A stretch of 46,405 nt of DNA from Singulisphaera sp. GP187 (GTDB taxonomy: Bacteria; Planctomycetota; Planctomycetia; Gemmatales; Gemmataceae), in NCBI GenBank assembly GCA_945905925.1, contig CAMDQN010000045.1:1-46405 (forward strand), read 5' to 3'. Positions 1 through 46,405 of this stretch are shown piece by piece. The notes beneath the pieces are model-generated. The model did no database searches. It saw nothing but the letters and a program-made list of their open reading frames with translations, and was not told the origin of the DNA. The position numbers and the translations under genes were made by a program. Position 1 is the first letter of the stretch. The number at the start of each line of letters is the position of its first letter.

Positions 1-440
1 GAGAAGTCAAACGGCGGCCGAAGATCTACCCTCTGATGACGCGGCCACGTGCGACCGGACGAGCCGCGTTGGTCGCTGCGACAGAAAACAGGGCACCTGA
101 CGCAAAACCTTCTGGGTGATAGTCTCTCCGCACGGAAGTGCCATTCGTCCCAGAGTCGCTGTATCAGTTCGGGGTCCATGTAGGTGAATACGTCGGGGAT
201 GTCGAGGCACACGATCCGCTTGCCGCGGAGCGCGGACGGGAACGCTTTCGTGAGCTTCGCCCGGTGTGCGGGCTCCATCACGAGAACCACTTCTGCCCAC
301 GCGAGCAACTCCGGTGTAACCGGGTTCTCGGCGTCGGGCGCGACACCCGCGGACTCGGTTTCCACGCCCGGCACCGCGAACACCGCTTCCGCGGTCGGAC
401 TGCGCAACCGGTTCCGAGCGCACACGAACAACAGCCGCAC
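1..440 (-). CDS. low-molecular-weight protein tyrosine phosphatase-like protein, runs off the window
   Basis: The minus-strand frame from a GTG at 440-438 begins VRLLFVCARNRLRSPTAE, which carries the C-x5-R-S phosphate-binding loop (Cys7, Arg13) of the low-molecular-weight tyrosine phosphatase fold. A later DIPDVFTYMDPEL segment matches the acid-loop and C-terminal region of the short (about 105-110 residue) bacterial members. The expected role is cytoplasmic dephosphorylation of phosphotyrosine or a small phosphate ester. Oddly, no stop appears at the usual family end: the frame stays open for over 30 further residues of unfamiliar composition (FCVRCPVFCRSDQRG) to the window edge. That could be a real extension, a lost stop or a frameshift. 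GTG is chosen because the family begins right at the beta-strand before the P-loop. The gene is divergent from the esterase at 493. Confidence 0.7.
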   Translation of the reverse strand, partial: MRLLFVCARNRLRSPTAEAVFAVPGVETESAGVAPDAENPVTPELLAWAEVVLVMEPAHRAKLTKAFPSALRGKRIVCLDIPDVFTYMDPELIQRLWDEWHFRAERLSPRRFCVRCPVFCRSDQRGSSGRTWPRHQRVDLRPPFDF

Positions 441-492
441 GTGAACGTCTCTGGGTTCGGAGGAATGGCCCCTACGGGTCCAACGCTATACG

Positions 493-1347
493 TTGCCGAG
501 AACAGCACCTTTGAGGGTAACGATTGTGGCACTCTGTCTCTTGCTCGGCGCGGCGCTCGCTCAACCGACTGATGCGCCCACTATCTCCGATGCGAAGAAA
601 GACGACAACGGGTTTCTCGTCCATGAAATCAAGTCGCCATATCAGGCGGGCACGACGCTGGTTCGCGTGCTGGTACCCGAGAAGTTGGACAAGGTCAAGT
701 CGTACCCGGTTGTATACGTGCTACCGGTCGAGGCGAGCACCGAGAGCCGCTACGGCGACGGACTGAAGGAGGTCAAGAAGCTCGACCTGCAGAACACGCT
801 CAAGGCGGTATTCGTCGCGCCGACGTTCTCACAGTTGCCGTGGTACGCCGACCACCCGACCAATAAGGATGTGCGCCAGGAGACGTACTTTGTGAAGGTC
901 GTGGTGCCGTTCGTGGAGAAGACGTACCCGGTGAAGGCCGCGCCCGACGGGCGGTTACTCATGGGGTTCAGCAAGTCCGGTTGGGGCGCGTACAGCTTAC
1001 TATTGCGGCACTCGGACGTGTTCGGGAAGGCCGCAGCGTGGGACGCGCCAATGATGATGGACAAGCCCGGCAAGTACGGCAGCGGCGACATTTTCGGCAC
1101 CGACGACAATTTCGCAGGCTATCGCGTTACCAAGTTACTCGAAGACCGCGCGGCGAAGTTGCAGAAGGAGACTCGCCTGATCCTCACCGGTTACGGCGGC
1201 TTCCGCGGCGAGCACCAGAAGGCGCACGAACTGATGGAGAAACTGAAGATTAGGCATGAATACCGCGACGGTCCGCAGCGGAAACACGACTGGCACAGCG
1301 GCTGGGTGAAGGAGGCCGCGGAGTTGCTTCTGGCGCGAATGGAGTAG
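493..1347 (+). CDS. secreted esterase-D-like alpha/beta hydrolase
   Basis: A 284-residue protein with a hydrophobic signal peptide (residues 7-23, ending LGAALA-Q), so it is probably exported. The core looks like an alpha/beta-hydrolase of the esterase-D/feruloyl-esterase type: a strand-rich YPVVYVLPVE segment near residue 71, the nucleophile elbow GFSKSG with Ser160, and a C-terminal KHDWHSGW motif supplying the catalytic histidine (His265 or His268). The substrate cannot be read from sequence; an ester on a sugar polymer is plausible. The start is a TTG at 493, accepted because it gives a complete signal peptide; no strong ribosome site is seen. The gene stands alone, divergent from the phosphatase and followed by a short palindromic repeat before the next gene. 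Confidence 0.75.
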   Translation: MPRTAPLRVTIVALCLLLGAALAQPTDAPTISDAKKDDNGFLVHEIKSPYQAGTTLVRVLVPEKLDKVKSYPVVYVLPVEASTESRYGDGLKEVKKLDLQNTLKAVFVAPTFSQLPWYADHPTNKDVRQETYFVKVVVPFVEKTYPVKAAPDGRLLMGFSKSGWGAYSLLLRHSDVFGKAAAWDAPMMMDKPGKYGSGDIFGTDDNFAGYRVTKLLEDRAAKLQKETRLILTGYGGFRGEHQKAHELMEKLKIRHEYRDGPQRKHDWHSGWVKEAAELLLARME

Positions 1348-1354
1348 ACTCGTG

Positions 1355-1376
1355 CCTGGGGCTTACGCCCACAGGC
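1355..1376. repeat. 22-bp copy of the 'CCTGGGGCTTACGCCC' dispersed palindromic repeat
   Basis: The 22 bases here are identical to the outer end of the long hairpin arm at 35227-35248 and to the complement of 35327-35348. The copy lies eight bases after the esterase stop. It has only a short internal self-complementarity and no T-run, so it looks like one arm of the larger element rather than a terminator in its own right. Confidence 0.75.
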
Positions 1377-1464
1377 GCCGAACTCCGAAAGGAACCCGGT
1401 TAGCTTCGGCATCGAATCGGGTACAATCGTGAATAGCACTCCGCACTCACACACGGGTTCGCGC

Positions 1465-4400
1465 ATGGTTCGCGTTCTGGTCGCCTTCACGGGCGTACTC
1501 GTCATCTCGTCACTCTCGTTCGCGCAGAACGACACCACGCCGACGGAATCACCGGTCGCGGTGTGGATGTTCAATGCGGCCGACGAACCCGGCGTGCCGA
1601 AAGCGTCCGTGAAGTTCCTCGAAGCCGGCCCACGCCCGCCTACTTACCCGAGCTTCGGCGCGACCAACACCGCGATGACGTTTAGCGCCGCGAACACGAG
1701 CGTCACCGTGCGCGAAGCCGACACGCCGAAAGCGAACTTGCGATTCGGGCTGAACGATTCGATCACGATTGAAGCCTGGGTGAAGGTGACGGAGCTGAAG
1801 GACGGGAGCTATTCCTACATCGTGGGGAAAGGCCGCAACCGTAAGGCCGGGTTTCCTGAGAAGAATCAGAACTACGCGCTGCGGCTCAAGGGCGAAAAGG
1901 GCGAAGCAAAGGTTTCGTTCCTGTTCGCGAGCGAACCCGCGAAGGACAAACCGGCCGAATGGCACCGGTGGACGACATCGAAGGGATTCACCGGGGGCGG
2001 GTGGCACCACGTCGCTGTGGTGTACACGTTCGGCAAGCCGGACAGCGTTCGCGGATACATCGACGGAGTTTCCCAGATGGGCGCCTGGGACGAAGGCGGC
2101 GCCACAACGCGCGCCCCGGCGACTGACGCGGACGATCTGGTAATCGGAGCCGGGAACGGCGGCGGTGTAGGTAACTCTTTTCGCGGATCGCTCGATAACG
2201 TCACGATCTGGCGCGCGGCGATCTCCGACGACATGTTGAAGAACCGCTATCAGTTCCTCCCGCCTCCACCGGTCGTGAAGCGCGCTGACTTGCCGAAAGG
2301 CGAAGTGTTGGTGCAACTTTGCGAAGAGGGTTTGCCGGCCCGCAACGCGTGGCCGGAACAGCCGCCACAACCGACCGAGAGCTACCGCGAAGACGCCTTC
2401 GGGTTTTTCGAGGTGCCGCACAAGTACGTCGATACCGGGGTGCGTGGCGACCGTGCGAACCCCTTTCTGCTCCGCGCCGCGGCCGTCGTGAACCTCCCCG
2501 CTGGCAAGCACCGCATCCTTCTGCGCGGGCGCGGCGCGGCACGCCTCTACTTCGATGACAAGTTGGTGCTCTCGACCTCATTCCCGCCGACCGACAGCAG
2601 CGGACACGGCACCATCGCGAAGGCCGACAAGTACCTGAACCTCGCACCGGACTTCCGCTTTGCGCCGCCGGGCAACCGTGAATTGTGGATCGCGTTCGAG
2701 TCGAAAGGTGGCGAACACGTCGTCGTAATGGAAACGATTGTCGGCAACTACCTCGGCAACAACAAGCGCCGGCCGGAACTCGGCGAAACGGTGGTCGCCG
2801 TGTCGTTCGCGGGGAGCGAAGCGTGGCACCTGCTCACCCCCGGCACGCGCGTGGTCCCGTACACAGACGCGGGCTGGAACGCTTACGAAGCCGAACGCGC
2901 CTCGCATCTCGACAAGACGAACGCCGCGGCACGTGAAGCGAAGCGCAAGGAACACGAAGCGTACTGGAGGACTCGCCGCGTGGCCGCGATGAAGTGGCTC
3001 GATTCAACGCCTGCGGAGAAGTTCCCGGAGTTGCCAAAGGGGATGCCCGCGAACAACGCGATCGACCACTTCCTCGGCGCGAAGCTCGCGGTCGTGAAGC
3101 AGCAGGCCGCGGCGCCCGCGGGCGCGGTTGACTTCTACAAACAGGTGCAGCCGATCCTCGAAGCGAAGTGTTCAAGCTGTCACACCGGGGAGAAGCCGAA
3201 GGGGAACTTGCGATTGGACGACCGCGCCGGTTCACTCGCCGGTGGCAAGGACGACGGCCCCGCGATCACACCGGGCAAGCCTGCAAACAGCCCGCTACTG
3301 ACGCGAGTGAAGGCTGACGGCGCCGGCGCGATGCCGCCGAAAGGCGACAAACTCACCGCAGGCGAAATCACGATTCTCGAAACGTGGATCGCCGAAGGCG
3401 CACGCTGGCCCGACCTCAACGCGGATCACACCACCCTCACGCCGCTTAGCAATGACCTCACGTTCCTGCGCCGGGTCACGCTCGACACGGTCGGCGTGGT
3501 ACCAACACCAGAAGAGATTCGCCAGTTCCTCGCGGACACCGCGCCGAACAAGCGGGCGAATGTCATCGACCGGTTGCTCGCCGATCCGCGATGGGCGGAT
3601 CACTGGATGGGCTACTGGCTCGACGTGTTGGCCGAGAACCCGAACATCATCAACCCGACGCTCAACAACACCGGGCCGTTCCGGTGGTGGCTCTACGAAT
3701 CGTTCCGCGACAACAAGCCGATGGATCTGTTCGTGACGGAGTTGCTCCGCATGAAGGGCAGCGCCAGGTTCGGCGGTCCGGCCGGGTTCGGGGTCGCGTC
3801 ACAGAACGACGTACCGATGGCGATGAAAGGCACCGTCGTCGCGGCGGCGTTCCTGGGTGTTGAGATGAAGTGCGCGCGCTGTCACGACGCGCCCGCCCAC
3901 GCGTCGTTACAGCGAGACTTGTTCGAGTTGGCCGCGATGCTCGGTGCGAAATCGGTGAAGCTTCCCGTGACGAGCAGCGTGCCGCTGGACAAGGTTCACG
4001 AGGGTGGCCGCAAGCCGCTCATCGCGGTGACGCTGAAGCCCGGCACGGAGGTGGAAGCGAAGTGGCCGTTCGCGCGCTTCGCATCCGAAGAGTTGGGCAA
4101 GCAACTCGCGGAGTACCCGGAGGACGCACGCGACCGGCTCGCGGCACTGCTCACCGCACCGCAGAACGAGCGGTTCGCGCAAGTGATGACGAACCGCGTG
4201 TGGAAGCGGTTGATGGGTCGCGGCATCGTGGAACCCGCGGAAGACTGGGAACGCGGGAAGCCGTCGCACCCGGAGTTGTTGCGCTGGCTTTCGCGCGAGT
4301 TCGTTCGCGGCGGCTATGACGTGAAACACCTGTCGCGGTTGGTGTTCAACTCGCACGCGTACCAGCGCGCCGCCGATCCCGCACTGAAGGACATCCCGGT

Positions 4401-5142
4401 GTTGTTCACGGCCCCGGCCCGCCGACGGCTCACGGCCGAGCAGATCGTCGATTCGATGTTCAGCGCGACCGGCGCACCGTTTCGCGTCGAAGAAGCCAGT
4501 CTGGACGTGGACGGCGTGCGCGACATGAATAGTTCGCTCACGCTCGGCAAACCGCGGCGCTCGTGGATGCTCACGAGTACCTCGAACGAGCGCGACAGGC
4601 CGAGTCTGTCGCTGCCGCGAATCCAAATGGTATGCGACGTACTCGAAGCATTCGGCTGGCGCGGCTCGCGCCAGGACGCGATCACGACGCGCGCGAACCT
4701 GACCAACGTGCTTCAGCCCGCGATCCTCCAGAACGGCCCGGTCGGGTTGTGGCTCACGCGCCTCAGCGACGAACACGCGACCACCCAACTCGCGCTCTCC
4801 GCGAAGTCGGTTGATGAGCTACTGGACGAACTCTTCTTGAAAGTGCTGACCCGCAAACCGACAGCGAAGGAGCGCGCCGCTTACGGCGACTACCTCCGCA
4901 CCGGCTTCGACGCGCGCGTGAAGACGCCACTGCCGAAGACCGCGAGCAAGCGCATCCCGGAACCGTATGTGTCGTGGTCGAACCACCTGAACCCCGACGC
5001 GACGACGATCAAGATTCGCCAGGAAGAAGCCGCACGCAAAGGCGACCCGCCGACCGAGCGGCTCGACTCCGAATGGCGGTCGCGCCTGGAAGACGTGCTG
5101 TGGGCCGTGCTAAACTCGTCCGAGTTCGTGTTTACACCGTGA
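1465..5142 (+). CDS. LamG - PSCyt1 - DUF1549 - DUF1553 planctomycete cytochrome-c-like protein
   Basis: A 1225-residue exported protein. The ATG at 1465 is preferred over the GTG at 1429 because it opens directly on a signal peptide (MVRVLVAFTGVLVISSLSFA). Domains in order: a LamG/concanavalin-like jelly roll (about residues 40-260), a beta-rich region that may be PA14-like (280-450), PSCyt1 with the heme motif CSSCH (Cys569), DUF1549 (about 650-800) with a second heme-type motif CARCH (Cys803), and DUF1553 with VMTNRVWKRLMGRGIVEP and SHPELLRWL (about 900-1150). In planctomycetes these proteins occur next to DUF1501 proteins, as here at 5530. Biochemical roles are unproven; a periplasmic or surface electron-transfer or glycan-processing role is inferred. 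The usual order PSCyt1-DUF1549-DUF1553 is kept, with LamG placed at the N terminus rather than between them as in the paralogue at 28642. Confidence 0.88.
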   Translation: MVRVLVAFTGVLVISSLSFAQNDTTPTESPVAVWMFNAADEPGVPKASVKFLEAGPRPPTYPSFGATNTAMTFSAANTSVTVREADTPKANLRFGLNDSITIEAWVKVTELKDGSYSYIVGKGRNRKAGFPEKNQNYALRLKGEKGEAKVSFLFASEPAKDKPAEWHRWTTSKGFTGGGWHHVAVVYTFGKPDSVRGYIDGVSQMGAWDEGGATTRAPATDADDLVIGAGNGGGVGNSFRGSLDNVTIWRAAISDDMLKNRYQFLPPPPVVKRADLPKGEVLVQLCEEGLPARNAWPEQPPQPTESYREDAFGFFEVPHKYVDTGVRGDRANPFLLRAAAVVNLPAGKHRILLRGRGAARLYFDDKLVLSTSFPPTDSSGHGTIAKADKYLNLAPDFRFAPPGNRELWIAFESKGGEHVVVMETIVGNYLGNNKRRPELGETVVAVSFAGSEAWHLLTPGTRVVPYTDAGWNAYEAERASHLDKTNAAAREAKRKEHEAYWRTRRVAAMKWLDSTPAEKFPELPKGMPANNAIDHFLGAKLAVVKQQAAAPAGAVDFYKQVQPILEAKCSSCHTGEKPKGNLRLDDRAGSLAGGKDDGPAITPGKPANSPLLTRVKADGAGAMPPKGDKLTAGEITILETWIAEGARWPDLNADHTTLTPLSNDLTFLRRVTLDTVGVVPTPEEIRQFLADTAPNKRANVIDRLLADPRWADHWMGYWLDVLAENPNIINPTLNNTGPFRWWLYESFRDNKPMDLFVTELLRMKGSARFGGPAGFGVASQNDVPMAMKGTVVAAAFLGVEMKCARCHDAPAHASLQRDLFELAAMLGAKSVKLPVTSSVPLDKVHEGGRKPLIAVTLKPGTEVEAKWPFARFASEELGKQLAEYPEDARDRLAALLTAPQNERFAQVMTNRVWKRLMGRGIVEPAEDWERGKPSHPELLRWLSREFVRGGYDVKHLSRLVFNSHAYQRAADPALKDIPVLFTAPARRRLTAEQIVDSMFSATGAPFRVEEASLDVDGVRDMNSSLTLGKPRRSWMLTSTSNERDRPSLSLPRIQMVCDVLEAFGWRGSRQDAITTRANLTNVLQPAILQNGPVGLWLTRLSDEHATTQLALSAKSVDELLDELFLKVLTRKPTAKERAAYGDYLRTGFDARVKTPLPKTASKRIPEPYVSWSNHLNPDATTIKIRQEEAARKGDPPTERLDSEWRSRLEDVLWAVLNSSEFVFTP

Positions 5143-5152
5143 GGGCGCGAAC

Positions 5153-5524
5153 GTGGAGAAGACCACCCCGAAACGGACGCTGTTCCTATCGGTCGCGGCC
5201 GGCGCGGTGTGCCTCCTCGTCTTCGGGCTTGTGGGCGCGTGGAACTGGTGGCAACAGCGGCAAGTTCCGTCAGGCGAGCCACACTTTCACGGGCACGTGG
5301 TGGAGGCGAGTGGAGGGGGTTTCCTGGTTCAGAGTCCGAACGGCGGACGTTGCTTTGTTCTCATCCAACCAGATACGCGAGTCCGACGGCGCAACGGCTC
5401 GGCAAGTGAGATCGCTGTAGGCAATAGGGTGAGTGTGTGGCACACAAGCATTGTGCTGGGTACTGACCCTCCGAAGGTATTCGCTGAATGGGTTATCATC
5501 GAAATCAACGATCCTCGGGTGTAG
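5153..5524 (+). CDS. small membrane-anchored protein between PSCyt1 and DUF1501 genes
   Basis: A 123-residue protein starting at GTG 5153, ten bases after the preceding stop and five bases before the next start, so almost certainly co-transcribed. It has one N-terminal transmembrane helix (about residues 9-29, [20 protein letters not shown]) followed by a roughly 80-residue soluble domain predicted outside the cytoplasm. This domain is beta-rich ([27 protein letters not shown]) and has an OB-fold-like flavour, but I do not recognise a named family. Its place inside the pair suggests an accessory to the two large neighbours. The other two DUF1501 pairs in this window have no equivalent. Confidence 0.65.
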
Positions 5525-5529
5525 TAAGT

Positions 5530-6795
5530 ATGAACCGACGTGACTTCCTCGCTGCTTCCGTCGCGCTCGCTGCGTCGTCGGCGCTCGCGCGCGAACCCAA
5601 GCCCGCGCCGCTCAACGGCAAGGCGGAGGCGTGTATCTTCATCTGGCTCGGCGGCGGCATGGGTCAGGTGGACACGTTCGACCCGAAAGCGAAGGGCTTG
5701 AACAAAGGTAGCCCGAAGAAGGCTGGGTCGCTGTACGACTCCGTCCCGACTGCGGTGCCGGGCGTGCGGGTGTGCGAACATCTCACGAAAACCGCCGACG
5801 TGATGGACCGCGTCACGGCTGTTCGCACCGTGAACCACAAGGTCATCGACGAACATGCTTTCGCCACCAACCTCGTCCACACCGGGCGCGTCACCAGCGG
5901 GAATGTGGTGTACCCGTCGCTCGGCTCCATCGTGGCGCACGAACGCGGCGCCGCGGCGCAGGACGTGCCGCCGTATATCCTCATCGGCTACCCAAACGTG
6001 AGTCGAGGACCTGGGTTTCTTGGCTCGAAAGCGGGCTTCGTCTATCTCACCGACACGAACTCCGGTCCCGCCGGGTTCACGCGACCGGCCGATGTCGATG
6101 ACAAGCGCGCCGCCGAACGCCGCAAACTGTTGGACGCGCTCGGGAGCGGCGCCACGCCCGGTTCGGCGGTAGCCGAGTACGAAGCGGCACAGGCCGAAGC
6201 GCTGCGGTTGGCGGGGCCGACGTTCCTCAAGCACTTCGATTTGAAGACCGAACCCGCGAAGGTGCGTGAAAGCTACGGCGGTGAGTTCGGCCAGCGGTGC
6301 CTGCTCTCGCGCCGGTTGGTGGAAGCCGGTGTGCGGTTTGTCGAAGTGTCGCATAACCTGAACTTCCTCAACGGCACCGGCTGGGACGTTCACAATGACG
6401 GCATCGACAAACAACACCTGCTCATTCAGGAAATGGACACCGCACTGAGCGGGCTTATCCTCGATCTCGAATCGCGGAAGAAGCTCGACACGACGCTCAT
6501 CGTGATCGGGACGGAGTTCGGGCGCCCGCCCGAATTTGACGGTGGCGGCGGTCGCGGGCACCAGGGGACGACGTTCTCGCTCGTCCTCGCGGGCGGCGGC
6601 TTGAAGCACTGCGGTGCCTACGGCATGACCGACGATGCGGGGAAGTCGATCGTGAAGGACGGCGTGTCGATCCCGGACTTCCACGCGACGATTCACACCG
6701 CGCTTGGCATCGACCCGACGAAGGAATTACACGACGGCCCGCGCCCGGTTCCAATCACCGACGGCGGCAAGCCGATCCGCACGCTGTTCGGGTGA
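5530..6795 (+). CDS. DUF1501 protein with Tat-type signal
   Basis: A 421-residue protein opening with [20 protein letters not shown], a twin-arginine-type export signal that fixes the ATG at 5530. The body has DUF1501 landmarks: [17 protein letters not shown] near the start, a central [20 protein letters not shown], and a C-terminal [13 protein letters not shown] followed by [20 protein letters not shown]1501 belongs to the alkaline phosphatase/sulfatase superfamily by fold; catalytic activity has not generally been shown. It follows a PSCyt1/DUF1549/DUF1553 gene, the standard planctomycete pairing, and is probably the last gene of this three-gene operon. Confidence 0.9.
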
Positions 6796-7204
6796 TCGTG
6801 CGTTCGGGTGGGAAATGCAGAAGTGCTGCGCGCGAGTTCGGGGAGCGTTGGTTCGTCGGCTGCCCTTTCCGACCTCGCGGTCGGCAGCGAGCACGAACCG
6901 CTCTTCTCGTGGAGACGAGCGGTACTATCGCTAAACGGGTCGCCCTGGTTCGCTATCTTAGGACCGTGATAGTTACAGGCACCGAAGTGCCTGACGAGTT
7001 TGTAAGCTCCCACATTGGGGCGCGAAGCGGAGGATGGACACGGGCACCGCGCCGCGGGTTCGCGTCACTTTCCATCTTCCCCTTCATCGGGAATGGGCGG
7101 TTGGTCGCGCGTCCGCTGCACACGCGGAGCGGTGGTTGAATCGGCCCTCCTTGATTCAACCCACTCGCGACCGTGGTTTTCGTATTGTCGCCAACAGTAC
7201 ACCT
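6796..7204. other. intergenic, 409 bp, two hairpins and no convincing gene
   Basis: This lies between the convergent ends of the DUF1501 gene and the double hydrolase. A 7-bp stem with a CGAA tetraloop (CAGGCAC/GTGCCTG) sits at 6976-6993. A 9-bp stem (GGTTGAATC/GATTCAACC, 10-base loop) sits at 7134-7161. Neither has a T-run, so at most they are weak terminators or processing sites. Open frames here overlap one another without codon-usage or domain support. Confidence 0.6.
7134..7161. terminator. hairpin downstream of the double hydrolase
   Basis: A perfect 9-bp stem (GGTTGAATC with GATTCAACC) encloses a 10-base loop. It lies 44-71 bases beyond the minus-strand hydrolase stop and could terminate that transcript, but lacks a U-tract on either strand. 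Confidence 0.35.
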
Positions 7205-9262
7205 TCACTTCGCCTTCAATCGCGCGATGAGGAAGTCCGCGGACACCTTGTACTTGTCGTGTGTCTTGCCGGGGTAGACCAACACGCATTCCACCTTCAC
7301 TGCCTTCAACTTCTCTTCGAGGATCATGCCGAGCAGCGCGGAGTGAGTCGGGTCGTCCTGATTCTCGCCCTTCACCGGCGGCTTCTTCTGCGATGGGTAC
7401 TCCAAGAATACCGCCGGGTCGTCCTTCGTGACGTGCGTCAGCGGCGAATACTCCTCGATCCACGGGAGCAGCTTTTCGCGCTTTTCCAAGAACTCTGGGA
7501 ACGCTCCGTCGCGGTTGGCCGGCGTGCGCACCCCGAACGCGTGACCACCGTATCGCGCGTTCGGGATCCACTCTTTCAGCACCTTCGGGTCGAGCGTCGT
7601 TTGTGCGCCGTTCACCGCGACGCAGTGCAGTCGCGTCGATTCGCGCGCGACGGGATCGGTGCTCTTGGGGTCGGCCATGTCGTCGTGGAACGCGAGCCAG
7701 AGCGACGAGCACGCGCCGGCCGAACCACCGGTCGCGCCGATTCGCGTCTTGTCCAGGTTCCAGTCCTTCGCCTTCGATCGCACGAATTGCAGCGCGCGGG
7801 CGGCATCTTCGAGCGGCCACTTCACAGGCGGTTTGATCTCGGCCGTATCCGCCTGCGTGACCAACCGGTAGTTGATCGCGACCACGGAAACGCCCGCGTC
7901 GAGGTAGCGCTTCACACCGTTGTGGTAACCGCTCTTGTCGCCGTTCACCCACCCGCCGCCGTGAATCAGCAACACGACCGGCGTGGGCGTTTCGGATTTT
8001 GCCTGCCAGAAGTCGAGGACCTGACGCTCGTGCTTGCCGTAAGCGACATCGGCATGGGTGCGCGCGATCGCGGGCGGTTGCGCCGCGAGGACCGCGTGCG
8101 CCGCGGTCACTTCGAGTCCGCGCTCGTCGGTGACCGCGAGTTCGTATACGAGCGGCCGGTCCGCGGGCAACTTCGCGGACACCACACCGTCCTTGATTTC
8201 GGCATCGACCGACTTCCACACGCGCTTTTGCCACGGTCCTTCGGCTGTCGCGTAGTGCAACTGTGCCGCTTTCAGCTTCACCTTGCCCGTGACTTTCGCA
8301 CTCACGGTGTCGCCGTTGCGCGTCATCTTTTCGATGGCGGGAAGCGGGTCGCCGCTCTTCAGGTGCGTGTCGATGAACGTGTCCACCTCTCCGAACTTCC
8401 AAATGTGACCGTGCTGCAATCGCACGCGGACCGAGAGCGTTGTTGGCGCTTTCACCAAGTCGTAGCACTTCTGGTAACTGTCCATCGGGTACGCGAAATC
8501 GTTCGTGCCGTTGAGGAACAGGATCGGGCACTTCACGTTCGGCAGGTACTTCGACGGGTCGAACGTGTCCGCCCAGCGTTTGCGGCGGTCCGCGCCCATC
8601 TTGTCGAAGCGTGACTCCTTCCACGCGCTGTTGTCATGAAGGAAGCCGCAGCCGTAGACCGGCACCGCCGCTTTGAAGCGGTCATCGAGACCCGCGACAA
8701 TGCACGTAAGGTAGCCGCCCCAACTGATGCCGGTGACCGCGGTCTTCTCCTTGTCAACTTCCGCGAACGAGCGTAACAGGTTGTGCCCGCGAATCACGGT
8801 GGCGATTGCGTGATACGACCACATGTCGCGCACGGTCTTGTCGTCGAAGTCGCGGAACTTCACGTCGTCGGACTGGTCCGGCCCACCGTCCGCGAGGCGC
8901 CCGGCCGGGCCGTTACCGGCGAGGTCCATCGCGAGCGCGCAGTAGCCGCGCGCGGCCCAGTGTTCGGCCCACTCGCGGAACGCCTTGCCGCCACCGCCGT
9001 GAACGAGAACCACTGCGGGGAAGGGGCCCTTGCCGTCCGCGGGCTTCGCGTAGTAAGCGAACGCGCGAGTCGGCTTCCCCTGATACGGTTCACCGGGGTA
9101 GTAGACCTCGCGCGCCTTCCCGACCTCCTTGCCCCATTCTGGTTTCACCTCCGCAGCGCTGAGCGCGGGCACATCCCACGGTCCCGTCTTGGGCGGGTCT
9201 GCGGCGAATAGCGCGGAAGGAACGAGCGCGAGGAATAGAAGAGCCGAAGTGAGACGCGTCAT
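7205..9262 (-). CDS. secreted fusion of two alpha/beta-hydrolase (esterase) domains
   Basis: A 685-residue protein with a signal peptide (MTRLTSALLFLALVPSALFA-A). The first domain (about 45-300) is an acetyl-xylan-esterase/S9-like alpha/beta hydrolase: VVLVHGGGG near residue 85, nucleophile elbow GISWGG (Ser180), acid GTNDFAY (Asp255) and QHGH (His286). A beta-rich linker (about 305-395) follows. The second domain (about 405-685) resembles BD-FAE/lipase-type esterases: LIHGGGW at 432-438, nucleophile GGSAGA (Ser514) and a C-terminal PGKTHDKY segment giving His. Both active sites look intact, so the protein may remove two kinds of acyl group from one polymer; the substrate is inferred only from family habit. 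It is a single gene with no obvious partners, facing away from the PII gene. Confidence 0.83.
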   Translation of the reverse strand: MTRLTSALLFLALVPSALFAADPPKTGPWDVPALSAAEVKPEWGKEVGKAREVYYPGEPYQGKPTRAFAYYAKPADGKGPFPAVVLVHGGGGKAFREWAEHWAARGYCALAMDLAGNGPAGRLADGGPDQSDDVKFRDFDDKTVRDMWSYHAIATVIRGHNLLRSFAEVDKEKTAVTGISWGGYLTCIVAGLDDRFKAAVPVYGCGFLHDNSAWKESRFDKMGADRRKRWADTFDPSKYLPNVKCPILFLNGTNDFAYPMDSYQKCYDLVKAPTTLSVRVRLQHGHIWKFGEVDTFIDTHLKSGDPLPAIEKMTRNGDTVSAKVTGKVKLKAAQLHYATAEGPWQKRVWKSVDAEIKDGVVSAKLPADRPLVYELAVTDERGLEVTAAHAVLAAQPPAIARTHADVAYGKHERQVLDFWQAKSETPTPVVLLIHGGGWVNGDKSGYHNGVKRYLDAGVSVVAINYRLVTQADTAEIKPPVKWPLEDAARALQFVRSKAKDWNLDKTRIGATGGSAGACSSLWLAFHDDMADPKSTDPVARESTRLHCVAVNGAQTTLDPKVLKEWIPNARYGGHAFGVRTPANRDGAFPEFLEKREKLLPWIEEYSPLTHVTKDDPAVFLEYPSQKKPPVKGENQDDPTHSALLGMILEEKLKAVKVECVLVYPGKTHDKYKVSADFLIARLKAK

Positions 9263-9816
9263 GAGTTTACACCCAGAAGAGAAGGGGGTGTTAGATTAGG
9301 GCGCTTCGGAGAAAGGTTTAGCATCAGTCTCGGTGGGGCTGTCAGGCACGCAACCGGACGTGAAGCATGAACTCGCCAAACTTGCCGGCGAAAGTGACCA
9401 GAATCACTCTGGCTTAGCGAGCGCCGGCGTGCCGGTTACGACTGTCGGGGGAGCGACTGCGAAGTGCCTCAGCGTCCCTCACCCCGAGAGCTGGTTGAAC
9501 CTGCCCTTGACCGTGTGGACGGTACGGAACACTCTCGTGAGCGCCGCCCGTTCCCCCCGAGTCTTTCTCCAGAGTTACGAGGTCGAGTTGAGCGAGGTCC
9601 TCCTGGCTCGCGACCAGGTCGTTCACGGTACATGGCGGACGGAAGCGACCTTCCGGCGCGGGGTTCGCGCCGGAGGTGGAATCGGCAATTCGGAAACTTG
9701 GGGCTGCTCAAGCAGATAGGAGTTGAAGCAAACTGTTTTGCCAAAATTCACGCCCCTACAACCATCCCGGCGAAGTCGTGGTGTTTAACCGCTTGCGGCT
9801 TCGCGGGTGGATTACG
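9263..9816. other. intergenic, 554 bp, one GC-rich hairpin and no convincing gene
   Basis: Between the hydrolase start and the PII stop. An 8-bp GC stem (CCGGCGCG/CGCGCCGG) with a GGGTT loop lies at 9653-9673, extendable to 11 pairs with one wobble. It is followed by no T-run. Several overlapping open frames of 60-150 codons exist on both strands, but none shows a recognisable motif, signal or ribosome site. The composition does not rule out decayed coding sequence. Confidence 0.5.
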
Positions 9817-10170
9817 TCACGGGCCGATTGCTTCGGAGCCGCGCTCCCCGGTGCGGATGCGCACGCAGTCTTCGAGCGGCAGCACGAAGATTTTCCCGTC
9901 GCCGATGGTGCCCGTGTCGCCAGTGCGCGCCGCGTGAACGATCGCCTCCACCGTAGCTTCAACGAATGCCTCGTTGACTGCGATTTCTAGTTTCAACTTC
10001 GAGATGAGTTGGATTTGTACTTCGGTGGTGCGGTACACCTCGGTGTACCCGCGCTGGCGCCCGCACCCGCGGACGTCGCTGACGGTCATGAGGTACACGT
10101 CGCGCTCCGCGAGCGCCTTTTGAACGTCTTCGAGTTTCTCGGGCCGGATGATAGCGATGAGGAGTTTCAT
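9817..10170 (-). CDS. glnB: PII nitrogen regulatory protein, T-loop tyrosine absent
   Basis: A 117-residue PII protein; the start is the ATG at 10170 because MKLLIAIIRPEKLEDVQKAL aligns without gaps to the family N terminus, although no ribosome site is visible. It keeps the ligand residues Gln39 and Lys58 by alignment, the T-loop Arg47 and the B-loop signature IGDGKIFV. The usual uridylylated Tyr51 is Val here (YRTTEVQI instead of the common YRGAEY), and position 49 is Thr. A three-residue insertion precedes the B-loop (TGDTGTIGDGK). It lies just downstream of the ammonium transporter on the same strand, reversing the common glnK-amtB order. The expected job is 2-oxoglutarate/ATP sensing and gating of the transporter from the cytoplasm, without uridylylation at the classic site. 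Confidence 0.92.
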   Translation of the reverse strand: MKLLIAIIRPEKLEDVQKALAERDVYLMTVSDVRGCGRQRGYTEVYRTTEVQIQLISKLKLEIAVNEAFVEATVEAIVHAARTGDTGTIGDGKIFVLPLEDCVRIRTGERGSEAIGP

Positions 10171-10299
10171 TAGTAGTGTGAGTGTGAGTGTGGGTTTGGG
10201 TGTGAGGGAAACAGGGTGAGGAGAAGCGTGAGTGCGAGTGGAAGACAAGAGCCTGAAACCGGCAGGTCTACTGTCTTCCGTTCACACTCACACTCGCGC
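10171..10299 (-). promoter_or_regulatory. intercistronic (GTGTGA)-rich region with imperfect hairpin between amt and PII
   Basis: Purine-rich GTGTGAGTGTGAG repeats near 10176-10190 and a pyrimidine-rich counterpart near 10281-10303 allow long-range pairing. An inner perfect 8-bp stem, GGAAGACA (10240-10247) with TGTCTTCC (10272-10279), sits within it. The structure overlaps the transporter stop codon. It could set the ratio of transporter to PII by attenuation or RNA processing; this is inference. Confidence 0.4.
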
Positions 10300-13011
10300 T
10301 CACACCTTTACGGCCGTGACGCGCTTGCCAGTGTGGCGTGTGAAGAGCGATTCGAGACGCTTCGCGAGCTCCACTGGGTCGCCGCTGCGACAGCGGAACG
10401 TCGTGCCGCGAATCGTGGTCACGTGCGGGTACACCGCGAGGAAGTCCTTATCGACCGGCCCGTCGGTCGGCTTGCACAACGCGGTCCACGCGTCCATCAG
10501 TTCCCCGTGGTCGGCACCGGTCAACTGTAGGTCGAAGCGGCCGTTTCCGCGTGGCGCGCTCGCCGCTCGCGGTTCGGTGGACACGACTGTCACCGACTCC
10601 GTCGCGTCGCTGAAGTCGAACCCGACTTCGCCGTGCTCCGTCCGGTCCAGCCCCTCGGCTTCCGACTTCAGGTCGGTCTTGAATTTGCCGAGCGTGATTG
10701 CTTGTGTGAGGAGCACCAAGGCGAGGCTCAGCACGAATGCGAACACGACGGAGAACACAGCAGCCTTGATTTGGATGAACAACTGTGACAGCCCGGACTT
10801 CTTGTCCTTACCGTTGTTGGCTTTGTCGTCTTGCTTGGCGACCAGCGCAGTCAGGTCGTCGCGTTCCTTCTCCAGAGCCGCGAGGGTCGCGGCTTTGTCG
10901 GCCAAGATGCCGTTCGCATCATCGAGCTTCTTGTTCTCGTCGGTTTCTTTCGTCTTTGCCTCTTCGAGTTTCTTCGTGGTCTCCGCCACCGCGTCGAGTT
11001 TCTTCTGAATGGCCTCGGCCTTGGTCTTGGCTGCGGCCAGTTCCTTCTCGGCCGTACTCTTGGCGTCTGACGCTTCCTTGTACGCGGCGACCTCGTCTTC
11101 CAGGTCGTCGATCTTCAGGTCAGCCAATTCCTTCGTCAACTCTTCCGCCTTTGCGTCCGACAGGCTCTTCTGCAGCGCGGCGATGCCGAGTTTCTCGATC
11201 TCCGCGTTCACTTCGCGGGTGGCTTTGACCACTTCGCCGTTCGCGGCGCGCTTCGCGGCCTTCGCCTTGGCGATCGGTTCGGCGTCGGTCGAAGTGCCGC
11301 CCTTTTCGATGGGCTTGAGCGCCTCGTAGCGTGCCCGGTGTGCGCTGAACGCGAACGGGCCATCGGTCCCAGCCGAGTTCACCATCGTGGAGCAGAACAC
11401 GCCGGTCAAGATGGCCCCGACGAAGCCGCCGATCCCGTGGACGCCGAACGCGTCGAGCGAGTCGTCGTAGCCAAGTTTGTTCTTCAGCGCGACCGCGAGG
11501 TAGCACAACAGCGCCGCCGCGATGCCGATGAACACTGCACCCCACATGTACACGAAGCCGCTCGCGGGCGTGACCGCGACTAACCCCGCGACGATCCCCG
11601 ACGCCAGACCGAGTGCCGTAGGCTTGCCCTTGTGAATCCATTCCACGAACATCCAGCCTAAGCCCGCGGCGGCAGCAGCGGCTTGGGTCGCGGCGAACGC
11701 GGACCCGGCCAGCCCGTCGCCGCGGCCAGAACTACCGCCGTTGAAACCGAACCACCCGAACCACAGCAACCCAGCCCCGAGGAGCGTGAGCACCATACTG
11801 TTCGGGTGCGCAATCTGCTTCGGATACCCCGCGCGCTTGCCGAGCACGAGACAGCACGCGAGGCCCGCCATACCCGCGGCGATGTGAACGACCGTGCCGC
11901 CAGCAAAGTCCAGCGCTCCCATCTTCCCGAGCAACCCGATCGCCGCTCCGCCGCGCTTGGCCGCGAGTACGGTTGTGTCGTACCAGTCGAATGCCCAAAC
12001 CATGTGCGCCAGCGGGCAGTACACGAACGTGACCCACAGCAGCATGAAGATGCAGAACGGCCAGAACCGGATGCGTTCGGCGATGGCCCCGCTAATCAGT
12101 GCCGGCGTGATGATCGCGAACATGCCCTGAAACATGACGTGAACGTAAACCGGGATGTCGTAGCCGCCGAGCTTCGTGGCCGGCTCGATTCCCTTGAGGA
12201 AGAACAGATCCCAGCTCCACCCGAACAGCCCACCCTTTTCCACGCCGAATAGATCGAGTTGTATCACCGACGGTCCGAACGCGAGCGCGTACCCGACCGC
12301 GACCCAGTACACCCCGACAACCGCGAGCGCCGCCATGCTTTGCATCATCGTGGCGAGGACGTTCTTGCGGCGCACCATACCGCCATAGAAGAGCGCCAAC
12401 CCGGGCACCATGAATAGGACAAGCGCGCTGGAAGTTAGCAGCCAGGCCGTGTCGCCACGCTCTTTCCCGGCCGTTGCTGCCGCCCCGGCGTCGGCTACAC
12501 CTTTGTCCGCGACCTTCTTGGCTTCATCTGCGGCTTTCTTGGCTTCATCCGCAGCTTTCTTGGTCTCGTCCGCTGTAGTTTTGGTTGCTTCCGCGCTTTT
12601 TTCCAGTGCGCCGAGTTTGTCCGCAGTCGCTTTCGTATCGCTGCCTGCGGCCTTAATCGCTTCGACTTCCTTGGTGAGTGCGTTGGTCTTCACCGTCAGC
12701 GCGTCGAGTTGCGTCTTCGTCGCGGTGGTCGACTTTGCGGTATCGACTTCCTTCTTGATCGCGTCCACCTTGGCAGTGGCGGCTTTCGCGTCCACGGTCG
12801 TGGTCGACTTCAGGTCCGCGAGTGCTTTCTCCGCCTTCTCCAGCGCCTTCGCGAGTTTGGCGACGGCTTTGTCCGTCTCTGCGAGGTCGGCTTTAGTGGC
12901 CGGCTTTTCATCTTGAGCCGAGGCTCTTCCGGTGCCGGGTGCCCATGTGCCGGGCAGTAGGCAACAGCCGGCGAAGAGCAGAGCGGCGAACAACAGACGG
13001 CGGGCTTGCAT
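10300..13011 (-). CDS. amt: Amt/Rh-family ammonium transporter with two added coiled coils and a C-terminal extension
   Basis: A 903-residue protein, about twice the usual 400-450. It has a signal peptide (residues 1-32), an Ala/Lys-rich coiled coil (about 38-175), then the Amt core: TAWLLTSSALVLFMVPGLALFYGGMV-type TM1 from 188, SGAIAERI (307-314), and the twin pore histidines His376 (TVVHIAAG) and His525 (GVHGIGG). After TM10 (ending about 545) a second, roughly 180-residue coiled coil (556-738) interrupts the channel before TM11 (745-772). The cytoplasmic tail keeps EGLDRTEHGE and adds about 100 residues (805-903) of unknown domain. By standard N-out Amt topology both coiled coils are periplasmic. 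An AAGGTG ribosome site precedes the ATG. It probably forms a trimer imported-ammonium channel regulated by the PII encoded downstream; the coiled-coil role is unknown. Confidence 0.9.
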   Translation of the reverse strand: MQARRLLFAALLFAGCCLLPGTWAPGTGRASAQDEKPATKADLAETDKAVAKLAKALEKAEKALADLKSTTTVDAKAATAKVDAIKKEVDTAKSTTATKTQLDALTVKTNALTKEVEAIKAAGSDTKATADKLGALEKSAEATKTTADETKKAADEAKKAADEAKKVADKGVADAGAAATAGKERGDTAWLLTSSALVLFMVPGLALFYGGMVRRKNVLATMMQSMAALAVVGVYWVAVGYALAFGPSVIQLDLFGVEKGGLFGWSWDLFFLKGIEPATKLGGYDIPVYVHVMFQGMFAIITPALISGAIAERIRFWPFCIFMLLWVTFVYCPLAHMVWAFDWYDTTVLAAKRGGAAIGLLGKMGALDFAGGTVVHIAAGMAGLACCLVLGKRAGYPKQIAHPNSMVLTLLGAGLLWFGWFGFNGGSSGRGDGLAGSAFAATQAAAAAAGLGWMFVEWIHKGKPTALGLASGIVAGLVAVTPASGFVYMWGAVFIGIAAALLCYLAVALKNKLGYDDSLDAFGVHGIGGFVGAILTGVFCSTMVNSAGTDGPFAFSAHRARYEALKPIEKGGTSTDAEPIAKAKAAKRAANGEVVKATREVNAEIEKLGIAALQKSLSDAKAEELTKELADLKIDDLEDEVAAYKEASDAKSTAEKELAAAKTKAEAIQKKLDAVAETTKKLEEAKTKETDENKKLDDANGILADKAATLAALEKERDDLTALVAKQDDKANNGKDKKSGLSQLFIQIKAAVFSVVFAFVLSLALVLLTQAITLGKFKTDLKSEAEGLDRTEHGEVGFDFSDATESVTVVSTEPRAASAPRGNGRFDLQLTGADHGELMDAWTALCKPTDGPVDKDFLAVYPHVTTIRGTTFRCRSGDPVELAKRLESLFTRHTGKRVTAVKV

Positions 13012-13496
13012 TACGCACCTTGGTTAAGCACATCTAGGCAGGGGGATCGCCAGTTCTTCAGCACTGGCACCGAAAAACGAATGCGGTGGTACACATGCGT
13101 GCCAGAAAGCACCCTCGGTGCCGGGCCCGAAAAAAAACACCGAATAGTTACATCTATCATCAAGACTTGAAGTTGTGTCTTGAGAAAGAATCGTCCAGAA
13201 TTGCTGCGGACCTGGAGATGTGCGCGATTTGCGCGCAGAACTGCATCGAATTCGATCTTCAGATTCAAGTGACTTCTGGGAGGGAAGCGAGGTACGCACG
13301 GAGCAGTCGTTACAACTGGTACTTGCGATTGCCGATTTGCGCCGAGATGACCGGTTCTGGTCTCATTTCTGGAAGTGTCCTGCCGATTCCTACCCCACCA
13401 GGATTCGTTAGTCACCCCAAATCCGTTTTACGGACGAATCGGTTAAGGGGAAGAGACGCGATTTCCATCCACGTTTCAGATTACTGGAAGGATTCC
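13012..13496. promoter_or_regulatory. divergent intergenic region between amt and porin, 485 bp
   Basis: Both neighbouring genes are read outward, so two promoters should lie here. The stretch is less GC-rich than the genes around it, with an A-run near 13130 (CGAAAAAAAACACC). A small hairpin GCCAGT/ACTGGC occurs near 13050. I searched by eye for a sigma-54 site (TGGCAC-N5-TTGC) and found only a half match (TGGCAC at about 13067), so nitrogen control by that route is not supported. No convincing gene is present. Confidence 0.5.
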
Positions 13497-14795
13497 ATGA
13501 ACACGATCGTATTGCTCACTGCTCTCGCCGCTGGACAACTCCCAGACGCCCCGCCGTCGGGCGGGGTTGCGTTGCCCGCGATTCCGCAACCGGGCGTGCG
13601 CACACAGCTCCCGATGCCGACCATGCCGCCCGCCGGGATGCCGATGGGGATGCCCATGATGAACGGCAACGGTGCAGCGCAGCCAGAAGAACCGAAGCCC
13701 GACGCGCCAGAACCTTATGCGCTGATGCGGTTGCTTCAGACGACTCAGTTCGGTCAGGGCTTGACCGACCGCGGGATCAGCATCTCCGGCTGGGCGCAGG
13801 GCAGCTACACTGCCAGCAGCGCCAACCGGAGCAACCTGCCGATCACGTTCAACGACCGGGCGGATTTCTTCCAGATGAACCAGCACTTCCTGCGCATCAA
13901 CAAGGACATCGACACCAGCAAGGAAGAGTTCCAGTTTGGGTTCCGCACAGAGTGGATCCTGCCCGGCACCGACGCCCGGTTTACGCAGTCACGCGGACTG
14001 CTCAACGGACAGACCGGCGACTACCAGATCGACCTGCTCCAGGCGTATGGCGAAGTTTTCCTGCCGAACCTGGGGCCGAAGGGCACCTCGGTGAAGGTCG
14101 GCAAGATCGCGACGCACTGTTCGTATGAACTCATGCAGGGTGCCGAGACGCCGTTCCTGTCACGATCCTACGGGTTCCAGTACAACCCGTTCACGCACAC
14201 CGGTGTGTACGCAACATCCCAACTGAACGACACCTGGACGGTGGCGAACGGTTTGGTCGTGGGCAGCGACAATTTCATCGACTCGGCGAACCAAGCGACC
14301 TACGTCGGTCAGTTGAAGTGGGCGCCGAAGGACGGTAAGACCAGCGTGCTGTTCAACACGGTCTTGACCGATCCGCGGTTCGATGTGGCCGAGGCGTTCC
14401 CGTACTACAACGTGTACAACATGGTGTTCACCCACAACTTCAACGACAAGTTGAGCTACGTGATGGACGCGACGTTCTCGCACATCGACGGCGCCCCGCT
14501 GGGTGGCGGCGCGGTGGGGTCGGCGACGTGGTACGGTGCGGCGAGCTACTTGATCTACAAGCACACGGAACAGGTCACAAGCACCTTCCGCGCCGAGTGG
14601 TTCGAGGACACGAAAGGGTTCCGCACCGGCTCGAAGGGGCTGTACACCGGTCTGACCTACGGGGTCGCGTACGCGGCGAAGCCGGGGCTGATCTTCCGCC
14701 CGAGCGTCCGGTATGACCACAACAATGAGAGCAACCCGTTCGAGGGCAAGGCAAATCTGTACTCCGGTGGGATCGACGTGATCATCCGCTACTAA
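13497..14795 (+). CDS. outer-membrane beta-barrel porin (BBP2/OmpL-like)
   Basis: A 432-residue protein; the ATG at 13497 follows a GGAAGGA ribosome site and opens a short signal peptide (MNTIVLLTALAAGQ). A Pro/Met-rich linker (residues 15-65) precedes a barrel rich in alternating polar and hydrophobic strands. Landmarks are GISISGWAQGSYTAS, FQMNQHFLRINKDIDT, KVGKIATHCSYELMQGAETPF and YGFQYNPFTHTGVYA, typical of the planctomycete BBP2 (putative beta-barrel porin-2) family, ending in an aromatic residue (DVIIRY). It should sit in the outer membrane and pass small solutes. Its divergence from the ammonium transporter suggests it supplies nitrogen substrates; this is inference from position. A strong terminator follows. 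Confidence 0.85.
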   Translation: MNTIVLLTALAAGQLPDAPPSGGVALPAIPQPGVRTQLPMPTMPPAGMPMGMPMMNGNGAAQPEEPKPDAPEPYALMRLLQTTQFGQGLTDRGISISGWAQGSYTASSANRSNLPITFNDRADFFQMNQHFLRINKDIDTSKEEFQFGFRTEWILPGTDARFTQSRGLLNGQTGDYQIDLLQAYGEVFLPNLGPKGTSVKVGKIATHCSYELMQGAETPFLSRSYGFQYNPFTHTGVYATSQLNDTWTVANGLVVGSDNFIDSANQATYVGQLKWAPKDGKTSVLFNTVLTDPRFDVAEAFPYYNVYNMVFTHNFNDKLSYVMDATFSHIDGAPLGGGAVGSATWYGAASYLIYKHTEQVTSTFRAEWFEDTKGFRTGSKGLYTGLTYGVAYAAKPGLIFRPSVRYDHNNESNPFEGKANLYSGGIDVIIRY

Positions 14796-14821
14796 CGGCG
14801 AGCGGAGGAACCCACATTCTG

Positions 14822-14865
14822 ACCCACCCCCAAGCCTCCCAACTGGAGGTTTGGGGGTGGGTTCT
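14822..14865 (+). terminator. Rho-independent terminator after the porin
   Basis: An 18-bp stem (14822-14839 with 14845-14862, one G-U pair) closes a 5-base CAACT loop and is followed by TCTTT. It lies 26 bases after the porin stop. Confidence 0.85.
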
Positions 14866-14911
14866 TTCGTGCGTTCAAGTACTCATACCAAATCCGACTG
14901 ATTAGTGACTG

Positions 14912-15197
14912 TCAGGCTGTGACGGCCCAGTGGAACCCGACCGCGCCACCGACGACCGCGTGGTGTTCGGTGAGCCACTGGCACCGAGTGACAAGGGCTC
15001 CGGTCCAACCCGGCAGGTCGTTGAACACCCGGTTGGCCAACCCCTCCCGAACGAACGGCAACAGGTGTTCGGCAGGTTGCAACTCGCGAGTACGCGACGG
15101 CTGGTGGTGCAGCACCACGTTCGGCGGCACTCGCAACTACTTGGCCGTGTGACCGCCCCGCCTTGTCCAGCACCAGCACCAACAGCCAGCCCACCGA
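14912..15197 (-). pseudogene. 3' remnant of an IS630-type transposase
   Basis: Reading the minus strand, VGWLLVLVLDKAG (from about 15197) matches the catalytic aspartate region of IS630/Tc1-type DDE transposases. After a frame change the next frame gives LRVPPNVVLHHQPSRTREL and then QPAEHLLPFVREGLANRVF, the family's C-terminal region, ending at a TGA at 14912. An in-frame TAG precedes LRVPP where the family usually has a coding Gln or Glu position. The N-terminal two-thirds of the transposase and both terminal inverted repeats were not found. The upstream end is fused to a DUF1501 signal-peptide stub. This is a dead fragment. Confidence 0.72.
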
Positions 15198-15267
15198 GAC
15201 CGAGCGCGCCGACGCGGAGAAACTCGCGGCGCGAACAACCGGAGCGGTGGTCGAAGAGAGAAAGCAT
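15195..15267 (-). pseudogene. DUF1501 N-terminal (Tat signal) stub
   Basis: From the ATG at 15267 the minus strand encodes MLSLFDHRSGCSRREFLRVG and then ALGLGG, the typical opening and twin-arginine signal of a DUF1501 protein. The homology stops after about 25 codons, where the sequence passes straight into the IS630-type remnant. The rest of the DUF1501 gene is missing. A GAGG is present about 8 bases before the ATG, so the stub might still be translated into a short hybrid peptide. Confidence 0.68.
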
Positions 15268-15623
15268 GTCAGCCTCGTTGCAGGCCGTCGAGGAGTTGTT
15301 GCAACTCCTGATTGTGGTGGCGCGGGAGGAATGATCCTGGTGGGAACTTCCCCTGGTAGTTACTTCCTCCGCGTAAAGGTTGCAACACGTTCCAAAACGC
15401 TGCTGGTGTCTTGCCGCTGCAACGGGCTAGATTTCCGTAGTTCGTGCCCGTCCAGCCGGGTATATTCGCTTTCGGTTGATCTTCCCTCGCGATGCCAAAA
15501 CACCAACCACACGCCGCAGAACGCACGTGCGCCCACGCTTCAGCCTTCACCCAAAGCAGCCACCCCGCGTCGGCGTTTGAAGTACGGACCTCGTCCCCAA
15601 CCCGCCGAGTTACGGAGTTCACC
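15268..15623. other. intergenic, 356 bp, small hairpin and no convincing gene
   Basis: An 8-bp stem (AGGAGTTG/CAACTCCT, TTG loop) sits at 15291-15309, just upstream of the DUF1501 stub. A 118-codon minus-strand frame spans most of the stretch but has no motif, and its start overlaps the hydrolase start on the other strand; I do not call it. The promoter of the 15624-21124 operon should lie in the right half. Confidence 0.45.
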
Positions 15624-16544
15624 GTGAGATGGGCACCGCTCCTCGCCGGTGTGGTCGCGGCGCTCTGGCCGACCCCTGCATTCTCGCAAGAGCGGGCGCA
15701 ACCGCCGGGCGATCCCCAGATCGAGCGTGAGAAACTATCGCTGACGGGGTGGGATCCCGATGAGCCGGTGCTGGCCTACGCGTACTACAAGAAGGGCAAC
15801 AAGGCGATGCCCGTGGTCATCTTCCTGCACGGCATGGGCGGCAGCAAAGAGGGCGATGCGCAGCGCCTGCGCGACTTGGCGGTCAAGGGCTTCTTCGTTC
15901 TGGCAATCGATGCGTATCTGCACGGCGAACGAAAAGTCCCCGGCGTCTTCAGGCCGGGCGCGAAGATGGGCGACCTCGGCGAGGATTACCCCATCTGGGT
16001 GCATCAGTCGTCAGTGTCGCGCACGGCACGCGACGTTTCCAAAATCATCGACGCGCTCTCGGCCCGTGCCGACGTGGACACATCGCGCATCGGCGTCATG
16101 GGCATCTCGATGGGCAGCAGCACCTGCATGGTGCTCGCTTGGAAGGAGCCGCGAATCTCCGTGGTCGTGGGCTACATCGGGGCGGTCGATTTCCGCTACG
16201 ACGTGACGAAGACCGCGTCTGGGCCGGACCAGGACGCGAAGTGGAAGGCGCTCAGTCCGCGCGTGCGCCAACTCGTCGAGAGTATCGACCCCAAGGAGCG
16301 CAAGGCGACCGTCGCACCGAAGGCTCTGTTCCTTGCCAACGGCGCGCGCGACAAGGGCATCGACATTCAGTCGATCAAGACGTTCGTCAAGGATCTTGAG
16401 CCGCGCTACAAGGACATGCCCGACCGGTTGAAGTTTCTGGAAGAGCCAGACGCGGGACACTCTGTAACCGACCGCATGTGGAAAGAGGGAAACGCGTGGC
16501 TCCTGCGCCATCTGGTGGAGAAGCCGATTCGTTCCTCGCCTTGA
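15624..16544 (+). CDS. secreted dienelactone-hydrolase-like alpha/beta hydrolase
   Basis: A 306-residue protein. The GTG at 15624 is chosen over the upstream in-frame ATG at 15492 because an ACGGAG ribosome site precedes it by six bases and it starts a clean signal peptide (WAPLLAGVVAALWPTPAFS). The fold signature is VVIFLHGMGG (64-73), nucleophile elbow GISMGS (Ser162), acid in NGARDKG (Asp243) and DAGHSVT (His279). This is a complete Ser-Asp-His triad in an alpha/beta hydrolase of the dienelactone-hydrolase or acetyl-xylan-esterase kind. It precedes the HzsA-like and DUF1501 genes by 37 bases and is probably co-transcribed, which links ester hydrolysis to that surface module. Confidence 0.8.
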   Translation: MRWAPLLAGVVAALWPTPAFSQERAQPPGDPQIEREKLSLTGWDPDEPVLAYAYYKKGNKAMPVVIFLHGMGGSKEGDAQRLRDLAVKGFFVLAIDAYLHGERKVPGVFRPGAKMGDLGEDYPIWVHQSSVSRTARDVSKIIDALSARADVDTSRIGVMGISMGSSTCMVLAWKEPRISVVVGYIGAVDFRYDVTKTASGPDQDAKWKALSPRVRQLVESIDPKERKATVAPKALFLANGARDKGIDIQSIKTFVKDLEPRYKDMPDRLKFLEEPDAGHSVTDRMWKEGNAWLLRHLVEKPIRSSP

Positions 16545-16581
16545 AGTCGAACCTCAACACATTCTCTCCTTGGGGGGTGCC

Positions 16582-19500
16582 ATGCGCGCGAAGATGCCAA
16601 AGTCGTGGGTCGCGATCAGTCTGGCGCTTGGTGTGCTGGTTTGCGGCCTGTTGTGGCTGGCTCGCCCTCTGGAGGGGAAGCCGAACGGTAAGGGGCCGTT
16701 CAACATCACCGTTCCGAAGGTTTCGACCGATCCCGCGATCAAGTACGACTACGACATCGTCTATGTCCGCACGCCGCGAAAGGACAACAAACCGCACAGC
16801 AGTCGCTGGCCCGATGCCACACTGCCGCTGAACGTGGACGCGGGCGGCGACCTGATGCTCTTGCACCCCGACGGCACGGAGGATGTGCTGGTCGCCAGCG
16901 GCAAAGGCTCGGTGACGGACCCGTTCGTGTCCTTCGACGGCGAGTGGGTCTTCTACTCGCACTTCGAGGATCTATCAAAGCGTATCGGCCAGACCAGCGG
17001 GCCGGTGGACATCTACAAGATTCATGTGAAGACCAAGAAGGTCGTGCGCCTGACACATCAGGAGTTCACGCCCAACACCGGTGCCGCGAAGTGGGCAAAG
17101 GACTTTCGCACGCCGGAACCGGGCAAGACCACGCAGCCGTACCCGATCTGCAACCTGGGGCCGTGCCCGCTGCCGGGCGGCCGCGTGATGTTCACCAGCA
17201 ACCGCAACGGCTTCGAGATGCCGCGTGGCAACAACCTGGGTTTCAACATCCCCTTCCAACTGTTTGTGATGGATGGCGATGGCAGCAATGTGGAAATGAT
17301 CGGCCACTTGAACATCGCCAGCGCCCTGCACCCGGTGCCGCTCAAGGACGGGCGCGTGATGTTCAGTTCGCTCGAAGACCAGGGGTTCCGAAACGATCTG
17401 GACTGGGCCATCTGGAGCATCCATCCCGACGGCACGAAGTGGAATCCCATCCTGAGCGCCTACGGCGGTTCGGCCTTCCACTTCCAGACACAGCTTTCGG
17501 ACGAAAGCATCGTCGCGGCGTTCTACTACGGGGGGAAGAACGAAGGCTTCGGCACATTCGTGAAGGTGCCACCGACCCCGCAGGGGGAGCCTCCGTTCGG
17601 ACCGGCGTACAAAAACGATCCCCGGAACGGCAAGTCGATCGCCGACATCGGGAACCACGGGTTCCGGCCACACGGGCTGGAGGCGCTGACGCGTTTCGCC
17701 CACGGCGGCGACTGGCCCGCGCTCTCCTCGGTGCCCGGCAAGGACGACGCTCCGCGAATGGGTAAGGTCACTCAACCTTCGGGCGCACCGGATAATCACC
17801 TGCTCTGCACCTACTCCCCGGGCAACGCCCACTTCGCGAGCGCCCACACCGTGAAGCGGCCCGGCGAAACGCTCCTCGACGCCGGGATTTATCTGATCAA
17901 GTCCGGCAAGCCGATCGACGAACCGGCAGAGATGTTCCTCATCAGGAACAATCCCGATTACCACGAACAGTGGCCGCGATCACTTGTCCCCTACAAGCGC
18001 ATTTATGGCGTGGACGAGCCGAAGAACCTCCCGCGACTCCCCAACGATGGCAAATTGTCGAAACACCTTCCTGAAGGCACGCCGTTCGGGTTGGTCGGCA
18101 CTTCGAGCTTCTACAAGCGCGAAACCTTCCCCAATGGGATCGTCCGCCCAGGCGAAGTGACCGCGACCTGGCCCGGGAAAGGCCCGGTGCCATACCGCAA
18201 CTGGGAGGAGGGCAACTGGGGCAGTCAGGGCGCGGACGCGGGCCTCTACACCAACGATCAGATCCACGCCATCCGCATCCTGGGCATGGAACCGGCGACC
18301 GCGCGCCGCAACGGTGAGAAGGGGGGCCGGCTCTTCTACAACCACGCGCGGGAGCGATTACGCATCCTCGCGGAAATCCCGCTGCGCAAGTTCGGCGCGG
18401 ACGGTAAACAGCCGACCGACCCGGACGGAAACCCGGACACCAGTTTCCTCGCGAAGATCCCGGCCGACGTGCCGTTCACGTTCCAGACGCTCGACAAGAA
18501 CGGGATGGTGCTGAACATGGCGCAGACGTGGCACCAAGTGCGCCCCGGCGAGATTCGCAACGATTGCGGCGGCTGTCACGCACACTCGCAAAAGCCCACC
18601 GACTTCAACCTGACCGCCGCCGCGACGAAGGGATACCAGGTGTTCGACGCCGTCGTGCAAACGCCGTTGTTGACCACCAAGCAGCAGGACAAGTCCGGCA
18701 AGCAGTGGGACGTGAAGAACGAAACCGGTCTGCGATTCGAGACTCGCGTCAAGGACATCGAATTCCACCGCGACGTCAAACCAATCCTCGAACGCAGTTG
18801 CGTAGCCTGTCACACTCAGAAGTCGGAGAAGCCAGCCGGCAACCTCGTGCTGGACGACGACAAGATGCACAGGGACCACGTCGCGCACAACTTCCCCGGC
18901 ACCTACTACCGGCTGGCGAGCGACCCGAAGGCGCTCTTCGGGCACAAGCCGTTCGGCAAGGAGGGGTGGGGCGAGGGGATGCGGAAGTCGCGTTACGTTT
19001 GGGCGTTCCAGTCGCGGCGCAGTTTGCTCGTCTGGAAAATCTTCGGCGCGCGGCTCGACGGCTTCAGCAACGACGACCACCCGATGGAAGCCGTCCCCGG
19101 CGATCCCAGCAGCCTCGTGCTCAAGGGCCAACCCTACAAGCCGGGGCCCGAAAACCGCTTGCACCCCGACGTCGGCTATACGGGCAGCATCATGCCGCCA
19201 CCGGAAGCGGTGAAGGCCGGAAAGGTGAAGCCGCTCAGCGATGAGGACCGGTTGACCCTGGTGCGCTGGGTCGATCTGGGTTGCCCCATTGATCTCGATT
19301 ACGACCCGGGGCACCCCGACCAGCGCGGCTACGGCTGGATGCTCGACGACACCCGCCCCACGTTGACGCTGACCGCGCCACAGCCCGGCGCGAATCCTCC
19401 GCTGACGCGAATCCTGATCGGGATGCACGACTACAACACGGGGCTTGACTTGGAGAGCTTCGAGGTAGTCGCGGATTTCGCGGTTGACGGCACGAAGCCC

Positions 19501-19674
19501 GGCGATGATCTGGCGAAGAAGTTCAAGGCGTTGCCCGATAACCGCTGGGAGTTGCGACTCGAGAAGCCGGTCGCCGAGCTACCGAAGGGCAAACTCACCG
19601 TGTCCGTCAAGGACAAACAGGGCAACGTGACCCGCATCGAGCGCACGTTCTCGGTGACAGTCGCGGGGAGATAG
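16582..19674 (+). CDS. HzsA-like beta-propeller protein with two c-type heme motifs
   Basis: A 1030-residue protein, started at ATG 16582 behind a GGGGGG ribosome site. It has a signal or anchor helix (WVAISLALGVLVCGLLWLA). The long N-terminal half is a TolB/PD40-like propeller with repeated blades such as DYDIVYVRTPRKD, GEWVFYSHFEDL, GGRVMFTSNRNGFE and DGRVMFSSLEDQG. The C-terminal part carries two heme-attachment motifs, CGGCH (Cys662) and CVACH (Cys740), then a region with SIMPPPEAVKAGKVKPLSDE typical of planctomycete cytochromes, and a final Ig-like beta domain (about 930-1030). It resembles proteins annotated as related to hydrazine synthase alpha subunit, whose propeller also carries c-hemes. 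No HzsB/C partner lies nearby, so hydrazine synthesis is not claimed. A DUF1501 gene follows. Confidence 0.75.
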   Translation: MRAKMPKSWVAISLALGVLVCGLLWLARPLEGKPNGKGPFNITVPKVSTDPAIKYDYDIVYVRTPRKDNKPHSSRWPDATLPLNVDAGGDLMLLHPDGTEDVLVASGKGSVTDPFVSFDGEWVFYSHFEDLSKRIGQTSGPVDIYKIHVKTKKVVRLTHQEFTPNTGAAKWAKDFRTPEPGKTTQPYPICNLGPCPLPGGRVMFTSNRNGFEMPRGNNLGFNIPFQLFVMDGDGSNVEMIGHLNIASALHPVPLKDGRVMFSSLEDQGFRNDLDWAIWSIHPDGTKWNPILSAYGGSAFHFQTQLSDESIVAAFYYGGKNEGFGTFVKVPPTPQGEPPFGPAYKNDPRNGKSIADIGNHGFRPHGLEALTRFAHGGDWPALSSVPGKDDAPRMGKVTQPSGAPDNHLLCTYSPGNAHFASAHTVKRPGETLLDAGIYLIKSGKPIDEPAEMFLIRNNPDYHEQWPRSLVPYKRIYGVDEPKNLPRLPNDGKLSKHLPEGTPFGLVGTSSFYKRETFPNGIVRPGEVTATWPGKGPVPYRNWEEGNWGSQGADAGLYTNDQIHAIRILGMEPATARRNGEKGGRLFYNHARERLRILAEIPLRKFGADGKQPTDPDGNPDTSFLAKIPADVPFTFQTLDKNGMVLNMAQTWHQVRPGEIRNDCGGCHAHSQKPTDFNLTAAATKGYQVFDAVVQTPLLTTKQQDKSGKQWDVKNETGLRFETRVKDIEFHRDVKPILERSCVACHTQKSEKPAGNLVLDDDKMHRDHVAHNFPGTYYRLASDPKALFGHKPFGKEGWGEGMRKSRYVWAFQSRRSLLVWKIFGARLDGFSNDDHPMEAVPGDPSSLVLKGQPYKPGPENRLHPDVGYTGSIMPPPEAVKAGKVKPLSDEDRLTLVRWVDLGCPIDLDYDPGHPDQRGYGWMLDDTRPTLTLTAPQPGANPPLTRILIGMHDYNTGLDLESFEVVADFAVDGTKPGDDLAKKFKALPDNRWELRLEKPVAELPKGKLTVSVKDKQGNVTRIERTFSVTVAGR

Positions 19675-19732
19675 GTTTCACCGGCCAATGGCCTTCCAGC
19701 GAACAGCACTCACTCCTGCGAGCGAGGATAAG

Positions 19733-21124
19733 ATGCCAATCCGTTCCCCATCAAAGAGCGGCCGAACTACCCACAGTGGCGTGGACCGCCGGAACTTCCT
19801 ACGCATCGGCGGGCTGGGCGCGGGCGGACTTCTCTTGCCGGAGTTGCTCAGGCAGCGAGCAAGCGCCGCTCCGACCGCTCGCCCGTCGGCCGACGGCTTC
19901 GGCAGGGCGAAGTCGTGCATCCTCCTGTTCATGGGCGGCGGGCCGTCGCAACTGGCGACGTTCGACCTCAAGCCCGATGCGCCGGCGGAGGTGCGCGGCG
20001 ACTTCAAGCCGATCGCCACTGACGTTCCCGGCATCCAAATCTCGGACCACCTGCCGCTGTTGTCGCGTCAGGCGCACAAGTACGCCGTCGTGCGATCGGT
20101 GACGGACGAGTACGTCGGCGGGGCGCACGGCCAGAGCGTGTACCTCGCGCTGACCGGCCACCGAAGCCCGCGCGTGCCGGGCGACGACGTTCGCCCGTCG
20201 CCGGAAGATTATCCCTGCCTTGGTTCGGTCGTGTCGCGGTTCGGTCCCGCCGTGCAAACCATGCCCGCATTCGTGTGGCTCCTGGAGATGTACCGGCACA
20301 CGTTCGCTGGCGAGGGCGGCGGATTGCTCGGCAAACGCCACGACCCGTTCCGCGTGCTGCAAGACCCCAGCCGCCCAAACTTCGAGGTGCAAGCGCTGCG
20401 CCCACCAATGGAGATCCCGCTCGACCGACTCGATCAGCGCCGCGTCCTGCTCGACAACATCAGTAAGTCGTCGGATTCGCGATTGCGTTCCGCCGCGACT
20501 GGCACGATGGGCACGCACTACGGCCAGGTGTTCGACCTGATGAGTTCGCCGAGGTTTCACAAGGCGTTCGATCTGAAGACCGAACCTGAACGACTCCGTG
20601 AACGGTACGGCAAGACGAAGTTCGGGCAGGGCACACTGCTCGCCCGGCGCCTGGTGGAACATGGCGTGCCGCTCGTGACCGTGTACTGGAACGGACCGGA
20701 CCCGTCGAACTGGGACACGCACTACGAGGAGACCAAGCACCTGAAGGTGTTGCTCCCCCCGACCGATGCGGCGTTCTCGGCACTCCTGGATGATCTCCAG
20801 TCGCGCGGGATGCTCGACGAAACGCTCGTCGTGTGGATGGGTGAGTTCGGCCGAGCTCCGCGAATCGAGGAGAAGGGCGGTCGCGGTCACTGGGGTCGCT
20901 GTTACTCGGCGGTGTTCGCGGGTGGTGGTGTGAAAGGTGGGCAGGTACTCGGCAAGTCCGACCGCTTCGCCGCTTACCCCGCCGCGAACCCCGTTGGCCC
21001 CGCGGATCTCGTCGCCACCATCTACCACGCACTTGGCATCGAAAGCGACATCGAAGTGAACGACCATCTCGGTCGGCCGATCAAACTCTGCCTCGGTTCC
21101 GCCGTTCGCCCGCTATTCAGTTAA
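19733..21124 (+). CDS. DUF1501 protein with Tat-type signal
   Basis: A 463-residue protein. ATG 19733 is preferred to ATG 19688 because GAGGA lies five to nine bases upstream. The N terminus carries a twin-arginine signal (VDRRNFLRIGGLGAGGLLLP). DUF1501 landmarks are ILLFMGGGPSQLATFDLKP, a long central insertion, FGQGTLLARRLVEHGVPLVT, GEFGRAPRIEEKGGRGHW and VFAGGGVKGGQVLG. The fold belongs to the alkaline phosphatase/sulfatase clan. It is the third gene of the 15624-21124 operon. Immediately after its stop, the sequence restarts a DUF1501-like signal region that is truncated. Confidence 0.9.
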   Translation: MPIRSPSKSGRTTHSGVDRRNFLRIGGLGAGGLLLPELLRQRASAAPTARPSADGFGRAKSCILLFMGGGPSQLATFDLKPDAPAEVRGDFKPIATDVPGIQISDHLPLLSRQAHKYAVVRSVTDEYVGGAHGQSVYLALTGHRSPRVPGDDVRPSPEDYPCLGSVVSRFGPAVQTMPAFVWLLEMYRHTFAGEGGGLLGKRHDPFRVLQDPSRPNFEVQALRPPMEIPLDRLDQRRVLLDNISKSSDSRLRSAATGTMGTHYGQVFDLMSSPRFHKAFDLKTEPERLRERYGKTKFGQGTLLARRLVEHGVPLVTVYWNGPDPSNWDTHYEETKHLKVLLPPTDAAFSALLDDLQSRGMLDETLVVWMGEFGRAPRIEEKGGRGHWGRCYSAVFAGGGVKGGQVLGKSDRFAAYPAANPVGPADLVATIYHALGIESDIEVNDHLGRPIKLCLGSAVRPLFS

Positions 21125-21165
21125 CGTCAGAAACGGAGGACTGCCGAGTTCTCGTTCCTCGACCC

Positions 21166-21285
21166 ACGACCGGCTTCGATAGACGCGACGTCCTGCGCAT
21201 CGGTGGCCTCACGCTCGGTAGCCTGACATTGCCGGACTTATTCCAAGCCAGCCCACAACAACCTGGGCATCGCGTTGGCGGGTAA
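21166..21285 (+). pseudogene. second DUF1501 N-terminal stub
   Basis: Without a usable start codon, the plus strand encodes TTGFDRRDVLRIGGLTLG followed by SLTLPDLFQAS, a DUF1501 Tat signal region, then runs to a TAA at 21283-21285 in a frame that has already left homology. Its 3' part overlaps the TPR remnant in another frame. It lies 41 bases after the intact DUF1501 gene. Confidence 0.65.
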
Positions 21286-21622
21286 GGGCGACGCGGACGG
21301 GGCGATCACGTCAAACAAGGAGGCCATCAAACACGATCCCAAAAACGCCTTCGCCCACAACAACCTGGGCGAAATCTACCTACAGCAGAAGAAGTACGTG
21401 GAGGCGATTGCCTACGCCCGCGAGGCGATCAAGGCCAGCCCCAAGTACTAAGATGCTCACGCGCTGTTGGGGCTGGCGCTCCGTTACTCGGGCGACATTC
21501 ACGGCGCGCGCGTCGCGCTGACCGAAGCGGCGCGACTCGATCCAACGAGGTGGTCGCCCGAACTCGCGAAACTGCCACCAGCGGTTCCCGTCGCGCCAGC
21601 GCCGCGTGAGGTGAGCCGCTAA
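21251..21622 (+). pseudogene. TPR-repeat protein remnant with internal stop
   Basis: The frame from 21251 reads AHNNLGIALAGKGDADGAI, then DPKNAFAHNNLGEIYLQQ, then an in-frame TAA at 21449-21451 followed directly by DAHALLGLALRYSGDIHGA in the same frame, ending at a TAA at 21620-21622. These are three tetratricopeptide repeats of the kind found at the C terminus of planctomycete Ser/Thr kinases. The kinase part is absent and the left end is fused into the DUF1501 stub. One stop in otherwise clean sequence suggests recent decay. Confidence 0.72.
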
Positions 21623-21673
21623 CGCTCCACACGCTGCCATGACCCGCAGTCGACCCGCTCGTGGGAGCTTCCG

Positions 21674-23290
21674 TCACCCGCTCGGATGGCCGGCCGCCCA
21701 TTCTGGACGCGACCACGGTTTGCGGAACTTTGCGAACGGATCAAACCGATTGAGTTCGGCGTTTACCACGAGCGATTGCTCCAGCGTCTTCCGAACTGGT
21801 TGTGGCGCTATCGTTGCGTGATCGAATTTCGCCTGCGATGCGGAAACCGGGTGCGTTCTCAGGCGAACCGACCCGCCAAACATTTCGGCGAGTCTGTTGT
21901 CCGAGCGGTTGTTCAGATGGAAGGTGCGCAGAAGACTTGTATCGTTGGGGCACCGCCCGTCGGCATCGTCCGACGCGAACGCATCCGCGTCCGCCGGGCA
22001 ACTCGCGAAGAGTTCGTTGCCCCCCAACTCCGCCGCGGCCACGCCTTTCTTGCGGCTTCCCTTGTGGCACCTCGCACAGTTATCAAGATTCAAGCCGTTC
22101 TTGTGTTTTCGGACCATCTTTTCTGGGGTGTGTTCGTGACAGCCATAGCAGGTGTACGTCTTGTAGGCGTCTTCGCCTTTGTGGCACGTGACACACGAAC
22201 TATCCCCGCGATTCTTCCGCCCATGGGCGATCGGGAACGCGTGCTTGAAGTCGCCCAGCGTCCCGCCGGTCCACGTGCTCGTCGTGTGGCACTTGTTGCA
22301 GTCGGTCCCGAACTTGCTGCCCGCGTGAACCTTCGGCTCCACGTGGCACGACACGCAGGAGGTCGAGGTCCCCTTGAACTTGTTGTCCTTGTGGCACTGC
22401 GCGCACGTTACCGTCGTGTGCTTGCCAGTGAGTTTGAAGGCGGTCAGGTTGTGGTCGAACGTGGCGCCCGGTCCGGCGGTCGGAATCGACGCGAGCTTCC
22501 ACGTTTCGGTCGCATGACACTTCTTGCAGTCCGTGCCGAACTTGCCGAGGTGAGTCTTCGGTTCCGCGTGACACGACACGCAGGATGACGGCGTGCCCTT
22601 GAACTTGTTGTCCACGTGACACTTCTTGCAATCGACCCCCGTGTGGTGGCCCGTCAGCGGGAAGGCCGTTTGACTGTGGTCGAACGCGATGTTGCCGCTG
22701 CTTCCGGCGGCAGCGGGGAACGATGTCGTGTGCCAGGTGTTGGTCGCATGGCACTTCGCGCAGTCGGCGCCGAACTGCCCCATGTGTACCTTCGGTTCCG
22801 CGTGGCAACCGGCGCAAGTCGCAGTCGTGCCCTTGAAGGTTCTGTTGGTGTGGCACGATTTGCAATCGACCGACTGGTGCTTGCCGGTGAGCGCGAACGC
22901 GGCACAGTTGTGGTCGAAGGTGCTCAGGTCGGTGAGCGCCGCGTGTCCGCCCTTGTGTTCGGTGTGGCAGTTGCGGCACTGTTTGTTGTTGGCGAGCCGA
23001 CCGTGCAGCGTTTGGTGGCCATCGATCTGACTGCGAATGTCGGTGTGGCACGACATACACCGGTCGGCCATCGTTTCCCCGCTCCAGGGCGGGGCATGGC
23101 AGGCGGAACACTTCCCGCCCAGTTCGGCGTGTGAACTGACCCCGCCGAGTTGAACGCTGCCTCTCGGTTGTGCGTTGAGGTTGCCAGGACTGAACATCGC
23201 GCCGCCGGTCAGCGCGAGGCCCGAGCCGACGGCGCATACCGTGACCAGCACGGCGATCCGCCCCGGACTCAGATGAAGTGCCTTCGGCAT
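21674..23290 (-). CDS. 15-heme periplasmic c-type cytochrome
   Basis: A 538-residue exported protein (signal helix about 10-30; AGGTGA ribosome site before the ATG). I count 15 CxxCH motifs between Cys61 and Cys405. They fall into an N-terminal group of three, three near-identical 60-75 residue repeats of three hemes each (starting at Phe125, Phe203 and Phe278; pattern FDHxxTAFxLTGKH, then CxxCH, NKFKGT, CVSCHAEPK, GTDCKKCHA), and a C-terminal group of three (Cys366, 381, 405). Extra histidines in FDH, GKH and PKxH probably supply distal ligands. The last 130 residues (410-538) lack hemes and end WSRPEWAAGHPSG. This looks like a linear heme wire of cytochrome c3-like units. It is last in the 26390-21674 operon, 10 bases after the membrane cytochrome, which probably passes electrons to or from it. 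Confidence 0.9.
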   Translation of the reverse strand: MPKALHLSPGRIAVLVTVCAVGSGLALTGGAMFSPGNLNAQPRGSVQLGGVSSHAELGGKCSACHAPPWSGETMADRCMSCHTDIRSQIDGHQTLHGRLANNKQCRNCHTEHKGGHAALTDLSTFDHNCAAFALTGKHQSVDCKSCHTNRTFKGTTATCAGCHAEPKVHMGQFGADCAKCHATNTWHTTSFPAAAGSSGNIAFDHSQTAFPLTGHHTGVDCKKCHVDNKFKGTPSSCVSCHAEPKTHLGKFGTDCKKCHATETWKLASIPTAGPGATFDHNLTAFKLTGKHTTVTCAQCHKDNKFKGTSTSCVSCHVEPKVHAGSKFGTDCNKCHTTSTWTGGTLGDFKHAFPIAHGRKNRGDSSCVTCHKGEDAYKTYTCYGCHEHTPEKMVRKHKNGLNLDNCARCHKGSRKKGVAAAELGGNELFASCPADADAFASDDADGRCPNDTSLLRTFHLNNRSDNRLAEMFGGSVRLRTHPVSASQAKFDHATIAPQPVRKTLEQSLVVNAELNRFDPFAKFRKPWSRPEWAAGHPSG

Positions 23291-23300
23291 GAGTCACCTG

Positions 23301-24500
23301 TCAACGCACGAACGCGGTGTAATAGAGCGCCGCGGCAATGTGGACGAACGCTAGGGTAAACACCGCCGCGCCGAGCGGAATGTGCAGCACGTGCCACAGC
23401 GCGAGTAACCGCCGCGCCAGCCCGAGGGACGCGATCTGCACCTGGACGTCGTACCGCCGCATCAATAAACGTTCGAGCTGTTTCGTTCGCGCATCGGCTT
23501 TTGTCTGTGGGCGGAGTGCCCGCCGAATCCGATTGCGGTGAATCCAGCGCTGGAAACCGCGGCCCACCACCAACACCCAGCCCCTGCGCGGAATTTCTGT
23601 CGCGGTTGCGAGTGTCTCACTCTTTGCGAGGTCAATTCCATCGGCTTGCAGTTCGCGGTCGGCCTCCGCGATCTGCCCTTCCAGTTCCCGCACCGCGACT
23701 TCGGCACCGTCGATCGTTCGCGGCACCGCGGTGTAAATGTAACGGCCGATGAATCCGCTCAGGACGATCACACCTGTTAATGCCGCCAACACGCCCGCGA
23801 GTCCGTGAAAACTCCCACCCGAGTGAAGCAGAACCAGACACGGCCCCACCAGGCCGGTCACAATGTGAACCTTCAGCCAGGTACTCATCCGGCCGCGGTG
23901 GAAGTTCCGCACGCGCTTCCGAAGAGTGTACAACGTCTCCGTCGCCAACATCAGTACGAAGCCGACAATTCCGAGCGCATATCCGACCGTGCTGCTCGCG
24001 CCGGGTACACCGCGGCGGCTCAGCAGCAGGTACACGCCGGTGATAACAGCGACCGCCACCAGACCGACGAGCAGTTCGTAACTGTGCGCTCGCGGCTGCG
24101 CGCGCGGTAACCGCGGCGCGACCGGTGGTGGCGGAGGCAAGTCGAACGGAGCCTGCTGTTCCGACTCGGGGAGCAATGACGCCGCTTGCGGCTTCGCGAG
24201 CGATTCAGCGAACAACCCGCGAACCTTCCCGGCTTCGACCCACTTGGTCGAACTCCCTTTCCGCACGAAGTCGGTCGGGAGCAGTTGCCCGGCTTCGGCC
24301 ATCTGTTTCAGTTCAGCGGACGACGCACGCCCGGCTTGCACCCCGCCGCGCGTGTAATACCAGCCTTCTTCCTCGCGCGCGGGTGGAGTTCCCGCGCCCG
24401 CGTCTACTTCCGCGCCGCAATTCGGGCACAACTCCACTCCGCCCGACATCGGGAGGAAGGAGTTCTTGCACTGCGGACACGTGATCTTGCCGCCCCCCAT
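23301..24500 (-). CDS. zinc ribbon - GYF_2 - membrane b-type cytochrome
   Basis: A 399-residue membrane protein. Residues 8-28 form a zinc ribbon (Cys8, 11, 25, 28). Residues 46-98 form a GYF_2-like domain (EGWYYTRGGVQAGRAS to KWVEAGKVRGLF). A Pro-rich linker (116-136) leads to about five membrane helices (141-161, 171-191, 211-228, 231-256, 365-395). Histidines inside or at the ends of the helices, His212, His226, His232 and His370, His373, His387, are candidate bis-His b-heme ligands, as in cytochrome b561-type proteins. A charged loop of about 105 residues with a helical stretch (262-300) separates the fourth and fifth helices. The N-terminal domains should face the cytoplasm. The gene starts three bases after the oxidoreductase stop and ends ten bases before the 15-heme cytochrome, so it is the membrane step of the chain. 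Confidence 0.83.
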   Translation of the reverse strand: MGGGKITCPQCKNSFLPMSGGVELCPNCGAEVDAGAGTPPAREEEGWYYTRGGVQAGRASSAELKQMAEAGQLLPTDFVRKGSSTKWVEAGKVRGLFAESLAKPQAASLLPESEQQAPFDLPPPPPVAPRLPRAQPRAHSYELLVGLVAVAVITGVYLLLSRRGVPGASSTVGYALGIVGFVLMLATETLYTLRKRVRNFHRGRMSTWLKVHIVTGLVGPCLVLLHSGGSFHGLAGVLAALTGVIVLSGFIGRYIYTAVPRTIDGAEVAVRELEGQIAEADRELQADGIDLAKSETLATATEIPRRGWVLVVGRGFQRWIHRNRIRRALRPQTKADARTKQLERLLMRRYDVQVQIASLGLARRLLALWHVLHIPLGAAVFTLAFVHIAAALYYTAFVR

Positions 24501-24503
24501 AGC

Positions 24504-25817
24504 CTAACTCGGTACGCGCGTCTGTTCCCACTGTCGGTAGAAGCCCGCGAGGTGGGCCATCGCGTTCGCGCCCCGGAGTGCGTCACGAACCGGCGTGATG
24601 TCCGCCTTGCCGAGGATGAGCTTCTGGAGCGGGCGCGACCACGTCTGATCTCCCATGACAAGCGCGCCCGCGATGGTCCGCTCACCGATGATCAACCGAA
24701 CCCGGTTCACGTCGTCCTGTTCGCTGAGAACCCACGACTTCGGCACAATCCGCCACGCCTCACTTTCGCCGCGCGTGATCGCGACGAGGTCTTCGTTCTT
24801 TCCGCTACCGACGGCGCCGATGATCGTGACCTTCAAGCCCGTCATCTGTGTGACGTTGAACGGCACGCTCTTCGTGTACGCGATGCCCGCACCCGTCATG
24901 TTCGCGCCCGCGATTCGACCCTGTGTCAGTGCGGTCGGCCAGAGTACGTCGAGCGTGGGTTTGCCGCTTGCCGGGTCGAAGACTTCCGCGACATCGCCGG
25001 CCGCGAAGACATCCGTCGCGCTCGTCTGGAGGTACTCATTCACGATCACACCGCGATCGACTTTCAAGCCGGCTTGACGTGCGAGGTCCGCTCTCGGCTT
25101 CACGCCGATCGCGACCCCGATCACATCGCACGCGATTGTTTCCCCCCCCGCCGTTTCGACACGGGCGACGCGGTTGCGCCGCGCGCCGACGTGCGTGATC
25201 TGTGTGTTCAGGTGAACCGTGACACCTTCTTCGCGGAGCCGGTGCAGGACGATGTTCGATTCCGTTTCGTCGAGTACGTCGGCCATGTAACGGATGCCGC
25301 GAAGGAAATAATGTACGGTCATGCCGCGAGCGCGAAGTCCTTCGACCAGTTCGAGCGCGGTGACACCGCCACCGACAACCACCGCCGCTCGGCCGCGCCC
25401 GGTCTGACCGATGATGTGCCGGGTATCGTCGAGTGAGTCCAGTTTCACCACACCGAACAGGTCACCACCGGGGAACGGTGCGGGCACCGCGACCGCACCG
25501 GTCGCGAGCAGCAACCGGTCGAAGCTGAGCCGGGAGCCGTCGTCGAGGAGCAGTTCGTGTTCCGGGCAGAGAATGTTTTCGACGTTGGCCGCGACGCGTT
25601 CGAGTTTGATCGCGCGCACGTCGTCGGGGTTGCGCACCGCGAGTTGCTTCTCCGGGATGTCGCCGCGGAGCAGGTACGCGAGACCTGGGCGCGAGTAGAA
25701 GTTGTGCGCCTCCGCGCTGACCATTGTGATGCGTGCGGCCGGATCGCGTGCGCGGATGGATTCGGCCGCCGCGAGACCGGCAATGCCCGACCCGATGATG
25801 ACGTGCCTCGTGGCCAT
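24504..25817 (-). CDS. FAD/NAD(P)-dependent oxidoreductase of the ferredoxin/nitrite-reductase type
   Basis: A 437-residue class-I pyridine-nucleotide-disulfide-like flavoprotein. The FAD dinucleotide motif is GSGIAG (8-13), the NAD(P) motif is VVVGGGVTALE (about 146-156), and the C-terminal FAD motif is DVFAAGDVAE (about 269-278). No CxxxxC redox-active disulfide is present, so it is closer to the rubredoxin/ferredoxin reductases and the NirB N-terminal domain than to thioredoxin reductase. It is cytoplasmic (no signal). It lies nine bases after the ferredoxin gene and three bases before the cytochrome b gene. The likely task is moving electrons between NAD(P)H and the ferredoxin or cytochrome b; direction is not readable from sequence. 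Confidence 0.9.
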   Translation of the reverse strand: MATRHVIIGSGIAGLAAAESIRARDPAARITMVSAEAHNFYSRPGLAYLLRGDIPEKQLAVRNPDDVRAIKLERVAANVENILCPEHELLLDDGSRLSFDRLLLATGAVAVPAPFPGGDLFGVVKLDSLDDTRHIIGQTGRGRAAVVVGGGVTALELVEGLRARGMTVHYFLRGIRYMADVLDETESNIVLHRLREEGVTVHLNTQITHVGARRNRVARVETAGGETIACDVIGVAIGVKPRADLARQAGLKVDRGVIVNEYLQTSATDVFAAGDVAEVFDPASGKPTLDVLWPTALTQGRIAGANMTGAGIAYTKSVPFNVTQMTGLKVTIIGAVGSGKNEDLVAITRGESEAWRIVPKSWVLSEQDDVNRVRLIIGERTIAGALVMGDQTWSRPLQKLILGKADITPVRDALRGANAMAHLAGFYRQWEQTRVPS

Positions 25818-25826
25818 CGGGCGGCT

Positions 25827-26390
25827 CTAAAGTGTGAACAGCGGGATGCGCTCGAAGCTCAACACGCCGCGTGGGCACCGCTTGACGCACTCGCTGCACG
25901 TCAGGCAGTAGCTGTCGTGGATCGGGATGCCACGGTGCGCGTGCGCGCGGACGTCGATCTCCATCGGGCAGTTGTACGAACAGATGCCGCATTGCACGCA
26001 ACGCGCGGGATCGGGAACCACTTGAGCTTCCGCGCGTGCTTCGTGCCGCGAGTCGATGCGACCCATACCGGCGACACACGCGGTCGGTAGAGCGGCGGGG
26101 GGCGCTGGAGGCGGGGGAAGCGGCGCGGGCGATTCCTGTTCGGGGAACAACCCGCGCACCTTTTTCGCCACAATCCACTTCTCGTCCGCGGCGCGGCGCA
26201 CAAGGTCGGTTGGGGTGAGGCGTCTGCTCGCGACCAACCCCTTCAACTCTTTTGCCGTGATCGGGCCGTTTCGCTTGCCGTCGCGCGTGTAGTACCACCC
26301 GGATGGCGCTTCCCTGCAGGTAATGCAGGTCGCACGCCCGTCCTTCGGCACGAAGTACACTTTGCATTGGGGGCACAGGAGATAGTCCAC
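25827..26390 (-). CDS. zinc ribbon - GYF_2 - 2x[4Fe-4S] ferredoxin
   Basis: A 187-residue cytoplasmic protein beginning at GTG 26390 (MDYLLCPQC), with a GGGAGAAAGG purine tract upstream. A zinc ribbon (Cys6, 9, 22, 25) is followed by a GYF_2-like domain (GWYYTRDGKRNGPI to KWIVAKKVRGLF, about 31-82), a Pro-rich linker (88-102) and a two-cluster ferredoxin domain with CVQCGICSYNCP (131-142) and CLTCSECVKRCP (162-173). The front end matches that of the membrane cytochrome two genes downstream in order, spacing and key residues (GWYYTR, PTD, KW, VRGLF). It is the first gene of the four-gene electron-transfer operon and probably its soluble donor or acceptor. Confidence 0.88.
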   Translation of the reverse strand: MDYLLCPQCKVYFVPKDGRATCITCREAPSGWYYTRDGKRNGPITAKELKGLVASRRLTPTDLVRRAADEKWIVAKKVRGLFPEQESPAPLPPPPAPPAALPTACVAGMGRIDSRHEARAEAQVVPDPARCVQCGICSYNCPMEIDVRAHAHRGIPIHDSYCLTCSECVKRCPRGVLSFERIPLFTL

Positions 26391-26766
26391 AGATATTGGA
26401 ACCTTTCTCCCGGCGTAAAGTCCCGCACAGCGAGTAAACGGTGTCAGAGTGCGGTCGATATCTATGCCGTGATGTTCACTTCAGTATGACCGCCCTTGCT
26501 GTCTACCACAAGACCGCCAGGTGGTTCGGTTTTCGATGGAGAGGTCAGTTCACGGTTTGCGCGCCCCGATACTCGTCACTCAATACGATTGGTGTAATTC
26601 ATTGCCCCAACGGTACTTATCGAGATGCGTGTTTCTGCTTCTTATGCGATGGGCGAGCAACATTTCCCCAGCAATCCAAGCCGTTTCGAGCGTTTTAAGC
26701 CGTATTCAAGCCCACAGCGCGCAAACCGCGAACTGACCTCAGTACCGAGAATCCGCGTGAGGGCCG
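26391..26766. other. intergenic, 376 bp, holding a MITE-like element
   Basis: Between the FAD dehydrogenase stop and the ferredoxin start, both on the minus strand. It is distinctly AT-richer than its surroundings. Most of it is the 200-bp inverted-repeat element at 26541-26740. The promoter of the electron-transfer operon should lie at 26391-26540 or inside the element. Short open frames inside the element have no family features. Confidence 0.6.
26541..26740. mobile_element. 200-bp MITE-like element with 24-bp terminal inverted repeats
   Basis: The left end GAGGTCAGTTCACGGTTTGC continues to 26564, and its complement occupies 26717-26740 with one mismatch in 24. The interior is AT-rich, has no transposase coding and contains several near-repeats (AAGCCGTTT, AAGCCGTATT). 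No target-site duplication is obvious at the outer ends. The features fit a non-autonomous transposable element; a paired regulatory hairpin is the alternative. Confidence 0.62.
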
Positions 26767-28383
26767 TTATTGGGTGAGAGCGTATTTAGCGACGATCGCG
26801 CGGGCCGTGCGCAGCCCGTCAACCGCAGCGCTCACGATGCCGCCCGCGTAGCCCGCGCCCTCGCCGACCGGGTACAACCCCGGCACGCCGGGCGATTCGC
26901 GTCTGTCGTTGTCGCGGTCGATGCGTACAGGCGAGCTGCCACGCGACTCCGGCCCGGTCAGCACCGCGTCCGCGAGGAACCGACCGTTCCAGCGCCGGTC
27001 CATTTGCGGAAGCCCGTGAGCCACCGCTTCGGCCACCAACGGCGGGAGCACCTGACGCAGCTCGCAAGGAGTGACTCCACGCGGGTAACTGCATTCGGGC
27101 ACATTCGCGGACGCGTTTCCGCGCAGGAAGTCGCGCGCACGCTGAACTGGCGACCGGTATTCCAACCCGCGCCCGACCTGGAACGCCTTTGCCTCGTACT
27201 TCTCTTGTAGCCGCATTCCCGCGAGCACGTCCGTGCCCTCGAACGCTTCGACCGGCACGGTCACGACCAACCCGCTGTTCGCGAACACGGAGTCGCGCTT
27301 TGAAAGACTCATCCCGTTCGTACAGAAGAAGCCGGTTTGCGACACGCTCGGAATGATGTACCCGCCGGCACACATGCAGAAGGTGAACAGGTCGTGCGCC
27401 CCGCTCGCGACGAGCGAGTAATCCGCGTTGCCGAGCAGTTCCTCGAAATGTTCGTGCCGCGGACCGAACTGCACCGCGTTCACCACATCTTGCCGGTGTT
27501 CAATGCGCACCCCGAACTGGAACGGCTTGGGCGTCATCGGCACGCCGCGTTCCGCGAGCATCCGGTAGGTGTCGCGCGCGCTGTGGCCGACCGCGAGCGC
27601 GACCACCGATGCCGGGATGAACCCGCTAGACGTGTGGACGCCTTTCAAGCCGGTCGCGTCGAACTGGAGGTCTTCGACGCGAGTGAGGAATCGCACCTCG
27701 CCGCCGAGGTCTTCGATCTTCTGCCTGATCGCTTTCACCACGGCGGGCAGCCGGTTGCTGCCGAGGTGCGGCCGATGGTAATACAGGATGCTAGGCTTGC
27801 CCGGCTGCTGGCCCTTGCAATCCGCGAACAGTTCCAGCACGCGGAGCACATCCGGTCCGGTTCCGCGACACGTGAGTTTGCCGTCGGAGAAGGTGCCCGC
27901 GCCCCCTTCGCCGAACAGGTAGTTGCTCTCGGGGTGGAACTCGCCGCCCGCGTCGAAGGCTTTCACGTCGCGGATGCGGTCGTTGACCTTCGTGCCGCGT
28001 TCGAGGACGATGGGCCGGTAGCCGAGTTGCGCGAGGAAGTACGCGCACACCAACCCGCCGGGCCCAGAGCCGACCACGATTGGACGATGAGGGAGCGGCG
28101 CGTTTCCGGGAGTCGGCATCGCGAACGGCGGTTCCTCGTGCATCTCCACTTGCGCAGTGCCCGGCGCGCGCGCGACGACCGCTTGCTCCTCGGCCGGTAG
28201 ATCGACCTCGAAGTTGTAGACGAACCGGAGTTGGCGTTTGTCGCGGAGGTCGAGCGCCTTGCGGACGATCCGCCAGCGCCCGAGGTCCGGCGGACTCACA
28301 CCGAGCGCCTTGGCCAGGTGCGACGGGAGCGAGGCTTCTGGCGCTTCGATGGGAAGCCGCAGATTCGAGACGCGAATAGACAT
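26767..28383 (-). CDS. FAD-dependent dehydrogenase (COG2509-like)
   Basis: A 538-residue cytoplasmic flavoprotein. It has a short N-terminal alpha/beta region (1-95, with RWRIVRKALDLRDKRQLRFVY) and an FAD motif VVGSGPGGLVCAYFLAQLGY at about 102-121. Family hallmarks follow: FGEGGAGTFSDGKLTCR (about 155-172), YYHRPHLGSNRLP, FCMCAGGYIIPS and a C-terminal LYPVGEGAGYAGGIVSAAVDG. These are typical of the uncharacterised 'FAD-dependent dehydrogenase' family COG2509. The substrate is unknown. It is on the same strand as the electron-transfer operon but 376 bases upstream with a mobile-type element between, so co-transcription is doubtful. Confidence 0.88.
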   Translation of the reverse strand: MSIRVSNLRLPIEAPEASLPSHLAKALGVSPPDLGRWRIVRKALDLRDKRQLRFVYNFEVDLPAEEQAVVARAPGTAQVEMHEEPPFAMPTPGNAPLPHRPIVVGSGPGGLVCAYFLAQLGYRPIVLERGTKVNDRIRDVKAFDAGGEFHPESNYLFGEGGAGTFSDGKLTCRGTGPDVLRVLELFADCKGQQPGKPSILYYHRPHLGSNRLPAVVKAIRQKIEDLGGEVRFLTRVEDLQFDATGLKGVHTSSGFIPASVVALAVGHSARDTYRMLAERGVPMTPKPFQFGVRIEHRQDVVNAVQFGPRHEHFEELLGNADYSLVASGAHDLFTFCMCAGGYIIPSVSQTGFFCTNGMSLSKRDSVFANSGLVVTVPVEAFEGTDVLAGMRLQEKYEAKAFQVGRGLEYRSPVQRARDFLRGNASANVPECSYPRGVTPCELRQVLPPLVAEAVAHGLPQMDRRWNGRFLADAVLTGPESRGSSPVRIDRDNDRRESPGVPGLYPVGEGAGYAGGIVSAAVDGLRTARAIVAKYALTQ

Positions 28384-28641
28384 GCCGACATGTTACACAT
28401 ATTCTTCGCCGCTCGCGAAATCGCGAGCGGCGAAAAGGCAGACGCGGTGCGGCTTGTCGTCTCCAATTTGGTGCTGTGAACGCTCGCGTTTCGGCCGCGA
28501 GAGGCGTATCATGACTGTTGACAATCAGCCCGCCACAGCCGCGCGTCCGCAGTCGATGAGTGATTCACATGGTCGCGGCCGCGCTCCAACCAATGTATTC
28601 CTTCGCCGGCGACACTCTCCGATCCGACTGAGGCAGCACTC
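28384..28641. promoter_or_regulatory. divergent promoter region with a 14-bp palindrome
   Basis: A perfect palindrome at 28405-28434 (14-bp arms TTCGCCGCTCGCGA and complement, with a 2-base centre) lies 22 bases upstream of the FAD dehydrogenase start, so it falls in that gene's leader. It could be an operator, a REP-type repeat or an RNA hairpin. The plus-strand gene at 28642 is preceded by GAGG at 28630-28633. Confidence 0.5.
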
Positions 28642-31600
28642 ATGCATCGTGTTCTCTCTCCGCTCGTGTGTGCCGCGCTCTGTGCGGTGCTGTGTATCCC
28701 TCAGTATCAGGGGGCTGACGCCCCCCGCTCGCCAGCAGCGCAGCCCGCGAAGGCGAACGCGAATGGCATCGAGTACAACCGCGACATCCAGCCAATCCTC
28801 GCCGAGAACTGCTTCGCGTGCCACGGAGCCGACAGCGCCGCGCGCAAGGCGAACTTGAGGCTCGATCTGCGCGAAGCCGCGATTGAGCTGGGCGCGATCG
28901 TGCCGGGTAAGCCCGAGAAGAGCGCGATGATTAGCCGCATCCACGCGGACGGCGAGAAAGAACTGATGCCGCCGCTGAAGTCGAACAAGAAGCTCACGCC
29001 GGCGCAACGGGAGTTGCTCAAGAAGTGGGTCGCGGCCGGCGCGGAATATCAACCGCACTGGTCGTTCATCGCGCCCACCAAGCCCGCCGTGCCTGCGGTG
29101 AAAGACAAGACGTGGGCCCGCACGCCGATCGACGCGTTCGTGCTGGCGAAACTCGAAGCCGCGGGATTGAAGCCCTCACCAGAAGCGGACCGCCGCACGC
29201 TCGCACGGCGCCTGTCGCTCGACCTCACTGGGCTTCCGCCGACACCGGAACAGGTCGAAGCGTTCGTGAACGACAAGGACGCCAACTACTACGAGAAGTA
29301 CGTCGATAAACTGATGGAATCGCCGCACTGGGGCGAACACCGCGGCCGGTACTGGCTCGATTACGCCCGCTACGCCGACACGCACGGCATCCACTTCGAT
29401 AACTTCCGCGAAGTCTGGGCCTACCGCGACTGGGTTATCCGTGCGTTTAACACCAACCAGAAGTTCGACCAGTTCACGATAGAGCAACTCGCAGGCGACC
29501 TGTTGCCGAATCCGACGCTCGACCAGCGCGTCGCGACCGGCTTCAACCGGTGTAACATCACCACCAACGAAGGCGGCATCATCGACGAGGAGTACGTCGT
29601 TCTGTACGCCCGCGACCGCACCGAGACCACGTCGCAAGTGTGGATGGGGTTAACGACTGGGTGCGCCGTTTGCCACGATCACAAGTACGACCCGGTTTCG
29701 CAGAAGGACTTCTACGCACTGTCCGCGTTTTTCAACAACACGACGCAGCCCACGCGGGACGGGAACGTCTCCAACACGCCGCCGATCATCTCGGTGCCGC
29801 GCCCGGAAGACCGCCCGCGCTACGACGTCATCGTCAAGGACGTCGCGGCAGTGAAGGCCAAAGTCGATGCGCGGAAGGTCGCGGCCCGCGACACGTTCAC
29901 CGCGTGGATGAAGACCGCGAAAGCGGAAGACTTCGCCGCGAAAGCCCCGACACAGGGCCTGGTGTTCCACTCGCCGCTCAAGGAAGGAAAGGGCGACACG
30001 CTTGCGCTTACCGTCGCGGGCAAGCCGCGAGAGGTGAAGTTCGCCGGCGGGTACGACTGGTCCGCGAACCGGGCCGACAAGACGAAAGGCGCGTTCACGA
30101 TTCTCCCGGGCAAGGCGATCGAGTTGAAGGATGTGGGCGACTTCGACCGCACGCAACCGTTCGCGGTTTCGACGTGGGTGTCGCTCGCGAAGCGAAACAC
30201 GAACGGTGCGATCCTCGGGCGCATGGACGAGGCGAACGGCCACCGCGGTTGGGACGTGTGGGTTCAGGCGGACAAGATCGGGATGCACGTCATCAATGCG
30301 TACCCGCAGGACGCGGTGAAAGTGGTGGCGAAGACCTCGCTCGCGCCAGGGAAGTGGACGCACGTGACCGTTGCGTATGACGGCACCGGCAAGTCGGGCG
30401 GCATCAAGATTTACTACGACGGCGAATTGCAACCGACGGACGTGGAAGCCGACACGCTGAAGTCCACGACGCGCACGACCGTGCCGTTGAAGATCGGCCA
30501 GCGCAGCACGACAGGGCGCGTGGCCGGCGTGAGCCTCGAAGACCTGCGAATCTACGACCGGCCGTTCACCGCGATCGACGCTCAACAGGCTTCCGGCTCG
30601 AAGCGCACCGCGGACGTGCTCGCGAAACCGCCCGCGAATCGCACCCCACAGGAAAACGAGGAACTCTATACGTGGTGGCTCGTTTCGCGCGACGAGGTCT
30701 ACTTGGCCGCGACCGCGGAGTACCGCAAAGTTCAGGCGGAAGAAGTCGCGATCCGCGCGCGCGGTACGATCGCGCACGTGATGAACGAGAAGCCCGGCGA
30801 GCCGGGCGCGTTTGTTCTCTTCCGCGGCGACTACGACAAGCGCCGCGACCCGGTGAAAGCGGCGACACCGAAGTCGCTTCCAACAATGCCGGACGACTTG
30901 CCGCGCAATCGGTTGGGCCTCGCGAAGTGGCTCGTGTCGGGCGTACATCCGCTAACGGCGCGCGTGACCGTGAACCGGTTCTGGCAGGAACTTTATGGCA
31001 CCGGTTTGGTGCGCACGAGTGGCGACTTCGGCATCGCGGGCGAACTCGCGAGTCACCCGGAACTGCTCGACTGGATGGCGCTAGAATTCCAATCGAAGTG
31101 GGATGTGAAGGCGTTCTTCAAGCTCCTCGTAACGAGCGCAACGTACCGTCAGGCCGCGATCGCGACCGCGGAGAAGTTGGACAAGGACCGCGACAACCGG
31201 TTGATGTCGCGCGGCCCGCGGTTCCGCATGGACGCCGAGATGATCCGCGACCAGGCGCTCGCGGCGAGCGGTTTGCTTGTCCCCAAGATTGGTGGTGCAA
31301 GCGTGAAGCCCTACCAGCCCGAAGGCGTGTGGGAAGCGGTCGCAATGCCTGGCTCGAACACCCGCAACTACAAGCCGGACACCGGTGAGAGTCTGTACCG
31401 GCGCAGCATGTACACGTTCTGGAAGCGCGCGGCTCCGCCGGCCGCGATGGAGGTGCTGAACGCGCCCAACCGCGAGACCTGCAGCGTCCGGCGCGACCGT
31501 ACGAACACGCCGCTCGCGGCGCTGCTCACGCTCAACGACGTGCAGTTCGTGGAAGCGGCCCGCGTCCTCGCGGAGAAGACCATCACTGCCGACCCCAACG

Positions 31601-31848
31601 ACGCGAAGCGGATCGACTTCATCGCGAAGCGTCTGCTGGCTCGCCCGTTTCGCGCCGAGGAACTGGCGATCGTGAAGGACGTACTCGCGAATCTGCGCAC
31701 GCACTACAAGGCGAAGCCGGAAGAGGCGAGCAAGTTGATCGCGTTCGGTGAATCGAAGGCCGACGCGAAACTCGACGCGAGCGAACTGGCCGCGTGGACG
31801 ATGCTCGCGAACCAACTGCTGAACCTTGACGAGGTGCTGAATAAATAA
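28642..31848 (+). CDS. PSCyt1 - DUF1549 - LamG - DUF1553 planctomycete cytochrome-c-like protein
   Basis: A 1068-residue exported protein with a signal peptide (VLSPLVCAALCAVLCIPQ). Domains in order: PSCyt1 with CFACH (Cys57) and the DDxRG-like LRLDLREAA segment, DUF1549 (about 150-360) with a CAVCH motif (Cys341) and the DHKYDPVSQKDFY signature, a LamG/concanavalin domain inserted at about 505-645, and DUF1553 (about 750-1030) with TARVTVNRFWQELYGTGLV and a SHPELLDWMALEF segment. The order matches the large planctomycete family usually paired with DUF1501, which follows at 31952. The LamG insert probably binds a carbohydrate. Enzyme activity is not established for the family. Confidence 0.9.
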   Translation: MHRVLSPLVCAALCAVLCIPQYQGADAPRSPAAQPAKANANGIEYNRDIQPILAENCFACHGADSAARKANLRLDLREAAIELGAIVPGKPEKSAMISRIHADGEKELMPPLKSNKKLTPAQRELLKKWVAAGAEYQPHWSFIAPTKPAVPAVKDKTWARTPIDAFVLAKLEAAGLKPSPEADRRTLARRLSLDLTGLPPTPEQVEAFVNDKDANYYEKYVDKLMESPHWGEHRGRYWLDYARYADTHGIHFDNFREVWAYRDWVIRAFNTNQKFDQFTIEQLAGDLLPNPTLDQRVATGFNRCNITTNEGGIIDEEYVVLYARDRTETTSQVWMGLTTGCAVCHDHKYDPVSQKDFYALSAFFNNTTQPTRDGNVSNTPPIISVPRPEDRPRYDVIVKDVAAVKAKVDARKVAARDTFTAWMKTAKAEDFAAKAPTQGLVFHSPLKEGKGDTLALTVAGKPREVKFAGGYDWSANRADKTKGAFTILPGKAIELKDVGDFDRTQPFAVSTWVSLAKRNTNGAILGRMDEANGHRGWDVWVQADKIGMHVINAYPQDAVKVVAKTSLAPGKWTHVTVAYDGTGKSGGIKIYYDGELQPTDVEADTLKSTTRTTVPLKIGQRSTTGRVAGVSLEDLRIYDRPFTAIDAQQASGSKRTADVLAKPPANRTPQENEELYTWWLVSRDEVYLAATAEYRKVQAEEVAIRARGTIAHVMNEKPGEPGAFVLFRGDYDKRRDPVKAATPKSLPTMPDDLPRNRLGLAKWLVSGVHPLTARVTVNRFWQELYGTGLVRTSGDFGIAGELASHPELLDWMALEFQSKWDVKAFFKLLVTSATYRQAAIATAEKLDKDRDNRLMSRGPRFRMDAEMIRDQALAASGLLVPKIGGASVKPYQPEGVWEAVAMPGSNTRNYKPDTGESLYRRSMYTFWKRAAPPAAMEVLNAPNRETCSVRRDRTNTPLAALLTLNDVQFVEAARVLAEKTITADPNDAKRIDFIAKRLLARPFRAEELAIVKDVLANLRTHYKAKPEEASKLIAFGESKADAKLDASELAAWTMLANQLLNLDEVLNK

Positions 31849-31855
31849 GAGTCGG

Positions 31856-31874
31856 CGACTCGCTCCGCGAGTCG
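31856..31874. terminator. small hairpin between PSCyt1 and DUF1501 genes
   Basis: An 8-bp stem (CGACTCGC/GCGAGTCG) with a TCC loop lies eight bases after the stop codon. It has no T-run, so it is more likely an intercistronic structure than a full terminator. Confidence 0.35.
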
Positions 31875-31951
31875 TCACTGCTGGCTCCAACCTCATTGAC
31901 CCGAAGAAATAGTTACTCGTGGAGCGAGTGACCAACGCTTGGAGAACCACA

Positions 31952-33433
31952 ATGAATCTCTTCGATAATACCCGCGCACTCGAACTCACACGCCGGCACT
32001 TCTTCGCGTCCGGCGGTCTGTCGCTCGGCGCGATGGCCCTCGCGAACCTCGCAGGCGGCGCTGAGAAGGCTCCGATGCCGAAACTCGCGGCCGGCACCGA
32101 GACCGGCATCGGAGCCGCACTCCCGAAGACACACTTCCCAACGAAGTGCAAGAACGTCATCTATCTGCACATGCTCGGCGGCCCGGCGCAGATGGATCTC
32201 TACGACTACAAGCCGGAGATGGAGAGGCAGTATGACAAGGACTTGCCGGAGAGCATTCGCAAAGGGCAACGGCTCACCACAATGACCAGCGGCCAGCAGC
32301 GGTTCCCCGTCGCGCCCAGCATGTACAAGTTCAAGCGGCACGGCGACTGCGGCATGTGGATCACCGAGAAGCTGCCGCATACCGCGAAGATGGCCGACGA
32401 CATGGTGTTCGTCCGCTCCATGCACACGGAGGCGATCAACCACGAACCCGCAGTCACGCACATGCAGACCGGGAACATGGTCACCGGGCGCCCGTGCGTC
32501 GGGGCGTGGACCAGTTACGGTCTCGGCTCGCTCAACCAGAACCTCCCAACGTTCGTGGTGATGGTCGCGAAGCCGAGCAACACGGAGCAGATTCAGGCCA
32601 TCTCGGCGCGCCTGTGGCAGTCGGGCTACCTGCCCGGTGAACACGCGGCGGTCAGCTTTCGCGCCGCGAACGATCCGATCCTGTTCATCAACAATCCACC
32701 GGGGGTGTCGAGCGAAGTGCGCCGCACCACGCTCGACGGGTTGAGCAAGTTGAACGAACTGAACCACGCACAACTCGGCGACCCCGAGACGAAGACACGC
32801 ATCGCACAATACGAGATGGCGTACCGGATGCAGTCGAGCGTGCCGGACCTCGCGGACCTCTCGAAGGAACCGCAGAACGTACTCGACCTGTACGGCCCCG
32901 ACGTGAAGAAGCCCGGGAGCTTCGCACACACCGCACTGACCGCGCGCCGACTGGTGGAACGCGGTGTGCGGTTCGTGCAGGTGTATCACAACAACTGGGA
33001 TCACCACGGCAACCTGCCCGCTCGCATGAACGACCAGACACGCGACGTGGATCAACCGTGTTGGGGGTTGATCCAAGACCTGAAGCGGCAGGGGCTGTTC
33101 GAGAGCACGCTGGTGATCTGGGGTGGTGAGTTTGGTCGCACGATCTACAGCCAGGGCGGGCTGTCGAAGACAAACTACGGGCGCGACCACCACCCGCGGT
33201 GCTTCACGATGTGGATGGCCGGCGGTGGCTCGAAAGGCGGCACCATCTACGGTGAAACAGACGATTACAGTTACAACATCGTGAAAGACCCAGTTCACGT
33301 GCGCGACCTGCACGCGACCATCCTGCGTCTGCTCGGCATCGACCACGACAAGTTCAGCTATCGCTATCAGGGGTTGGATAATAAGCTCGTTGGCGTCGAG
33401 AAGGCAAACATCATCAAGGAACTGATCGCATAA
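31952..33433 (+). CDS. DUF1501 protein with Tat-type signal
   Basis: A 493-residue protein. ATG 31952 follows a GGAG at eight to eleven bases and starts a twin-arginine-type signal (LTRRHFFASGGLSLGAMALA). DUF1501 landmarks are IYLHMLGGPAQMDLYDYKP, a long insertion with NHEPAVTHMQTGNMVTGRP, ALTARRLVERGVRFVQVYHN, WGGEFGRTIYSQGG, NYGRDHHPRCFTMWMAGGG and a C-terminal LHATILRLLGIDH. The extra histidines and aspartates sit at positions used for metals in the alkaline phosphatase clan. It pairs with the gene at 28642 and is followed 23 bases later by a truncated hemoglobin gene, an uncommon third partner. Confidence 0.9.
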   Translation: MNLFDNTRALELTRRHFFASGGLSLGAMALANLAGGAEKAPMPKLAAGTETGIGAALPKTHFPTKCKNVIYLHMLGGPAQMDLYDYKPEMERQYDKDLPESIRKGQRLTTMTSGQQRFPVAPSMYKFKRHGDCGMWITEKLPHTAKMADDMVFVRSMHTEAINHEPAVTHMQTGNMVTGRPCVGAWTSYGLGSLNQNLPTFVVMVAKPSNTEQIQAISARLWQSGYLPGEHAAVSFRAANDPILFINNPPGVSSEVRRTTLDGLSKLNELNHAQLGDPETKTRIAQYEMAYRMQSSVPDLADLSKEPQNVLDLYGPDVKKPGSFAHTALTARRLVERGVRFVQVYHNNWDHHGNLPARMNDQTRDVDQPCWGLIQDLKRQGLFESTLVIWGGEFGRTIYSQGGLSKTNYGRDHHPRCFTMWMAGGGSKGGTIYGETDDYSYNIVKDPVHVRDLHATILRLLGIDHDKFSYRYQGLDNKLVGVEKANIIKELIA

Positions 33434-33456
33434 CGCAACCGCTCCCGGAGGAACAC

Positions 33457-33852
33457 GTGAGGACGCCAGAAGTGAAGTCGATTTACGACCGGCTCGGCGG
33501 TGTGTACGCCATCGCGGTGGTCGTTGATGATTTCATCGACCGCGTCATGGACGACGCGCGGTTGAACGCGAACCCAAAGGTGGACGAAGCGCATCACCGC
33601 GTTTCGCGCGCCGGGTTCAAGTACCTCGTCACTGAGATGGTGTGCTGGGCGACTGGAGGCCCGCAACGGTACTCCGGGAAGTCCATGTACGACTCGCACG
33701 CGCACCTAGCCATTACCGAAGGCGAGTGGCAGGTATTCCTGGGTGATTTCCGCGCGACGCTCGACAAGTTCGGAGTGCCGGCGCTCGAACAGGCCGAGTT
33801 GTTTGCCATCGTTGAGAGCACGAAAAAGGACATCGTGCTGCCGCCGACGTAG
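33457..33852 (+). CDS. truncated hemoglobin (group 1-like)
   Basis: A 131-residue protein starting at GTG 33457 with a perfect GGAGG six bases upstream. It matches short globins of the truncated hemoglobin family: YDRLGGVYAIAVVVDDFIDR at the N terminus, FKYLVTEMVCWATGGPQRYS in the middle, and GKSMYDSHAHLAI with the proximal histidine (His81 by spacing from Met77). No signal peptide, so cytoplasmic. The role would be binding O2 or NO or related heme chemistry. Its tight spacing behind DUF1501 suggests co-transcription with the 28642/31952 pair. Confidence 0.88.
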   Translation: MRTPEVKSIYDRLGGVYAIAVVVDDFIDRVMDDARLNANPKVDEAHHRVSRAGFKYLVTEMVCWATGGPQRYSGKSMYDSHAHLAITEGEWQVFLGDFRATLDKFGVPALEQAELFAIVESTKKDIVLPPT

Positions 33853-33949
33853 CGCGTCGGGTGGCGGCCGAAACGGCAAATCTCGATAGCCTCATTCCTC
33901 AGCTTCGCGCACAATAAGTACTTCCCTCCCACCTTTCGAGAGTGAAACC

Positions 33950-35218
33950 ATGTCCGACACGACTCGCCGCACCTTCCTCCAAACGTCTGCTGCTGTCGCG
34001 GCAACGGCCACACTCATGCCGGGTGCATTCGCCGCGGGCGATGGCACCATCAAAGTCGGCCTCATCGGGTGCGGCAACCGCGGCACCGGGGCCGCACGCG
34101 AGGCGCTCCAGTCTGATCCGAAGGTGAAGCTCGTCGCGATGGCCGACGCGTTCATGGACCGGCTCGAAGAGAGTCACACCAACCTGAGCACCATCAAGAG
34201 CATCGCGGGGAAGGTCGAGGTGTCGAAGGAGCGCCGCTACGATGGCTTCGACGGCTACAAGAAGGTGATCGAATCGGACGTGGACGTGGTGCTGCTCACC
34301 ACACCGCCGGGGTTCCGGCCGCTGCACCTCGAAGCCGCGATCAAGGCCGGCAAGCACGTGTTCTGCGAGAAGCCGGTTGCCGTCGACGCTACCGGTGTGC
34401 GCTCGGTCATCGCCACGTCGAAGCTCGCGAAAGAGAAGAACCTGAGCCTGTGTTCAGGCTTCTGCTACCGGTACGACCTCGCCAAGCGCGAGACCGTGAA
34501 GCGCATCCACGACAAGATGATCGGCGATATCTCCGCGATGCACATCACGTACCTCACGGGCGCGATCTGGCACCGCGGGAACGACCCGAAGTGGACCCCG
34601 ATGGAACAGCAGATGCGCAACTGGTACTACTACACGTGGCTGTCCGGCGACTTCATCGTCGAGCAGCACTGTCACAACTTCGACAAGGCGCACTGGTTGA
34701 TGGGCGACGTGCCAGTGGCCGCGAGTGGCGTTGGCGGTCGCCAGTCGCGACGCGACGCCAAGTTCGGCCACATCTACGACCACTTCGCGGTGACGTTCGA
34801 GTACGCGAACGGCGCGAAGTTGTTCTCCGCGTGCCGCCAGACGGACGGGTGCGACGGCGACGTGAACGACCACGTTATGGGCACGAAGGGTTCGGCGCAA
34901 CTGATGAAGCACATTGTCAGCCCGACCGGCGGCAAGGAGTGGGCGTTTGGTGGCGAGACGAAAGTGAAGAGCATGTATCAAGTAGAACACGACGAGCTGT
35001 TTGCGGGCATCCGTGCCGGGAAGCACATCAACGACGGCGAGAGTGCCGCGTACAGCACGCTGATGGCGATCATGGCACGCGAGGCCGCGTACACCGGCAA
35101 GCGGCTCACCTGGAAGCAGATGCTCGCGTCGCAGCAGAACCTCGCGCCGAAGGACTACGCGTGGGGTCCGGCCGCGATGCCGCCCGTTCCGATGCCAGGC
35201 ACCTACAAGTTCGTGTGA
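33950..35218 (+). CDS. Tat-exported Gfo/Idh/MocA-family oxidoreductase
   Basis: A 422-residue protein with a twin-arginine signal (TTRRTFLQTSAAVAATATLM), typical of planctomycete members exported after folding with cofactor. The Rossmann NAD(P) motif is GLIGCGNRGTGA (38-48) and the family EKP motif appears as FCEKPVAVDATG. The C-terminal domain has HWLMGDVPVAASGVGGRQ and ends PVPMPGTYKFV. It should oxidise or reduce a sugar or sugar-derived polyol in the periplasm. It lies 97 bases after the globin gene and ends just before the long-stem terminator at 35227, which closes this gene cluster. Confidence 0.9.
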   Translation: MSDTTRRTFLQTSAAVAATATLMPGAFAAGDGTIKVGLIGCGNRGTGAAREALQSDPKVKLVAMADAFMDRLEESHTNLSTIKSIAGKVEVSKERRYDGFDGYKKVIESDVDVVLLTTPPGFRPLHLEAAIKAGKHVFCEKPVAVDATGVRSVIATSKLAKEKNLSLCSGFCYRYDLAKRETVKRIHDKMIGDISAMHITYLTGAIWHRGNDPKWTPMEQQMRNWYYYTWLSGDFIVEQHCHNFDKAHWLMGDVPVAASGVGGRQSRRDAKFGHIYDHFAVTFEYANGAKLFSACRQTDGCDGDVNDHVMGTKGSAQLMKHIVSPTGGKEWAFGGETKVKSMYQVEHDELFAGIRAGKHINDGESAAYSTLMAIMAREAAYTGKRLTWKQMLASQQNLAPKDYAWGPAAMPPVPMPGTYKFV

Positions 35219-35226
35219 TTCGCGGA

Positions 35227-35356
35227 CCTGGGGCTTACGCCCACAGGCTACGAACAGCCGCCCTTCCGGGGCGAAGAAAGAGACGCCTGGTCTTTGCCTT
35301 TCGCCCTGGAAGGGCGGCTGTTCGTAGCCTGTGGGCGTAAGCCCCAGGCTTTTTTT
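35227..35356 (+). terminator. very long hairpin (49-bp stem) with T-run, built from a dispersed repeat
   Basis: The arms 35227-35275 and 35300-35348 pair along 49 bases with a single G-T wobble, enclosing a 24-base loop. On the plus strand the stem is followed by CTTTTTTT (35349-35356), so it should stop transcription from the Gfo/Idh gene. It sits between convergent genes; on the minus strand there is no U-tract after the stem. The outer 22 bases recur at 1355-1376, showing that it derives from a repeated element. Confidence 0.85.
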
Positions 35357-35372
35357 CGTGGCGCACTCGCGC

Positions 35373-37649
35373 TCACTTCAGCGGCTTCGCCTTCGACACG
35401 TCCAACTTCAACGCGTAGACCTGACTGTGCTGCCCGACTGCCCACACCATCTTGCGGTTCGGATCGTACATCAGGCCCATCGAGTTGTTGAACGCACCCT
35501 TCTTGCCGATCGGGTCTTCGCCCGCGAGCGGTAACCCCACCCACGCGTTCTTCGCGCAATCGTAGGCCATCCACAGTTGCGCGCCGTCCGCGTCCGTGAC
35601 ACGAGCGCCCACGAGCACCATGTCCGCTTCCGGGATGTACACGGTCTCGCGGCACGGCACCAGCGCCTTCGCCGTCCCTTCGGGCTTCAGCCACGACACC
35701 TCGAACGTCTTCATGTCGTACACCGCGACCTGCCCCTTCTTCTCGCCGATGTCGCTGAAGAACAACAGTCGGTCTCGCTTGCTGTCGTAACTCAGTCCGT
35801 GGTGGTCGGCGCTCATCTGCGGGAACGGTGTCTTGATCTCCTTCGGCAGCGGTTTCCAGCCTTTCGTTTCGTGGTTCAGGCGGAAGATCCACGCGCCGCC
35901 GCTCGCTTGCTTGGCCCACGTCACCGCGCCGTCGGGCGTGGTGCAAACCGTGTTCGAGTAGAAGTCCGCAACGAACGGGTTCTTCTCCTTTGAACGCGAC
36001 CAGTTCCCCGTGAGCGGATCGAAGAAGTACGTCCACTGATGCGCCGCGAACACGAGACACTTTAAGTTCGGGTCGTAGCCGGTGGACTTGTACGTGTGCC
36101 CGGTCATCCACGGGTTGCCCTTGAAACTCCATTCCCCTCGCACCTGATCGTTGCTGTAAACGTACTCGATTGGGTATTCCGGTGCGAACGGGAGCGAGTA
36201 CCGGTCGGTCTTCACATCGTAGATGAACGGCGCGGTGCCGCTGTACGCGGAGTGCCCGCCACTGAAGCGGATAATCTTGTCGTTGTGGTAATCGAACACC
36301 GCCGAACCCCAGTCCATGTTCATGCCGGGCTTACGCGGCGTCGGCTGCACGAACCAATCGTTCGCTTTGAGCGCCTTCACGCGATCATCGGTGATGGTGT
36401 TGATGGTCGCGGGGAGGCCTTCGGTGTACCATTTCGGTTCGTGTGAACCAGCGCGTCGGACCACCGCGCCGGGTTTCGCACCGAACTTCGCCGTGCCGTC
36501 GGCATCTGGCTTCGACGTGTCGAATGTGCAGTACCACGCTTGGTTCTTGGAATCGAGAACCATCACGTTGTCGTTCTCGTCAACAGCCGCGTGCAGCGCG
36601 GTGTTCGCGTGAACTGCGGGGCCGTCCTTGTCCCACTTCCCGATGAAGGCCCACTCGTTTTTCGCGACGTCGTAGGTCCACGCTTCGAGCGGCATCGGTT
36701 TGTACAACGATGCGACGTATTCGGTTGTCGAGGTGTACGTGTAGCCGCCGAGGAGCAGAACCTTCTTCGCCTTCGGGAGCCAGAGCATTGCATGTCCGGC
36801 ACGAGGCGAAGGCGACACCTTGGGCTTCTGTTCGGTCCAAGCTTTCCTCGCGGAGTTGTAGACCCACGTGTCGCAAATGAGCTGATCGAGTTGGTCGCCA
36901 CCGAAGAGGATTGTGAGCTTGTTGACCGGGTCGTACACGAGCCGCGAGTTCGCGCGTTGCGGCGGTTCGTTCGCGGCCTTGACGTGTTCCCACAACCGTG
37001 GTTCGGGCGCGAACGTCCACGTGCCGGGGTCGCCGCGCTCGGTCTGAATGTTTCCACCACCGAAGAGAACGAACTGCTTGGCTTCGCGGTCGTAGCACAT
37101 CGACGACCACAACAGGACACCGCCGAGCGCGCCTTCCGGCCCGGTACGTCGTCGCAGGTCGGTCCACTCGCGCGCCTTCGCGTCGTACTTGAATATGTTG
37201 TTTCCGGCCATGAAGTAGAAGGCTTGCGTATCGGGGTCGTAGTCGTATTTACCGCCGAGCGAGAACGTACCGTACACGCTCCAGTTCGGTCGCGTGTTAT
37301 CGTCGGCGTCCTTGAAGCCCCACGTTTCGCCCTTCCACCCGGGTGCTTTTACCGGGCCGAACTCCGGCCCCCACTTCGCACCGAACTCGGGCAGTTCGTT
37401 GCGCCATTTCGCGTCCTTCGTCGGCGTGATGGACAGCACGTCGTAGGGGCGCTCTTTGCGGTAATTGGCCAAGTCGGTGCGGCCCCCGAGAACGATGAAC
37501 CGCTTCAGTTCGGGCGAGTAGCCGAGCGGCACGTCCCACCGTCGGCCTTCGATGGCACCGCCTTCGGGTTTCGTCCACGTGTTCGGTTCCGCGCCAAACG
37601 TGGACGAACCGAAGAACAGCGTGGAGGCGAACAACAGCATTCGGGGCAT
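35373..37649 (-). CDS. secreted kelch-repeat/galactose-oxidase-like propeller protein
   Basis: A 758-residue protein with a signal peptide (MPRMLLFASTLFFGSSTFGA). Repeated kelch-type blades are visible: RFIVLGGRTDL, AFYFMAGNNIFKYD, QFVLFGGGNIQTE, LTILFGGDQLDQLICDTWVY, KVLLLGGYTYTSTTEY, and late blades KIIRFSGGHSAYS and VFAAHQWTYFFD. They suggest one or two six- to seven-bladed propellers. No copper-radical Tyr-Cys site is evident, so an oxidase is not claimed; binding or scaffolding of a surface glycan is possible. It stands 174 bases downstream (in transcription) of nothing obvious and faces the long-stem terminator. Confidence 0.72.
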   Translation of the reverse strand: MPRMLLFASTLFFGSSTFGAEPNTWTKPEGGAIEGRRWDVPLGYSPELKRFIVLGGRTDLANYRKERPYDVLSITPTKDAKWRNELPEFGAKWGPEFGPVKAPGWKGETWGFKDADDNTRPNWSVYGTFSLGGKYDYDPDTQAFYFMAGNNIFKYDAKAREWTDLRRRTGPEGALGGVLLWSSMCYDREAKQFVLFGGGNIQTERGDPGTWTFAPEPRLWEHVKAANEPPQRANSRLVYDPVNKLTILFGGDQLDQLICDTWVYNSARKAWTEQKPKVSPSPRAGHAMLWLPKAKKVLLLGGYTYTSTTEYVASLYKPMPLEAWTYDVAKNEWAFIGKWDKDGPAVHANTALHAAVDENDNVMVLDSKNQAWYCTFDTSKPDADGTAKFGAKPGAVVRRAGSHEPKWYTEGLPATINTITDDRVKALKANDWFVQPTPRKPGMNMDWGSAVFDYHNDKIIRFSGGHSAYSGTAPFIYDVKTDRYSLPFAPEYPIEYVYSNDQVRGEWSFKGNPWMTGHTYKSTGYDPNLKCLVFAAHQWTYFFDPLTGNWSRSKEKNPFVADFYSNTVCTTPDGAVTWAKQASGGAWIFRLNHETKGWKPLPKEIKTPFPQMSADHHGLSYDSKRDRLLFFSDIGEKKGQVAVYDMKTFEVSWLKPEGTAKALVPCRETVYIPEADMVLVGARVTDADGAQLWMAYDCAKNAWVGLPLAGEDPIGKKGAFNNSMGLMYDPNRKMVWAVGQHSQVYALKLDVSKAKPLK

Positions 37650-37758
37650 GGCAGCAGCGGGGTTGGAGGTTGCGTGCGGAGCGTCGGGGGTGCATCCTAC
37701 CCGAAGAGCGAAGCGGTGTCTTCCGCCACTCGTGGCTTCGCGGGGAAGAGGTGACCCG

Positions 37759-37800
37759 ATGACTGAAGAGGAGTGGCTGAATGCGACCGATACAGAGTGA
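37759..37800 (+). pseudogene. 14-codon stub resembling a Gemmata paralogous family start (MTEEEWL)
   Basis: ATG 37759 gives MTEEEWLNATDTE and a TGA at 37798. From memory, many Gemmata-type proteins begin with a similar MTEAEWL-x-x-(T/D)DP motif before a cysteine-rich helical domain. Here the coding stops at the sixth residue after the motif. An AGAGG lies nine to thirteen bases upstream, so the stub may retain its ribosome site. It is either a truncated paralogue or chance; the assignment rests on recall of the motif. Confidence 0.4.
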
Positions 37801-37823
37801 ACGTGCCTTTCACCCGCTCCAAC

Positions 37824-39824
37824 TCACGGCTTCAGCCAGTCGAGCAAAACCGCGGCGTCGCTGCTGAACCGCTTTTCGCGCCGGGTGAGGTTCTTGAGCG
37901 GTTGATCCGGCTTTCCGGTCGTCGCACACGCGAGTACCTTTCGTGGCGCGACGGCCGCAAGCACCGTGGCGATGTCGCCGTAATCGCGCAGCATTTTTGG
38001 AAGGATGCTCGCGGCGTTGATCGCGGTTCCTTCCGCCTCGAACAGCGGCCAGTAGCTCAGTGACATCTCTTCCACCGCGACCGCGTGAATCTCGGGATCG
38101 ACCGCGGCGGCGAACACCGCGACCAGCGCTGCGTCCTTCCGCCCGCACAGCACGACCTTCGTTGCCTTCGTATCGGTGCGAATCTTCGCGACCGTCTTGA
38201 GTACATCCGTGACGCGCATTCCGAGCAGGTTCTTACCGAGCAGGAAGGCGTTGTACGCGATGTTCTCTTCGACGCCACACAGCGGGTCCGTGTACGCGTG
38301 TCCCTTCACCTCCAGACCCGCGGGCCGGAGCTTCCCCACGCCGCGCGTATCGACGATTGTCACCCCGATCTCGCCTTTGCCGAGCGCGGCCACGAACGCG
38401 GCTTCGGTCTGCCAGTCGGCCGATTCGTTTCCGTTGATGCAGACGACGTGCGGCTGCTCCAGTTTGCCCACCGCGTCGGTTTTCGTGAGGTGGAAGTCGG
38501 CGCGATCCGGGTCCATGCCGAGCAGGTCTTTGAGCGTGACCCGCGGCGCTTTCTCCTTCCGGGCGCGGAACAACTCCAGCGCCAGCGGCAGCAAGGGACG
38601 CGACTTATACGTCACGTTCACCTGACCATCGGCACACACGAGCAGTTCCTTCGCGGGTCGCGGGGTAACCTTGATCTCTTCCTCGCGCGGTTCCTTTCGC
38701 TCTAGAAGCCAGCGGTCGAACCATCCGTAGGTCGCTTGTCGCAACGTGATCGAAAGCCCGTGCCCCGCGTCCGCTTCGACCTTCGCGAACCGCTCTCCGA
38801 CCTTCGCGACTTCGTAGAGGCGCTTCACCTCGTCGAACGTTTCGCGCGCGCCTTCGATCGGGAAGAAGTCGCGGACCGCCGTGCAGAGCAAGGTGGGTTT
38901 GGGCGCGCGAAGTGCGAGCAACCCGGCATGGTCGATGCCTTCACTCACGATACCGAAGACGTCTTGTTCCGGGTCGGAGTCGGGGTCTTTCTCGATGCGG
39001 TTACCCATGCGCCGCGGGAGCGTCGTGATGTAGCACCCAGGAACCGCGGCGAGAACACGCGGGTCGATCGCCGCGATGTACGCGGTGAGCGTGCCACCGC
39101 CAGAGTTGCCGACGCACCCGATCTTCTTGGGGTCCACTTCGGGAAGTGAACACAGGTAGTCGAGGCCGCGCAGCCCGTCCCAGATGCGGTAACGCGCGAG
39201 GCTCGTGCCCAGGAGGTACAGCGGGTTGCCCAGGACCGCGTGTTCGCCGCACGTCAGGTTGTACTTCGATCGCTCCTTGTCCTTGTCCCAGAACTGACTT
39301 CGCTCGGCCTGTCCGACCGGATCGTAGGTCAGCACCGCGTAGCCGCGCTTCGCGAGGTTGATGTGGAGCGTTTGATACGTCGCGTTCGCCTTGCCGATGT
39401 TCGAGTGACCGCACGGGCTGAGAATACCGGGAACCGCCCCGTCGCGCTTCTTCGGCAGGTAGAGCAGCGCCGACACGAAGTAACCCGGAAGGCTTTCGTA
39501 CACCAGTTTGTCGATGGTGTAGTCGTCACCGTCGATGCGCCCGGTTTTCTTCACCGCGGGCGCCCCGGCGGCAACTGCGGGAAGTCCGTCGAGGAGGTCG
39601 AGGAACTTCTGGCGCAGTTCCTTTTGGAGTGTTTCCAGTTCGGCCGGAGTCTTCACCGCTGCGAACTTGGCCCGCCGCTTCTTCTCTGCTTCCGCGGCGA
39701 GTTCGAGCAACTGCCGGTGAACGTTCGCGCCCTCCGCGCGCGGAGCGTCGGCGCCGTGCGCGAGTAAAGTCGAAGCGGCAAGCCCGGTCGTCAGGAACTC
39801 GCGGCGCGAAAGTGGAAGTGTCAT
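37824..39824 (-). CDS. Tat-exported acetyl-xylan-esterase-like protein with a second degenerate hydrolase half
   Basis: A 666-residue protein with an SRREFLTTGLAASTLLAHG twin-arginine signal. The first half (about 95-400) is an alpha/beta hydrolase: GILSPCGH (133-140), a cap region and the nucleophile elbow GNSGGG (Ser241), with AGHGLSIT giving the histidine. The second half (about 420-660) repeats the fold (VVCINGNESADWQTEAAF, VTIVDTRGVGKLRP) but its elbow reads CGRKDAA, without a serine, so it is probably structural or ligand-binding. It should act on acylated polysaccharide outside the cytoplasm. Its start lies three bases after the beta-helix gene stop, so the two form an operon. Confidence 0.83.
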   Translation of the reverse strand: MTLPLSRREFLTTGLAASTLLAHGADAPRAEGANVHRQLLELAAEAEKKRRAKFAAVKTPAELETLQKELRQKFLDLLDGLPAVAAGAPAVKKTGRIDGDDYTIDKLVYESLPGYFVSALLYLPKKRDGAVPGILSPCGHSNIGKANATYQTLHINLAKRGYAVLTYDPVGQAERSQFWDKDKERSKYNLTCGEHAVLGNPLYLLGTSLARYRIWDGLRGLDYLCSLPEVDPKKIGCVGNSGGGTLTAYIAAIDPRVLAAVPGCYITTLPRRMGNRIEKDPDSDPEQDVFGIVSEGIDHAGLLALRAPKPTLLCTAVRDFFPIEGARETFDEVKRLYEVAKVGERFAKVEADAGHGLSITLRQATYGWFDRWLLERKEPREEEIKVTPRPAKELLVCADGQVNVTYKSRPLLPLALELFRARKEKAPRVTLKDLLGMDPDRADFHLTKTDAVGKLEQPHVVCINGNESADWQTEAAFVAALGKGEIGVTIVDTRGVGKLRPAGLEVKGHAYTDPLCGVEENIAYNAFLLGKNLLGMRVTDVLKTVAKIRTDTKATKVVLCGRKDAALVAVFAAAVDPEIHAVAVEEMSLSYWPLFEAEGTAINAASILPKMLRDYGDIATVLAAVAPRKVLACATTGKPDQPLKNLTRREKRFSSDAAVLLDWLKP

Positions 39825-39826
39825 GG

Positions 39827-41380
39827 TTACTTCTTGTCCGTGGGTTTGCCGAGCAGACCGAAGTGGTCGTTGGGCGAATCCTTCCCGGCACCGACCGCGC
39901 CGATGAATGAGCCTTTACCGTCGGCCGGGTCGCCGGCCGCGACAAGTGGGCTTCCTTCGTCGGGTGAGTACGCGGTGCGGTAGTGCGCGAGAACCTGCGC
40001 GACCGTGACTTTACCGCTCCGAATGTCTTCGTCCCTGAAGGGAAACTTCTTCGGAACCGGGCCCGCGAACTTCGGATCGGTCTGCGCGTTCTTCTCGCCG
40101 TTGGCCGGAACGTCGTGCTTGCCGAACCCCGCGTCGGTGCGTTCCATCTTGTCCTTCACGCCGATCGCGTAGTTTTGCTTCTCCTTCGCGTCCGGGTTGA
40201 AGAACAGGTTGTAGTCCGCGTAGCCCAATCGCGCCGGACCGGGTGAGGTCTTCTTCTCGAAGAACCCCGGGCGGATGGTCGCGGTGCCGTTGGAGAAGTT
40301 CGTCGCGTGGTTGTAGAACGCGTTGTTGCGAAGACTCGCCAGGAACGCTTCAGCGTTCACTTCGATCGCGGGGACGTGCCACACGCGCGCCATGTCCTTC
40401 CCGCCGGCGTCGAACGTGTTGTTGTAAATCTGGATGTCGTCGCCCTTGTAGATCACGCCGATCGTCGCGTTCAGATTCGGATCGACCGTGCAGTAGCGCG
40501 CGAAGATGTTGTGGTGGATGTGCGTCTTGGCGACCGGTCCGATGATGAAGTTGTGGCCGTCGGCGTCGAGAACGAGGTTGTACCGGAACTGCCCGGACAG
40601 CCCGCGAACCACCCACTGACCGTGCCGCAGAATGTTGTGTTCGACCACCAGCCCGCTGCACCGACCGACCATGAGCGTGTGAACCTGACTCCAGCGGAAG
40701 CTCGGTATCTCCGTGTGGACGTAGTTGCCCTTCACGGTCATGTCGTCGCAACTGAACAGGCTCAGCGATCCGCGCATGCCGAGGATCACGTTGCCTTCAC
40801 CGTCCGCGCCCCCGATCAGCCAGTTACGCGTGTCCTCGAACAGCACAATGGACTTGTCCACGCGGTTGCCCTGGAACAGCTTCCGCGCCGTTGACTTCCC
40901 CGAGGCGCGAAACACGGGCGGTGATTCGTCCGGCAGGTTGGTCACCGGGAGCATCGAGTTGGCGAGCAGAAAGTTGTTGCGGAAGACGGCGCCTGATTCG
41001 TCGTGGTTGGCGAGCTTGATGGATCCGCACGCGTGGAACGTCGAGTGCTCAATGATGATCCGGTCGCCGGTGCCGCGCGCGGCGATGTCGAGTCCAGGTT
41101 TCTTCGCGGTTCCAAGCGACCGGAACTCGCAGTGGCTGACTTTGATTCGCCCGCGCCAGTCGGGAGCTGTGCGAATCTGCTGGCAGTTCGCGTCGATGCG
41201 GCACGGCTTCTCAGCAGTGCCGTTCACCTCCAGTACGTCGTCGCCGGCCAGGACGATGTCTTCGCTGACACCGAGGACTTGCCCCGGTGCGAGCGTTCGC
41301 GACGCGGCCAAAGTGTTCGTCGGGAACAGCAGATGAAGACAGCCGACCGCGAGCGCGGTTCTCAAGCGTGAGGAGTTCAA
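39827..41380 (-). CDS. secreted right-handed beta-helix protein
   Basis: A 517-residue protein with a signal peptide (TALAVGCLHLLFPTNTLA). It has the short-strand, Asn-ladder pattern of parallel beta-helix proteins (pectate-lyase-like/NosD-like): FHACGSIKLANHDES, SGAVFRNNFLLANSM, DDMTVKGNYVHTE, CSGLVVEHNILRHG and DDIQIYNNTFDAGG. Such folds bind or cleave acidic polysaccharides. No specific catalytic triad is clear. It is the first gene of a two-gene operon with the esterase at 37824, consistent with joint glycan processing. Confidence 0.8.
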   Translation of the reverse strand: MNSSRLRTALAVGCLHLLFPTNTLAASRTLAPGQVLGVSEDIVLAGDDVLEVNGTAEKPCRIDANCQQIRTAPDWRGRIKVSHCEFRSLGTAKKPGLDIAARGTGDRIIIEHSTFHACGSIKLANHDESGAVFRNNFLLANSMLPVTNLPDESPPVFRASGKSTARKLFQGNRVDKSIVLFEDTRNWLIGGADGEGNVILGMRGSLSLFSCDDMTVKGNYVHTEIPSFRWSQVHTLMVGRCSGLVVEHNILRHGQWVVRGLSGQFRYNLVLDADGHNFIIGPVAKTHIHHNIFARYCTVDPNLNATIGVIYKGDDIQIYNNTFDAGGKDMARVWHVPAIEVNAEAFLASLRNNAFYNHATNFSNGTATIRPGFFEKKTSPGPARLGYADYNLFFNPDAKEKQNYAIGVKDKMERTDAGFGKHDVPANGEKNAQTDPKFAGPVPKKFPFRDEDIRSGKVTVAQVLAHYRTAYSPDEGSPLVAAGDPADGKGSFIGAVGAGKDSPNDHFGLLGKPTDKK

Positions 41381-41456
41381 GGTGGACCCTACCGGATTGG
41401 GAGAGTTGGACGGACCGTTCCAGAGTCGGGCGAGGATGAGGTCGGGAGCGACGTTT

Positions 41457-41486
41457 GGGTCGCAGGCGGTTCGACGCCTGCGACCC
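41457..41486 (-). terminator. hairpin after the propeller gene
   Basis: A perfect 12-bp stem (GGGTCGCAGGCG/CGCCTGCGACCC) with a GTTCGA loop lies nine bases beyond the minus-strand stop at 41495. There is no U-tract, but its position suits termination or 3'-end protection. Confidence 0.5.
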
Positions 41487-41494
41487 GAACGCGG

Positions 41495-44400
41495 TTACGG
41501 GCGGGTGGCCACCGGCAACGTGAACGTGTGGAACGTTTCCTGCCCGGAACTGTCGGAGATCGTCAGGATGACGGACACCGACGTGTCGGGGAAGTTGGCC
41601 GGAACGGCCCAGGTGACCGTGGCGTTGGCTTCAACTTTCATACCGTCTGGGCCGGCGTCCAGTTTCACCTTCACCCCGCCTTTTCGTGACTTCACCTCGG
41701 GCTTGTAACTGAACGTCGCCCCGCACACGGCGCCCGGTGGGCGGCTGACGACAAACAAATAGTCGATCCCCGCCTTGTCCAGCAACGCCTCCACGTCGAG
41801 GGCGTGGATGGTCACCTTGTCGGCGGTGGCGTGGAGTACCGCCATGACCTTCGCGTCGGGCACCAGGAACACGCGGTCGTGGAGTTGAAGCCCTTTTGCA
41901 GCCGTCTGGTTGTGATCCTTCGGTACGTCCAGCCCGGCCAGCGCGCTCAGATCGACGAGCGGCTTGTTCTCGCCAAGCATCTTCAGCAACACTTTGGGCG
42001 TGGTCTTCCTCGCGCCGATCCCGTCTTCCGGTGGAATGGACAGGTACATCTTGCCGTGCGCGGCCGGGATAGGTGCGTGGTGCCAGTACTGATACCGGCC
42101 CTTGTCGCCGATCGGCTTGAGTTCGGGTGTGAACAGACCTCCCCCGGTGAACAACGTGCCGTCTGGACCGGGGAGAATCGCGCCGACGGTGGTGTGTTCG
42201 GAATGCGTCTTCACGTCGGTGGTGCCGAGTACCAACGTGGACAGGCCAGACGGGCTGAGGCCGCGCGTGTGCCACGCGAACACCCGGCCGTCGGCCGAGA
42301 CTCGCACGGTCGGCGGGTACTGTGGGTGCCCGGCCATTCCGCGCCCGTTTCCTTCGGCGCCCAACTCGACCTCCTTGAATGTCTTCGAGTCGAGTGCCTG
42401 GTTCGGTCCGACGACGAACAGCGGTCCGTCGGTCGCGTGGCCGACGAGCAGGTGCCGCGGTGTGTCCTTGAGCGGGTAGGCGACCGTTGCTTCCTTCTCG
42501 AAGGTCGTCAGATTCCACCGTTGCATGATGTTCGCGGTCGGGGCGAACACGAAGAGGTGCTCGTTCCCGGCCGCGATCAGCGCGCCGTCTTCCGGGATCG
42601 GCAGGTACTTGGTCACCTTCCCCTCGCACACATCGAGCACCGCGACCTTCTTCTCGCTCGGGATCCGCAGCAGAACGTACCGGCCGCCACCGCCGAAGCA
42701 GGTCATATCGACCGTGCCCGGCAGCTTGATCTCCGCGCGGTCGGCGGCTTTCGTGGGTGTGATCTTCGCCGGGTTCGCCGCGGGCCGAACCAGACCCGGC
42801 TTTCGCGCGACGGCGGGCACCACCGGTTCGACGGGCGGTGCGATGGGTGGAGCGACGGCGACGTCTCCACCCGCGTCGCCCTTGAGCGCCAGGGTGAACG
42901 TGTGGATCACTTCCTGACCGGACTTGTCGCTCACCGTGAGGACGACGTTGTCGCCACCGGCCCAGTCCTTCGGCACGTCCCACGTCACGGTTCCGTCGGC
43001 CCCGACCGCCAGCCCCTCGGGTCCGGCGTCGAGTTTGAAGGTCACGCCGCCTTTCTTCGACTTGACCGTGGGCGTGTACTTGAACGCCTTACCCGCTTCC
43101 GCCGCGGGCGGGCGACTGGTCACGAATAGGTAATCGACCCCGGCCTTGGTCAGCGCCGCCTCCAGATCGAACTTGTGCAGGATGAGTTTGTCGCCGGTCG
43201 GTGCGAGAACCGCGATCAGTTGGCCTTCCGTGGTGAACAGCACCTTCTTGTCGGAGAAGAAATCGCCCTTGGCCCACGCCTCGTTGCCGGCGGGTAGAGT
43301 CACGTCCGGCAGGTTGATCAGCGCGCGAGCCTCGCCGGTCGCATAGACGACGGTGGGCTTGTCGATGTCGCCCTTGCCGGTGTTCACCTGCGCCCCGCCA
43401 CCGCCGGGGATAGTGAGGTAGAACCGCCCTTCCTGCGCTGGGAGGCGGAGGAAGTGGCCGTCGGGTCCGGGCAACTTCTTCCCGGTCGAATCGTACACGC
43501 CCGCAGCGGTGACGGTCGTGCCGTCGGCCGCAGGAACCACGAACCCGACCGACGTGTGTTCGCGGACCGGCCTCACTGGTGTGTCGCCGTAGGTGTTGAC
43601 GTTCAACCCGGCGGGCGAGAACGACGTACTCCACGAACCAATCACATGACCGTCCGGGCTGATGCGGTAGTGCATCCCGTTGTCCCGCCCAACAATCCCG
43701 GCCGGCGCCTCCATCGCCTTGAATGTGCGCAGATCGACCGGCGCCTGCCCAACGAATAGCGGACCGGCGGACGCCGACCCCATCAGAATCGTGTCGAACT
43801 TCTCGACCGGGGACTGGACGGTGGCTTCCTTCGCGAAGGTCGTCAGGTCGTACCGGGTCAGAGTGCCGGCGTCCGGGTGCGCGACCACGAGTTTGTTCAT
43901 CCCGGCTGCGATTCGGACTGTCCCGCCCGCGACCGGCAGGAACTTGGTCACCTTCGCCTCGTTCACGTCGAAGATCGCGACCTGCTTTTCGTCTCCGATG
44001 AGTAGGCACCAGTACCGACCGTCTCCGCCGACGCAGGCGTCGGTGACCGTGCCGGGCAGTTTCAGCTCCGCGCGCGCCTGGGCGAGCGGCGCAGCCTTGA
44101 TCGCGACTGGCACGACTGCTGGGAAGACGAGTTTCCCTTTCGCGGGCGGTTCGACCGGCGGGCGAACGGGCAACGGCGGATCGACTGGCGGGAACTCCGG
44201 GGGCATCGGATTTGGGATGACCGGGTCGGGTTTAACGGGGTCGGGTTTCACTGCGATCGGATCGAGCGACTCCGGCTTGAACGGTGCGGTTTCAAGTGGG
44301 GCGTTCAGTTCCCGGTCTCGCCGCGCGACAGCCGCGCGCTCACGCTCCTTCACTTCGCGCTCCTTCACTTCGCGCTCCGCCACGTCGCGTTCGCGCTGAA

Positions 44401-44962
44401 CTGCGGCGACTTCCTCCGCTTTCCGGTCGGAGTAGCGGCTGAAAGCGAATACACCGAGCACGAGGACGCCGGCGGCGAGGACAGCTAGACCGCCCACGAA
44501 GTAGAGCGGGTTGATCCCGGTGGCGAACCGGTTCTCGTCATCGTCCAGTTCGGCTACACGGCGCTTCTCCGCGGGCGACTTGGGTTTCGCGTCCTTCGGG
44601 CCGAGTTTGGCGCTCTTGCGAGAGTTGGCTGGGGGTGGCGCTTCGTCGAGGGGTATGGAGTTGCCAGGCTCGCCGCGGGCGGGCTTGGGTTTCCGCACGA
44701 CCGCGGCCGTGGCGACTGGATCCTCGGCCGTCGCGAGTTTGGCGAAGATGTCGTCTTCCGTCAGCACGGAGGCCGGTGTTGCCGCGCGCTCGACCGGCGC
44801 GGCTTCGGATACCACTTCGGCCACTGGGATGGCATCGGCGGTTGTCGCGGGCAGGGTGAAGACCTCGCCGCACCGCGGGCACCGGACGCGGCGACCGGGC
44901 TTCGCGCCGGGCACCCTGAGGCCAGACTTGCACGCCGGACAAGACAGCTCAACGCGCGACAT
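41495..44962 (-). CDS. zinc finger - transmembrane - duplicated beta-propeller protein
   Basis: A 1155-residue protein starting at ATG 44962 (MSRVELSCPACKSG), which opens directly on an MJ0042-type zinc finger (Cys8, 11, 28, 31). An acidic/Ala-Pro linker follows, then a transmembrane helix (152-176), a charged coiled coil (178-218, with EREVKEREVKERER), a Pro-rich stalk (about 240-275), and two tandem copies of a roughly 420-residue unit. Each copy has a propeller (AELKLPGTV/AEIKLPGTV to YDLTTFAKEATV/WNLTTFEKEATV) and an Ig/cadherin-like end (SRPPAAEAGKAF.../SRPPGAVCGATF...). The zinc finger should be cytoplasmic and the propellers outside. Function is unknown; a surface or sensory role is inferred. 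Confidence 0.78.
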   Translation of the reverse strand: MSRVELSCPACKSGLRVPGAKPGRRVRCPRCGEVFTLPATTADAIPVAEVVSEAAPVERAATPASVLTEDDIFAKLATAEDPVATAAVVRKPKPARGEPGNSIPLDEAPPPANSRKSAKLGPKDAKPKSPAEKRRVAELDDDENRFATGINPLYFVGGLAVLAAGVLVLGVFAFSRYSDRKAEEVAAVQRERDVAEREVKEREVKERERAAVARRDRELNAPLETAPFKPESLDPIAVKPDPVKPDPVIPNPMPPEFPPVDPPLPVRPPVEPPAKGKLVFPAVVPVAIKAAPLAQARAELKLPGTVTDACVGGDGRYWCLLIGDEKQVAIFDVNEAKVTKFLPVAGGTVRIAAGMNKLVVAHPDAGTLTRYDLTTFAKEATVQSPVEKFDTILMGSASAGPLFVGQAPVDLRTFKAMEAPAGIVGRDNGMHYRISPDGHVIGSWSTSFSPAGLNVNTYGDTPVRPVREHTSVGFVVPAADGTTVTAAGVYDSTGKKLPGPDGHFLRLPAQEGRFYLTIPGGGGAQVNTGKGDIDKPTVVYATGEARALINLPDVTLPAGNEAWAKGDFFSDKKVLFTTEGQLIAVLAPTGDKLILHKFDLEAALTKAGVDYLFVTSRPPAAEAGKAFKYTPTVKSKKGGVTFKLDAGPEGLAVGADGTVTWDVPKDWAGGDNVVLTVSDKSGQEVIHTFTLALKGDAGGDVAVAPPIAPPVEPVVPAVARKPGLVRPAANPAKITPTKAADRAEIKLPGTVDMTCFGGGGRYVLLRIPSEKKVAVLDVCEGKVTKYLPIPEDGALIAAGNEHLFVFAPTANIMQRWNLTTFEKEATVAYPLKDTPRHLLVGHATDGPLFVVGPNQALDSKTFKEVELGAEGNGRGMAGHPQYPPTVRVSADGRVFAWHTRGLSPSGLSTLVLGTTDVKTHSEHTTVGAILPGPDGTLFTGGGLFTPELKPIGDKGRYQYWHHAPIPAAHGKMYLSIPPEDGIGARKTTPKVLLKMLGENKPLVDLSALAGLDVPKDHNQTAAKGLQLHDRVFLVPDAKVMAVLHATADKVTIHALDVEALLDKAGIDYLFVVSRPPGAVCGATFSYKPEVKSRKGGVKVKLDAGPDGMKVEANATVTWAVPANFPDTSVSVILTISDSSGQETFHTFTLPVATRP
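44345..44374. repeat. two 15-bp tandem repeats inside the coiled-coil coding region
   Basis: CTCCTTCACTTCGCG occurs twice in a row without change, encoding a repeated five-residue EREVK-type unit in the preceding gene's coiled coil. It may vary in copy number between strains. Confidence 0.7.
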
Positions 44963-45215
44963 ATCGCACCCACGAGGAAGTGACTTGGTCCCTGGCGCCT
45001 GGTCGACAGAGCGCCCGAAGCGCGGGGCTTGAGGATGCCCCATTCGCGACAGGGAACTCCACCAAGATACACTCGGGGCCTCGCTCGTACAACGCTGCGG
45101 CAGCCGGATCACGAATCACGAGTCGCGAGGAGAGAGAGGGAAAATCGGATCGCTGTCTGCCCTGACTCAGGTAGAATGACCCGCACATTTGACCTGCCTG
45201 CCGGAGTGCCGACCC
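44963..45215. promoter_or_regulatory. divergent promoter region of propeller and sialidase genes
   Basis: 253 bases with no convincing gene, holding promoters in both directions. The propeller gene has only a weak GTGGG upstream, and the sialidase start is preceded by GCCGGAGTGCC. No clear operator was seen. Confidence 0.4.
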
Positions 45216-46355
45216 ATGTCACTCGCTCTCCTTACCGCGCTGTGTTGTGTCGCTGCCCCGTGGAGTGCTGAACCGGCTCCCGCGCCGTCGCCCGGTGGTC
45301 TCGCCGCCGCGCCGCGGGAACTGGTTCTCTTCACAGCCGGAACGAACGGCTACGCGTCGTTCCGCATTCCTGCGGTTGTTGTCGGCGCGAAGGGAACGCT
45401 GCTGGCGTTCGCCGAGGGGCGCAAGAACGGCCCGTCCGACACGGGCGACATCGACGTGGTGCTCCGCCGAAGCACCGACGGTGGGCGCACTTGGGGACCA
45501 CTTCAGTTGATCTTGGACGACGGAACTGACACGGTTGGCAACCCGTGCCCGGTCCTCGACCGCACCACCGGGCGAGTTTGGCTCCCGCTCACGCGCAACG
45601 CCGGAAGCAACACCGTCGCGAAGAACAAGGCCGCGTTTGGTCCCGGTTCGCGCGAGGTGCTGATGTGCTTCAGTGACGACGACGGGGCAACTTGGTCGAA
45701 GCCCGAGAACATCAGCGCCGCGGTCAAGCCGGAGAACTGGACGTGGTACGCTACGGGGCCGGGGTGTGGCATTCAGTTGAAGGCCGGGCGGCTGGTGATC
45801 CCGTGCGACCATCGCGTGAAGGATTCGGACGACTCGTATTCGCACATCATCTACAGTGACGACCACGGCAAGACGTGGAAGGTCGGCGGGCGCGCCGCGG
45901 CGAAGACGAACGAGTGCGCCGTGATCGAGCGTGACGACGGCACGCTGCTCATGAACATGCGCAGCAACCACGGCAAGAACCGTCGCGCTCTGGCCACCAG
46001 CGCCGATCGCGGGGCAACGTGGTCGAAGCTCGCGTTCGACGAGGCGTTGATCGAGCCGACCTGTCAGGCGAGTCTGATTCGCGTGGAAGGCGAGAGGGGC
46101 AAGAGCGTGCTCGTGTTCGCCAACCCCGCGAGCACGAAGCGCGATTGCATGACGGTGCGACTGAGCACCGACCAAGGGAAGACGTGGCCCGCATCACGCA
46201 TGCTCTACGCGAAGTCGGCCGCGTACTCGTCGCTCGTCGCGCTGCCCAACGAGCAGATCGGGTGCCTGTACGAGCGCGATGGGTACAAGGAGACCGTGTT
46301 CGCGCGGTTCGGGCTGGGTTGGCTCGCGGACGGGCGTGACAACTCGGGTCCGTGA
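45216..46355 (+). CDS. secreted exo-alpha-sialidase (BNR/Asp-box)
   Basis: A 379-residue protein. ATG 45216 is chosen because GGAG lies upstream and a signal peptide follows (MSLALLTALCCVAAPWSA). Sialidase landmarks are the FRIP motif with arginine of the triad (Phe49-Pro52), FAEGRK, and five Asp-boxes: STDGGRTWG, SDDDGATWSK, SDDHGKTWKV, SADRGATWSK and STDQGKTWPA. The expected activity is release of terminal sialic or nonulosonic acids from glycans (GH33). It is a single gene ending just before a hairpin repeat at the window end. Confidence 0.9.
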   Translation: MSLALLTALCCVAAPWSAEPAPAPSPGGLAAAPRELVLFTAGTNGYASFRIPAVVVGAKGTLLAFAEGRKNGPSDTGDIDVVLRRSTDGGRTWGPLQLILDDGTDTVGNPCPVLDRTTGRVWLPLTRNAGSNTVAKNKAAFGPGSREVLMCFSDDDGATWSKPENISAAVKPENWTWYATGPGCGIQLKAGRLVIPCDHRVKDSDDSYSHIIYSDDHGKTWKVGGRAAAKTNECAVIERDDGTLLMNMRSNHGKNRRALATSADRGATWSKLAFDEALIEPTCQASLIRVEGERGKSVLVFANPASTKRDCMTVRLSTDQGKTWPASRMLYAKSAAYSSLVALPNEQIGCLYERDGYKETVFARFGLGWLADGRDNSGP

Positions 46356-46367
46356 CTCCGTAGTGCA

Positions 46368-46405
46368 GGCGGCTCGCCTGCTCTTGCTTCTGCAGGCGAG
46401 CCGCC
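46368..46405. repeat. 14-bp perfect inverted repeat at window end
   Basis: GGCGGCTCGCCTGC (46368-46381) and its exact complement (46392-46405) enclose a 10-base loop. No T-run is visible before the window ends. It may be a terminator for the sialidase gene or a dispersed palindromic repeat. Confidence 0.6.

Follow-up and report, generated by a model that had tools for sequence, protein, structure and literature searches.

Gene content of the locus

The DNA analysed here (the window) comprises 46,405 nucleotides from Singulisphaera sp. GP187, namely, positions 1–46,405 of the forward strand of contig CAMDQN010000045.1 in assembly GCA_945905925.1. Its minus strand carries four tightly packed genes, FDX, FAD, CYB, and MHC, whose coordinates yield intergenic gaps of 9, 3, and 10 bases. 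An earlier note on this DNA had described the four genes, the gaps, and 15 CxxCH motifs in the last product, and is exact to the base.

25827..26390, minus strand: FDX (gene 1), 187 aa, GTG start; GYF_2 and Fer4 dicluster (Pfam)
24504..25817, minus strand: FAD (gene 2), 437-aa flavoprotein; Pyr_redox_2 (Pfam); NirB/PadH/AorC-like
23301..24500, minus strand: CYB (gene 3), 399 aa; N-terminal GYF_2, then a predicted five-helix cytochrome b
23823..23879, minus strand: CYB helix 3 motif W208-x3-H212-x13-H226 (motif scan, profile alignment)
23745..23759, minus strand: CYB helix 4 motif SGFIG, residues 248–252 (motif scan, profile alignment)
23340..23396, minus strand: CYB helix 5 motif W369-x3-H373-x13-H387 (motif scan, profile alignment)
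21674..23290, minus strand: MHC (gene 4), 538 aa, 15-heme c-type cytochrome (CxxCH count)
22064..23110, minus strand: the 15 CxxCH of MHC, in triplets at residues 61,78,105 / 143,159,177 / 221,237,255 / 296,312,331 / 366,381,405

The FDX protein begins with a zinc-finger-like CPxC/CxxC element and a GYF_2 domain (residues 32–81), followed by a proline-rich linker and a 2x[4Fe-4S] dicluster at about residues 125–177 (Pfam Fer4). The dicluster agrees with its earlier description as a 2x[4Fe-4S] ferredoxin, but FDX would be better regarded as a subunit that passes on electrons from the flavoprotein than as the site where soluble ferredoxin feeds in. The FAD flavoprotein scores 173.3 bits against Pyr_redox_2 (Pfam cut-off, 26.1) and 186.1 bits against the PadH equivalog NF045765 (NCBIfam), below the latter's cut-off of 475. 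Its best solved relative, chain E of 8c0z, is described as similar to ferredoxin:NADH oxidoreductases. FAD has Leu172-Arg173, where five solved relatives, among the matches listed, have Glu at the first position; this pair suggests NADPH rather than NADH.

The CYB protein combines a zinc-finger-like element and GYF_2 (residues 47–96) with a hydrophobic part, in which hydropathy windows at 138, 168, 207, and 233, plus two overlapping ones at 365/380, are read as five helices. Nothing in this part exceeds any Pfam cut-off, the ferric reductase/NOX transmembrane domain PF01794 included (one CYB relative, L109, reaches 20.3 bits; cut-off, 28). Two H-x13-H pairs are present as a pattern, and from these CYB is predicted to bind b hemes. 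For comparison, loci are grouped into types, among them window-like type 1 loci (n = 9, the window's own included) and distant type 2 loci of the Fer4/Pyr_redox type (n = 19). In a profile alignment of 55 distinct family sequences, the window's own included, H212, H226, H373, and H387 are kept in every one, giving firm ground to the earlier remark on several in-helix histidines, while the first and second Trp are kept in 49 and 54, respectively. The first residue of SGxxG is Ser in 34, Thr in 17, and Ala in 4, so that the strict motif fails in 21 of the 55, mainly type 2. Because many type 2 proteins carry Thr or Ala in place of this Ser, a strict motif scan misses loci; it matched 41 of 70, several plainly spurious, and profile alignment was used instead. 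Against solved structures, phmmer returned five matches for CYB, none better than E 0.16, and the family profile returned none at E ≤ 1. An AlphaFold2 model of CYB built from three sequences (pLDDT 57.9) is too poor for use.

The MHC cytochrome matches the Pfam families Cytochrome_C7, Cytochrom_CIII, and Cytochrom_c3_2. Its CxxCH starts span residues 61 to 405, grouped as five triplets, and it contains 40 His. The single hydrophobic segment (residues 12–30), a putative signal anchor or signal peptide, precedes an MFSPGxLNA stretch that is mostly conserved. Nine-heme relatives lack six consecutive hemes, or two triplets' worth. There is no second multiheme cytochrome in the 46,405-nt window, where MHC is the only called frame with more than two CxxCH.

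Conservation and exchange of cytoplasmic modules

The gene arrangement is not a matter of chance, since a congener with the identical four-gene order has proteins 86% (CYB) and 93% (FAD) identical to those of the window. A genome-contig scan gave two loci, in the congeners G003 and G015; of the family's 95 genomes, 8 encode CYB. The search of planctomycete genomes that the earlier note had proposed reveals a conserved unit rather than genes that are rarely adjacent: the FDX-FAD-CYB-MHC order is complete in six of the nine type 1 loci, spanning four genera of one family. Two incomplete loci are cut by contig ends, and the third is a paralog (L041) that reads FDX-CYB-MHC and has no FAD gene. Judging by this paralog, the flavoprotein can be absent or come from elsewhere. 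A homolog of FDX lies upstream of the flavoprotein in all six complete loci, and upstream of CYB in the paralog. All eight CYB-carrier genomes contain families of cytochrome c assembly and of heme-copper oxidases.

Among more distant relatives, the cytoplasmic and membrane components can be physically joined. Nine of the 19 type 2 loci, from nine distant planctomycete genomes, encode the Fe-S/flavin and cytochrome b parts in one open frame; the Fer4 and Pyr_redox parts were recognized by Pfam in the three fusions checked, and the cytochrome b part by a purpose-built profile. The nine fused proteins form one clade (100/98). Two origins of the fusion were considered and rejected: in L078 and L081 the flavoprotein lies in a separate frame and the long frame is misleading, so that the fusion is confined to this single clade of nine. 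Other CYB relatives adjoin one of three further kinds of pyridine-nucleotide module: a Fer4-Pyr_redox_3 protein encoded separately, an FNR-like FAD/NAD/2Fe-2S protein, or a NuoEF fusion. The association has exceptions, as the module is on the opposite strand in one type 2 locus (L073), 4 of 13 Nuo-type loci show a cNMP/Fe-S protein only, with NuoEF not found, and in 6 of 29 distant loci the 1.5 kb covered shows no known module. For one of these six, a module lies 5 kb away in L107; the wider flanks of three (L102, L104, and L114) are still without one.

Outside the planctomycetes, a locus on plasmid pEMTOL02 of Emticicia oligotrophica DSM 17448 (Bacteroidota) carries the same set; its cytochromes have 23 and 40 hemes, and it also encodes a barrel-like protein. 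The second-best plasmid match of the fused protein (572 records matched), from Pseudoalteromonas, was rejected, being a flavoprotein amid glycosyltransferases with no cytochrome annotated.

No barrel-like gene lies next to the four-gene operon. The one barrel profile applied, A3, other barrel families aside, has no match among the eight carriers and matches all three type 2 genomes, two of which (G061 and G071) are outside the set from which the profile was built. Since this barrel-like partner of distant relatives is found in no carrier, the reduction of external acceptors by Singulisphaera sp. GP187, raised in the earlier note, is unsupported. A BBP2 porin at 13086–14795, about 7 kb from the operon, adjoins an ammonium transporter; it was rejected as a partner, as neither porin nor transporter has homologs in the other eight type 1 loci (5.6–14 kb each).

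Relationship to known electron-transfer systems

CbcL is a quinol-linked protein in which cytochrome b and multiheme cytochrome c are fused. The operon resembles CbcL/MtoC/MtrH in having a membrane cytochrome b that would work with a multiheme cytochrome c, but here the b and c parts are on separate genes. The Hmc, Ohc, and Nhc complexes of sulfate reducers consist of a multiheme cytochrome, an Fe-S protein, and a membrane subunit, all of which the operon shares; however, the HmcA hexadecaheme model scores only 24.7 bits (cut-off, 400), and no NrfD- or CCG-type domain was found in the four proteins. Hmc, CbcL, ImcH/CymA, and Rnf were thus rejected as identities, their defining domains or scores missing. 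PadH/AorC-type flavoprotein subunits pair with Fe-S subunits in their own enzymes. They are the nearest named relatives of FAD (NCBIfam PadH; PDB 8c0z chain E), but the ketoacid/aldehyde oxidoreductase domain of those enzymes is absent from FDX, CYB, and MHC (Pfam).

The closest published parallel lies elsewhere. The inner-membrane proteins of the porin-cytochrome clusters PCC3 and PCC4, a family originally recognized in iron oxidizers, are characterized by five predicted helices, SGxxG on helix 4, and two W-x3-H-x13-H motifs (excerpts of PMC5566968), and CYB, with its five predicted helices, has this signature. The earlier statement that no named complex could be recognized is thereby corrected as to the membrane protein: CYB belongs to this published group. 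In the same excerpts, PCC3 further resembles the operon in its repeat-built multiheme cytochrome. It differs in having a porin and both extracellular and periplasmic multiheme cytochromes, where the operon has neither a barrel-like gene nor a second multiheme cytochrome, and in heme number (periplasmic median of 21, vs. 15 in MHC); the excerpts describe no PCC3 counterpart of the dedicated flavoprotein and Fe-S subunit. PCC4 shares the inner-membrane signature and, in one subgroup that includes Planctomycetes, an adjoining Fe-S gene, but its cytochromes have 4, 5, or 10 hemes, in contrast to the single 15-heme MHC (PMC5566968, excerpts). Elsewhere in the GP187 genome, the separate locus L052, with a decaheme cytochrome, NuoEF (tblastn), and an Fe-S protein (Pfam), resembles PCC4 as there described. 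Among the matches listed, open-licence PMC full text holds nothing on the four-part combination beyond He et al. (2017) and the PCC3 follow-ups, and PCC3 is assigned no NAD(P)H module in the excerpts of the latter. What is new here is the cytoplasmic neighbors of a PCC3/PCC4-type membrane protein, the membrane family itself being already published.

Proposed electron path and competing interpretations

Taken as a whole, the composition, order, and conservation of the genes, the signature residues, and the fusions in relatives suggest that the operon probably encodes one membrane complex, a quinone-bypassing NAD(P)H:multiheme-cytochrome c oxidoreductase. NAD(P)H, with NADPH the likelier, would reduce the FAD cofactor of gene 2, from which electrons would pass one by one to the two [4Fe-4S] clusters of FDX. 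FDX would in turn reduce a pair of b hemes in CYB that span the membrane as a stack and are held by the His pairs of helices 3 and 5, and CYB would pass electrons to the c hemes of MHC, a 15-heme wire either membrane-tethered or periplasmic. Net flow is most likely outward, from a cytoplasmic reductant to periplasmic acceptors. The complete route from NAD(P)H to the wire envisaged earlier is partly supported, by the conserved unit and by the relatives' fusions of Fe-S, flavin, and cytochrome b parts; its external-acceptor end is unsupported for this organism.

The one-complex reading is favored by the complete order across four genera, the fusions, the adjoining of other pyridine-nucleotide modules to CYB relatives, the four invariant histidines, the resemblance of 8c0z chain E to ferredoxin:NADH oxidoreductases, the Emticicia set, and the carriers' families of cytochrome c assembly and of heme-copper oxidases. 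Against it count the paralog devoid of FAD, the module-less, NuoEF-less, and opposite-strand loci, and the lack of a significant structural match or usable model for CYB. The paralog would also fit four co-regulated carriers that form no single chain, for example, FDX and FAD as a cytoplasmic reductase and CYB and MHC as a separate periplasmic path; given the conserved order, the nine-genome fusion, and the retention of FDX beside CYB in that very paralog, we regard this as highly improbable.

The quinone bypass itself is at odds with He et al. (2017; PMC5566968, excerpts), who, arguing from similarity to quinone-active cytochromes b, proposed quinone exchange for the unannotated PCC3/PCC4 inner-membrane protein; CymA, CbcL, and ImcH likewise figure as quinol-oxidizing or quinone-reducing proteins (PMC6295460, in part). 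CYB could accordingly exchange electrons with menaquinone, with the Fe-S and flavin proteins feeding or regulating the same pool. We consider this unlikely, as the Fer4/Pyr_redox/cytochrome b fusions and the swaps to other pyridine-nucleotide modules fit a direct cytoplasmic donor better, and a chain with two transmembrane hemes would not require quinone. The same anatomy could also run inward, from an external or periplasmic electron source (Fe(II), for instance) over the wire to NAD(P)H. PCC3 and PCC4 are named in an iron-oxidizer survey with an inward model (PMC5566968, excerpts), and in Sideroxydans CL21 one PCC3 inner-membrane gene goes up with iron oxidation (PMC12442390, excerpts). Yet both PCC3 clusters of Sideroxydans ES-1, Slit_1446-1449 and Slit_0867-0870, are down-regulated on Fe(II) (PMC8788666, excerpts), the barrel-like partner was found in no carrier with profile A3, and for most periplasmic donors electron transfer to NAD(P)H would be uphill, with no energy input visible; inward flow appears improbable.

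The cytoplasmic partner is made visible by gene order, fusion, and module replacement. More tentatively, and with rather less than even confidence, we propose from the planctomycete and Emticicia loci that PCC3-like inner-membrane proteins, rather than being quinone enzymes, form the membrane half of a modular oxidoreductase family that links NAD(P)H to multiheme cytochromes independently of quinone. A diheme cytochrome b would there be combined with four or more kinds of cytoplasmic pyridine-nucleotide module, and the members in Emticicia and several planctomycete lineages might carry electrons from NADPH to the cell surface by way of cytochromes with up to 40 hemes. If so, NAD(P)H would feed long heme wires directly, with altered energetics (no quinone step, lower potential), and more planctomycetes and Bacteroidota would become candidates for extracellular electron transfer.

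The zinc-finger-like and GYF_2 N-terminus is common to FDX and CYB (49% and 39% in two comparisons), and docking of FDX on CYB in the window's genus may rest on their GYF domains and proline-rich linkers. Among the nine type 1 loci, the GYF-type N-terminus on these two proteins occurs in the window's genus only.

A four-gene operon found within one family

The window, which constitutes the entire contig C45 of a 6.47-Mb genome in 251 contigs, carries four minus-strand genes with intergenic gaps of 9, 3, and 10 bases:

25827-26390, minus: FDX, 2x[4Fe-4S] ferredoxin, 187 aa, GTG start; Pfam GYF_2 and Fer4 dicluster
24504-25817, minus: FAD, flavoprotein, 437 aa; Pfam Pyr_redox_2
23301-24500, minus: CYB, membrane cytochrome b, 399 aa; Pfam GYF_2 and a hydrophobic region under all Pfam cut-offs
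21674-23290, minus: MHC, multiheme cytochrome, 538 aa; Pfam Cytochrome_C7/CIII

The MHC contains 40 His, and its 15 CxxCH motifs are arranged as five triplets. Positions, gaps, and heme motifs all agree with the earlier note, which had read these genes as an electron-transfer operon leading from a ferredoxin to a 15-heme wire.

A five-sequence CYB profile (E <= 1e-20) found carriers in 8 of 95 genomes of the family, spanning 4 of its 39 genera. Among the nine loci read from these genomes, FDX-FAD-CYB-MHC is entire and in the same order in six (the window, L038, L095, L096, L097, and L098), so that adjacency is not rare inside the group; in L039 and L040 the contig end falls inside FAD, and the second copy in genome G035, L041, lacks FAD but keeps FDX-CYB-MHC. 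This group is small and, among the genomes searched, confined to the family. Six of the loci encode a 15-heme MHC and three a 9-heme one, from which a run of six hemes, equal to two repeats, is absent. In the window and L038, FDX and CYB both carry a zinc-finger-like plus GYF_2 N-terminus, which the CYB of L039 shares (the FDX of that locus lies off the contig); it was not found by tblastn in the other six loci. In L097 (4159-4716) and L041, FDX is preceded by a gene for a small protein that appears to have a single membrane helix and contains a candidate PepSY-like region; the L097 copy gives no Pfam match at 0.001.

The cytochrome b bears the signature of a porin-cytochrome cluster protein

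The porin-cytochrome clusters PCC3 and PCC4, which occur in iron oxidizers and other bacteria, include an inner-membrane protein listed without annotation and defined by five helices, SGxxG in helix 4, and W-x3-H-x13-H in helices 3 and 5 (He et al., 2017; PMC5566968). It was described as probably holding two b hemes, like ferric reductases and NADPH oxidases, and electron exchange with the quinone pool was proposed for it (PMC5566968). The conserved residues of CYB are those of this signature. Weak relatives of its C-terminal part occur phylum-wide in at least 65 of 392 genomes (E <= 1e-12), a lower bound with six candidates scored per genome. Across 55 distinct sequences, the window's included, all four histidines are invariant, as is Gly249 (window numbering), while Trp208 is kept in 49, Trp369 in 54, and Gly252 in 54; position 248 is Ser in 34, Thr in 17, and Ala in 4. 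The window CYB fits the strict motif, and 21 of the 55 relatives are without the Ser.

Neither the cytochrome b nor the notion of a wire is of a new kind. PCC3 is described as a porin, two cytochromes, and the inner-membrane protein in PMC10734462 and PMC12442390, and an Fe-S gene with other redox genes is reported in PCC4 (PMC5566968). Among the open-licence PMC full-text papers listed, none was found to describe an NAD(P)H flavoprotein/Fe-S module, split or fused, that is dedicated to the CYB family.

Four cytoplasmic modules beside the cytochrome b

Four kinds of cytoplasmic neighbor were seen across loci, those not checked by Pfam being assigned by tblastn with the Pfam-checked proteins as queries.

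Cytoplasmic modules adjoining CYB
Type 1 (window): separate dicluster ferredoxin and NirB/PadH-like flavoprotein
Type 2: Fer4 dicluster and Pyr_redox_3 in one protein (Pfam: L100, L108, L109, L111, L119)
Type 3: FAD_binding_6, NAD_binding_1, and Fer2, FNR-like (Pfam: L110, L045)
Type 4: NuoE-NuoF fusion (Pfam: L053) and NuoG-like Fe-S protein, which in L052 also bears a cNMP-binding domain

In a tree of the 55 CYB sequences, types 1, 3, and 4 each form one group (100/99, 100/100, and 100/99). The phylum-wide CYB search, leaving out the window's own locus, gave 29 loci with 1.5 kb of flank each: 19 of type 2 (one, L073, with the module gene on the opposite strand), 4 of type 3, and 6 without any module within that flank, one of which has a type 2 gene at 5 kb distance and three of which show none even in wider flanks. 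A second sample of 20 chosen stretches comprised 4 type 1, 3 type 3, and 13 type 4 loci.

Fusion gives the strongest evidence that the cytochrome b receives electrons from the flavin and Fe-S proteins: among the 19 type 2 loci, nine, from nine distinct genomes after removal of three duplicates, have the Fe-S/flavin part and the cytochrome b in a single open frame. Fer4 and Pyr_redox were confirmed by Pfam in all three fused proteins checked; the cytochrome b part falls below Pfam cut-offs and was assigned with our own profile.

Of the five type 3 loci with wide flanks, four (L044, L045, L106, L110) have a called gene with seven hemes next to CYB, the fifth, L051, giving a tblastn match to MHC only; a ten-heme gene was called in 11 of 13 type 4 loci. 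NuoEF was not detected in four of the latter (L043, L046, L054, L057), where only the cNMP/Fe-S protein was found; NADH input there is therefore putative. Two type 4 loci, L053 and L052 (contig C38:40000-48681 of the window's own genome), hold a second system of the CYB family, comprising a CYB of about 293 aa, a decaheme cytochrome, the NuoE-NuoF fusion, and the NuoG-like Fe-S protein, with cytochromes of 4, 4, and 5 hemes nearby in L053. This set resembles PCC4, and part of the type 4 picture may already be present in He et al. It is odd for the Fe-S protein of L052, which is NADH-dehydrogenase-like, to bear a cyclic-nucleotide domain. Near type 3 loci, YHS domains occur on an E1-E2 ATPase adjoining a second such ATPase (L110) and on a phosphorylase-like protein (L045), a possible link to metal handling.

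When a type 2 CYB protein was queried against 72,556 plasmid records, one matched: pEMTOL02 of Emticicia oligotrophica DSM 17448 (Bacteroidota). Its gene run (L119:8944-17640) encodes ccsA, a CYB with the complete signature, Fer4 plus Pyr_redox_3, a 23-heme cytochrome, a 40-CxxCH cytochrome, and a 538-aa protein. DSM 17448 is a cultured strain. In Pseudoalteromonas, which gives the next plasmid match to the fused protein, the surrounding annotation includes no cytochromes.

Electron path, direction, and the cell surface

Electrons would likely pass from NAD(P)H through FAD, two [4Fe-4S] clusters, and two b hemes to the c hemes. The best solved relative of FAD, 8c0z chain E, is described as similar to ferredoxin:NADH oxidoreductases. 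Leu172 of the window FAD is Glu in solved relatives (five alignments), and Leu172 and Arg173 are invariant in six aligned type 1 sequences. Loss of that Glu with an Arg right after it is, as a rule, a mark of NADPH use, which the substitution in FAD suggests. MHC has a largely conserved MFSPGxLNA stretch following its N-terminal hydrophobic segment, which would suit a membrane tether more than a cleaved signal. Outward flow would be favored on energetic grounds. Expression of both PCC3 clusters of Sideroxydans ES-1 fell on Fe(II) (PMC8788666), but that of one PCC3 inner-membrane gene of strain CL21 rose with iron oxidation (PMC12442390).

Downstream in type 2 loci, a gene encodes a protein of roughly 540-635 aa that seems to have a signal peptide, gives no Pfam match in three planctomycete examples, and has Phe or Trp as its last residue in five examples with a natural end (L099, L100, L111, L112, L114); it is predicted to be an outer-membrane beta-barrel. 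By tblastn, it is found in 10 of 11 wide-flank type 2 loci, one being a query itself, with no match in L111. A profile built from six such proteins matches all three type 2 genomes searched (G186, inside the profile, and G061 and G071, outside it) and the pEMTOL02 538-aa protein (E 2.8e-15 in a single-sequence search; 41.8 bits, profile 93-540), and finds no match in any of the eight carriers of the window's operon. A route to the cell surface is therefore unsupported for the window's organism, as is the reduction of an external acceptor that the earlier note had entertained, although a barrel of another family may be present. One candidate, a BBP2 porin encoded about 7 kb from the operon, has no homolog in the other eight type 1 loci read. 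All eight carriers encode families for cytochrome c assembly as well as heme-copper oxidases, and are therefore probably able to respire oxygen.

The stretch 10300-14795 holds this porin gene and, divergent from it, the gene of a 903-aa ammonium transporter whose domain (residues 189-550) bears long extensions at both ends. At 16570-19674, on the plus strand, a 1034-aa protein matches the hydrazine synthase alpha middle domain PF18582 (E 5.5e-13), and a DUF1501 gene adjoins it.
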